From contig OX359199.1 in the NCBI GenBank assembly GCA_947172415.1, forward strand, positions 6,835,884-6,899,883: 64,000 bases of DNA, given 5' to 3'. Position numbers and translations under genes: made by a program. Shown here one piece after another: positions 1-64,000 of the stretch (positions are counted from its first letter, which is position 1; the number at the start of each line of letters is the position of its first letter). Source of the stretch: Chondrosia reniformis. Its lineage: Eukaryota; Porifera; Demospongiae; Chondrillida; Chondrillidae. A model generated the notes under the pieces. The model saw nothing but the letters and a program-made list of their open reading frames with translations, had not been told where the DNA came from and searched no databases.

Positions 1-84
1 GGTAAGGAGGAGGCCCCTGTATTTAAGTATAGTGTGCACATTGGTAAGGAGGAGGCCCCTGTATTTAAGTATAGTGTGCACAAC
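1..84. repeat. 42-bp tandem duplication at window edge, carrying GTAAGG donors
   Basis: Two copies of a 42-bp unit start at 1 and 43. Each holds a GTAAGG sequence (positions 2 and 44) that looks like a 5' splice donor. The copies lie just upstream of the first visible BIN3-like exon, so they may be duplicated ends of an exon that begins outside the window. The unit length is a multiple of three and is open in one frame. Confidence 0.7.
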
Positions 85-128
85 ATATTGACACTATGTA
101 TGTGTGACTGTGTATTTTCACTATATAG

Positions 129-2403
129 GTTGAAGGGTTCTGTAATGCCTTGGATGAAATGGCCTGCGGAACAACCAGTTATTCTGGAGAGTGGGTATGT
201 CACACATGATGTCTTGTGTATGGAGGTGGTGTGCTGGTGTGACAAGCTGTGACATGTGTACATGGAGGTGGTGTGCTGGTGTGACAAGCTGTGACATGTG
301 TACATGGAGGTGGTGTGCTGGTGTGACAAGCTGTGACATGTGTACATGGAGGTGATATGAGATGAGGATGTTTTAAGTTTTCATCAAATGAATTACTTTT
401 CACCACAATAGGTCTTCATTGTGATACAGTATTAATCCATCTTTATGACTGTTACGTATGTCATTGTAGACTGTTATAATCAAGTACTTTCAACTGATAA
501 CAATATATATGACAAAATATTTGAGGACTCGGCTTATGTACTGTATATACCCAGTTCACTTGGTACATACTACATGCTGAAATATCATAATGTACTGGCA
601 TCACCCTAGAATGACCACTGTCTTATATCTTATAATAGTCCACCCCTCCATGTTGTTTTCCAATAGCAAGCCAACCAGAGGAGAGTATTCGTGGACGCTT
701 TGAAAAGATTTTACAAAACTGCCAATCACATTGATCAGAATGTCCACAAAAGAGAAGCCAAAAAACAGGTCAGTTTCAAAGCATGTCATTCAGTGTGTTG
801 TCATCAATGTTATGGGCACATCATGCCAGGTATGTGGTGTGTAATTTTTCTGTTGTACTTTGACCTCTGAAGGACTATGAAAAGGCACTAGCAAAGCTAG
901 AAAGATTAAAGAGGTCAACAGGAAATCCATCCAAACTTGAAAGTGTGAGTGACACAGATTCCAAGGTGGTAACCAATCGAAAGATCTTGTTCTGTGACAG
1001 CTAAGGGGAATATAGGCGTTATCAGGTCACTTGCTTGAGCACACACACACACACAGAGGACTCACAATAGACCAAGAAGAAGACAAGACTCTCAGGGTCA
1101 CTGACGAAGGGTGACATTCCCAGAAACTGTCTGGCCCAAGGGAGAAGAAGAAGGAAAATGTTCTTGTATCTTCATCCAAAGTAGTCATCAGGTTTAGTTC
1201 CCTATAGGCCTTTTAGTCTGTAATAGGTGTAGCATGTTGAAAAATAGTGTTTTAGATTATTTATACATACATACATACATACATACATACATACATACAT
1301 ACATACATACATACGTACGTACATATGTGTACATACGTAGATATGTACATATTTATTCTATGGAAATTGCATATCCAACAGGCTCAGAGGGACTTACGTA
1401 ATATTGAAGCAGAATATTCTAAAGTTCATCTGCTGTTAATGGAGGTAAGGAGTATGCTCAATGTTGCCATGGAAACAGAAGTTACCATGGAAACATTTAA
1501 TACCTATAATTGTTCTTGGTACATCCATGTAACTGTATAGAGTATGTTATTCATTTAAATTTGTATTGAAATATCCATTTATGTTGAAACACCTAGATCC
1601 GTTTTGCAGTTATAAATATCAATGTGCATAAGCGCATACAATACTAACTCACACATTATGACTCGGGAGTGTTCCAGTCAGTTTCACTTTGATTTTCATC
1701 AAGATCTTCTTTGGGAATATTGTACTCGGGTCTTTAAATATGAATGGAGAAATTCCTAGTAATACATATATATTAATAGGCAATAGTGTTCAGGAGAATA
1801 TATATAAGTTTCAATCTTGTTCAATGCAGTCCTTTGTAGTTTGAAGGGACTTTGATTTAGTACATGCATACAGTAACTAGGGAACTCAGTCAGTCCTTTT
1901 TAATTTGGGCTGAATAACAATTGAATGATTTTAAATCCTCTGTGTGCTATATAGGAGCTTCCACAACTGCATAAAGCTAGAATGGAGTATTTCAGTCCTT
2001 GTTTAGAGGCTTCCATGGAAACGGAGGTATGTTGTCTGCCATTTCAGACATTCCTATTGTCTATGTGGAGAAATCTAAGGTATTTGAGTTGAGCAACCAG
2101 AGAACTGATTCTGTAGTATGTGATTTCATTTGTCCCCAAATAATTTTTTGTCTTATAATTGTTATCTAATGAGTACAGTCATATCAAAATTGATTTTTCT
2201 TCAAATGAAAGGACCATTAAAATTTAGTTTTCTTTGCATTCCTGTAGTTGTTATATCATCAGCGTTCAGCTGAAGCCTTCCAGAGCTTAACAGCACAACT
2301 GACTCCTCTACCCTCAGATGAAAATAATATCCAGAAACAAACTGATGAGTTGTTGTCACAAATCAAAGCCATTCAGATTGTCGGCCATGAACAGTCAACC
2401 TAA
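129..2403 (+). CDS. BIN3: BAR-domain protein, BIN3/Hob3-like (3' part)
   Basis: Six exons were read: 129-194, 667-768, 873-944, 1382-1444, 1955-2026 and 2248-2403. All junctions are GT-AG and phase 0, giving 176 residues ending in TAA at 2401. The segment ELPQLHKARMEYFSP followed by a stretch like SAEAFQSLTAQL matches helix 3 of N-BAR domains. The last residues (LLSQIKAIQIVGHEQST) resemble the short tail after the BAR domain in BIN3 and yeast Hob3. There is no SH3 domain, as in BIN3. BIN3 proteins bind curved membranes and act with Rho-family GTPases on actin. The N-terminal exons lie before the window. The exon at 129-194 is poorly conserved and its inclusion is less certain. BIN3 rather than another N-BAR protein is inferred from the tail. 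Confidence 0.7.
220..354. repeat. Minisatellite, 42-bp unit, about 3.2 copies
   Basis: Near-identical 42-bp units begin at 220, 262 and 304, with a partial unit to about 354. They lie in the BIN3-like intron just after the donor at 195. The antisense open frames across it are only the repeat read through. Confidence 0.9.
1070..1259. mobile_element. Dispersed repeat, copy A (intron of BIN3-like gene)
   Basis: About 190 bp resembles 28125-28344. Shared blocks include a stretch like AGACTCTCAGGGTCACTGA, the block ATTCCCAGAAAC, TGTATCTTCATC, and a block near GGTTTAGTTCCCCTATAGG. The two copies are diverged with small indels and lie in introns of unrelated genes, as expected for an old transposable-element family. 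No coding capacity is seen. Confidence 0.75.
1261..1330. repeat. CATA tetranucleotide microsatellite
   Basis: A run of CATA/TACA tetramers covers about 60 bp in the BIN3-like intron, just upstream of the exon at 1382. Confidence 0.95.
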
Positions 2404-2969
2404 CCAGTATTGATCAATATTTAACCTTTCATGCTTGGCTGATAATACTGACAAGCTTCACAAATATTTTGGTTTTGTTAGACCATAAATTATATTTCAT
2501 GTGTCACTGTATGTAGGATAAGATTAACTAATCACTTAATAATTATTCATGTAGGAAATAGCTACTACAGGTCAAAGGACATTTGCAAAAATTAATCACA
2601 TCACCAGTTAAGATATATCTATCCTCATTTGAATGAATTTTATCATTGCCAAAATACACACACACGCATATTTCCAACTTGATAACCAACAACTTTACTT
2701 TGCTAACACAAATAACTTGTAATTTCATAAGTACATACAGTAAAGTTATATATATAATGTGAGGGATGACAATATGCAAACTTCTATAAAAATAGATCAC
2801 ACGTTTGTAGTTAAGGCATTGCAAAACATAAAAAAAACACTTCAAGTACATGATAAATAAGTCAGGAATATGTTTTTGTTTAGAGTTAAATGTTTACAGT
2901 GACATGTAGTACAGAATGAGAGGATGAAGGATGGTTTTATTATTGAGAGACCTACTTTCTGGATCTTCT
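2404..2969. other. Convergent intergenic region (BIN3-like and EGR 3' ends)
   Basis: This 566-bp stretch lies between the stop codons of two convergent genes and must hold both 3' UTRs. It is AT-rich, with a CA-rich run near 2657. I saw no conserved coding sequence in it. Confidence 0.6.
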
Positions 2970-4347
<1,378 letters not shown>

Positions 4348-4500
4348 ATTTGAGGCGCTGCACACGGGGACGAAATGTGGGCGTCCTGCTCCAGTCAATT
4401 CCGTAACTTCCTCGCTTTGGTACTCGTTCGCCAGTGTCTATGATTTCTCTTGTTGTACCTAAGTACTTTAGCCTTTAGAATAATAGATGAAACAGTTGTC

Positions 4501-4508
4501 CTTTTATA
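4501..4508 (-). promoter_or_regulatory. TATA box of EGR
   Basis: On the minus strand this reads TATAAAAG, about 155 bp upstream of the predicted exon-1 donor (4346). It is well placed to start a non-coding first exon of roughly 120 nt. Confidence 0.6.
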
Positions 4509-4540
4509 AGCAAAGCAGAAAAGATCAACGCCACCGACTT

Positions 4541-4547
4541 TGAGTCA
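4541..4547. promoter_or_regulatory. AP-1-like site TGAGTCA upstream of EGR
   Basis: An exact TGAGTCA lies about 35 bp upstream of the TATA box. AP-1 sites are usual in immediate-early promoters. A 7-bp match can occur by chance, so the position carries most of the weight. Confidence 0.45.
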
Positions 4548-4614
4548 CTGAAAGCGGGATGCGTGGTAACTACTGACCGCATCTGGCTCCTCGTTATAAA
4601 CAGCCAAGCTATTC

Positions 4615-4644
4615 GCGTGGGAGCGATGTACCGATGCGGGGGCT
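4615..4644 (+). promoter_or_regulatory. Two near-consensus EGR binding sites upstream of EGR
   Basis: GCGTGGGAG (4615-4623) and GCGGGGGCT (4636-4644) differ from the EGR consensus GCG(T/G)GGGCG by about two and one bases. They sit 21 bp apart in the EGR promoter, which suggests autoregulation. The claim is inferential. Confidence 0.35.
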
Positions 4645-4682
4645 GCCTCCTATGAATGTCATTATTTGTAAATACGACATGT

Positions 4683-4692
4683 CCTTTTTTGG
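4683..4692. promoter_or_regulatory. CArG box (serum response element) upstream of EGR
   Basis: CCTTTTTTGG is an exact CC(A/T)6GG match, about 180 bp upstream of the TATA box. SRF binding to CArG boxes drives EGR1 induction in vertebrates. Confidence 0.5.
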
Positions 4693-4823
4693 TACTATTA
4701 GACACAAGGTGTACCATTCAATAAGAATGTTTATTTAGTAACAAGCCATGATGTACTATTACACAATAATATTCACATAAGTGAGAAAGTAAGAAACAGG
4801 TTTGGGGAATTGATTGTTAAAAA

Positions 4824-7717
4824 TTACGAACAACAGGTTGGTGTGGGTAAAACACTGTTAGGGTTACTTTGCCCGGCGTAGAAGTCTGATTGAGCGTGTT
4901 GGTCAAATGTCCTTGTCACTGTAGGGGCGAGTGTGTAGCTGGTGGTACCACGTAGCACTTGATTTCGTGTATCATCCATTGAGGATGGATTTTGAAATGC
5001 ATGGAATCCGCTGGCAATCTTGGCATGATCTGGTAAGTGAAAAGGGGCTGGGTGGATTGGTGGAGGGTTGTGTAGGATGGCTGAGGTTGGAGTAGACATC
5101 TGTATGTTGCCTTGAGGTGGCCATTCGAAAATTCCTGGCAAAGGGTGGAAATTGGGACTACAGTCCATGACTTGAGGATGAGATGTGGGGTGTGAAGTGT
5201 TAGCACACCATCCTTGATTAGGAAGGTACATTCCAGGTGTTATAGGTGTTGGTGGAAGCATGGGGGAGGAGAGTTGACCATAACCTGGCAGAGGACTACC
5301 TAATGCACCTACATATATAGAAATGATATAAAATATTTCACATTCCACAAGTAAGATAAACTCCCCCTCATATAGTGTAGTACTTTTGTGTGTTGAACAC
5401 TGAATGAAGCCATTTGTCATCAGTCATCCTTTGACAACATTGTAATTAAATTAGTATTGTTTATTGGTTATTGTAAGTGTACAAAATGCATTGGCTCTTA
5501 TTAAAAGGCTTCAGCCCACACAAGATACCTCAGGTTGATGAATAAGTAATGAAATAATCAAGTTATGACGCAACTATCACCCACACTAAATGAAATACTA
5601 TCCCATCAATCCATCACCATGGGCAACTTTGCTAGCATTTGAGTGGGTTGATCTTACCTGGAAGTGATCTTGATTGACCTTGATTTGAATAAAACATTTG
5701 GATTGTGTCCCAATCACTGTAAAATGAGTACAAGAGAAGGGAATAATACACACCCAATAGAGTCTATACTGCTCAAAGGGAGCTCCATACAATGACCACT
5801 TAGTGTATATATTACAGCAGACATAACTCATTCAATAAGTATATATATAATATAGGCACTGGCATAGCTTTCAAAATTGAAACCTCTCTTTGATATAATG
5901 ATTTCAGACAATTATTATATTATATAGAGACTATTATATACTAATAATATTATACTCACTATTGTCCTGAACCTTCTCTGAAAGCTTTAGCAAAAGGATT
6001 GTTTGAGATTTTCAATTGGGTAACCTCTTCATTCTGGTAGGCCGTCACAGTGATAAAGGTTGTCTCTGGGAAGTCTCTAATTAAAACAGTTTTAGACAGA
6101 GACGGAGGGCTATTGGGAAGTGGCTTCTTGTGTTCCTCAATGATGAGACGGAGGCAATATTTGTGCATCGAGTGAAGAATTACCTGAGCATTGAGGAGCA
6201 TTGCATGTATATTGTTTGTAATAGTAAATGCAGCAAGTTAAAGAAATGGAATTGGGTATCTAGTTTCTATGAGACCATTCCTTACGTGCCATAATGAATA
6301 AAGATGTATCAGGTATAGTGTCAAATAGCTTTGTTAGATCATACATACAAGCTATAACTCCACTCAAAGACTCCCACTAAATTTAATCTGTTCACACCTT
6401 AGGTGCACCACATTATAGTGAATCTTAAGTTCTCCACTCACATTTCCTTTCGGATTGTCCTTGTTATTTGTGATCTTAACCTTTCTAAAGGAGATGCCCT
6501 GTCGCATCCAGTAGTTACCACTGTTGGGGGAGTCAGGGTGTACTATTGTTGTTGAGACTGGTTGGGGCTCAGAGGTGCCAACTGCAATCCATTGGCAATT
6601 CAAAAATTTGAATCTGTGTTTGTCAGCTAGAATGATCTCCATTTTCATTGTGTACTTATGTTTTGGCTTTAAACCAGAAACATTGAGGGCAAGACCGGGA
6701 AACATTCTCCTGTAGATGTAATGACAAATAGAATATAATATATATGTGCACAAATATGTAAAGATCAATCAACTATAGATTATGTATACTACAATTTTGG
6801 CATACTAATTTGGCGGGACATTAGTGTGCTAAGCGACTTCTATGTACTCCACTTACATACATATCAATTATCTCCCTTCACATATCAGTTTAGTATCCAA
6901 ACGTATACAGATGTATAATAAAGAATGGTCATGTCCAAGTAACACTTAGAATTTACTATATGACACAAAATACAATCACTTTATGGCTAAATATAGATAA
7001 AATAAAAACATTTAAAGAATGAATCATAAAGTAGGGATGGCACTTGTTCCAACAAATAACAAATCTTTAATATATTTGTCAATGAGCTTATTTAATACTT
7101 TATACAACAAATTGTATATACTGCTTGTAATCTAAGGTGTTGTAATGGATTTCTAGTTACCTTCCAGCCCTATTTACAATCATTTCTGTTCCCCTCTTGT
7201 AGAATTCTTCCCAAAGTTCCTGTCCTTCCAGAGTCACAGTTATACCACTGCTGTTCTGTTGGTTGTAGAGGTTCTTCTGATCCAGTCTGTTTGTGATGGG
7301 TGCTCCCTCTCCCATCACCGTCTCCCTGCTCTGTGTACCTGCTGTCGCTGCAGTGGAGGAGTGGCTAGTGGCCACAGCTCCCAAGTTAGGCACAATGCAG
7401 GTTGGGGTCTGAGAAGTGGAATAGTTTGAAGTAGTTGCTGTCTGCTGCTGATCATTTAAAGAGTCTGCCAATGGTAATTCAATATATGGAGCACGGTTGG
7501 GGAGTGGTAGCTGCCCTTGTTGGAAAGGCAGACTTCTGCACGGGGACACATTACCTTCTGCTATACTCACAGTTCCTTCTACTTCAGGGGAACCTTGGTG
7601 GCTCTTAGTATAACAGACTTCTTGAGGTTCAGTCCTTCTATTCACAAACTCCTCTTCTGCTGTACATTTGAGGCTGGCTCCTATCAATCCGGATACTGAC
7701 TGAGGTTCACTCTCCAT
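4824..7717 (-). CDS. T-box transcription factor
   Basis: Five exons: 7717-7161, 6709-6442, 6183-5960, 5716-5658 and 5308-4824. All junctions are GT-AG and the phases agree, giving 530 residues. The T-box covers about residues 155-345. It starts at LEGQELWEEFYKRGTEMIV and includes RMFPGLALNVSGL, HPDSPNSGNYWM, HSMHKY and TVTAYQNEEVTQLKISNNPF, ending at FAKAF. Flanks are Ser/Thr/Gln-rich (N-terminal) and Pro-rich (C-terminal). T-box proteins bind TCACACCT-type half sites in development. The domain is divergent: RLIIEEHKKPLPNSPPSLS replaces the usual short linker after HKY. I could not assign it to Brachyury, Tbx1/15/20 or Tbx2-5; a sponge-specific class is possible. The 5' end of exon 1 and the start at 7717 are supported by the long open frame but not by conservation. 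Confidence 0.9.
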
Positions 7718-9639
7718 GAGGCTATATACTTCCTTAATATATCTTTAGAGGTGAAAGTCACGAGTTTGGTTCGCAAAGTTAATCGAAGAACTGACTAAAC
7801 CTGCTAGTGTCACCTAGCTTTTAATACAAGCCGGAAGCCCCACATATAGGTGAGCATGTAGCAGCTTTCTTAACTCAGTAGGATCAAGCAATAGTGGTGA
7901 AACCTTACTTCTCTTTTCTTAGTTAACTGTGCTAATTTTGAACTCCTAGGCTTGATTTAAAGCATATTTTCATTTGTCACCTTCCTCACAAGCAACACAC
8001 ATCAAAGGCTATCATTAATTGCATTAATTAAAAGCTTATGAATGCTAGCTTATGCAATATGAATATTCCTGTATGTTGAATTTAGATGAGCAATGCACCT
8101 CATGGGAATCTTACAGTGATGATAAACAAATGTTTGTAAATCATCAAAACCTCTCAATTAACTCAAATTAACAATGCAGTGAATGTCAAGTTTATATATA
8201 AACAGTCTTCAATCATTAATTGCATTCCCTCAATGTGTATGTGAGTATCATGGGTGGATCCTGCAGAGTGAAACAAAAACAGAAAAATCTATGTAAGAAT
8301 TATATATATAGATAATACTCTAAAGCAATCAAGGGTGTCACATAGCAATATCTATTTGAAGATTAGAGCTAACAAAGAAAATGAAACCTTTCTGTGTGCT
8401 GGCATGTTTTCAATGATACACATAGTGACACCTAACAGATGCCAATTAATGTTTCACTTGATGGCATGTATCTATTATCACAAGACACACCAACTGGACA
8501 TAGTTATTTAAATATGACATGTGCTAGCGTTATGGCATACAGTGTTTCAACCATTGTATTACACAAGGCCAGGTGTTCGCTCAAGGTTAACTATATCAAA
8601 AGTGATTACTTAAGGACTAGAATGAGTGATTTCAATTAGATAATTGAAAAAACATAGTTTATCTAAATAAAATCCTGTGAAAAATGGGCATAGTTTGCTT
8701 TTATAAACAAATCCCACTGGCTGCAATGGAAGTCCAGCATGTGAGAGTATATACATCTATAAACATCAACAAGTGATGTACACTAAAACAGAAAATTGTT
8801 ATATATTCTGGTAAATCAACTTATATTGACAGTACTATATATCTCATAAGAACAAAGAAAGGAGTTTTACAGTTTGAAGGACCATAACAGTGGACCATTA
8901 TTTGATTAACATATTAAAATGCACAAGTTCCCATTGCTGTTCAAATATATCATTACTTTAGTTACACATATATAAAGTGCCTAAGGCAATACTGAAACAT
9001 ACCCATATACACGTGTACCAGTATAACATCATTAATATTGTGACAAGTACATATATATAGGTATGGAACATCATATTAAAAGTCCAGTGTATGTCAGACT
9101 ATATAACTTTGTGTTCCACGGTTCAGCACCAACTTGTATAGCCTTATTTTATTAATTTAATATATATTATCCTTAATAATGGATTATATTTATCGATAAT
9201 CACATAAGACAAAAACAATGAACACAGAAGGAGTGTTGTCTTTCTTATCAAATCACAGGCTCTCCCCTAAGTGACAACTCTTCTCCATTGGTACCAGCTG
9301 TACGAATTAGAGAAACTCACATCCATGCAGGTTTATATCCATCCCATGCTTGTATATAGAAAAACTATACACATAGCTAAATATAATTACATACAATCAA
9401 AGAACTCTTAGAAGCTGTATATTCAGGGTCTTTACATTATACAATTTTAGTACAGGCAATTTTCTAATCTGAATTGTTAGAGCTAATGAACATGACTTGA
9501 ACAATAAGTGTTTGGACAGCAATAACAATTTAGACAATTTGGAAAGTATGAGAACATGGATTGTGGTTCATATTACTGTAACTAAGTATTAATATTACAC
9601 ACAGTGGTAAATTTTATATATATATATATAAAATTCATT
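7718..9639. other. Intergenic region upstream of the T-box gene
   Basis: About 1.9 kb separates the T-box start from the stop of the next minus-strand gene. It is AT-rich with TA runs and short open frames. I found no conserved coding or RNA gene. It probably holds the T-box promoter and the PCGF 3' UTR. Confidence 0.5.
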
Positions 9640-12600
9640 CTATATATATTGTAACTTGTACTGTATAATATATATAATATATGTGTAGTATTGTGATTCA
9701 AGCAACTGTATTCCTTCACATGGCAATATATGTGTATATGCCTCAGCAGTCACCTTCTTAATCCAACTCCTGATCCATATATTTCTCAGAGCGCTATCTT
9801 TGTGTAGGACAGCTCCTTTGCATAATATGTCCATCTGCAAGGAAAAACATTAAAAGGTTTATCATACGTAGTCTAATTCATGTGGTAAGTATATCATAGA
9901 GCTTAAAATGTTACCGAGTTACCTTGATTCATACAACCAGATACTGACAGAATTGATTTGATGGTCTGGCTGCTTAGGGAACAATAATTGCGATTAGTGA
10001 ACCACAAAAGTTCTTCGGTTTAAATGTTACCAAGCAACAGCATCTCTCAAATCAAAAACGGAATGTTTTACCAAAAACCTATTCCTATCACTATTTACAG
10101 TTAAACAGCATTCTATAAACTATACTTTCAGAAGCTACATTAGGCATATACGGTACGTATATATATATGTATATTTCAAAAGAACATTGCATGTATTGTG
10201 TAATAGCACCTCATACTAATCACTACTAAACAATCAGCAATTCACTCATCTTTAAGTGATCTAAATAGTGCGAGTGCTTGCAAATTGTGATAAACACGTT
10301 AAAATTAGTATTCCCTATGAGACTTGGCACAACTTTAGAACATCTTTAGTGCAAATAAATTAAAACTAAAATTTTATCATCATTAAATTAATTGAGCATG
10401 TAGTTGACAAATAAGTAGAATTTATGCTGCGGGCTGAAAAATATATATTTCCACATATGCAAATGAAAACAGCTGCAAGGAGTCGTTTGATTGAAGTTTC
10501 ATTGGTTGTTTAACCTTCCCTGAAGGACTTGCATAATTAAATAAGGCAAGCATTCACTGAAAATGTGTTGTCAATTGTCAAAAAAAGATCAGATGCTACT
10601 GAATGGGTGCTTTGCTCCTCAATAAACACTAAGCCGGTGGCTTCCTATTAAGTTGAAGTATATACAGTTATCCAGTAATTAAATACTATCCTAACATTAA
10701 CCATTCATATAAAGTGTACATTATATAAAGATGTGTAATTTATCCTTTGAAGATTTTTCAGAAGACCATGACATAAATGGTTGCAATGCAGGATATATAA
10801 TAAACTGTCTTATTGAAGCTACGGAATTGATTAAGAATCAAAGATTCATCCATTTATAAGGAAGCTACTACTTCAAAAAGATTTATACCCTGACCTCGTG
10901 AAGTGGAGGAATGGTCATTTTGAGTTGTAGGTATGTCTTGAGGTGATGGATGGTAACACGTGAGGAACATCGAACAAATCTTCTTGGTATGGACTATAAG
11001 GGACATAAAAGTATACATACCTTTAATTAAACCAATACATTTCAATTCAATAAAATTATCCGGTCTGAACTATATATTTGTATATAAACTTTTAACAGAC
11101 TCTCAATATTTGTGTATACATACAAGACTGCATATTTAATTTGTGTTCTTAAATGAGAAAAAAGCATTTACAGCTACAAACTGCATGTGTTTACAGGTCC
11201 AAGCTGAGGTATTCAGAGTGGGTGGGTGGGAGCATGTGAGAGCATAGAGAGCCATACTTGCAGCAGCCCTGCTTCTGTTAATGCTGGGTCTGGAACGAGT
11301 TCTATAGATACTAGCTCATCATCACGATTAAAATGAGTATGTGCAAATTCTACACTTGAATTGGTGGTATCCATAGATATGCTGTTTGAAGCTATAAAAC
11401 AAAGCAATAAATTGTGCAAGTCTAAAGTCACATACGTACATACTAATTTTAGAGATATATGCACATCAATTGATCAATCAATAAATCATACAAGCAATTT
11501 ATCTCTCTTATATGAGACCTTCCTATTACCAACACTAAATCAATATATAAATGAAGAACATATAATGTAGTCAGAATTGTCTATCCGTCTTCATATCTGC
11601 ACATAACTATTATATAACCATACACACTGCCAACACAAGTCAATTGGTAATCGTTAACTCACGATCCTGCATTCCTTTTGAACTGTAGAATTCTTTTCTT
11701 CTACAAACTTCACCTAAATTGCATAACAATTAAACCTAAATCTTATTCAAGTAAACTTCTACTTCAACAGTTTTGATTAAACACCTTCAAATTCTACTAA
11801 GTATGCATGCAATGCTATGGAGAACCATACACCTAGTAAAGCAGAACTGAGTCTATCGGCTAATTATCAATGCACACAAAGCATGATCCACGAAATGACA
11901 GCCAAATATGTGTTTACTCTCTTTCTAACTCAATTACGGGAATGAATGAGTAAAATACAATAGAAGGATTAAGTTGAATATATCTCTAAAAGCTTGGAAT
12001 GTGAGTCAGAGGCCACCTGGTTCGGTCAACAAGCTAACTTCAAGCCAACCTTGTCAATCAATTGTCCTCAGGTGAAAACATTGTAAACAAAATTAAACCC
12101 TTAATTCAAATCATCGATCTACTATAGGTTAACCAGGGTATCTACACGTGAAGGTTCCGAGGAAGGAGGCAATAAGAGTGGAAGCAGAGATAACATTAAA
12201 TTGACTAACTGTGCATGGAGCCCTACCCTGGCTTGTCTGGACTGACTGCTTACCATATCAGCTGAGAGACAATAATATAATAAAATACTAATAACAAAAT
12301 GGAGCCCGTACCCAATTAAACACCTTCAAAATCATAACCCTAGTCACATGCCTGAAAACTACTGTAGAATTATGACTGCTATATAAGTGGGTAATAGTCT
12401 CTTGTCAGGAGAAGGAAGTTCTACTGTACATGTTGAGGATGTAACTCTGGCGGATTTACAAGAGGCAACTCACTTTCATATAAACCAGGGACAAGTTTGT
12501 AGACCACGTCTTGCATGGTTCTGTCAGGCCTGAGGTTGTGCAGTGGCTGGGTCTCATGAATAAGGACATTACAAGTTGGACAGTGACGATTTGACTGAAC

Positions 12601-13576
12601 ATACTTGACAATACAGGACTTACAGACTATATATCAAAAAGGAGATAAATACATAAAAATCAAAGCAATAAATTATTCACTGACTCATAGCAACCAATCT
12701 AGCCTACTCTATATGTATTTGTAACTTTAAAATTACATAATTTCCATTATAATGAAAATTATATGCATGAATGTATACAAAAATGTTAAAAGACATATAT
12801 GGTTAAAAAGTAGTCATAAAGCATATGTGTCTTCATTAAAGTTCACATGAAAAACTTCAATTTAAAATGTATAGAATAGCTTTCTTCTTCACTAATTTAT
12901 TTCAATAGTACTGGTTGGTTAACACTACACACTCAAGCTCTTAAATGGCATTGATAGGCAGCATGCAGCTGTCAAAATAAGAACAGCTGTGCCAGTTTGC
13001 ACTTGAGATTCATAATATATCTTGAGGTATTCAGTAATTTCATTGGTTGCTCAACTTTCCCCAATGGACTTGCATATTAAATAAAGAAAACATTAACATG
13101 GACATCTATTTTGTGTCAAAAAAAGATCAGATGCTACTGAAGGGATGCTTTGCTCCTCAGTAAACACTAAGCCGGTGGCTTCCTATTAAGTTGAAGTATA
13201 TACAGTTATCCAGTAATTAAATACTATCCCAACATTAACCATTCAAAGTGTACATTATATACAGATGTGTAATTTTAAACTTTGAAGATTTTCCAGAAGA
13301 CCATGACATGAATGGTTGCGATGTGGGAAGATAAATATAATAAATGCCTTACTGAAGCTATGGAATTGCTTAAGAATCTATCTTATCTTGATAATAATGT
13401 TTTACCAATTAAACTTTCACTAATTTTACCAATAAGGTATAATATAAACTGACAAACATGATACACTCTCACATACAAGTATGCAAGCATTCAGTTACTG
13501 TAGTCGCATCTACGAGATACCCCGCACACAACTTGCAAGTAATATGTTCATTCAGCTCATTGATTGGGATTTCCAT
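9640..13576 (-). CDS. PCGF3: Polycomb RING-finger protein, PCGF3/5-like
   Basis: Five exons: 13576-13477, 12626-12474, 11391-11258, 10993-10895 and 9834-9640. Phases agree and 226 residues result (human PCGF3 has 242). The RING finger begins at [15 protein letters not shown] and runs through TECLHTFCKSC to RHCPTC. It is followed by [17 protein letters not shown], characteristic of PCGF3/5. The last two exons ([16 protein letters not shown] through [13 protein letters not shown]) form the ubiquitin-like RAWUL domain. PCGF3/5 pair with RING1 in variant PRC1 complexes that ubiquitinate H2A. The start ATG lies directly after a TTTCTCTACAG acceptor, so a 5' UTR exon or a short extra coding exon upstream is expected. 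The final residues after IQLLE have no counterpart in the human protein. Most of this locus is intron. Confidence 0.88.
10497..10840. mobile_element. 344-bp repeated element, copy 1 (PCGF intron)
   Basis: It matches 13037-13379 over its whole length, with a nearly identical core around CACTAAGCCGGTGGCTTCCT. It lies in the last PCGF intron. There is no coding capacity, and neither terminal inverted repeats nor a target duplication is obvious. It may be a short transposable element or a segmental duplication inside the gene. Confidence 0.85.
13037..13379. mobile_element. 343-bp repeated element, copy 2 (PCGF intron)
   Basis: Same element and orientation as 10497-10840. This copy sits in the first PCGF intron, so two introns of one gene carry it. 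The differences between copies are scattered substitutions and indels near the left end. Confidence 0.85.
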
Positions 13577-14308
13577 CTGTAGAGAAAATACACATAAAGC
13601 CTTCCAGAATATTCACCCACTATATGTGCTATGTTAAAATTAGAGTATACCCATTTACAATAGGCAGATTAACGATATTTCAACAGGAAAGACCCATCAG
13701 CTGGTCCACCTGGGTGTCATGATTAATACAAACATGAATAAATAAATAAATAAACATAAGAAAAGTATATTAATACATTAATTTACAATACGGTATAATA
13801 GACTAAAACGTTTTCATTAAACAGATGAAGATTATTAAAAGCTTAGTCAAACATTGAAAATAATGAATAAAATTGAATTGTAACGTAAAATATATTTAAC
13901 ATGGGATGTTATAACAACACAGATGGTGTTCAAAATTGCCCCAAGTATACAACTATATACCACATGGATCATTTGAAGGTGAGCAGAAACTGATATATTA
14001 GGTATATGGCGACCAGAATCATGCGATCTATTGGTATCAGAGCTCGGTCGGTAATACAGCTTAATTGGACACATGCAAAACTCATTAGCATTGTCGTTAA
14101 GATTTCATAGCTCCTCGGATATCGTACGGGTTCGTTCTTGGGAACATTTACTCACTTCGAGCGATCTTCCTCGATATACTTACGGAAACTGTTCAATAAT
14201 GTAGTAGATTTGTCGAAGTTTTGCTGACCAAATTTCGACTCCGTCACGACACCGGCGAAGGCGGAAACGAAGGCAAGAGGGTAACCCTATTAATTTACTT
14301 TCACGAGT
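13577..14308. promoter_or_regulatory. Divergent promoter region, PCGF / SUPV3L1
   Basis: The 732 bp between the two start codons is AT-rich on the PCGF side. It becomes GC-richer from about 14100, with CpG-containing sequence beside SUPV3L1. A PCGF 5' UTR exon and its donor should lie here but were not fixed. An AATA run lies near 13740. Confidence 0.5.
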
Positions 14309-17300
14309 ATGCTAGCAGCGGGCCTATCGCGACGCAGCTTTCTTAATGGCTGTACCCTTTTTAGAAGATGTGAGTATTTTGGCGCATCGCAAGACATCTC
14401 GCTACGTTGCAAGTGGTCATTCGGTTGGAAAGGACTCGCGAGGACCATCCATTCCACCATTTGCAATGCTAAAAGACAAAACGAAAGCATGGTCATTCAG
14501 GAGAACCCTGACATGCCAAGTAAGCAAGTTCATTAACTTTGTAGATTATTTTTGTTATTGAGGGAGATTAGTATTTGAATTGAAATTTCTAATAAAACTG
14601 TTGTAGTCGGAATTTACATGAGATGTAAGCCATCTTTTTGTGTATCATTACCTATCTCTAAATACGTACGTAGAATATTTAAAGAAAATAAATGCCAAAA
14701 TATCTCAAATGAGTAGCTTTTGGTTTTCATGTGGTGGTCATGACTTGAAAGAGGAAGAGTTTGAGGATGCTCAACAGAAGTTTAAGAAATATTTGAATGA
14801 ATATCAACAGCTGGACCCAGAGATCAACGACATTATCATGAGAATTGCAACCAAACAAGGTTGGTAGTCATAGCAACATAGCATAGTCATTGATGTAGTG
14901 ATACTATTTTAGGTAATTTCTTTCTCTTGCAATTGCTCCACAGAAGATGTAGAGGCACTTAGACCTCATTTCTTGGCCTTTGTCAATCAAGGATCACAGC
15001 ATTTGGAAAGACTAAAGCACATAAGTGATCTGTCCAATCCAGCATTCTGGTGGGTATAATGAACGAGTAACAATTAATTAGTGCACAAGGAGGCAAAGTT
15101 TTCATCGGCACTGCAATCTTTAGATACATTTTTCTCCATATTTGTTTGCCTTAATTTGGTGCATTTAGAGAGTGTCTTATTCCTAGTATGATTAATTGGC
15201 TATGAATGTGACCACTGTGAAGGAGTTTGACCACTGTGTGTAGGTTTCCAGCAGCGAGAGATTTGAAGAGAAAGTTTATATTTCATGCTGGTCCTACCAA
15301 CTCAGGAAAGACTCATGAAGCCTTACAAAGGTTTTTCTCCTCCAAATCTGGAGTATATTGCGCTCCCCTGCGCATGCTGGCAGCTGAGATACATCAGAGG
15401 TGTAACAGTGAGGTTAGTATATTTCTTTGAGTGTTAACAAGGAAGATTGGTATTATATTAAGCCAAGCATGTTTTTGACCAATCCAAGAAATACAGAGAA
15501 CATTCCAAAATCCAAATTTTGCAGGGTGTGCCATGTGACCTGCTGACAGGAGAGGAGAAGGTCACTGTAGGAGAGTTTGAGGCGCCGCACATCTCTTGTA
15601 CAGTTGAAATGTGCAACACTGGCAAAGAGAAAACTTGTAAGGCCCTGGGAAATCGGAATCAGACTTTGCTAAACACCTGCTTGCTTGGTGGGGGATTTCC
15701 CTTTTTCCCTTTTATAGATGATGTAGGAATAATTGATGAGGTACAGATGCTTAAGGATAGTGAACGAGGTTCTGCTTGGACTAGAGCCCTTCTTGGCCTC
15801 CCAGCTAGGGAGATACACCTTTGTGGGAGCTCCGCAGCCATCAGTGTTGTCCAGAGAGTGCTTGCTACAACTGAAGAAGAACTGGAGATAAAGATGTATG
15901 ACAGATTGTCCCCACTCAAGGTGTCCAGACGTAGCCTAAGTGAGGACAATCTTGTTAGTTACTTATAGTTGAGTGCATCTCTTAAATTATAAAAGTCTCC
16001 ACTTCAATGGACAGTCGACTACCTAATCTGACCCTTAGTTAGTTGTTAACATGAAGCTTTCTTAGAGGTGACACGCAATGTGTTAATCAGGTTACCTTTC
16101 TTTAGGGCCCACCTGACTGGGCTTCTAATGGACAAACTTGTCCATATAGGGGCTCTGGCTGTGATCTTACAAGTGTAGATTGATAATATTCACCACCAAA
16201 TTTTATGGTACTAGCTGAATGAACAAATGGTCTCATTTGGTTTCAGGAGATGCTTATTCTGATATCAGAGAGGGGGATTGCATTGTTGCTTTCTCTAGAA
16301 AACATATATTTGCTATTAAGCAGAAAGTGGAGTCTGCAACTGGATATCAGTGTGCTGTTGTGTATGGGGGACTGCCTTCCGGTGAGTCTAGCCTTGTGCT
16401 TATCAACCAAGGTACCGTAGCATGCTTTAACATACGTATGTGATGTAGCCACCAGATTAGAGCAATCAAGACTCTTTAATGATCCCAACTCCAACTTCAA
16501 AGTTTTAGTGGCAACTGATGCAATTGGAATGGGATTGAACTTGTAAGTGCTACTGAGTAGTAGTGACTTTGCTTTGCAGGAATATCCTAATGTGTGCAAC
16601 TTGTTTTACAGGAATATTCTAATGTGTGCAACTTGTTTTACAGGAATATCCTAATGTGTGCAACTTGTTTTACAGGAATATCCTAATGTGTGCAACTTGC
16701 TTTGCAGGAATATCCTAATGTGTGCAACTTGTTTTACAGGAATATCCTAATGTGTGCAACTTGCTTTGCAGGAATATCCTAATGTGTGCAACTTGTTTTA
16801 CAGGAATATCCTAATGTGTGCAACTTGTTTTACAGGAATATAAGAAGAATTATATTTCATTCAATTGAGAAGTGGAGTGGTCAAGATATTCTTACATTGT
16901 CCTCCTCCCATTTGAAGCAGATTGCTGGGAGAGCTGGTCGCTATCAATCACAGTTCCCAGATGGTCTGGTCACCACATTTAAGCAAGAAGACTTTCAGTC
17001 GATGAAGAAGCTATTTAGTGTACCTGAAGCAGACATACAAGTATGTATCTCATTGGCAAAGTGGTTGATTGTCTTCAACTAATGTTTGTGTTTTAATAGC
17101 AAGCTGGGTTGAGTCCACAATATGAACAAATAGAATTGTTTGCAAAGTATCTTCCACGGGCCTCTTTTAGTGATATCTTGGTGAGTGTAAAATTGTGTTC
17201 AGCTGAATATGGTATCACTCAAAATGGGGGGATGGTATGGAAATAACATGGCCGTCCTATTCAATATCATACACTATATATGACCCATATATTGTACATA

Positions 17301-18176
17301 TATGTATGTAGGTACTGTTCCACAAGTTTGCCACTCTTGATGGACTGTACTTTCTATGTGACATTGACGATGAAAAGGTGAGGCTGTCTGTATTGAAAGC
17401 TTTTAATATTACTACTTTCAAATATATTTTATGGTTAATGGATTATGGTAGTTAATAGCTGAGAGATTGAAAGGTGTCAATTTGTCCATGTACGACACGT
17501 ACACCTTCTGCCATGCACCCATCTATACCAAAGAAGACATACTACTGGAAGCCATCAGTACTGTGAGCCAGCCCAGGTCACTCACCATTTTAAAGTAATC
17601 TCTACAATAATCTCCATTTTAGTTTGCCAGGATCTATTCAAATAATAAGGCAGTAGGTATAGATACAGTAAAGGATCTCATTAAACAGTTTTCAAATGTA
17701 TCAAATGGCAATTACTTAAAGATGCGACAAAATGAGATAATTCATGAGTTACTGGATTTGTATCTGTGGCTTAGGTAAGTGTGCTATTTATATTCTGCCT
17801 ACAGGTCACATGATGTCACATGACATAATAAAGGTTATGATATCATAGCTAAGTAAGCTATGAGGTTATCTCTATTCAGCATTCATTGATTTGTTTTTAT
17901 CTATACAATACCAGCATGAGGTATCCACTTCACTTCCCCCACCATATCGAGGTGAGGTCACTACAGAAGAAGATTGAGGCATCTATTGGAAGAAGTTTAA
18001 AGGCATCAAGTAAACAAAGAATGAGAAAACCTCAGTCTCAGAGTCTCAAACATTCAAATTCTCAAAAGATAAATCAAGAGGCAGAAAGTATTTTAACAAA
18101 ATTAACACATGGTAGATTAACAGCCTCAGAGAGAACTAGATTGTACAAGTCCATGAGGAAAACAGTTCTTTTTTAG
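14309..18176 (+). CDS. SUPV3L1: ATP-dependent RNA helicase SUPV3L1 (SUV3), mitochondrial
   Basis: Fourteen exons: 14309-14519, 14674-14859, 14944-15049, 15244-15412, 15525-15636, 15718-15939, 16247-16381, 16449-16542, 16836-17040, 17100-17180, 17312-17377, 17452-17562, 17623-17774 and 17915-18176. Phases agree and the product is 703 residues (human 786). The N-terminus is Arg/Ser-rich with few acidic residues, fitting a mitochondrial presequence. Walker A GPTNSGKT is at about 184-191, the DEVQ box at 268-271, [11 protein letters not shown] marks motif V and QIAGRAGR motif VI (440-447). A LYLWLS motif in the C-terminal domain is also conserved. SUV3 works with PNPase to degrade mitochondrial RNA. 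Two oddities: the 81-nt intron at 15637-15717 is in frame without stops, and the acceptor of the exon at 16836 is the last of a tandem array. Confidence 0.95.
16569..16835 (+). repeat. Tandem array of 3' splice sites, 32-bp unit
   Basis: Eight full 32-bp units precede the SUPV3L1 exon at 16836, plus a leading half-unit. Each carries CCTAATG (branch-point-like), a pyrimidine run (CTTGTTTT or CTTGCTTT) and ACAG or GCAG. Nine acceptor-like AGs therefore recur every 32 nt, ending at 16579, 16611, 16643, 16675, 16707, 16739, 16771, 16803 and 16835. Only the last gives an open reading frame into the helicase domain. Confidence 0.95.
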
Positions 18177-18546
18177 ACATCATAAATTTTATAAGCTTAA
18201 GATTTAGCATCTCTCTTATATATACATATATATATGTATTAAAAACCCAATCATATACATAGTAGCATCTGTATGGTATCTTTTGAAAGGATCATCTTTC
18301 AACTTTTAGAGCATCTAAAAACGGCTTTTCTGCTTGGCTGTCAGGTATGGTTTCCTTCTATCTTTACGGACCAACCATTTTCATGGTTCATTTAAGTATG
18401 TATGAACCATTTTACATATATGCACAACCTATAAACAGAATGCATTAAATATACTCAATATAATATTAATATTGAATGTGTGTGCGTGTGTGTACTAGTA
18501 TACATAATACACATAAACAAGATGTATGATTAACAACAGTCAAGTG
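18177..18546. other. Convergent intergenic region (SUPV3L1 and CSNK1A1 3' ends)
   Basis: 370 bp of AT-rich sequence with TA and GT runs between convergent stop codons. It holds both 3' UTRs. No other gene was seen. Confidence 0.6.
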
Positions 18547-21063
18547 TCACTCTCTTCCTTTCTTCTTTGCTTTTGGCCCAGCAGTGTAGTCCATTCCTTC
18601 TTCCTCCTTCTTATCCTCAACTTTCCCGGAAGGAGTCGTCCCTCCTAAGCCCGTAGCCTTCTGCTTGAGTAAAGTCCAGTCAAATGTGTAGTCATATTGA
18701 TGATTTAAAGTGCGAAAGAGGATGCGAAATAGTTGCCTAAGATACATGTAATCTGGCGCCTCTTCAAATCGTAATCCTCTGCAATAATTCAAGTACATTG
18801 CAAATTCAGCTGGGAATCCCTATGAGGTGAAATGTCCAATACACGTAACCTTAAATGAAGATATGAACATACTATATAACTTTAGACTTACTCTACATAA
18901 TACTTCTACGGGTGTAGACATCTTCTTCTCACAAATCTTTTCATATTTTTGCTTCTTTGTGCCAGCCTATAAAACAGTAATAGAGTTGCATTACAGGACT
19001 CAGTTTGTATGTTGGCTAGTGAGGAGATGTGTGTAGGGGAGGGTACTGTGGAGATGTGTGTAGGGGAGGGTAGTGAGGAGATGTGTGTAGGGGGAGGGTA
19101 GTGAGGAGATGTGTGTAGGGGGAGGGTAGTGAGGAGATGTGTGTAGGGGGAGGGTAGTGAGGAGATGTGTGTAGGGGGAGGGTAGTGAGGAGATGTGTGT
19201 AGGGGGAGGGTAGTGAGGAGATGTGTGTAGGGGGAGGGTAGTGAGGAGATGTGTGTAGGGGGAGGGTAGTGAGGAGATGTGTGTAGGGGGAGGGTACTGT
19301 TGGGTGAGCTAACAACACTGGTCTGAGGTACATACTAAGCAAAAGATCTTATGCAGTGTAGTTGGTACCTTTAAGCCCTGCCATGGTAGGCTAGTTCGGT
19401 TAAAATACATTAGTACATATCCCATTGATTCCATGTCATCCCTCCTCCTATATTAGAAGAGAATATTAAACTTTAATATGGCTCCTCACTGGATAGGATC
19501 AATCATTACTACAACATCTCCTAGAATATGCACTGGGAAATATAGGTTATTCTGAAGTGAGTAATTCAACAGTCAGTAAAAATAAATGGCTGACTTTATA
19601 TTATGAAAGTAGTAAATGTAAAATAATAGAAAACATTCAAAACTGACGGCTTTGCACGTACGTACATATATACTAGTACACTTTCAACAACTCACGATTG
19701 TTCTATGCCTAAATGAGCATTGATGCTGGCATATCTTGCTGTTCCTGTAAGGTTTTTATCTTCTCTGTAAGGAATGTGCATTTTAGTACGTGAGTCTCTA
19801 TATTTCTTTGCTAGTCCAAAATCAATAATGTAAAGCTGAGTGAGAGGGGAGGAGAGAGAAGAAACTATATTATTTTTGTTTAGTTTATATACGTATATAC
19901 AGTAAAACCTCTCACATCCAGAAAGTGTGGGACCAAAGGGTGCCCGTAACTCAGATACAGCACTGAATATAACACACTTAAATGTACTATATATATATAT
20001 GTATATGCATAGTTGGACTACATGTTTAAAACTTTGCATTTTCTTTCACACTGCTCTGAATTCGATGCCATCAGAATCTTCTGCTTTACTGTAACTTTAA
20101 AATTAAATCTAGTGCTAAGAATTATGGCAATTCACAGCGAATGACTTGATAAAATGGTCGCTCATATGGAAAACAAATGCCTGGTACACGGAACTGCCTA
20201 GCATGTTAACAAAAGATACTTTCAGACCAATAAACTATTCTAGAAATGAAACTAATCTTTGAAGATTTTGCCCATTTGCTGAGACAAATGCACACTGGCA
20301 GTCATAGTGAATAGTACAGAAGGTAAACCAACCAACCTTATTACAGTGTCTGCCAATCCCCATCAGAAAGTTATCCGGCTTGATATCTCGATGAATAAAA
20401 TGCTTATTATGAACATATTCTATTCTTCCAATCATCTGTAAACGTAGCAAAATGATAAAACCAACTTGATACATGATGTACGTGTTGCTCATTCAAAGGA
20501 CTTCGTAGGCAGATCCTAAATTTAGTAACAATAAAAATGGCCGTTTAATTGTTCACCTGATCCGCGAGCATCAAAACCGTCTTCATTGTAAACCTTCTGG
20601 CACAAAAGTTGAATAAATCCTCTAAACTGGGACCTAACAGTTCCATAACCAGCCAATTGTAATCCTTTTCTGTGCCGTACCATCTAACATATTAGAAATA
20701 ATGTATCTAAAAGCCGATAGAGAAAAGGTAGCCCTAACTTACTTGATCAGCGGGATTCCTACTCCTCCGGCTAAAATTTTGTACAGTTTGGATTCATACA
20801 ATAGCTGGGGATGTCTTGCTTTGACAGACTCCATTTTCACTGCAACTTCCTAATAATAATTCAATCCAACTAATTTCGCCACAGAAAAGTATTAACAAAT
20901 TATTGTTGAAATACGTTACATACTCTCGGTTTACCTCGCCATTTGCAATATTCACGCCTAGATAAATGTCTCCAAAGGATCCAGAACCAACTTTTCTGAC
21001 CAGTCTATATTTACCCGCCACTTGATGCTCCGACTTGCTCCCTCCAACACTTCCAGTTGCCAT
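18547..21063 (-). CDS. CSNK1A1: Casein kinase 1 alpha
   Basis: Eight exons: 21063-20935, 20849-20743, 20683-20557, 20435-20337, 19835-19696, 19447-19369, 18966-18892 and 18819-18547. Phases agree and 342 residues result (human 337). The glycine loop is [10 protein letters not shown], the catalytic loop [19 protein letters not shown] (Asp about 138), and [12 protein letters not shown] follows. [19 protein letters not shown] and [19 protein letters not shown] are CK1-alpha signatures. It is a Ser/Thr kinase of the beta-catenin destruction complex and Hedgehog pathway. The C-terminal tail after WTLLKQKA is short, acidic then Lys-rich, unlike the vertebrate tail. The start codon is 158 bp from that of the divergent TMED gene, so a shared promoter is likely. 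Confidence 0.97.
19016..19300. repeat. Minisatellite, about 27-28-bp unit, about 10 copies
   Basis: A G-rich unit of the form GTGAGGAGATGTGTGTAGGG plus a G/A run is repeated in the CSNK1A1 intron between 18967 and 19368. It encodes nothing; the antisense frame rich in His/Pro/Thr is repeat read-through. The G-runs on this strand could form G-quadruplexes. Confidence 0.95.
19900..19960. mobile_element. pogo/Tigger-like transposon end (remnant)
   Basis: It begins CAGTAAAACCTC and continues into a stretch containing GTGGGACCA. It resembles the sequences at 22273 and 35774. Such CAGTnnAACCTC ends are typical of mariner/pogo-type elements in invertebrate genomes. It lies in a CSNK1A1 intron. Confidence 0.5.
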
Positions 21064-21221
21064 TTCCCTTCAGAACTGATCCAGTCCGCATAAACAGATC
21101 AGTTATATCCTCTTTATTAATATAGCCTGAACACTGGCCCTACAAATCGTTGTAAATCTTAAACACTCGTAATCTGGTTTGAACGGAGAGGCGTGAACAT
21201 GTACGAACCACAAGACGAAAA
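21064..21221. promoter_or_regulatory. 158-bp divergent promoter, CSNK1A1 / TMED
   Basis: The start codons of two divergent genes are separated by 158 bp, with no TATA box on either side. Both genes are broadly expressed in animals, which fits a shared bidirectional promoter. Confidence 0.6.
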
Positions 21222-23096
21222 ATGGCTGCCGTACTCAGGAAATTTCTACGGTCATCGTTTTTCCTCTTTAGCGCATTTATAACGATTAATGCCCTTTATT
21301 TTCATGTGTCTGAAACAGAGTCAAAATGTTTTATAGAAGAAGTTCCCGAAGAAACACTAATAGTTGGTAAGTTGATTAATCAGTGAATCCTTTACTGCAT
21401 TAGACATTAGAAAACTAAACCTTTTCGTATCAATGGTTGGTCGAAACTCTTTTGATTTTACTCAATTTCACTATTTCTTTGTAGGTAAATACAAGATACA
21501 GCTGTTTGATCCAAACGCCAATCAGTGGCTTGAGTCCAGCCCTGGGATAGGAATTCATGTACAGGTATGTGACATTTCCCCTATACAGCTCTTCTTTCTA
21601 AAATATTTGTACTTACCCAGTTTATATATTCAATTTAATTGAGTGTGCAACTCAATCTAGTACAAGTAAAGCTGTATATTATTTAAGTGTACAACTGTAG
21701 ATAAAGTGATAGGGAGTAATTTTAGTTGCGTTCATTATGATAGGTAAGTTTATTGGAGGTATCTGCAACGAAAATCGAGCTAGATTAAACATTTCGACCA
21801 GTATGTCTTGCTCAATCTAGCTCGATTTTCATTGCAGATAGCTCCAATAAACTTATATTAACTAACTTACTTATATTTTAACTGTAGATTAAGGATCCTC
21901 AGAAGAAGGTGATACTATCCAGACATTATGCTGCTGAGGGCAGGTTTACAGTGACATCTCACATGCCAGGGGAACACACAATATGCATTGGTACCAACAC
22001 TACTCGCTGGTATGGAGGAAATAGATTGGTGAGTCTGTGACCAAATTAGGAAGTTCAACTGTACCAGGCTGTAAGTATCTGTCTGTCCCGAAACATTGAA
22101 AGGAGAGACTATGAGACTGAGCTGAGTTATTGTATTTTTCCTGCATGGGTAGACCCATTAGCCAAGGCTAATTTTCATGGGAGCCCAGCATTACACAGAA
22201 AATAACTTGAGAGATACATATATACATTAATATGGCTGAGTTAGGTGTAACCAGATTATCAGTATAAATATACAGTGGAACCTCACAAATGCGACCACCT
22301 TTGGGACCACATTTTTTGGTCTTAATTTTGAGGTGGTCCTAATTCTGAAATTGTTACGTACATGTACACGTAGGAAATATCTGTCAACAAAATGGTGGAC
22401 GCTCGGCTGGCTTTCGTTTTCTACCTTAAAAATAAGCTTTTTCTTCCTTAACGTCGAGCATTGGACCAGTATTATCAGTATAAATATACATAGAAATAAT
22501 GTAATCAATGGGACTACCTTGATATGATAACCTGTTAGGAAGGACTTCAGTCTGAACCTTTTATCTGTCTATTTCTGTGAATTGCACTTTATTTGTTTTC
22601 CTTGTTTGTAGAGAGTACATTTACAACTCAATGTGGGAGAACATGCAGTGGATTATGCAAGGGTAGCTGACAAGGAGAAGTTGACAGAGCTGCAACTGAG
22701 AATTAAACAGCTTCTAAATCAAGTGGATCAGATATCCAAGGAACAAGCCTATCAAAGGGTAAGATAGTATGTGTGATTAGTGATACATCGTTATATATTT
22801 GGTTTTAAGTACTAAAATTCAAAGTTGAATGATGAGACATAAAAGTTTTAATACCAGCTTCAGATTTTGAAGTCCCCAATTTTTTTAAAAAGTACTGTAG
22901 TGTAGTTTTTAATAATTTAGTACTTGATTTATGTCATGTTTTGCAGGTTCGTGAGGAAAGATTCAGATCAACTAGTGAGAGCACTAATGCCAGAGTGTTG
23001 TGGTGGTCGCTTGGCCAAACCCTTATCCTTCTCATCATCGGTGTCTGGCAGATGAGACACTTGAAGAACTTCTTTGAGGCCAAAAAGATTGTATAA
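21222..23096 (+). CDS. TMED9: p24-family cargo receptor, TMED4/TMED9-like (p24 alpha)
   Basis: Five exons: 21222-21366, 21485-21564, 21888-22028, 22612-22758 and 22947-23096. The product is 220 residues. A signal peptide ([20 protein letters not shown]) is followed by the GOLD domain with its two cysteines (SKCFIEE and HTICIGT). A coiled coil (about 145-185), a transmembrane segment ([15 protein letters not shown]) and the tail [13 protein letters not shown] complete it. The diphenylalanine and KKxx signals bind COPII and COPI coats. Such proteins cycle between ER and Golgi and select cargo. The EAKK tail places it in the alpha subfamily; TMED4 versus TMED9 cannot be decided. A 42-bp-arm foldback element is inserted in the second intron. 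Confidence 0.92.
21745..21855. mobile_element. Foldback MITE with 42-bp arms
   Basis: The arms at 21745-21786 and 21814-21855 are inverted copies with two mismatches in 42 bp and a 27-nt loop. The element lies in a TMED intron. It has no coding capacity and looks like a recent hairpin-type miniature transposon. Confidence 0.85.
22273..22350. mobile_element. pogo/Tigger-like transposon end (remnant)
   Basis: CAGTGGAACCTC is followed by GACCACCTTTGGGACC and, further on, the inverse AGGTGGTCCTAATTC. This matches the usual sequence of a pogo-like terminal repeat with a sub-terminal inverted copy. It is in a TMED intron. Confidence 0.6.
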
Positions 23097-23260
23097 ATAT
23101 TCACATGCAAATTTATCCTAAGCACACGATAAACTACTTATGAACGTAAATCTATAGGAGTCATTTCAATATTAAAATTATTAATGCAATAATTATACAG
23201 GTAATAGAGTTATAACTGAGTTCCTTGGAGCAGAAGGTTAGCTGAGAATTACACCAGGCT

Positions 23261-23582
23261 TTAACCTCCAAACGGCAAAATGGCTCCTAAGAGTGTGGGT
23301 GGAGGAAATTCTGGGTCGCTTTGTCCTCTAGTAATACCTGCAGGAGCCATATCATATTACAGTCATGGATATCCTATTAACACGTGTTCAAATGAGCTAA
23401 TCCCTGCTATTAGGCAATGTGCACAGTCTTCTGAGAGATGTATAATCTACGCATACCAAACGGTTAAGTTTACCCAAATAGAGAATTAAGGGAATCCATC
23501 CATACTTCAGAGTAAGACCGCCAAAGCGTAGCACTTTCAATACTCTCGACTTGATTGAGGGCATTTTATTATTACGCAACAT
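23261..23582 (-). CDS. TOMM7: Mitochondrial import receptor subunit TOM7
   Basis: Two exons, 23582-23474 and 23337-23261, with GT-AG boundaries and agreeing phase. They give 61 residues, or 55 if the second ATG (23564) is used, which is the usual TOM7 length. The single membrane segment reads GGLTLKYGWIPLILYLG, the strongly conserved TOM7 core. It is followed by ITRGQSDPEFPPPTLLGAIL, matching the conserved RGxDPxxPxPT region. TOM7 is a small tail-type subunit of the outer-membrane TOM translocase that modulates complex stability and PINK1 import. The second exon is too short to show up as an open frame alone. Its start codon is only 68 bp from that of the divergent LRR gene. Confidence 0.9.
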
Positions 23583-23650
23583 AATATCGTAAACTGAGCA
23601 GCAGCCATATTGTCTCCATGACTAAGTTGTCATGGTAATTGTTCAACAAA
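23583..23650. promoter_or_regulatory. 68-bp divergent promoter, TOMM7 / LRRC27-like
   Basis: Only 68 bp separate the two ATGs (86 bp if TOMM7 starts at 23564). Promoter and both 5' UTRs must fit here or overlap the coding exons. CGTAAACTGAGCAGCAGCCA and a CCATGACTAAG stretch are present; no TATA box is seen. Confidence 0.6.
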
Positions 23651-26608
23651 ATGGCCGTCAGTGTTGATAGTTATTTATCTAGTTCTATAGCACTGCAAAG
23701 CAAGACGTTGGACTTAAGTAGGAAGGAATTGATTGTATTTCCACCAACTTATCATCAACTGAAAAGTGTAGAGGTAAGTTCAAGATTAAATCTTATGATT
23801 TTAATCTACGTGGGATCTGTTTTATATTCTTAGTGTCTGTATCTGGAAGGAAACAACATTTCTGAACTTCCTGAAGATTTATTTCATTACTGTACTAACC
23901 TAAAATACTTGGATTTACGTAATAATTCCTTAACAGAACTTCCGTCTAGCATAAAGCATCTCAAAGGTCTAAGAACGCTTCTCTTGTCCGGAAACAACAT
24001 CCAAAGTCTCCCATTAGAACTGGGTACATGTTTGACTATCTTTTTAAATTGCAACGCCTGTGTTTTGATGTGAATTATTAATAAATCCGTGGATTCATCA
24101 GTGTGTTATGTTGAACATTGTTCATTAATAGGTTTGTTGAGGCATTTGAATGGTCTCAATTTGACAGACAATCCGTTGGAATTCCCTCCACCAGAAGTAC
24201 TAAAAGAGGGTACTAGAGCCACTTTGGCGTTTTTAAGAAGCTTGTTGAATGAATGTGACACCCCCAGTAATGATGTTACTGGGGAAATTGAAAAGACTCG
24301 TGCATCACTGCAGCCTATAGGAAAGATTCACATGAAACAAAAAGGTATGTAGATTGTCATGGAGAACACATTTCCAATGCCTCAGTTATAAAAGTGTGAC
24401 CATTACATTATGATGGCTGACTGATGAATATGAATACCTACGTACTTCCTCATGTAGTATATTAAAACACTCATATTATCAATGTATACAAATTATTTTC
24501 TGTCAAGCTGACTTACTAAAAGGATAAATGTTTGACCCCACATAGGAAGTTTCAAAGGAAAAGTGTTTTATCTAAATATGTCCACCAGCATCCTAGGCCA
24601 CTCCACATCTATATATGTCCACCAGCATCCTAGGACACTCCACATCTATATATTTCCACCAGCATCCTAGGCCACTCCACATCTATATATGTCCACCAGC
24701 ATCCTAGGCCACTCCACATCTATATATTTCCACCAGCATCCTAGGACACTCCACATCTATATATGTCCACCAGCATCCTAGGCCACTCCACATCTATATA
24801 TTTCCACCAGCATCCTAGGCCACTCCACATCTATATATGTCCACCAGCATCCTAGGCCACTCCACATCTATATACCATATGGACCTAAATTTTTGTGGGA
24901 CTAAACTTTCGCGGTTTTCTCGGATTGGCAGCCATCCGCGAAAATTTAGGTCCATACGGTATGTCCACCAGCATATATCATCATGATCGCGACAAGTAAG
25001 CCCTATCACTTCATATACCCACTAGTATGTCATGTTAGAAGGTGTCTACCCCACACAGGGACTAAGAGTGGTGATGACCACAAGAGGGTACAGTTGGTAC
25101 CACAGTACAGTCCATCTCTGCCTGGTCTGCCATCCCCTGGTTATCAGGCTCTCAAAGTACACCAGCAGAACACTGACACTGTGACCAAGAGAAGGTTGAC
25201 ATATGCATCAACTGGTGTCACCTCGTCCAAATCTCCAAGTGGACGCATACAGGTCATTAACCCCAAAAAAGGAGTTGATAGGGCACAGAATCAGAAGGGA
25301 GGCGCTAAAGGAAGCATACTGAACAAGAAGGAGATCATTCCAAAGCATCATCACAAAGACACAAATCCTCACAGCAAAGCTGACATAGATTTTGTCATTG
25401 AAAAGCAAAAGTACTTGCTGCAAATATTTGTGTACATTAAGTTAATCCTGTAAGTAATGTTAGTGTGTTCCATGGTGATATCCTCTCCTCTCCTGTTCAG
25501 GAGCAAGGAATGTCTTTCAAACTGGAGACAGCAAACAGAAGGTATGAAAGTACAGTTGCAAGTGGGCGCAGCAAAAGGAAAGAAAGGTAAGAGGAGAAGT
25601 GAGAGGGAAGACAATTCTAAGAGTACAGGGTGATCTCTTGTGTCATCAACCAAATGTGGTTAGCCTATTTGTGGTAAACTTAGTATGCACTGTTCACATG
25701 ATATCAGTTACTTGGGTTTCTGTATTGTTTTACTGCAGTTCAGTATACAAGAGCAGCGGAAATGGCCCCCTTTGGAACTGATTTTAATATTGGAAGCACT
25801 CAGCCTAGTATTAACAGTCAACCCCACAACACTGCTCTAGTAAGAAATGCCAATTACTGTTGGATGAGTTAACACGACCTATTTCCTTGAGAGACTGACA
25901 GTTTCTAGAATAGTTTAATTTAAACTATAAAGTCTCTAGTTACTGTAAAGAATTGTTGCATTTACTGTGTAGATATCAACAAATATCTTACTTACCTTGG
26001 CAAGCATTAACATTGCATCTAATTTGTTGTTTTCTAAACTACTTTATCATAGAGTATCACTTATAATTCAACAGAAGGATATGGAAATGAAGATAGATTC
26101 AACGAAAGGTGCTTTTGGTGTACCTTTTAATTGTTAATGTACAAATTTACGTATGTACATATGTGTAAAACTTTTTGCTGATTTAGGGAAAATCCTTTGC
26201 CAATACACAAAAGCCATAAGGATGCCAGCTATCTGGACCATATTAATGACGTTCATGAGGTTAGAATATATACACTACAGTGTCATTCCTGTATATAGGG
26301 GTTGTCTGTATACAGTGTATACATGTGCACCATCAGGTGATCCTGAGCCGATAGTTCATCTGGTGATTTCCCTTAGAAATTCCCTTTTGGTTGCTAATTG
26401 TGTACATTCTGGTGAATCCAAATACCAGCACTTACAAATACAATTGCATCAGCATACCTCATGTGATCAAGTAGCTCTTACAGGTAATCTCTCTGCTCTC
26501 TTGCTTAAGGTGGAAGACATAGAAGTCAATCAAAATAGGAGATCACAGCGAGAATATCGGCTTACAGCATTTAATCCTTCTCTCAGTCCAAGACATAAAC
26601 ATTTATAG
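23651..26608 (+). CDS. LRRC27: Leucine-rich repeat protein, LRRC27-like
   Basis: Nine exons: 23651-23773, 23834-24023, 24132-24344, 25059-25410, 25501-25586, 25739-25839, 26053-26108, 26187-26259 and 26510-26608. Phases agree and 430 residues result. Four to five LRRs cover about residues 15-125: LYLEGNNISELPEDLF, LKYLDLRNNSLTELPSSI, LRTLLLSGNNIQSLPLEL and LNGLNLTDNPLEFPPPEVL. The last repeat plus a motif like EGTRATLAFLRSLL matches LRRC27. The rest is basic and low in hydrophobics, with a Gln/Lys-rich segment that may be helical. The function of LRRC27 is poorly known. The 715-nt third intron carries a minisatellite with a MITE in it. Assignment to LRRC27 rests on the last repeat and is moderately sure. 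Confidence 0.75.
24560..24990. repeat. Minisatellite, about 38-bp unit, interrupted by a MITE
   Basis: About eight units of the form GTCCACCAGCATCCTAGG plus CCACTCCACATCTATATAT run to 24874. Units vary as GTCC/TTCC and GGCC/GGAC. One more partial unit appears after 24961, beyond the inserted element. It lies in the third LRRC27-like intron. Confidence 0.9.
24875..24959. mobile_element. 85-bp MITE with TA target duplication
   Basis: The ends are inverted copies (CCATATGGACCTAAATTTT against CCGTATGGACCTAAATTTT, one mismatch). The element is flanked on both sides by TA (24873-24874 and 24960-24961) and interrupts a minisatellite unit. A TA duplication is the mark of Tc1/mariner-type insertion. 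The empty site can be read directly from neighbouring repeat units. Confidence 0.9.
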
Positions 26609-26742
26609 TAATCGAACTTATAGCTTTTAAAAACATCATGCACATTTGAGTTTTAAAGTTTTCATTTAGAATAAAAAATAATTCAAAGAAAATCAAAAAG
26701 CAAACTGATTACAAACAGCTAAGCAGTTTAATTGTTATTTGG

Positions 26743-27264
26743 TTAATAAGAGGAGAAGTTGTATTTAATTTTGTGAGACTTTGAAATCCAACAAGGCCTC
26801 TTCAAATCCCTACACATTCCACAACGTGTGGTCTGGTGAGGACCTCTATTAGTGTCCTCTTCGTTCTCTTCTTCGCTGTCGCAATTACTGCTATCCTCTC
26901 CTTGCAGGCGCTTTAAGTACTGCTTCACTGCATACTCTGCCATAACGTTTATACTTTCAAGGGGAAAGCGTGGCAGCTGTCGTTTTTCGCAGTACTGGCA
27001 CGATTCGTGCCAGCTGTATCTAATCTTGTGCTGATAAAGATCGATGATGCACCAAGAATGAGGCGAGGCCCACGAGTGTGGCTCCCCCTTTTGGTCCTGC
27101 TTGCAGTGGCAGTGGTACCATCCGGCTCCTTTGACTCTGAAGTATCGAAGACTCTTCCCTTTATGCAGACAAGTCCACCTCTCTTTTGCTTGAAACTTTC
27201 GTTCAAATGGAATATCTTTTTGCTCTACCTCATGAGCTATTAAGGTCTTCTCAATAATATTCAT
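26743..27264 (-). CDS. ZAR1L: ZAR1-like 3CxxC-type zinc-finger protein
   Basis: A single exon encodes 173 residues. The core has FRVKGAGWYHCHCKQ, then SWCIIDLYQHKIRYSWHESC and CQYCEKRQLPRF, and ends with CGMCRDLKRPCWISKSHKIK. The order of paired cysteines, the HESCQYC segment and the final CGxC...C before a basic tail match the C-terminal zinc finger of zygote-arrest ZAR1/ZAR1L. ZAR1 proteins bind and store maternal mRNA in oocytes. The first pair is CxC rather than CxxC here. An acidic stretch (CDSEEENEEDTN) separates the two parts. The long N-terminal region of vertebrate ZAR1 is absent. The start is 303 bp from the divergent CDC25 start. RTP-type receptor transporters share the fold and are the main alternative. 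Confidence 0.65.
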   Translation of the reverse strand: MNIIEKTLIAHEVEQKDIPFERKFQAKERWTCLHKGKSLRYFRVKGAGWYHCHCKQDQKGEPHSWASPHSWCIIDLYQHKIRYSWHESCQYCEKRQLPRFPLESINVMAEYAVKQYLKRLQGEDSSNCDSEEENEEDTNRGPHQTTRCGMCRDLKRPCWISKSHKIKYNFSSY

Positions 27265-27567
27265 TGTAGTACAGCGAAGTTGTATTAGGAAAGATGCTAT
27301 ATCTTGTGTGAATATGCTCCCAAGCTCTCGCTTTTATAGAGAACTTAGTCAGGTCATACTTTAGGGAAATTTTCTAGGAAAGGCCCTTACTGTTCTACCT
27401 TTAGGATAAATATAGATTATGATGTCATTGACCCTCTATTTCACGTGTCGTCCCTGGCAACATATTATGTATGGGCGCTACTTTGGAAACAGCTGTGATT
27501 TTGAATATATGGTTTAAATGTTTTAAATGAAAGGAATTATACGCATTGATTTACTAGATTTCAGATT
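27265..27567. promoter_or_regulatory. 303-bp divergent promoter, ZAR1-like / CDC25
   Basis: The interval between two divergent start codons. I saw no TATA box in a fixed position. Two genes with oocyte-maturation relatives share it, which suggests common germline control; that is inference. Confidence 0.45.
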
Positions 27568-30500
27568 ATGAACAGTAAAAGAGAAAGCGAAGGAAAGATG
27601 AGTATGATGATTTTTAGTCCAGATGGAAATGGATCGATTGCTTCTCCCTACAGTCGGAGGTATAAACAATTCAGCTATCTTTAATGTTTATTGTAGAATA
27701 TGTACATGTATATTTCTTAGTTACGAAACGATTACTCCAAAGAAGAAGCTAAATTTATCTTTAGATGTAGCACCTTCAACAGAAAGTCCAGACGACCTTG
27801 GTAAGTAAATCACATTGTAGGGGGTAGAACTCAAATTGTAAAAGGCTTGATATAATCCCGTTGCCACCATGATTCATGTCAACGCGTTTCTATGCGGTAG
27901 GCTATCACGGATCCATGCCAACTGCTTTGACTGATATTCATAGGTGAGTAACTACTTATAAACATTTTCTATAAATATGCACACTTCAAAATGGAATACC
28001 CCAATTAGGACCCCACTCTCAGAAATCAATGGACCATCTTTGACGCCTACGACTAGACAAGTGATAAAGTAACTACTTTGATCATTTTATTATTATAATA
28101 TTACATGCCAAAGATTCACAGAAGATCAAGATAAAGAAAAAGACAAAGACTCCCAGGATCACTGATGAAGGGTGGAATTCCCAGAAACGGCTGTCTGACC
28201 CAGTGGAGAAGTAGATGAAAGAAGGGAAAAGAAGGAAGAAAAGACTCCTGTATCTTCATCTAAAGCTCTCTTTAGGTTTAGTTCCCCTATAGGCTCTTTT
28301 TACAGAATAGGCATATAGCATGTAGGAAAATGGTATCTTAGATTTTTCATGTGGGACAAATTACGTATCAATATCAATTTCACAGAAGTGAATACGAGAA
28401 AGCATCACTCAGTGTTGAGATGGAGGTAAGATGCCCACGTACATGCAGCCATGCCATCCTATTGATGCTGCAATCCCTCTTTAGAATCCCTTATCTACGA
28501 GTGGCAGGAATGCTTTAGAGAAAGATTTGACTGACTCTGGTGTGTTTGTAAAACCAAAAGTTCCTTTTCAGCGCCCAAAGTCTCTTATACCTTATTCTGA
28601 TGGATCACCTAAAACGGTGGAGAATTTTTTATTGAAGCAGATTGAATCTCCACTGGTGAGTATGTATGCCACAGCTCTTCCATTTTAGTGAGATGCCATT
28701 TTTATACTTTTCCTTCCCTTTGTAGGGTCACATGTCGCTGTGTTCTCCCACCCCCAGCTCTCCCCTAACTAAATCCTTGGATCTCACCCATGGAGGAGCA
28801 CAAAGTGATGGATACTCTGAAGAACTGTTCAATTATAGCGAAGCACATGTAAGCAACACCTTTGAGAAAAATGTAAACATGTAAACAATTATAATTATAT
28901 TGATAAAAAGATAAGATAATAAGTTGTAGCAAGTACGTACTATGACAGTGACAGGCTTCTTTAAAAGACTGGTTACATTAGAGATTAAATAAATTATCAA
29001 TCAGTATACGTACATGATATACACAACACTTTGCCTATTGTATGCTTCAGGTGTCATGTGATAGGTGAAATGTGTTGTGTGTATAAATTCATTGATAATT
29101 TATTAACTTGTTTGAGTGCAGAATTATGTTAACATTATGTGGTTTGTAGAGCATCCCATCTTCAGTGAGCTCCTTAATGAGTGCACCAATACAAAGTGGC
29201 TCAAAGAGAGTGGACAATAGTGGGCAGAGGAGAAATGGCGTTCCTTGGGAGCCCGGACCTGATTTCTTGAAGGAGAGAAAGCTACCTTGTTTCCACAGAG
29301 CCTCAAGCATGTCACATTTTGAAACTCAAAGAGCATCACTGAAAGTAAGTACAAAGTTCTCTACCATTTATCTATCTCATTAGCAGTGCTATATTTACGT
29401 CTCAAACAGAGGTCCAGCCCGTTTGAACCAGATCAAATGGCTAAAAGGGCAGCTCCTCCTCTCCCGTTTGGATCCAACTACTACAAACAAGGAAATTCAA
29501 ATCAACTGGAAGAGGACTTAGCAACTAATAGCTTTACCTGTTCACCATTAGAGCCTGGCAAAATACGGAGTCTATCCACAGATACACCCAAATCAAGCTC
29601 TAAACGGACAGCTAAAGTCTCCCTCTTAAGATCAATGAGTGTTAGCATGCTGAACAGTCCGCCACTGATCGACAGTGAAGAGGTTGAGTGTGAAGTCTCA
29701 ATGATGGCTAAAAGGGCAGCTCCTCCTCTCCCGTTTGGATCCAGCTACTACAAACAAGGAAATTCAAATCAACTGGAAGAGGACTTAGCAACTAATAGCT
29801 TTACCTGTTCACCATTAGAGCCTGGCAAAATACGGAGTCTATCCACAGATACACCCAAATCAAGCTCTAAACGTACAGCTAAAGTCACCCTCTTAAGATC
29901 AATGAGCGTTAGCATGCTGAACAGTCCGCCACTGATCCACAGTGAAGAGGTTGAGTGTGAAGTCTCAATGATTGGGGATGAAAGTCGACCTTACTGTCTG
30001 CCAATACTGAAGGGAGGAAAACATCCAGATTTGAAATGTATATCTACGGAAACAGTGAGTGTAACTCAACACGGCCCTATTGCCATTTCATTGCTACTCT
30101 TTTGTTATGCAGGTCTGCAAGTTATTGAGTGGTGACTTTAAAGAGGCAGTACAACGGTTCACTGTCATTGATGCCAGATATCCCTACGAATATGCAGCCG
30201 GGCACATAAAGGTAAAGTTATGAAAGGCAACATCAGTTTATGAGAATTATTTTGCTGTTTTCACATGTACTTTCTAAACTATATAGAATGCAGTTAATAT
30301 ATGGGAAAATGAACAACTAGAAAGGCATTTCTTCAGTGATCCAGCCCACAAAGATATTAACTATAGGGACATTCTCATTTTCCATTGTGAATTTTCCTCT
30401 AAACGTGGACCTGCCCTGTGAGTGACTGTCTGGTTTAGTTAAATGAATGCAATGTTATTGAGGAGATCTTCTCTGTGTTAGGAACCGCCATCTACGGAAA

Positions 30501-31009
30501 TTTGACAGGAAATTGAATGGAATGGCCTTCCCTAAATTGTACTACCCAGAAATCTACCTCCTACAGGGTGGATATAAGAAATTCTTTGAGGAGGCACAAG
30601 TAAGGATAGCACATACACAAGTAAGGATAGCACATACACAAGTAAGGATAGCACATACACAAGTAAGGATAGCACATACACGCATCTCAAACAGACTAAG
30701 ATCCCTCACAGAGTGAGAGACACAACATCACAATGACGGGGGTGGGTGGGGTAAGAGGTACGTACGTATGTATGTATCAAGTCTTCACATTCTTGCACTG
30801 TGTAGGCATTTTGCAGCCCCCAAGGGTATAGACCGATGGATCACGTAGATCATAAAGATGACTACAAGAAATTTGCAAAGAGATCCAAATCTTGGGCTGG
30901 GGATAGAGGTAAGCGTCGGCCACTTTTTCCATCTGGCAGGAGGGGGACAGTGATTGGAGAGAGTGATGGTGATCCTTCCCAACTGGAAGCATCCTCCAAA
31001 TCACAATGA
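27568..31009 (+). CDS. CDC25: M-phase inducer phosphatase CDC25
   Basis: Thirteen exons: 27568-27659, 27721-27800, 27901-27943, 28009-28068, 28386-28425, 28485-28655, 28726-28848, 29150-29344, 29410-30054, 30113-30211, 30287-30417, 30482-30599 and 30806-31009. Phases agree; 666 residues. The catalytic rhodanese-type domain begins near [15 protein letters not shown]. It contains [17 protein letters not shown], the active-site loop [10 protein letters not shown] (Cys about 550) and [16 protein letters not shown]. It ends with [18 protein letters not shown]25 removes inhibitory phosphates from CDK1. The long N-terminus holds many SP/TP sites. Residues 278-366 are duplicated as 367-455, each copy with LLRSMSVS, which looks like a Chk1/14-3-3 site. 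A run of four donor copies follows exon 12. The tail is basic ([12 protein letters not shown]). Confidence 0.95.
28125..28344. mobile_element. Dispersed repeat, copy B (CDC25 intron)
   Basis: It corresponds to 1070-1259 in the same orientation, sharing several blocks of 12-20 bp in the same order. It occupies most of the CDC25 intron 28069-28385. Confidence 0.75.
29437..29970 (+). repeat. In-frame coding tandem duplication, 267 bp x 2 (CDC25)
   Basis: Copies 29437-29703 and 29704-29970 are nearly identical at DNA level, with few substitutions (for example N/S, S/T and D/H changes). Both lie inside one exon and keep the frame, adding 89 residues. The scarcity of differences shows that the duplication is recent, or homogenised, or an assembly artefact. 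Confidence 0.97.
30596..30682 (+). repeat. Tandem array of 5' splice sites, 21-bp unit
   Basis: The sequence CAAGTAAGGATAGCACATA recurs every 21 bp, giving GTAAGG donors at 30600, 30621, 30642 and 30663. The first ends CDC25 exon 12. As 21 is a multiple of three and the unit has no stop, each later donor would add seven residues (VRIAHTQ) in frame. Confidence 0.95.
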
Positions 31010-31275
31010 ATGAGGACATTGATTCGTTTTAATATAATAAGGACAAGCTTAGAGTATTTAAAATGTGTAAGTTTTTATTTTCCATCACTGTACTTGTCTA
31101 TTGGGTGACTGGTATTTGGTTTATTAATACTGAATTCATTGGATGACAATGAGCAATACATAAGATACAAATGTAATAATGCTATATACCTATAAAATTA
31201 CATTCAGACACTCTTAAGATATGCATGAGTTAGTTGTTAGAGAAAGCTTGCTAGGTGATATATACAGCACTGTTG
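31010..31275. other. Convergent intergenic region (CDC25 and clarin-like 3' ends)
   Basis: 266 bp between convergent stop codons, AT-rich, holding both 3' UTRs. Confidence 0.6.
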
Positions 31276-32433
31276 CTAGTAAATGACTTCTGTTTCTGAT
31301 AGTTCTGCACTTGGGCTTTTCTTCATTTGTGCCTCTTTTTGCATTTCTGTGGTAGTTAATCTATTAATTGTAGTTATCTTTTTGCCATCAACTATCTTAT
31401 CACGTTTGTCAACAACAGTTTTGTGAAACAATGAAGCTGGTCCAGCAAGATTTGGGAAAATTGACAGGATTCTCCAGGCGCAAATTAAGGAAATTCCTGG
31501 CAAGGCTGCTCCAATGACGAGAAGAATGTATGACCATCCTAGAGCACTGCTGGTCTGATATCCTCGAACTAGCAGTTCCCTCGTAAGAAGCACTTGACCA
31601 TCTTGCAAGTCCCATATATATAGATCCGTATACACAGCAACTGCAATAAATCCCACCACAGCTTTAAGGCGAGAGAAATATAAAAAAGATATGAAATTAA
31701 ATACATATGCCCACCCATATATACTCTTACTTGCAATGAGGTTGGTGATGTATATAGCTAAAGGCCCTTTCCAGAGGGTTGTCACCAGCTGGTAGGAGTT
31801 CAAGGCAGCAAAGGAAATGGCTAGTATATTGAACCCAATGCCAATCATGATTAATACAAACACAAAAATAAACTTCCACCTTGGAACTTCATCACCATAA
31901 TTTTCTAATGGGAAATATAAAAATGTCACATATTCATCAGATGAAAAAAAACTTAATACAGTAGTGAACATTAGGATGCACCTACCCAGATAAGTATAAT
32001 CTCTCCTTACGTCACTCAGACCATAATCAGTGCGATTGAAGGCTTGAAACAACCCAATCTTTATCTCCCCTGTAACTATAAATTCCCCATCTGGGTTAAG
32101 TGTGACCACAGTCCACTCAATTGTCCCCGCAGCAATTGCGTAGAGGATCATCGAAATTATATTGATGAGGCAAATTCCCCAAGCCAATGCATATCTCTCT
32201 CTGAAGCAAGCCTGTGTGAATCCTCTATCACAGCTGCATCTGAGCCGGGTTGCTTTCCTCCAAAACCAGTGCCAATTGTCCCAAAATCTTTCACTAAGTG
32301 TAACCCTTCTCGTGTCCTCTCGTACAGCAGTATCATGACGAATTGTTACTCGTTTAGTAGTGTCTTCGAACTCGTTAACAAGTTGCACGTCATCTTCTTC
32401 ATATTCTCCCTGCGCATAAGCAACTACAGGCAT
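31276..32433 (-). CDS. CLRN: Clarin-like four-pass membrane protein
   Basis: Three exons: 32433-31986, 31904-31731 and 31661-31276. The introns (31985-31905, 81 nt; 31730-31662, 69 nt) are both multiples of three without stops, so the locus is also open when unspliced. The spliced protein is 335 residues. Four hydrophobic segments fit clarins: LAWGICLINIISMILYAI, IFVFVLIMIGIGFNILAI, IYITNLIATVVGFIAVAVY and LGWSYILLVIGAALPGISL. GEIKIGLFQAF corresponds to the conserved GLFxG loop of CLRN1-3, and TLWKGPLAIYI to the GPLGLY motif. Clarins are tetraspan proteins of hair cells and other epithelia. The N-terminal cytoplasmic part (about 80 residues) is longer than in vertebrates. The start at 32433 was chosen because a TTTCTTTTGCAG acceptor lies just upstream, which makes the longer frame to 32502 intronic. 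Confidence 0.75.
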   Translation of the reverse strand: MPVVAYAQGEYEEDDVQLVNEFEDTTKRVTIRHDTAVREDTRRVTLSERFWDNWHWFWRKATRLRCSCDRGFTQACFRERYALAWGICLINIISMILYAIAAGTIEWTVVTLNPDGEFIVTGEIKIGLFQAFNRTDYGLSDVRRDYTYLGRCILMFTTVLSFFSSDEYVTFLYFPLENYGDEVPRWKFIFVFVLIMIGIGFNILAISFAALNSYQLVTTLWKGPLAIYITNLIASKSIYGWAYVFNFISFLYFSRLKAVVGFIAVAVYTDLYIWDLQDGQVLLTRELLVRGYQTSSALGWSYILLVIGAALPGISLICAWRILSIFPNLAGPASLFHKTVVDKRDKIVDGKKITTINRLTTTEMQKEAQMKKSPSAELSETEVIY

Positions 32434-32726
32434 TTCGGGTACTCCTGCAAAAGAAATAACATCCGCCCACTTTTTTGAAAGACACGCCCTAACTCTGTAC
32501 ACGTGACAAAAGATGTCGGCAACAAGAGGCGTGGCTTAATTTTAAAGTCAATTACTCAGGGTATTCCCCAACTGTCCGGCATTGCACTGTCATCGGTACA
32601 CGATTGTCAGCACCTGTTTCAAGTAAGTTTACATTTTGAGGTCCTTGTCGTTTGAATGAACAAACCAAAATAAAAAGTATGTAGTATAAAACCTTATTTT
32701 CATTCAATTCCTTTTACGAAGGTACA
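32434..32726. promoter_or_regulatory. Divergent promoter region, clarin-like / KCMF1
   Basis: 293 bp separate the start codons. A GTAAGT donor at 32630 on the plus strand suggests a non-coding first exon for KCMF1. An acceptor at 32445 on the minus strand suggests the same for the clarin-like gene, so the two 5' exons must start close together or overlap. Confidence 0.5.
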
Positions 32727-35700
32727 ATGTCAGCCAGAGACTCGCGACATAGTGGTGAGGATTAGACGAATGAGTCCAACACTACACACTAATTTGACCA
32801 ATTTAACTGGTACTATGTATTTCAAATACACATTGCTCTATGAACGAGCAGAGTTTGGATGTGTTATACACTGTACAACTGGACCTTTAGTCAGTCGGCT
32901 TCCAGTGTCTTTACCATTTTGTAGGAGTAAGCTGCGATGCTTGTGGAAAGAGCAATTTTACAGGAAAACGTTACAAGTGCTTAACTTGTTACGATTTTGA
33001 TTTGTGTTCCGATTGCTATGACAACGGTCGCGAAGGTGGAAATGGCCAGCACGAGATCACCCATCCCATGCAATGTCTTCTCACACGAGTGGAGGCAGGT
33101 ATGTGTGTCTTTGACTATCAGCTCGTTCTGATACAAATTTGTATGTGCAGATATGCATGTACTATTACACAATATCCAAGATGTCTTCCTTTCTATAAAT
33201 GCCCTAGTCTGGCTTGCTAGACCCTAATTGCCCAATCAAAGGTTTGCTTACACTTATATTCAGTACTTTCCTCCTACCCCTTCAGACCTGCACTACGCTG
33301 GAGATAGCTTATCCAACGAACAGACCCAGTCTCTAGCCTACACCTGTCCGCTATGCGGGAAGCTAGGATTTTCAGAAGGACAGCTGTTTGAACATGTTAC
33401 AAAGAGTCACACAGAATCCGGCTTGCATCCAGAATGTGTAGGTATTATATACTTGTGTGTGTAATTTATATACATACGTTATCACAGTAATATATAGATA
33501 CCCCTGGTACCCCCACTGTGTCCACACCCGTCCCTTTACTACTGCCACTCTACCCATGGTACCCCCACTGTGTCCACACCTGTCCCTTTACTACTGCCAC
33601 TCTACCCCTGGTACCCCCACTGTGTCCACACCCGTCCCTTTACTACTGCCACTCTACCCCTGGTACCCCCACTGTGTCCACACCCGTCCCTTTACTACTG
33701 CCACTCTACCCCTGGTACCCCCACTGTGTCCACACCCGTCCCTTTACTACTGCCACTCTACCCCTGGTACCCCCACTGTGTCCACACCCGTCCCTTTACT
33801 ACTGCCACTCTACCCCTGGTACCCCCACTGTGTCCACACCCGTCCCTTTACTACTGCCACTCTACCCCTGGTACCCCCACTGTGTCCACACCCGTCCCTT
33901 TACTACTGCCACTCTACCCCTGGTACCCCCACTGTGTCCACACCTGTCCCTTTACTACTGCCACTCTACCCCTGGTACCCCCACTGTGTCCACACCCGTC
34001 CCTTTACTACTGCCACTCTACCCCTGGTACCCCCACTGTGTCCACACCCGTCCCTTTACTACTGCCACTCTACCCATGGTACCCCCACTGTGTCCATACC
34101 CGTCCCTTTACTACTGCCACTCTACCCCTGGTACCCCCACTGTGTCCACACCTGTCCCTTTACTACTGCCACTCTTGTCTCCTGTAGATTTGTCCTGTGT
34201 GTGCAGCTTGTCCCACTGGAGAGCCCAATCTGGTAACCGATGACCTCCCTTCGCACTTTGCCTTAGAGCATAGGACAACCTCCAATGATGTCAACTGGAT
34301 ATCCTTTACACAGTTAAAAAGAAACTAATTTTAACCCCTTTAAGAGCAGTAGGCTTACATTTTGGGGCCCAACTTTTATTTAAGAGCAGTAGACTTATAT
34401 TTAGAGGACCCAACTATTACTCAAGAGCAGTAGCTTATATTTAGTGACCAACTTTTTATTTAAGAGCAGTAGGCTTATATTTAGAGGACCCAACTATTAC
34501 TCAAGAGCAGTAGCTTATATTTAGTGACCAACTTTTTATTTAAGAGCAGTAGGCTTATATTTAGTGACCAACTTTTTATTTAAGAGCAGTAGGCTTATAT
34601 TTAGAAGACCCAACTATTACTTAAGAGTAGTAAGTTCAGTCTCTTAACTACTGTACCTGGCCCTTGAAGACTGATTGGTAGAGTGTTTATGAGTGCAATT
34701 TAAGTCTCAGAGGTAAGGCTATGGTTTGCATAATCTGAAAGGAGACTTTCCTTAATTCATTTTTACGGTGATCGACATGTGAGGCGTCTACTTCACCAGG
34801 CCCGTGGGCTGGCACGGCGGTCAGGTGGTGGGAGGCAGCAGGGATCCCTTTTCGGCAGCTCCATGTATCATGACACTGATTTTACCTTCCCACCAGACAT
34901 GAGATACCAGTCTACCCAAGTAGCGAGCACGCGACCAAGGGGAAACTCCCGACCTGCTGCTGATGATTATGAGGTCTTTGCAGATCTTTTCCCACACTTG
35001 GGTAAGCTCTAGGCTCTGTAGCTCTCTGCCCTAAGTGGTGAGTCAAGGCTTCATATTGATGTCTACCCTGTCTACAGGAAAGTGATGTTGTAGATTATTC
35101 ATGAGTAGGTACAGAATTTAATGAGATATTTCTGTGTCTTAAAAATTTATTCACATTTGTAAATTCTTTAGTTTTGTCCAATCTACAATTATTAGGCAGA
35201 GTACACTTAAGATATAACAATAATTATGATCTCGTAAGTATATGGTTTTCTCTGTATTATCTGTATAATCTGATAAACAATCAGCTATCACCTTTGTAGT
35301 CTCAAATTAAGTATTGTAATCTAATTTTCCAGCACTTAAAAGTGGTTGAGTAGATAAGTGATGATTTCCAGTATTTTAGACTCTTAAAATGGATCTCCAC
35401 CATTATAGGTCGTGAATCCAGGGAAGGAATTCCATCCCTGCCTCCTCGTACTCAGATAAGAGACCTGGATGAGCTTCTTGCACGCCATGACAGGTCTTCT
35501 CCAAGCCATCGAGCACTTATTAAGCACATGGTACGTAGCGGAGGGGCCAGCCAATCCTCGCTGGCCCACTTCCTCCATGCCCCCGACCGTGACCTGGACA
35601 TACCCACTGTCACCGAGAAGTCACAGGTGCGGGTGAGAAACACTGAACAGACAAAAAAGAGTGAAGAGACTGACTCAGGATTTCTCCTGTCCAAGTGAGT

Positions 35701-36239
35701 TTAATGCCTCTGTATTCACCATATCTACCTGTGACCTTCACTGCTTTAAGTTGTACATTGTAATAGTATTATACAGTCAAACCTCGATTATTAATAATAT
35801 GTGTGCATCACTATATTGTAATAGTGTTATATGTGTGCATCACTATATTGTAATATTATTATGTGTGTGCACCACTACATTGTAATAGTATTATATGTGT
35901 GCACCACTACATTGTAATAGTATTATGTGTGTAGCAGGACAATTATTTACTAGTTTAATGTGTATTCAAGAGTATAACTTGTGGTCCAGCCAATAAGATA
36001 GGTTTGAATCACTTGGAATTAGATATAAATTGGGATAGTTTTGATATCATTACTGATTAAGGTTGTAAGACCCACCCTTTCACCTATTCTAAACTCCCCC
36101 TTTGTCCTAAAAGGTCACACTCATCTTCTTTTCTCCACTGGGCCAGACAAAGAAGCTTACCTTTCATTCGTCCTCTACAAGTCCTTAATCCTGTTGTGTT
36201 GTTGTTGTTGTTGTTGTTGTGTTGTTGTTGTTGTTGTTG

Positions 36240-36272
<33 letters not shown>

Positions 36273-36507
36273 GTTGTGTAAACAATAAAAAACTCCTAAT
36301 TTTATACTAGCTACGTACATATATTACAAGCTGTTTTGTTGCCATAATATCTTCAGGCTGTCCATCACTGACACTTTGAGTGATGAAGACCAGGAGGTAG
36401 AAGGAGAGAACAGCAGTAAAGAAGGCATGAAGAGTACTTATATACAGGAACTCATACTGTCTACCCTGTACATGTCGGATGAGAGCTCTGAGTCCGAAAC
36501 TTCTTAA
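32727..36507 (+). CDS. KCMF1: E3 ubiquitin-protein ligase KCMF1
   Basis: Seven exons: 32727-32754, 32925-33098, 33286-33437, 34188-34298, 34767-35001, 35409-35694 and 36357-36507. Phases agree; 378 residues (human 381). The ZZ zinc finger covers about 10-57 (GVSCDACGKSNFTGKRYKC, then CYDFDLCSDCYD and HPMQCLLTRV). A C2H2 segment (YTCPLCGKLGFSEGQLFEHV) follows. ICPVCAACPTGEPNLVTDD is the conserved drought-induced-19-like region. The C-terminus has YIQELILSTLYMSDESSESE, matching the end of human KCMF1. KCMF1 works with UBR4 in protein quality control. The intron after GAT GTC AAC TGG (34298) has no GT-AG solution and is a clear U12 AT-AC intron. Intron 3 holds a 52-bp minisatellite and intron 6 a GTT run. 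Confidence 0.96.
33500..34170. repeat. Minisatellite, 52-bp unit, about 13 copies (KCMF1 intron 3)
   Basis: The unit contains CCCTGGTACCCCCACTGTGT and CCACACCCGTCCCTTTACTA and is almost perfectly conserved. As 52 is not a multiple of three, all three plus frames cycle through it, creating three long overlapping stopless frames that are not genes. The array ends 18 bp before the exon at 34188 and supplies part of its pyrimidine tract. Confidence 0.97.
34299..34766 (+). other. U12-type AT-AC intron of KCMF1
   Basis: The 5' end reads ATATCCTTT (34299-34307), an exact match to the minor-spliceosome AT-AC donor. TTCCTTAAT (34748-34756) matches the U12 branch site TTCCTTRAY. The intron ends TTTTTAC at 34766, 10-12 nt after the branch adenosines. 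Joining the flanking codons in phase 0 gives DVNW-GDRHVRRLL, aligning with the VRHVRR region of KCMF1. Confidence 0.92.
34334..34640. repeat. Tandem repeat inside the U12 intron, about 40-bp unit
   Basis: Units contain TTAAGAGCAGTAGGCTTATA and a variable end (TTTAGTGACCAACTTT or AGGACCCAACTATTAC). Two unit types alternate. It ends about 100 bp before the branch site. Confidence 0.9.
35774..35935. repeat. pogo-like end plus short tandem repeat (KCMF1 intron 6)
   Basis: CAGTCAAACCTCGATTA at 35774 resembles the transposon ends at 19900 and 22273. It is followed by about four units of roughly 33-35 bp built on ATATGTGTGCATCACTATAT and TGTAATAGTATT. Confidence 0.6.
36193..36275. repeat. GTT/TTG trinucleotide microsatellite
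   Basis: Runs of GTT broken by GTGTT at intervals, in the last KCMF1 intron about 80 bp before the final exon. Confidence 0.97.
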
Positions 36508-36681
36508 TTGCATGTATGTATATCAAACCATTTTGTATGTAATTATTAACTGTAAGGAGTTAACATATAATATCTTACATTGTATATGTACATTTATTCA
36601 GTGCTCATTAGATTTGTTTGTCTTTGATGAAGTGAAAGATTTTTTTCACTAACCATTATGAATATCCACATATGACTGCCA

Positions 36682-37175
36682 GCCTGGTAGCCTTAAATGG
36701 CGAGGGCTTAATGTGCCCAGGCAGTTGGACTATGTACCTGGGCGTACGGCCTGGTAGCCTTAAGTGGTGAGGGCTTAATGTGCCCAGGCAGTTGGACTAT
36801 GTACCTGGGCGTACGGCCTGGTAGCCTTAAATGGCGAGGGCTTAATGTGCCCAGGCAGTTGGACTATGTACCTGGGCGTACGGCCTGGTAGCCTTAAGTG
36901 GTGAGGGCTTAATGTGCCCAGGCAGTTGGACTATGTACCTGGGCGGACGACCTGGTAGCCTTAAATGGTGAGGGCTTAATGTGCCCAGGCAGTTGGACTA
37001 TGTACCTGGGCGGACGGCCTGGTAGCCTTAAATGGTGAGGGCTTAATGTGCCCAGGCAGTTGGACTATGTACCTGGGCGGACGGCCTGGTAGCCTTAAAT
37101 GGTGAGGGCTTAATGTGCCCAGGCAGTTGGACTATGTACCTGGGCGGACGGCCTGGTAGCCTTAAGTGGTGATGG
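36682..37175. repeat. Minisatellite, 67-bp unit, about 7.4 copies
   Basis: Seven 67-bp units begin GCCTGGTAGCCTTAA and contain GTGCCCAGGCAGTTGGACTA. They lie between the convergent KCMF1 and POLL 3' ends. Units differ at a few sites (AATGGCG/AGTGGTG; GCGTACG/GCGGACG) that alternate in the first four units, indicating duplication of two-unit blocks. Confidence 0.97.
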
Positions 37176-37352
37176 TTTATATGTATGTGTCCAGGTATAG
37201 ATAGCCCTGTGCCCCTTAACCAGCACTGGTTGGCACTGTATATATATGCTTATGAACACCAGCCATACGCACATATACATACATACATGTATGGTTAACC
37301 TGAAATTTATAACATATACACAGGAATAATAATACATTTATTATATTGAAAA

Positions 37353-40300
37353 TTACAGATTCCTTTCATGAGGTTCAGCAAAAGGTGTGTCCAAATATTC
37401 AAAGACATCCTTTTCACAAGTCACTGGAAGTGGTAGGCCTTTGTGAATAACCTCCGAGCCCTAAAGAAAGAAAAAAAAACTTTACACATAGCTATCAGCA
37501 TTTGGATTCAGTATATATATGGATATACTCTAGCTAGACAGGTGTTGGGACCTATTTAATCAAACTCTAGTCCCAGTAGACATCTACAAAAATCTTCTGA
37601 ACTCGAATAATGGCAATAGTACATTTGGTGGGTAAGCTATAATGTGAGAGCTAGTTAAGGTCCGATAGGCATATAAGCTAAGCATTTTCCTGAAGATTCG
37701 GTTGACAAGCATATGAAGCTAAAGAATAATGAATAGAATGGAGTCTGAGGATGGATGTAGTTTAACTCGGTGGGTATGGTTGAACTGGAATACACTTGTA
37801 TCATTTTAAGTAACAAAGTGTTTATATTCTGACAGGCTGTGATAACCATCTCCTGTTGAACCATCACAGATTAAATTACAAAAAATATCGCAAACAAACA
37901 AAATTCCCACAAAATTGTCTATGAGGCTCCATAGCAGGCATTGCTGGTCAAGAAGAGTGTCAACAAAATATATGTCCAATTATAGTTCAACAGTGGGATG
38001 TCGAGGGAGTTAGTATTGGCACATCCTTAACAGTGTGCACTTGTGTGTATTCATACCTTTCTAATTACTCCGGAGTAGATGGCGTGTTCGGATAGAGACA
38101 TGCCCTACAGGTGATTTAACAACAGAGAAACACAGTGAAGCTGTAATGTGCTCGGTCAATTATATTATGTAAAGCGACATGGGCAGCCCCTCAAAGCTAA
38201 CCATTTTATGTGCCTTCAGTCTCATTGATCTGTTAAAATAAGCTGACCCTGTGAAATAGAGCAGGGCACATGGATATTCGCCATAGGGCACTACTATAAT
38301 GTCTAGTCTCCTAAACTATGAAACAGGGAAAGAAAGACATTTATATACATAACCAGAAAGAGAAGCTGGAAATCTACAGTAAGCTTCCTCTACGACTAAT
38401 CATTTAATAATTACCCATATACAGTAATGAAACTTAATGGCAAAATTATAGCCATGAGTAAATACAAGTCAAGCTAACAGCAATTAGATGGTTTGAAAAG
38501 GTCAGCAATTTAAAGCTAATTATTAAAATTACAATTGAATTTAGATTAAAGATTTAGATAAAGATTTAGTTTGGAGATTAAGACACTCTTCTATAAACCC
38601 TTAGCATACAGTATTACCAGATCATTCTAGTCAGCTAAAGCAAATTAAGATATACTATATACATATATGTGTGTGCGTGTGTGTAATGGAATGATATATA
38701 TATCCAGTATATCACCTTACGAGCAGCCCCAGTGAGTCTACAGACACCCAAATATTTTGACTGGCTTTCTGGAATATCTTGAATTACAAGGTCATCAGTT
38801 AAAAAGCCTAAAATATCAGACAGATATATGTACCACATTGACGTTCACACTAACTGTATACACAAGTCCTGGGAATAGCACAATTCACAAATGGGTTTAA
38901 ATTTGACCTGATTCCCTGCCTTTTCTGAGGATCTCCTGAAATACTCCTTTGTGTGAACGGCCGTCTGGGTGGGTGATTAGGATGTCTACATCACCACAAT
39001 CCACCTTTCCTCTCCGATAGGATCCACAAGTGACACACTTCAACTCGCTATTAATACTGAGGGCTAGCTCAGTTACCTATATAATTAACAGCTTGTTAAA
39101 CTTTTTTAAAATGTCTTCTCCATGCATCAAAACTTAGTGAAAAGGGTCTTTATAATTACTCGAGACCTTTAATTTAATGACATTATAATAACCAACTGTT
39201 CTGTTCCGGTCCTAATTATTATTAACAATTTCAGTTGCCTGAACTCTGCTGTCTAACTGACAATACAAAATACCCGAAGAGGGACATTGATTGAAAAGAA
39301 GACAAATCCTCGTGTACATCTCTACTCACTGCAAGGTCAGGCATTGCATTCACAGGTATCTAGTGAGGAAAGTCACTATTAGGAACAATCCAGGCATTGC
39401 ATTCACAGGTATCTGAGGAAGGTCACTACTAGAAACAATCCAGGCATTGCATTCACAGGTATCTGAGGAAGGTCACTACTAGGAACAATCCAGGCATTGC
39501 ATTCACAGGTATCTGAGGAAGGTCACTATTAGGAACAATCCAGGCATTGCATTCACAGGTATCTAGTTAACAAAGAGGAAGGTCACTACTAGAAACAATC
39601 CAGGCATTGCATTCACAGGTATCTAGTTAACAAAGAGGAAGGTCACTACTAGAAACAATCCAGTTGAGACGTCAAGTCACTGATAGCATTACATTCAATT
39701 ATTCATATTCAGATACAGACATGTTGGAGATGGTTAATATCAATGAAGCTAAAGTGCTTGCAAATTGATCCATGTTTACAAAGCCTTGGCTGGATTAGCA
39801 ACATTGTATGGAAAGGCAATAGGATATCATTGATAATAATTAGATCAGAAGGTGCCATTTGAGGGTTCTTTATTCAACTCCAGCTAGTCAGGTGTCTTAC
39901 CTAATAATTCCGCTACAGACAAACAGATGAGACTCAATTACAGAAACACGCTGAAGTATATTAAATGTAATATTCCCATTGTTTCATCTTCTAATAATTT
40001 GGAGTACCATAGAAACCAAGGCAAACAAGCAGTATAGTATTACCGGTAATATGCTATCGTGGGACTTTGGATGGAACAAGTGGATAGAGCAGAGTGCACT
40101 CTATGGCCAACCACTTTAGTAGAATGGCCGGTAGAGCAATCGTGTGTTCTGTTTCCAACTAAAATGGAAACTAAAATAGAAATTAAAATGTAAACTAAAA
40201 TGGAAACACATTATCAGTAGTTCCTACGTAAGAAGTACACAATTGTTATGAAATGAAATATGCAAAATGGATTCCTCTAGGTGAAGAATATTCCTATCAA

Positions 40301-43300
40301 ATAGAGCTTTTGCAAAACTGTATGATTGCTCAAATTTCAGATTTCCTATAATACTAAATTTCTTAATTTATACAATTATTAATTTTTGGGTGATACATCT
40401 GTGTACTGAAACATCTCAAGGAATTTAATTGAATTCAAAGTCTTATTTTCTGTAAAGAAGCATCTTCACAAAGCCGATCAATATTTTCCATTACAGCTAT
40501 CAAAGTACCTGACTGCTTTCATCTTGAGATTTAAAAGAGACAAGATGGCTCAAAAATTGACACTTAATTACTATCCTTACTACGATTTCCATATTTATCT
40601 TGCCCAACACAGATCAAAGGTGACATTAAGAAGATGAAAAATTTAAACAGTCGGTCTCTCGCATACTTTAGCTTCAATTTTCTTCACTTCATCTCTTGGA
40701 ATCCTTTCATTGAAATCATTGTAATGATTCAATCCTATCAATTGCACCCGATTGAGTAGACCGCTATTCCGCAGATCCTCTAAAGACTTGTATCCCTGAA
40801 GAATGAGAAATAGATGACCTAATTATATGATGATTTCTAAGAGAACAGACGGAAAGTCATCTAACAATAAAAATACCATTCACCAACGGTTGCATGATAT
40901 AAGTCATTATCACATTAGCAGCTGCTATGTATGGATACTCATCATTCCATAGTAACTCCCACTTCAGCATCATTTAATACACAAACAATTACATAATTAT
41001 TGTATAATGGAGGATACTGGTATAGGTATATATATTGCTTGTATATACATGTGAGCAATACAGTGAATTAGTACACAATCAGTAATATTGCTCATTACAG
41101 TGTTTAATTACTACATTTGAGATTTGATATTATGCCGGGAGTGTGCTTGGAAATGCTATATTGACCTTTGACTGTTGACCCGTCCCTAGAGGAGTTATGT
41201 ATTTAACATATTTTGAGGTGTCAAAGTTTATCAGAAGAGGAGTACCATACAATCTACATCACATGCACAAACTAAAGGGAGAGGAAAGCTAAATGCATTC
41301 CTGAAAGGATTACTGAAGAGCTCATGGGACACATGTGTTGCTATTTATGGAAGGGTTAGGCTGCATCCAGAGGAACTAAGCAGAATCCTTTCAAGAGCAT
41401 CTTGAAATTAGGAAGGCCTTGAAAATAAGGATGTGCTGTTTAACTATCTCATGTGAGGGCAGGGTTCATTCCTAAAGAATTCTAGAACCAACCACATGTA
41501 CATCAACAAGGAAGCCAAGTGGATCTCCTCTGTGCAGCTTGCTGGCAGTAAACAGTTACAAACAGGATACTATATCAGAAAGGAGCAGGAGTAAGTGAAT
41601 ATGTGAGAGAGGTTACATGAGAGAGAGCTTAGGTTACATGAGAGAGAGGCTCCATGATAGAGAGGTTGCATGAGAGAGAGGTTACATGAGAGAGAGCTTA
41701 GGTTACATGAGAGAGAGGCTCCATGATAGAGAGGTTGCATGAGAGAGAGGTTGCATGATAGAGAGGTTAGGTTACACGAGAGAGAGGCTGCATGAGAGAG
41801 AGGTTGCATGAGAGAGAGGTTGCATGAGAGAGAGGTTGCATGAGAGAGAGGTTGCATGATAGAGAGGTTAGGTTGCATGAGAGAGAGGTTGCATGAGAGA
41901 GAGGTTGCATGAGTGAGAGGTTGTATGAGAGAGATAAGTACTGTCTTGTATTTAAGAAGGTACTACTAGCCAATTACTTGCTAGGTCAATTCTTCTCTTG
42001 TTGTTCCCATAAAGGCCTATTGTGATGCATTGACAAAAGGATTGTGGTATCTGGAACTTGATGAATCAAAGATCTTTCACCAAAGCACAATGACCTTTCG
42101 GTAACAATAGATAAGCGACCATCCAGTGTTAAAACCATCTTTTCATTGCTGGTACTCTGCCGTCATTGCCAAAATTATATATGTATCAATATCATCTTTA
42201 TACAAATATTTAGTCCAAACCCTGTTTCTAGGATACAGTTATAAATAAAGCACCATTACCTAAGCTATGTGGCTGTCAATCCTTATTTCTCACCTAGTTT
42301 GGTAGCCTTACAGGAGCTGGATACATATACTGCAATGTTTGAAGTATACAGACTTATTGTCACAGGTGTAAGGGGATACCGTTCACTGCAAACCTTGTTA
42401 GCTGATCAAAGTTATAATTAGATAAGATTAACCATTTCAAATCAGATGTGTACATGAACACATTAAATAAGTATTGAAATGGGGGGGTTTACTAGATAGT
42501 AGCTCAAGCAGTGAGTTGCCTCACGTCTTTTTCATAAGGAGGTCTCATACGGAATTCCTATCTACTTGAGGACTACCTTCTTAATGTGACCATTCTTGTG
42601 CAATTTTGAGCAAATGTGCAACTTCTATATACCTGTAGTTCTCTTAGTATTAGAGGTAATGTCTGTGATACATATATGTTGAAGATATGTCAGTCGTAAA
42701 AGGCTTTAGGGTGGAGTATATGTAGCTATCAATTTATTTGTATAACATCCAGGACTGCAAATGAGATACATCCCTTACAATGCATACATAGATGTGTAAT
42801 ACGGGTGGAATGACTTGATTAATTTACGAAATTCAAAAGGTTCATCAAAAGTGTTTAGTTGAGTAATTACCACAGGGTTTACCAAACATATCAAGTGATT
42901 GTTAAATGGTTATTCTATCAAATACCTGTCACAATTGTTGGGTAAGTACTGAAACAACAGATCCCTACTTTCACACAGAACTTAAGGATGGCCCTTAAAG
43001 GGCTTGCTAAACCAGACAAAGAACACTGGCTGGTCTAAAATGCCTCTAAGTCTAGGAGCGTGGTCTGAAATCCAACCATCTTAAAGGTTGTAGGCTTCAT
43101 TGATGTGATTATAACTACTATAATGTGGTGCCCAATGAGCCAAGAAGCATATTAATACACACATCTGTCCAAATGTTCTCACGACTCTAAAGAGTATACA
43201 CACAGGCAACCATAAAATGCTATCAAAACTCATAACTGAACTGTACTAACTTTTGTTATCATACCATTAACTTTACGCATAAATTGGGTTGAATGTAGCA

Positions 43301-46300
43301 CAACCTGACCATTAATAATGACATCTTCAGTTACAGGATGTCCAAATGGAAAATATGACGCTAAATAAAGTTTACTACACACCACATTACACCGCATTAG
43401 ATCACATGTAAACGCAGCAACCTCCTGGTGGCATACACAATTCCATTCCCCATCAATTATGGGAAAGGTCAAAGAGTAACACCTGTGCCTCCATGACTTC
43501 ACAAAGAAGCCTGTTTTTCTCTGATGTTTATCAAACTATGCATACGCCTCCTAAGTGGGTCATAAAATGGTCAAGTCATTCAGAATCCTACACAGTGTGG
43601 CAGTTTTTTACAGAAGCTACACCAATTACCCTGTTATGTAGAAAATGTCAACTCCAAACCCTTTCACACTGTTAAGTGAGAGGAACTTCAAAGGCACGTT
43701 TTGGCAATAAAGTCTAACAAATCATTCCTTCTTAGAAACATAGTACAACAAGATATACATGCTAACAATCACCATGGCAACCCAAAAAGAATAATAGTAC
43801 TCCTTGCAGGTAGCATTAATCCTCTTACCCCTCACATATCCTCACATATCCTCATTCATCACCCCTCACATATCCTCACTCATCACCCCTCACATATCCT
43901 CACATATCCTCACCCCTCACATATCCTCACATATCCTCACATATCCTCACCCCTCACATATCCTCACCCCTCACATATCCTCACCCCTCACATATCCTCA
44001 CCCCTCACATATCCTCACTCATCACCCCTCACATATCCTCACCCCTCACATATCCTCACCCCTCACATATCCTCACCCCTCACATATCCTCACTCATCAC
44101 ACATCCTCACTCTTCACTCATAACATTATTCACATCACCTTCTCACAGATCACCAACAGAATGCATTATAAGGTTTGTGATAAAGTTGCTTAATTCATAT
44201 GCAGCATAGATGAATTTTTTAAAAATTATAACAACCAATACAATATATATCAGAATCCATCCTCTCTGTATACAGTATTCTCCATTAAGATGTACCACTT
44301 TGACAGTGGTGATCATTCATTACAAAAAGAGTATTTCTATACCAATGTGAACCCAGAATATGGTACAATTCAATCATGCAAATATGTAACCTGGCAACTG
44401 CTTCCATGAGAAGATGTTCGTGTGACTAGCTAACAAGTCTAATGTGGCCTTTTTGTGCTGAGAAACATCTGCGGTAAATAAGTAGTGCTTCAAAAGGTTC
44501 AAGATACTAGATAGACAATAGTGATACTCACCAGTTCAACAAATCGTTTGGCCATAACTGCTCCTACTCCCCAAATTTTCATAAACAGGTTAACAAGCTT
44601 CTCTTCCTCCCCAATATGGTCCAATCTTCGCAAGTGTCCACTATCCACAATCTCCCAAATCTTATCTGCCAGTCTTGATCCAACATTGGGCAGTTGCCGT
44701 GCCTCCTAAGCAACAAACTTTTTTATCACTTTATTTTCTCATTGTACAATACATAACAGTGGTATTTATTAACTAGGCACGCCCTACAATGATGGAAAGA
44801 GAAGACAAGCACAAACTGAGTTCAAAAACCAGGTTCACACATAAAGGTATGTCACACTATGGAACTCAACTATCTATCCAAGAGACCATGTAGTAAGTAT
44901 TTATAATTACACATCCAATTAAGGGCTAACACAGATCAGAAAATAAATCATACACCACAAGCAGTCAACTGCGAAGTACACAAACCTTTTACTAAAGTAA
45001 GATATACTACATACGTCCATTTGTAACTTTCCTGGTTAACAACTAAATATAGATTAAAAAACAGTAAAATACAAATGTTTTAAAACAGAGATGGCTGAAG
45101 GCTCTTACACAAAGGAGTTTAATGCCCTCCCTGCTTTGTATGTGCTATAATTGTATTCATTGGATATATACAAGTACATATTAAATGTTTCAAGTGGTCT
45201 TGTTGGGGTCAATATGAGGTGACAATTAACATAATACATTGCTCACACTATTAGTAAGATTCAAATATACAGCCGAGTGGACCTGAAATCATGATGCTGA
45301 TCAAGTTAATGGTAATTCACAAAATGTAGAAATATGAAGGCGCTGGGCACTCCTTACTGAAAGACACAGACTGTGAGAGAAGAGAGGATTGGTGCGATTG
45401 TGATCTCTCTTTTGATTGGATGTTATCAGAGATGCCAAATCTTGGGGTCACACACCTGAAAATGTTGCTACATTCTCTCAAAGCAAAAGTACCCAGGTAT
45501 CATAGAACATGGATCTTAGAGGAAGAGGTTATGTAAAGTACTGGTAGTATACATAATTACAATAGTAGCCACTGAGGATTTCCATAATTAGCCCAATTTG
45601 AACATATAGACTACCAAATCCTTAATATCTAATAACTAGAGGAGATATGTAAGTATTTTATCCAACAAAAATCACAAGACTTAATAGACAAAAAGTAGGT
45701 CCTACTTCGGTGGATAAAGTGTATCTAATTATAAGGTTGCTAAATAAACTCAACTTGAAAAAGGCAAATTAATTTATTTATAGTTTTCACAATCTTGGGA
45801 TTAATTAATTTGACAGATTTTATGAAGTTACAGTGTCACACCTCTCATGGACATAGTGTAAAACAAACTAGTCCTGTAAACTGAAGTGAATGCTTGGCTG
45901 ATGTACATTACACACTCAGTTTACTTTCATTCTGCGAAACTGGCAGCCCATTAAGCACCAAGAATTGTCCATACTGAACCAACCAGCGGTGGTACATTTT
46001 ATCCTCACAGACAATAACAGTAACACTTTTGACAGTCCTATTAAATTGGATACCATGACAACGATGCTTCCCTAAGCATGAAAGCCGTAGAGAGGTACCT
46101 TAGCAGTAAATATATTACTTTCTTGTGGTTGGGAATTTGATCTTTAGAGGTTTGGTTCAACAGAACTTTCTTTTAAATTTAAAATAGCTTTACAGGTTTG
46201 TTTAAAATGCTATATACTTTACTGCATGTATACTGTACCAAAAATGTGTCACTGATATATTGCTATTACAGTATTATGCAAGCAAATGTATGACTGCTAC

Positions 46301-48037
46301 CACACACCTCCCAAGTTGTAATCTCTTTTGGACAGCGCTTCAACTCGGTAATGGCTTTATTGTAGCTATATACTCTCCAGCGATCATTGCTGTTTTGATA
46401 TGATTTCATCAGCTCCTTCAGGAAATGGAACAATTACATATACACACTTAATAGCAAACCAGTGCTTACTCTAGCAGATATTGGGTGATTAAATCTATGT
46501 CATCAGAGGTTCTACATTAATGCTGGGTAGGTAGGTGTTTGGAAAATTCAAAAACATACAGTGGTCATTCCGAAGTTATAACCCCCATTCCAGTCCAAGT
46601 GAAATGTAAATTCTTGCTACAGGTGATTGCACTTGGGTTAACTTGCCGTCTGTATGTCTCTCACTAAGCATTGCATAACCCCATCCGTCTACTTACCCAA
46701 ACCGGATATACTCCAAGCAGCTTCTCTTTGATGTTCCCACAATCAATCAAATGTCATGAATATTTACATAGTCCCAATTGAGGTAACCATGGCAACTGAC
46801 ACTATCACTCACATAGGGTATTATTGTACTGTTTAACTACAAGTAGTTTATTATATAATATCTGGAAAGGTAGCCATAGAAAATAGTAACGTAGTCTAGC
46901 AACTAGTATTGTAGCCATAGATATAGGAACGGGTGCTTTAGATAATACAGGTTCATTTTGTATAGGGTAAAAACAGCTACGGAGAATACAATATTGTCAA
47001 TCTATAAACACATAATAAACAGATACTAACCTCCAGTTTGTCTGTAATGTGTTTATTTTTGTTTATAATCACTTCAGTAGTGGCTCTGTCACAAGCAAAT
47101 TTCATTTTCTTCAAAAGAAATGAAATAAAATGGCAAACGTTTTGTCATATAAGAAGTACTTTGGCCATACATACAAACATTTAACTATGGACAGAAGAAG
47201 AGTGTGAATGTTAAGGAATTTCTCCATTGAAATGACTCAAACTGTGTATTTGTGAGTAAACGTGTATCAACAGAAACTTTATAACATTTGAGAACGATTC
47301 AAATGAGGGGTTGAAAAATTGTAAACAGTACATTGATTGCTAAAATCAACAATATGCACAGAAAATACAAGTCTAACCTTTTTTTGTGGTGAAGGATCCT
47401 TGGATACAGCACTCTTTAATCCTGTGTCTACTTGAGTACCTTCTGTCAAGCCTCTTTGATATAAGGACAAAGCCAGTTTTTCCTTCAACGATAACATCCC
47501 CTCTTCTGTTTCAGAGTCATCTTCTTCTTCATCAGTAGTTTCTACATAATCGCTATCCCCACTCAGATCCTTCCCACCAGTTTTCTTTTCCTTTGATGAA
47601 ACTGGTTTAGTCTCTCTTTCTAAAACTAATGGATCCATTGTTTTTCTCTCTGAAGTACTCCCTCCAACATCAGCCCGGATATTCACCTCAATACTAGCTG
47701 TAATTTGCATTGACTGCTTCTTTGGAGAATGTTGTGGTGTGATAGATTTGGAAATAATATAAGGTCTAACAGCAATGAGCTTATTCTGAGCAAAGCAATT
47801 ACTCAACCAGTCAGCTGTTACGATGGAGATGAGATTCAGTAATTCTTCATTTTTTACAGTCTTTAATAACGAGTCATATGATATCTTGCTACCGACAATA
47901 ATATGAGTCGTGGATTTATTCAAAACTTCCTCTACATGTCCCCCTCTAACCTGAAGTTGAGTTTTAAGGATCTTCGTTCTCGATTTTCCTATTCCTGGCT
48001 CGTGAAAATACGCCCAAACTTTATCAAAGCCGTCCAT
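37353..48037 (-). CDS. POLL: DNA polymerase lambda
   Basis: Ten exons: 48037-47378, 47108-47031, 46415-46308, 44705-44532, 40795-40667, 39076-38908, 38807-38716, 38315-38202, 38104-38057 and 37460-37353. Phases agree; 559 residues (human 575). An N-terminal BRCT domain (about 5-105) includes [18 protein letters not shown] Ser/Glu-rich linker follows. The lyase and fingers regions have [22 protein letters not shown] and [15 protein letters not shown]. The palm carries [20 protein letters not shown] (Asp about 412 and 414) and [17 protein letters not shown] (Asp about 475). The end is FAEPHERNL. Pol lambda fills gaps in non-homologous end joining and base-excision repair. The 5' start is 853 bp from the divergent Msx gene. 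Introns are long for this window, up to 3.7 kb, and hold three minisatellites. Confidence 0.96.
39335..39660. repeat. Minisatellite, about 49-61-bp unit (POLL intron)
   Basis: About six units containing CAGGCATTGCATTCACAGGT and GAGGAAGGTCACTACTAG. Two units carry an extra TAGTTAACAAA segment. On the POLL sense strand the unit holds a pyrimidine-rich stretch ending in CAG, resembling an acceptor, but it is not next to an exon. Confidence 0.9.
41590..41935. repeat. Minisatellite, about 19-bp unit (POLL intron)
   Basis: Units of GAGAGAGAGGTTGCAT with variants (GGTTACAT, GGCTCCAT, GATAGAG) and interspersed TTAG. On the POLL sense strand it is a long pyrimidine-rich CT tract. Confidence 0.95.
43830..44110. 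repeat. Minisatellite, CATATCCTCACCCCTCA unit (POLL intron)
   Basis: A 17-18-bp unit repeats with shorter variants (CATATCCTCA) and longer ones (CTCATCACCCCTCA). The plus-strand His/Pro/Ser/Tyr frames across it are read-through. Confidence 0.95.
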
Positions 48038-48890
48038 TTTATTATGTCACGTGAACACAATAGTAAACTCTTTACAAATATTCGACACATCTGAGTATAC
48101 TGTAAAAGTATCGCATTGTAAACTGTTATTCACTTGGCAGTTTTCCACTGACTCCCTATCAAATCGAAATTCCTTGTGTAATCGAATACCATTGATGTAT
48201 GTTAGTAAAGGGCTACCATAGAATTCTCTGCTAACGTATGAAAGTAGTAACTTAGATTCTACACTTAAACTATGAAGAATTAACAAGTTCGCATTACTGG
48301 AAAAATCAATCAACAGTTGCTCCTATGTCTTAATACTATCGTACATAATAAGCTCTCAGCATGTTCACACAAGTTTCTATAATTACAATTTGTGACATTA
48401 ATGGATGGATGGATTAATGGTTAATGGATTGCAATGAAATTTAGCGCATGCACTTTACAAACAGGAATTATGGGTAAATTAATGTATAAATTAGGCGGCG
48501 TACAGCATTATTTGTTTATGAATGATGTAGTCAGCTAATATACGGTTGACCTTTAAGATTATCACATACCCTTTTGTTGCTCAAACAAGAGCTAACCTCT
48601 CGGAAATTATAAACACAAAGTCGTAGAAGTAGTCAAATAGAGATATAGCGTATGATAATATACCGGACCGCCTACATTGCCCATCATCGCTGTGTTAATT
48701 ATTCATGATGGTATGGAACTATGCTTTGATGTTTTCAGGGGCGCCGATATGACGAAGATCAAAGCCACCGGTTAAGCTGAGTATAAACACCGTTTAAACA
48801 AAAGTATAATATTATCCTCTGGATAATAATATATAACCGAGTAAGCCTCGCTGGCGTTGAATATGTTCGTTTAACTATATCTGTGAATTA
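48038..48890. promoter_or_regulatory. Divergent region, POLL / Msx
   Basis: 853 bp between the two start codons. A CpG-containing segment lies near 48740-48770. AAAAAT and TATAAA-like stretches occur, but I could not fix a core promoter. Conserved Msx control elements would be expected here. Confidence 0.45.
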
Positions 48891-50375
<1,485 letters not shown>

Positions 50376-52235
50376 AATTGACTAAAAATACTGCTCCATG
50401 TGTACATGAATGACTAATAGCTTAACTGTTTTCACAATACCACAAGGTTGCCTAATATGTTCTTTCTTTTTAATTCAAAATAATAGATGATCCGCATAAT
50501 TTTTATGTTATTTATTCTACAATAAGGAGTATATAGATTTACAATTTTTATCTTATTAAAGAATTGTGAAATATGATCTAAATTGTACATAGCTCTGTGG
50601 TATTATTCACCCCTGTACATAATTGTGTTTTTGATTTCTGGTATAAATCCATGTTTAAATTTGAATAGCACCTTTCAATGGACTTGATTAGTGGTTTTAT
50701 CCAGTCAATCAGATTGAACCAGGGAGACACCTTGCCGCCATTCTGTGATCACCAGTTTCCCATCTTGAACTCAAGTATATTGTGCACGTAACCAGGTATT
50801 TAGTGTGTCATCTTATACATCCGTTAATATGTGAAAGTTGCTAGGCAACTCATTTGCACGAATATATAACACAACTGTATCCTATGCATTATATTATAGA
50901 GAATATTTTCAGTCTACTATTGCCAAATGCCAATCAAGTACTACCATAGTACAAGTGACAAAATGCTCTGACTTCTGGGATTACTACAATCATTGTTATA
51001 TGTTGCAACCCTTAGTCACCGCATGCATGCCATATATAACAGACTTGATATTGAGACATTGCGATGATTACACTTATTATACATAGAGCAATAGCTCACA
51101 GATAACATGTAACTGATAGACCTCATGGTATATGGTATACTCTGTATGTCATATGTGTTACATTAATTTCAAAATGAGCCAGTCACTTTAAGTGGTTCTA
51201 GTTTGGTAATCTTGCTTGAATTTCATATGGATATGCAAGGGTGATTCTCTCACCATCATCTTCCCTCTAGATCTATTATGTGTTTTGTTCATTTAAAAGA
51301 ATCAAATCTCTGAAACATTTATACCAAATTTTTCCTTTCTTCTGTTTTGAATAAGGATGTAAAAAATAAAATTGAAATGGCATCAGTATGGATACATCGA
51401 TACACTGGAAGAGACACCTATTTAATGGCTATTTGACCAGTTAATCTAAAATCTTGGTTCTTTCTTCAAAGGTCACCTGTGGTTTGGTGTTGGGATTATA
51501 AAAGGAGTCAAAGGAAACATGAAAAGATTCCTGGGGGAAATGTTTAAATAGTCACACTCTTATAACAATATTCATAGGGCAGTTATCTCTTCTATCTAGG
51601 TGCTGTTGGGTCTGTGGTTATTTATCCAAGTACTCTTTTTGAATGTCCTATAGAGCATCATTTTTGTATGTAAAGATGTAAACATATAGCAGCTGTAATA
51701 ATAGTTATGTATAGTGCAAGGGTCCACTGGGACTGTGTTAATACAAATGTGATCAAAACCTTCATAACTGTACAGTAGCATTAGTGGAATTAGGAGAGCT
51801 GTAAATTAGGTAGATTTTATTTCCAATGCTTGATACAAATATCTTGCTATCAGATATAACACATTGTTTTTTGAAGTGCTATATAAAGTTCATATATTTC
51901 TTGATTTGTTCATTTCAGCACTAAAGAGTAGATCAATTTCTAGTTAATTTCAAGGCAAATATTATTCTACACCAATTAGTACATCTATACACTTTCCTAA
52001 TGAGCTGAAAATTATAGTTGAAATCTGTCCTCCGAAGGGAATAGCCCGTGATGTAGGAAACATTCCAAAGTGTGTTAGGAAAAAAAATAATAAAAGCGTC
52101 CCAAGTGTGTTGGGATACTAAATTGGTTCCCAAACTCTAGTTCAAACTATCGCGATATGCTGACGATAAGGAAAAAGGAGAAAAAACAGCCCCAAGGTGT
52201 GTGTCTGGAATGTCAAACCCCTATTACGATTATCG
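50376..52235. other. Msx 3' flank, intergenic
   Basis: AT-rich sequence with the Msx 3' UTR at its left. Short frames resemble nothing I know. Two near-copies of CCAAGTGTGTTGGG-like sequence occur near 52067 and 52099, the second a small perfect hairpin. Confidence 0.5.
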
Positions 52236-52239
52236 AACG

Positions 52240-52640
52240 ATAATCAGCAAAAAAGAAGAGAAAAAAGACCAGTCACGTTAGCCAGCAGAGGCTGTTACCG
52301 TCGAGCACCACGAGGAGGTGTGACTTGGATTTTGCTCGACGCAGGGAGTTCACGTTACCATCCACAATGCGAGCCGTCCTTCCATCGCTGGTCGTCTGGG
52401 GCCAGGATCGTTGGTAACGCCTAACTGGTGCAGTTTCGGCTTTGGTAGTCACAGAGTGACAGAACCGGCCTTATCCCTCCCCGGGTTCCGTTGTATCGAT
52501 AAATCGATAATTGGTGAGCACATCCCCATGGCACCAACCGATACAGGGCAGCTACGGAACCTAGACACTGCCAAGCTAACGAGTTAGGACTTACTTCCTT
52601 ACCCGAGGCTCCACGCTGGCAGGCCTGAATGATCATGTTA
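52240..52640. ncRNA. GC-rich block with nested perfect stems; candidate structured RNA
   Basis: About 400 bp is much richer in GC than its flanks. Three perfect 8-bp stems are visible: CGTCGAGC (52299-52306) with 52334-52341; CGTTACCA (52353-52360) with 52412-52419; and GGTTCCGT (52484-52491) with 52554-52561. The last encloses GTATCG with CGATAC (52539-52544) and TTGGTG with CACCAA (52532-52537), so one hairpin of 78 nt has about 20 pairs. I do not recognise it as rRNA, tRNA, SRP, RNase P/MRP, 7SK or a spliceosomal RNA. The strand is unknown. Open frames on both strands match no family. A transposon remnant is the other possibility. Confidence 0.4.
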
Positions 52641-53007
52641 AAATGGACTATTTATACTCAACTCTGTGTGCAGAAAGAGAAAAATAGGGAAAAAACGATT
52701 ACCAGTGTAATCGATCCAACTGCTACCGCTACATTATTTGATACATCGTTTAGATTTACAGCAACGTATAGCGATCCTGTATAATTGTTTAAACAGTGCA
52801 TGGCTGCTAATTTATTTATGGCTAGATAATGACCCAAACCAGTTTTTTTAACTGTAGTCTCAGGTTTGTTACTTGCATATGGGACTGATGTGTTGTGAGG
52901 CAGCTTTAATGAAAATAGGCTAAAGAAACTTACAGAGGATCTGATAATATAATATTATGAGGTGTTACATTTTGCTATTGCAAAGTGTACTGTCTTTACA
53001 ACTCCAA

Positions 53008-53126
53008 TTAATCTTCGGCTCAACAATAAGCATGCTTCTTCACGAACAGACTCTCTTTCCCCGCTTTCCCTTCAATCTGTTCGTATAGTTTCCCCCAGAA
53101 GAAGCATGAGCCGAATTTAAGATTAA
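53008..53126. mobile_element. Imperfect foldback element
   Basis: The outer ends TTAATCTT and AAGATTAA, then CGGCTC/GAGCCG, ATGCTTCTT/AAGAAGCAT and CGAACAGA/TCTGTTCG are inverted in order, with unequal spacers. It lies 245 bp upstream of the rolling-stone-like gene and resembles a decayed hairpin MITE. Confidence 0.75.
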
Positions 53127-53370
53127 AATATCGGATCGTGTTTGAATAATGGCACACTGCCTTGCTGAATGACATTCTTAACATATTAACAGGTATATTC
53201 TGAATAAAAATAAATTGGTGTTAGTTTTCAACAATTGCATGTGTTTATGACAACATCCGTTTGACCACTATAAGGTCAAGTGGTTACGTTTTTGTCGAAG
53301 GTGATTGTTACCAGAGCGTCGTCGTTAATCAAAACTATAACTTGAAGTGATCCTCAAAACGCACGTAGAG

Positions 53371-54451
53371 ATGTCTAGTTTTAAAGATAAGCTGAAGCGT
53401 GAATTTCATTGGACACGTCTTCTTCTCAGACATAGAGACTGGAGAACAGTGGCTTATGTACCAGTAAATTTATGTGTGACATGTTTTTAGATTAGCTCCA
53501 CGTTCCCTCACTAGATCCACCTTCCCTCACTATAACTCCACCTTCCTTCACTATAACTCCACCTTCCTTCACTATAACTCCACCTTCCTTCACTATAACT
53601 CCACCTTCCTTCACTAGCTGTAGCTGACTTATTTCTCTTTATAGTGGTTGCCTTATAACTCAAAATTCCCTTGGCAAGTCATCTACATCATCTATCGTTG
53701 GTTTCTTGTCTTTTATTTTCTTGGATGGCTAATTGTATCAGGGATTGAGGAGGGAGGACCGCGATTCTTCATATACCTCACTAATTGGACTACCTTAATG
53801 TTTGTGTGGTATCTCATTGTTGCTGCACTTTCTTCTTCCATGAAACTAATAACAAGTCTCTGTCACACTCAATCTGAAAAGGATAAATCCACAAATCAGC
53901 AAGACACTGAGATAAATTCAGAAAATGACATTTATGCTGATTGGCGCACAGACAATATTGCTTGGTACCAAAAGATCCACTGGATTTCCTTTAACATTGC
54001 CATCACCTTTGAGATTGCAGTAATGATACTCTTTTGGGCTCTTCTGTACAACCCAGCTGATCCCACATTTTCAGGACGTGTATCTCATGGGGTCAACTTC
54101 AACACTCATCTTACACCAGCCATTGTGGGGCTAATTGATATCTTTTTATCAGGGATAGTAATGAACATATATCATGCTTACATGCCCCTACTGATAGCTG
54201 CAGTCTATGTTATATTTACAGGCATTTACTATGCAGCAGGAGGAACAAACAGTGTAGATCAATCCTATATTTATCGCATTATTGACTATGGGTCCAGTCC
54301 AAGCATTGCTACAGGAACAGTTATTGGTTGTGCACTGGTTTATATTCCAGGCATCTATCTTCTTCTATATTTCCTCAGTTTACCTAGAAGGTGGTTGTCT
54401 AGTCGTTTTAGAAGATGGGCATACAAGGAGAATATACTTGATGATGCATAA
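53371..54451 (+). CDS. Rolling-stone-like multi-pass membrane protein
   Basis: Two exons, 53371-53463 and 53645-54451, phase 0, encoding 299 residues. Six or so hydrophobic segments are visible, including WFLVFYFLGWLIVSGI, TLMFVWYLIVAALSS, ISFNIAITFEIAVMILFWAL and GTVIGCALVYIPGIYLLLYF. The stretch FFIYLTNWTTLMFVWYL is the signature of Drosophila Rolling stone and its relatives. Rolling stone acts in myoblast fusion in flies; roles elsewhere are unclear. A hydrophilic loop (about 85-115) faces one side. The end RWLSSRFRRWAYKENILDDA is a cytoplasmic-type tail. The start ATG begins a basic segment (KDKLKREFHWTRLLLRHRDW). Fly function should not be assumed here. Confidence 0.8.
53508..53620. repeat. 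Short tandem repeat, 21-bp unit, about 5 copies
   Basis: Units of CACTATAACTCCACCTTCCTT occupy the single intron of the rolling-stone-like gene. They end about 25 bp before the acceptor and make the intron pyrimidine-rich. Confidence 0.9.
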
Positions 54452-55263
54452 TTATGTAGATGTTCCTTTAAGTTATTAAGCTGAATATAGAGTTATAAGA
54501 TTTGTAGGTATATACATAATCACATTGTAATCAAGTATTGGCTTTCTTTTGGCGCACTGTAAACATTTGATTTATTGTAACTATATATAATGCAATCTGT
54601 ATTCTACATACTTCTTTCTATTTGCAACTCTTTCTTGACGATATATGTTGCATGGGAAGATGAAAACCTGAAAATTGTCGATTCTATTTTTTCCCACCAA
54701 AAATAATACTTTTAATTAGCTAAGCGCACAATGACTCCAACGAGTTTTACAAATTTTGCTGTGTACTCATATTTACCCTATTTTGCAGTACAGGGACATC
54801 TATTTATATAGAGATACATACGTATGTGTAATCTCACCAATTAGATTCAAATTAGGATTGACGAGGTATAAATATAAAAGTGCTACATGTATATAATACA
54901 AACCAATAAAGATAAAAGTTGCTTACAATGTCAATGGAAAATTACTAACTATCTATAGTCGTATAAAAATAAGTGTTATATAATATAGAATGTCAGTCAA
55001 AAATGACTAGGAATATATAATGATTAAAAGAATGGATTATTGAAAATTGTTGGTAAATCCTGAATTCAAAGGAGTCTGTTAGTATTCAATCTAAAACATT
55101 GTTAAACAACCAAGAATAAATAGCAAGTGGATGAATGGTGAATGGATGGATGGATGGATGGCATGAATCATGATCAATACATTGGAGGTGAATAATATAC
55201 AATATACTCCGTTGCCGGGGCAACCACCTGTGTTTAAATTTCGTAACTGTGATATAACAGGAT
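54452..55263. other. Intergenic, convergent
   Basis: About 0.8 kb of AT-rich sequence with a short GATG repeat near 55145. No gene recognised. Confidence 0.5.
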
Positions 55264-55308
55264 TTAAGAAGCTATATACTGCATGGGCTTCTTAAATCCT
55301 GTTATATC
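55251..55308. repeat. Perfect 22-bp inverted repeat with 14-nt loop
   Basis: The arms 55251-55272 and 55287-55308 are exact inverted copies. On the minus strand the stem covers the end of a small open frame, including its stop codon. It could be a pre-miRNA-like hairpin, a 3'-end structure or a MITE remnant. Confidence 0.8.
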
Positions 55309-55458
55309 CCTGCTCAAATATGGTAAACTAAGACGTTTCTTCTTGGAGAGTGGACAATTCTCCTTACATTTAGGACAGTTGGAGTAGTCAGGGCAAGAGC
55401 ATTCGATGAAGTCGTCAGTGTTTAAGCAAAAACAACCAGATGCTAGCAGAGCCATCCT
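55264..55458 (-). CDS. Small Cys-rich open frame, possible terminal exon
   Basis: A GGGACTTTCAG acceptor on the minus strand precedes ATG GCT CTG, opening a 64-residue Cys-rich frame (SGCFCLNTDDFIECSCPDYS, then NCPKCKENC). It ends in MQYIAS and a stop. The phase does not fit the upstream CSPG/Calx-beta exon, which itself ends in TAA at 55689. It may be a separate small gene, an alternative terminal exon or untranslated. I recognise no family. Confidence 0.3.
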   Translation of the reverse strand, partial: RMALLASGCFCLNTDDFIECSCPDYSNCPKCKENCPLSKKKRLSLPYLSRDITGFKKPMQYIAS

Positions 55459-55688
55459 GAAAGTCCCGCCAAAATAACGATAAGAAGCGATGGAGTATAT
55501 ATACACTTTTCTGTCATTCCATTAGAACAACAATCACCAATTGTAATTGTCTGTGGTATGTTTTATTTTTGAGGGAGGTTGTAGTAAATCATAGCAGTCT
55601 AAACTAGATTATCCAATCACATGCATTGCAAAATAAATGACAACTTAGATCATAGAATTAAGTGAGCAATTGACTGTATCCATTTACC

Positions 55689-58057
55689 TTATTGAGTTGC
55701 TGTATCTCGGATGTAAATTGTCATTCCGCTACCTACTACATTCCAACCTTTTGTACTAGTTGTAAGGTATACTTTGAAGTATTCTGGGTTTTCCACTTCT
55801 GAATCTCTCTTCAAATATACAGAACAGTTAATTTTATTATTTCCAGGTAAAAATATTTCACTTTGAGGTTCTGGCGGCATGTAGAAGTCTTGAAGGCCTG
55901 CGCTGCCACTCACTATATAACATGTTACATTCACTGTGTCATTCAGATTTCCAAATCTCTCAATGGGAATGGAAACAGCTCCCTGTGTTTCATTAACTGT
56001 GATATTGCTATGAACGAATTTGACTTGATTTTCTAAAAATTGAATATCAGAAAAATAGCTTTGATAGCGTTTCCATATATGTACATCTATATAAACAATA
56101 TCAAAAATTCAGATGTAATATGACGTAATATGAAGAAATAATACGTAATATGAACAAATGATACGTACATATGAACAAATTAACTTACAGGTGTTCAAAG
56201 AGCTAATATTTGAAATACTGAACTATTAAACAAACTAAAAAGCTACCCCCTTGGGAATTGCACTGTGTCAATTAGTGGTTATCTTTATTATTTGTTATGT
56301 ACACTGTTGCTTAGTGTAATCTATTTTTATTTTTATCAAATTAGTTTATTCACTAGTCCTACACTATGATGAAAGTTTCTGAATATACGTTTTAAATAAA
56401 TTGCCTACTCTCATTAATATATCCTGTATATAATGTGGTCTAGTTAAAATGGAAGAAACTTTGGTATGAAAAATGATTCAAAATTCAAGGCTTAAAAATA
56501 GATTATTTAAACTTCAGGACCTTACCTTCCTCAATTACAACCTTCTTGACTCTAGGGCCTCTCCAAATTCCATTATTAATGTGAGTAATCTCAATGTGAA
56601 AGCTCTCAATATCCTCACGAGTGTCATCTTTTAGAATTGTAAATTCTCCAAATGCTATAAAGTCATTCGATCTAAACCTTACCACACCGTGGGTTATGGT
56701 CTCAAAATCCTCATCTTCAGTGGCTGTATCACCAGAACGGACTACTATTTGATATGACACAACAGTTGTATAGTTCAAGTCACCAGCAGGATGTATACGC
56801 CGAAGGGAAAAATGGTACTTGGCATCTGAGTCAAGTAATTCTTTTACTTTTCTCACAGTAGCATTAGTGAAATAGATGACGGGTCCTAGGGATGTACAAA
56901 TGAATTAATACTGTTATTAAGCACACTGTAAAAGTTACAGAGTTAGGACAAAAATGAACTGAATTAAGCATTGAAAAATACTGAACAGGAAATTCCGTTA
57001 GGTACATATAGTGGGGTCAGAGTATTAACCCAAACATATAAATGCTGCATACCCAATTTACCAATACTAATTTAAAAACTAGTGTAGTTGTAAACATATA
57101 AAGATGCCACCTTTCTAGTGCGATGTATATACATGCATCTCCCATGAATGTATACATGAAAGGGATAGTCGGATCACAAGCTATTACTATCAAGAATCAA
57201 GAGGGAAACATGAAGAATGCTTAAGTCACCAGTGCTCTGCGACAAATGTCAGAGTACAACGCCTCCTTTATACAATTAAGTCTTTATATCCAATTAGCCG
57301 CAATTCTCTCGTTATGAATTTTTAGTGCAGACTTACCTTGAGAATTAGGTGGCTGTGAGCTTCGTCGTATGATCTCGTCTTTACGGTGCTGCTGAATGTT
57401 GATTCTGTATGAGACCAATTGAAAACCATCGCGATCTTCCCTAAATATTGCAAGGATTACTTCATCGTATCGGTTAGTTATATCGTTAGCACTGTGAACA
57501 TAAATAATTCTGTTGCCTGCAGTTTCGTCAAAGGAAAATTTTGACTTGTTTGGGATAAGCCTTCCATAATACGGTTGCTTTAAAACTTCCACAAAAGATC
57601 TTGATTTCTGTTCCTGGAGAGGTAGAATGACTTGTGATCCCATGTCCACCTTGATGTGGTCTATTTGATTACTAAAACTACTATCTTTCAAAAGAACCCA
57701 AATACGATCGTCTTCAGTCTTCAGGAGTAACGCATCGATTGACAACTCTTTTGCAACCTCGTAGAATACATGCCCTTGTTGAAAATCCGCTACTGTTAAA
57801 TTCTGCACTGCTTCACAAGATTCGTTAATGATGCACAGGCGTCCATACAATGGACCTGTCGCGGATACTTGGCTTTTATCGTCTTGATGTAAGAAAAGGG
57901 GACCCAACTGCACCGTGCGAGAGTCACTTGGGACTTCCAATTCCATTGTAGTAGTGGCTTTTAGGTGTGGTATACTTCTACCATCTACCCCCAGTAATAA
58001 AACAAAAATAAATGCCCACCAGCTCCGCATAACTGCTATCATTAAACCTTTTAGCAT
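55689..58057 (-). CDS. Secreted CSPG-repeat / Calx-beta protein (FREM-like)
   Basis: Three exons, 58057-57337, 56885-56526 and 56032-55689, with agreeing phases, encoding 474 residues. The signal peptide is MRSWWAFIFVLLLGVDG near the start. Residues about 30-235 resemble two CSPG-type repeats: YGRLCIINESCEAVQNLTVA and YYGRLIPNKSKFSFDETAGN followed by RIIYVHSAND. Two Calx-beta domains follow. The first has ATEDEDFETITHGVVRF and FTILKDDTREDIESFHIEI; the second has NPEYFKVYLTT. This order is that of FRAS1/FREM basement-membrane proteins, but here it is short and I see no transmembrane segment. ATG 58057 was chosen over an upstream GTG. A TATAAAAA lies 40-47 bp before it. The real 3' end is uncertain. 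Confidence 0.7.
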
Positions 58058-58095
58058 GCTGCTCACTTAGCTGCGGTAGTGTCTGCGAAAGGACC

Positions 58096-58103
58096 TTTTT
58101 ATA
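58096..58103 (-). promoter_or_regulatory. TATA box of the CSPG/Calx-beta gene
   Basis: The minus strand reads CTATAAAAAGG here, about 40 bp upstream of the start codon, implying a 5' UTR of only 10-15 nt. Confidence 0.55.
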
Positions 58104-58163
58104 GGCATTATGTTACGTCATAGGCTTAAGGATGACGTCATACGTTCACTACAAATTTTCGTG

Positions 58164-58368
58164 ATGAGGGTTGGACCCTTAGGCTTGAAGAGCATTTTGA
58201 GATGCAGCTGGTTCTTCTTGAGTTCATGGTCAAACGTTTCAATCCCGTGGATCTTCTTCAGTGACTCTGATCAGAAGATCCACAGGATTGAAACGTTTGA
58301 CCATGAATTCAAGAAGAACCAACTGCATCTCCAAATGCTCTTCAAGCCTAGGGTCCAACCCTTATCAT
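58164..58368. mobile_element. Long foldback, arms about 95 bp
   Basis: The left arm (58164 to about 58259) and the right arm (about 58273-58368) are inverted copies with only a few mismatches, meeting at a short central loop (GATCTTCTTCAGTGACTCTG). TACAAATTTTCGTG occurs directly before the left arm (58150-58163) and again at 58404-58417. It lies about 60 bp upstream of the TATA box at 58096. It could be a large MITE, or a source of long hairpin RNA. Confidence 0.9.
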
Positions 58369-58629
58369 AATTTGGATGCAGTAAGAAGAAATCCCTACCC
58401 CATTACAAATTTTCGTGTTCGTTAAATAAAAAATATTCCGGAGGCATCGCAGAAAGAGAGGACTTATACGCATGCATCGTCGGGTACACTTTTACAAAAT
58501 CCGATATCCAAATTAATCTTTATGATGGAGCGCGGCGTGTCCAGCTTCGTTGTCGGCTCGTGATATAACGAACGTCACGTCACAGGAAAATATAACTATT
58601 AATTTTGTATCATATTGTTTTCAAAGTCA

Positions 58630-61583
58630 TTATTGTATAATCTTGACAGAACCATTTGGAGAACCAATGTATGCCTTGGAAACCATATCGGTGAAAAGGC
58701 CAGTTTCCACAATCCCTATTCAATGATAAAAGATCGCAAATAAGGACGGACATTTCTTTTATTACACAATAATCAATTAGATGAAGCTATATATCAAAAA
58801 GATACTGTATGGGTGTGTTTGTTTATTGCACAATAAACAGCAGTGATTATATATTCACTGCATGATCCTTAATTTTGATATCAATTCAGGATTTTTAAGC
58901 TGTAAACTTGTAAAGGCAGCTATGTGCACCTACATCACAATAGGAATACTGTTTATCTGCACGCTCACATACATACACAGCCATGTACGCCCACAACAGG
59001 TGAGAATGAATTATCAACATAGCAGAAGAAAATCTGATTCATATGCTTAATCAAAATTCCTGATTGCTGTAGGTAAATCTTAACATGAACAGTGAGGTCA
59101 TTTATTAATACAAACATGACCTAAAACATCAAAGCAGATTTTAAAATCCATGCTACTGGAATGGCAACAGTTACTTCATTCTACGAGAATCCTTCTTCAG
59201 TTTATAATAACAGATGAAAGGAACATTTATCTACAATGCTGCGGTTAAGCACTATTACTGGAACGTGGTTCCTATGAATAGATGTCACCCCCCTACGTAC
59301 AGTCAGTGTTGCACAAAGAGGTGAAAGTACACTATAAGATACTGCAGGTGTTCATGAGGTGACCTATGGTGCCAAAGACAGAAGACTGGCATATAACATG
59401 CCATTAGCCAACCCTGAAATGTTGAATAGAGCAAGCTATACCTCCAAGTTAAACTGAAAATGATCAAGGACATATGCGTACTCCTTCTCTGTACCTGACA
59501 AGACAAACAATTAGCAAGTGTGGATACCAGAAGTTTGATACAGGTGCCATACTGACAGCTTACTACACAAACTTGTCTGAAACCAGGCAGACAGCTTTAT
59601 TGAGTAACTGTTGAATGGAGGGACAATAAAAACAGAAGCTACCATATATGGATAAGGAAATAAGGTGACCTATGATATCTGAGGAGTGGGCAGGGCTAAA
59701 GGAGATACTGTGAAATGAACCAATTACTCAGAGACACAACAATAATACCGGCATTGCCCATAAAACATGAAGTAAATAATCGGAGTCTAACAAGAATTAA
59801 ATAACCCTTTGGAAAGCTTTTAAAATCCGGACTAGCTAGAGTATATAAATCCATACTCCCTTGTGAGCCCCTGATTACATCACTCCAAAGGATGCATGCT
59901 ACAAAGCCACTTCCACAGGTGATTGGAGTGCAATAATTAGATCGCTTGAGATCATGCAGGCTGTTGATGGTGATGTAATATTACCCTCTGAAAGGTCATC
60001 TATTCATTTGTTTAGAGCGTTATCAAGTCTATACTAAACATATATATACAATGCATAAAGTCAAACACAATCTCAGCACAAACCATAGCCAAGTGACATA
60101 AATCAACAACACGCCACATAGTTTAAGAGTTTTAAACATTAGAGAATTGTAAGTTTAAATATTCTAAATTTTTCTGCTTCAATCTCTACTATGCATTACC
60201 TAAACTACATCTAAAAATAGTAAGTCTAAGCTAATAATACAGCAACTATTGAGATATTAAAATCAATGTAACCATAGTTTCTAAGTGTATATTCAGGAGA
60301 TCATTAATTTTGGGGATTTTCTCTATTAAAGGTCATACCTACCTTTCTTCTTTCATAAATGGACAAAGTATATATAGAAGTAAGTAAAAAGATAGGATGT
60401 GGAACTCAGTGAATTTATTGGAATGTATTTGTGATAACAGTTGAAAGAAGGTCATAAAAACAGTGCAATTGATAGGTACACACCTCCCAAGAAGACCCTT
60501 TATAATAGAGACACTGTGAATGTACTTAAATCCTTCTAAATTCCACACTTCCACAGGTCTTTGTATGGCAGTGTCCTGTGTATACCTTATTTAGCTACAA
60601 GGTTAGTCTTGTAACATGCTACATGTCCATGTAAAGTAATGGGGAAATAACAGACTCTACCTCCTACCTCGGGCTGTGTAGACACAGCAATATACTACTA
60701 CCTTTACCAACTGTTCAAACATGCATCCTTCTACATCTGACATTATGGTAACATGAATGTAATTACTGTACTTTATTAAAAATTAATAAATGATTCTTTT
60801 TCTTCTTGAAACCAAAAGACAGCACTTGATTAACATTGCTCCAAGTCCCATATAAAGAGGTTTAATCAGATTCATACTTAATGGGTCAACAGGAAGATAG
60901 AAATACCTAATACATGGTCTTGTACATCCAGTAATGTAATCAACCATGTTACCTCACATACCTGGAATCTGTATTAGCTCACAGGAGACCTTTGACCAAT
61001 CTCGTTCCAATTCCTAATTAGAGAAATTATCATAAATCCTATATCATATCCCTTAGTTAGCTAATACCATCTCCCTTAGCAACTAAACTCTATCCCTTAG
61101 TAATCAACAAAATAACTCCTAGCAACCGACAAAGTATCTCTTAGCAACCAATACTTTATCCTCAAGCAGCCTCTTATGGTAAATCTTCAGTCTTATGAGA
61201 GGTTAGTGCGGGTGTGGATAATTTGTAAAAGCTTATTACTTGTGTAGGTACTACAATATCCACACATATGGTAATCAACTGACAAAGAATACACACTTGG
61301 ACACTCACTATTAATTACATTTAGTTTGTGTATGACTATGAGCAAGATTTAAAAATAAATGCTCAAACAGGCTTCAAATAATGGACTGTAGTCTACAAGA
61401 CCCCTTAAGTAATTCAAAAACCCATGCATCCTCCATCCATCAGTATTAGTAGCCAATTAACCCCGCTATTCTCTTGAGACAAACCATGCATCCTCCACAG
61501 TCCCTACACCAACAAAATGCCCAACTTACAAGGGGGAGTTGGTAGTCCAGGATTAAGTTGCCATTATCAGTGATAACAGGGCC
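58630..61583 (-). CDS. RPIA: Ribose-5-phosphate isomerase (3' exons, partial)
   Basis: Three exons are clear: 61583-61530 (GPVITDNGNLILDYQLPL), 61013-60962 (ELERDWSKVSCELIQIP) and 58715-58630 (GIVETGLFTDMVSKAYIGSP, NGSVKIIQ and stop). Junctions are GT-AG and in phase, giving 63 residues. They match the last part of type A ribose-5-phosphate isomerase: VTDNGNxIlD, the IPGVVETGLF motif and the final GxxxGSV. The enzyme interconverts ribose-5-phosphate and ribulose-5-phosphate in the pentose phosphate pathway. The N-terminal two-thirds, with the catalytic region, is not seen up to 64000 and probably lies beyond the window. Intron 58716-60961 is 2.2 kb. Confidence 0.88.
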
Positions 61584-64000
61584 CTATGTAAACAAAGGAC
61601 AAAAGGGCAAGTTGAATTAATTGAAAAACAGCAGAATTGAAAAGTGAATCATTTCAAGTCCCAGGGCTATTGCAATGATCTCACTTAACCCTTGCATATA
61701 AACTCAAAACTAGTTTAAAAGTAACCACAGAATCTTACAAAGATCAATTACAGACTATTTGATGGCTGAACTACAAACAGTAAACCTCTTTTAAGCTGAG
61801 TTCATTATAAAACTACCTTAGTTTGCTAATGTCACGAACCAGTAGGGAGGGATACAAGACAAAGTAGCAGTGCTACTGTTAAAAGTGGTATCCAGGGAGA
61901 CGTAAAGCCAAAGTGTACCCACACATAGTGGAGTGGTGACTTAGTTCTTTGAACTTTTGTAATACATTTCCCAATTACCATGGAAACCTGTACAACTAGC
62001 TTTCAACTTGCTGCATGGTAACCCTTAATTGATATCACTTAGAATTTGATAAGATTAACAAGAAATTTCCAAACTATTTATAAATACAGCTTCTAGAAAT
62101 TGTCACCTCGTAATATTATTAAAACCAATTACGTACATATCATAGGGCTTTAAACTGCACATGCCAGCGAACAGTTTATAATATAGACCAATTTTGCTGC
62201 TTAGCAACAAACGGGTAAATATGCTCACATTATAGACCATAATTATACCATCACATATCTGTTACCAGTAGGTTACACATAACAGCCCATAGAGTCATTT
62301 TGGGTCTTAACAAAATGGCCATATTTGTACATATGTATATAAACTTGTAGAGAGCATACATGCCAAACATTCTCCCACCAAACACATATTTAGGAATTCT
62401 AAATTGAACTAAATGTGTATGTAGACCTCCTAGTTATTGACCTTAAAAGGATATAGATGTCCTAGATGAACAATGTAGTCTTGTAGATTATTGAGCACTG
62501 AGTACACCTACAAACATACTCATGTATCCTACCACTGACTACCACTTAACAATAAATAATCACACCCAAGTCCAAACATCCTTATTTAGATAGTTCTTCC
62601 CACAACTGTAAAGGAATTTAGATATCTGTATCCTTAAAAATATTCAAAGTTGTTAATTATTTATTTTAAATTCAAGGCATATTTTATGAAATACCGTAAC
62701 AATTAGAGGAGGGCCAGGAATGTACCACTATTCTGTACATCCTCTCACGTACTGAGTTTAGGTTTAATTACTACCAGAATAGTTTAGCCATAAAGTGGTT
62801 GTGCAATATCTTATGCTTTATGCTTTCACAGACATGTACTGAGAAGATTATTAAACTGTATGTAGACGAATAACAGTTTGTCTAGCACCTCAGCTCCAGA
62901 TAGGTTTAATATGTATTTCAAAACCCTAACATCAGTGATATCACCATAGTTACAAACTGTACTTGTAAGGTTGATATATTTAAGAGATTAATATTTTAGA
63001 GAATTTGTGTATAAATTGTAAGGCTGTCTGTCTCTATCTCTATGACACCTGTAGAGGACACAGCTAACTTGGCTTCACAGAGGTACTTATTGCCAATTTT
63101 GGAGAGATAACGTCTAATGTAACTTACATCATTTTTTACGAATCTTACATCACGAGAGGAATCTTTGATGTAGGATCAGTGGTCAAGTATAAAGGTTCAT
63201 CAGCTGGTTAGCTTGATTACATAATAATCATGATCCAAATCACAGATTAATAAAGGCAGACAATAACTGATTTTAATCAATTGATCACACACCATAAGAA
63301 TTCACACGTAAACTTTTTTGAAATTAATTTATCAATTTCGCCTCAAATATGTGTTTTTTAATATTAATTTAATTAATTAATTAATTTTTAATATTACTAT
63401 CAGTTTAAATATACATACCCCAAAGTATTCCCTACTTGGTAGAAATTATAAGATGGATTTATTTTGGAGGTATACAGTTAGGGTTAGATAAACTGGTTGT
63501 TTCCGCTTCAATTTTCTTCTTTGTTGTACAAATTTTGTTCTATTATAAATATCTAGTACATATTAGCTATTTCAGTTCTGTATCTTCATAATTAAGTATC
63601 ATTATAACTAACTACGAAGCTTTAGCTATCATACTATTAAATTATATTCGTAGTTATAAATATTAAATAATTAATGATATCATATAAATAAAAAAGTTAA
63701 CTTAATTGGGGAAAAATTTGCATAATATACAACACAGCTGCTATAATTAATAATAACAACCATTTCATCAAAACAATTGTGTAGGGAGTCATACACACAC
63801 ACATGACTGACCATATTACGGGTAGTGATACAAAAACAAGTATTTTGAGATAAAAAAACTCGTGAGGTGGACGCCTTCCAACATCAAATTATTTGGCCAC
63901 TTTGTTGGCTTACAGTCATAATCTTAAAGATTTTGGCCCTTAAATATCCTCAAAAGTTTAAAGAACAGTAGAAAAAGAAACAGAAGCTTATCGAACGCCG
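61584..64000. other. Probable RPIA intron, no exon recognised
   Basis: 2.4 kb of AT-rich sequence (very A/T-rich from 63340 to 63700, including TTAATTAATTAATTAA). I found no segment matching upstream RPIA exons or any other gene. Confidence 0.4.

Follow-up and report, generated by a model that had tools for sequence, protein, structure and literature searches.

The closest described counterpart of the intron examined here lies in the same gene of fly and human. Table 2 of Lin et al. 2010 (PMC2831892) records CG11984/KCMF1 as carrying an AT-AC intron of the U12 type in both animals, and gives its number as 3 of 6 for a species that the table leaves unstated and that we take as fly. CG11984 also stands in a table of genes with U12-type introns (PMC2952598), and Kcmf1-a is one of the "classical U12-type introns" for which fly strains with a disrupted minor spliceosome show partial splicing (PMC7644725). 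With U12-type introns at large, as described in PMC3584512 and PMC10639083, the intron examined here has in common consensus donor and branch sites, a short distance from branch site to acceptor, AT-AC termini, and a genome with minor snRNAs. The latter source is a pan-eukaryote survey, and a count of the terms "sponge", "Porifera" and "KCMF1" in its main text returned none of them. Pairing between U6atac and the donor has been probed with a human-gene reporter in CHO cells (PMC4980772), in which U6atac positions 14/15 pair with donor positions 5/6; the donor mutant CC5/6GG was rescued partly by the U6atac suppressor GG14/15CC alone and nearly fully when a matching U11 was supplied as well. 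This rescue sets the register of the helix as +5 with G15 and +6 with G14.

We analysed a 64-kb stretch of DNA (the window) from the kidney sponge Chondrosia reniformis (GCA_947172415.1, contig 11, 6835884-6899883). Positions 34299-34766 are, with high confidence from the sequence, a U12-type AT-AC intron of its KCMF1 gene, sharing its subtype with the U12-type intron that KCMF1 has in fly and human. Introns of this kind are already known in the gene, and the present one is less remarkable than the preliminary description of this locus had supposed, given that the KCMF1 counterpart was listed as early as 2010. The sponge intron is probably orthologous to that of fly and human, with which it shares the gene, the AT-AC subtype and the U12 type. 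It differs in its host and in being intron 4 of 6 coding introns, and the likeness established is one of gene and subtype.

The KCMF1 gene and its fourth intron

The orthologue of the ubiquitin ligase KCMF1 comprises seven coding exons, which join across six coding introns into an open protein of 378 residues. All but intron 4 (AT-AC) are GT-AG introns. The features of the locus, in window coordinates, are as follows.

32727..32754, plus strand: KCMF1 coding exon 1, MSARDSRHSG, start codon predicted
32925..33098, plus strand: coding exon 2, most of the ZZ zinc finger, from spliced translation and domain match
33286..33437, plus strand: coding exon 3, from spliced translation and structure match
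34188..34298, plus strand: coding exon 4, 5' of the AT-AC intron, ending in TTSNDVNW; the zf-Di19 match ends here
34299..34766, plus strand: putative U12-type AT-AC intron, KCMF1 intron 4 of 6 coding, 468 nt, phase 0, from sequence
34299..34307, plus strand: 5' splice site ATATCCTTT, exact consensus match
34339..34632, plus strand: 40-nt tandem repeat, about 7 copies, filling most of the AT-AC intron, from repeat analysis
34748..34756, plus strand: branch-site motif TTCCTTAAT, with 10 nt between it and the intron end
34765..34766, plus strand: 3' terminal AC of the intron, from sequence
34767..35001, plus strand: coding exon 5, 3' of the AT-AC intron, starting GDRHVRRLLHQARGL, from protein alignment
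35409..35694, plus strand: coding exon 6, from spliced translation
36357..36507, plus strand: coding exon 7 and stop codon, ending YIQELILSTLYMSDESSESETS before the stop, from translation and protein alignment

Among solved structures, the best match to the predicted protein is human KCMF1 (PDB 9d9z_E; E = 5.8e-58, residues 6-376), in an alignment that is good to about residue 172 and loose after it. Both the ZZ and the zf-Di19 domain are present. A search of the genome_contigs set for relatives of KCMF1 returned 34 pattern stretches, none of which was a relative. Tandem repeats occur elsewhere in and around the gene: intron 3 consists mostly of 13 near-identical 52-nt copies (98% matches; window 33499-34175), and a 67-nt repeat in about 7.5 copies occupies window 36682-37184, starting about 175 nt past the stop codon.

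The preliminary description had proposed this AT-AC intron from its letters, and donor, branch site, acceptor, phase and protein alignment all agree with the proposal. The donor is exact, the branch motif TTCCTTAAT fits the consensus TTCCTTAAC close to the 3' end, and the terminal AC follows that motif 10 bases later. The candidate branch adenosine would be 34754 or 34755, 11-12 nt from the end of the intron. The 3' end reads TTCCTTAATTCATTTTTAC; its last AG starts at 34743, which leaves the final 20 bases free of AG, as had been stated. Phase 0 is likewise upheld on both sides, the cut falling between TGG and GGT, whereas minor introns on the whole avoid that phase (PMC10639083). Unlike U12-type introns generally, the sponge one is filled for the most part by a tandem repeat. 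The alignment claimed at the HVRR motif is borne out by the match of the spliced protein to human KCMF1, which runs unbroken across the junction, with sponge EHRTTSNDVNW joined to GDRHVRRLLHQARGL against human EHRAPRDLDESSGVRHVRRMFHPGRGL. Retention of the intron would add nine codons and then a stop.

Taken singly, each motif occurs at about chance level within 64 kb. ATATCCTTT was seen twice against 1.11 expected (at least two in 33 of 100 shuffles), and a branch site with its AC four times against 1.58 expected (at least four in 11 of 100 shuffles). Their combination at an in-frame KCMF1 junction is not chance: for both motifs jointly at a frame-compatible junction, the figure is 1.9e-7 under a first-order Markov model over the 2193 boundary pairs defined below. 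Across 255 kb of the same chromosome, 36 loose motif pairs were listed, and the exact ATATCCTTT was found in the KCMF1 pair alone. One minus-strand GT-AG motif pair (donor 41017) was considered as a further minor intron and rejected, as stops interrupt all of its flanking frames. At the gathering cut-off, Rfam gave no match in the whole 64-kb window.

Intron boundaries and splicing pathway

The assignment could fail in two ways, through its boundaries or through the spliceosome that acts on them. If the ends had been misplaced, the intron might be an ordinary GT-AG or GC-AG one, and the preliminary description went too far in stating that no GT-AG boundaries work. When donors at 34230-34340 were combined with acceptors at 34600-34800, 2193 pairs kept the frame and were free of stops, including 5 GT-AG, 7 GC-AG and 14 AT-AC pairs. 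The core of the statement stands, in that none of the five GT-AG pairs is competitive. We enumerated the GT-AG and GC-AG boundaries, and all 12 were rejected: they lose conserved residues or insert extra ones (ISFTQ, RLSLIHFY or similar) between conserved blocks, and the GT-AG donors are poor (GTAACC, GTCAAC, GTTAAA). Among the 2193 pairs, 34298/34767 is the sole one that has consensus sites and leaves the match from EHR to HVRR unbroken, and we consider misplaced ends next to impossible. An AT-AC intron could instead be excised by the major (U2) spliceosome, as the AT-AC U2-type introns of sodium-channel genes are, and terminal dinucleotides alone do not fix the pathway (PMC2831892). The partial splicing of the fly Kcmf1-a intron despite a disrupted minor spliceosome (PMC7644725) speaks for the same possibility, and independence of U6atac would be convenient in view of the changed U6atac box described below. 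However, +5 is G in those sodium-channel introns (PMC2831892) and C in the KCMF1 intron, and for this reason a U2-type AT-AC intron was rejected. Moreover, the donor agrees with the U12-type consensus at all nine bases, and the branch site fits U12 with a predicted duplex of 7 bp. Excision by the major spliceosome is thus very unlikely in our judgement.

For the U12-type intron that we favour, we infer both splicing and use of the minor spliceosome, and take the order of steps from other species (PMC3584512). U11 would pair with ATATCCTTT and U12 with TTCCTTAAT, so that the di-snRNP would bridge the intron. The U4atac/U6atac.U5 tri-snRNP would then join, U6atac would displace U11 at the donor and pair with U12, and the intron would be excised between TGG and GGT with the frame undisturbed. 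The support is at the level of sequence and comprises the motifs, the boundaries, the frame, the continuity of the protein, matches to four minor snRNAs, and the complementarity of U11 to the donor and of U12 to the branch site. The step at which U6atac meets the donor would have to depart from the textbook scheme if the only U6atac gene found works, because its donor-pairing bases are changed.

Minor-spliceosome genes and other minor introns

The genome searched comprises 117,379,552 bases in 15 contigs (C). Rfam models were scored on the best candidates for each of the four minor snRNAs, and each gave one match, that of U4atac being below its cut-off.

C4: U12, 92.1 bits (cut-off 53), one match among the best 42 of 5144 candidates
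C3: U11, 89.2 bits (cut-off 39), one match among the best 39 of 7759 candidates
C3: U4atac, 46.8 bits, below the cut-off of 53, one match among the best 48 of 4578 candidates
C13:6345854-6345975 (L004:1501-1622), plus strand: U6atac, 101.9 bits (cut-off 33), model 1-126 of 126, one match among the best 46 of 5444 candidates

The preliminary description had taken the intron to show that the genome keeps a working minor spliceosome. The four matches favour this view in so far as the RNAs are concerned; that they work is inferred, and the sole U6atac found is without the usual donor-pairing bases. U4atac 3-16 perfectly complements U6atac 34-47 over 14 bp (CGTCCTTATCGAGG / CCTCGATAAGGACG), which is good evidence that the two genes work together. 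Both depart from their Rfam consensus within this complement, and U4atac carries an Sm-like site, AATTTTTGG; this site, the complement and the upstream element described next all lend support to the weak U4atac match. Upstream of U11, U4atac and U6atac (L002, L003, L004) an identical ACCACAAGTGTTT occurs at -56, -57 and -61, respectively, and U12 (L001) has upstream a related AACCACAAC (AACCACAACTATTT). ACCACAAGTGTTT is a likely candidate for the proximal sequence element of the sponge snRNA genes. The predicted duplex of U11 with the KCMF1 donor is -4.5 kcal/mol, as it is for the Rfam consensus U11, and that of U12 with the KCMF1 branch site is -7.4 kcal/mol.

Five protein-family searches of the genome were run, of which two were empty. 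The search for CHHC zinc fingers, a family search that also matches in 1 of 14 control genomes, found two exons on C7. The U11-48K-like one scored 38.1 bits (cut-off 21.1), and its locus (L006) is nearest to U11-48K (PDB 2vy4, E = 2.6e-8, vs 2.9e-5 for GTSF1); the other (L007) is GTSF1-like (E = 1.7e-10). The genome searches for PDCD7 and for LSM12 (domain AD) gave no matches, a result that does not show absence because neither search matched any of the 14 control genomes.

STX6, PHB2 and LSM12 were chosen from Table 2 of Lin et al. 2010 (PMC2831892), where they have U12-type introns in fly and human. Together with a genome-wide pattern for short AT-AC introns, the following loci were obtained.

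C10:6881158-6881240 (L005), minus strand: SHQ1 orthologue, 83-nt AT-AC U12-type intron, phase 1, from ATATCCTTT to TTCCTTAACTGATAATTAC
C13 around 323804-323995 (L015), minus strand: STX6 orthologue, U12-type GT-AG intron, donor GTATCCTCC, branch AGCCTTAACT, 863 nt, phase 1
C3 around 9405316-9405693 (L011), minus strand: PHB2 orthologue, junctions GT-AG only, exons read by eye

The short AT-AC pattern had one match, the SHQ1 intron, against two for its backwards control, so the statistics of the pattern are weak. The 47 joined residues match Pfam SHQ1 across the junction (E = 3.8e-12), and the same 47-residue piece gave no match among solved structures. For STX6, the joined exons score 67.7 bits against STX6_10_61_N and the first exon alone 38.6. 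The sponge STX6 intron is GT-AG like that of fish, whereas those of fly and human are AT-AC. PHB2 also differs from fly and human, which carry an AT-AC U12-type intron in this gene; the sponge orthologue appears to be GT-AG throughout, and no [AG]TATCC[TC]T donor was found in 3378 bases of the locus on either strand. Against solved structures the locus is PHB2 rather than PHB1 (E = 1.6e-42 vs 6.4e-33). One of its introns contains a long ACAGTACCCCCACCTC repeat.

The donor-pairing box of U6atac

In the single U6atac gene found, which encodes a core component of the minor spliceosome, AGCCGAGAG takes the place of the Rfam consensus AAAGGAGAG. Over the longer stretch, the sponge has GUGUUGUAUGAGCCGAGAGAAGGUUAGCA against GUGUUGUaUGAAAGGAGAGAAGGUUAGCA in Rfam, and all three changed positions are upper case (well conserved). 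Numbered as in human U6atac, these are A12G, A13C and G14C, and G15 is unchanged. The C13 gene is U6atac by its similarity to the whole model and a candidate for the U6atac role at the donor: it has the score and the U4atac pairing of U6atac, and lacks the AAAGGAGAG donor box. Compared with human U6atac and the GG14/15CC suppressor (PMC4980772), the sponge RNA matches the U6atac model over its full length and shares with the suppressor an altered position 14. In the laboratory assay, however, the donor was changed to match U6atac, whereas none of the three sponge donors examined has a matching change. Donor positions +6 and +7 are unpaired with the sponge U6atac in all three introns (KCMF1, SHQ1 and STX6). 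The sponge RNA pairs with 4 of 6 donor positions in KCMF1 and SHQ1 and 3 of 6 in STX6, against 6, 6 and 4 of 6 for the consensus. For KCMF1, the predicted duplex is -1.6 kcal/mol with the sponge U6atac vs -5.7 with the consensus, or -0.9 vs -6.4 kcal/mol when the tenth donor base is included.

Two explanations of the changed box were weighed. We tentatively favour, stopping just short of calling it probable, a loss: from these sequences, the sponge minor spliceosome may well have lost much of the canonical helix between U6atac and the 5' splice site, while keeping the pairing of U11 and that of U12 with the branch site, the U4atac duplex, and donors that are canonical at +4 to +7 in KCMF1, SHQ1 and STX6. 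U11 and U11-48K would in that case determine which donor is used, and U6atac would grip the donor through a shortened pairing at +4 and +5, and also at +8 and +9 in KCMF1 and SHQ1. The other explanation is that a canonical U6atac is missing from the assembly, in unassembled sequence or on the alternate haplotype, that the copy found is a variant or pseudogene, and that the minor spliceosome is conventional. The state of the assembly lends itself to this, as complete BUSCOs reach 71.1% and k-mer completeness 69.43% in the primary assembly (PMC12181767), and the U6atac match is one among the best 46 of 5444 candidates scored. The copy found is nevertheless a strong one: it scores 101.9 bits and is perfectly complementary over 14 bp to the single U4atac located. 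A TTTAAATA box, a T-run and the upstream element common to U11 and U4atac go with it, and the U4atac match and intact-looking promoter argue against a pseudogene. Pattern scans for further copies were empty. A 23-base U6atac pattern with up to 3 mismatches matched the genome once, at the known gene (control, none); the canonical box with up to 2 mismatches gave three matches, none of which Rfam recognised as U6atac, against one in the control; and the U6atac pattern had no match in genome_contigs. A missing canonical copy is a serious possibility that we nonetheless rate as rather doubtful.

If the helix is indeed reduced, a shifted pairing of U6atac positions 18-27 (AGAAGGUUAG) with the donor might stand in for it, at a predicted -4.8 kcal/mol for KCMF1 and -4.3 kcal/mol for SHQ1. 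As a sponge adaptation this pairing was rejected, since the Rfam consensus U6atac can pair in this way too, with equal energy. Positions 18-27 are, moreover, needed for pairing with U12, and for these two reasons the shifted pairing is given little weight. Literature searches on sponge minor introns, sponge U6atac and diverged U6atac showed, among the papers listed, none on the change described here.

The KCMF1 intron would extend the minor intron known from fly and human to a sponge, at least by gene and subtype. AT-AC junctions tend to be missed by standard annotation pipelines, and this one is a clean marker for annotation checks. The U6atac change carries a larger stake than the intron and is what specialists would wish to see checked. 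A reduced helix, if true, would mean that two checks on one splice site have become uncoupled in nature. With position 14 and two neighbours changed and the donors canonical, the sponge would then offer a natural test of how far the helix is needed.
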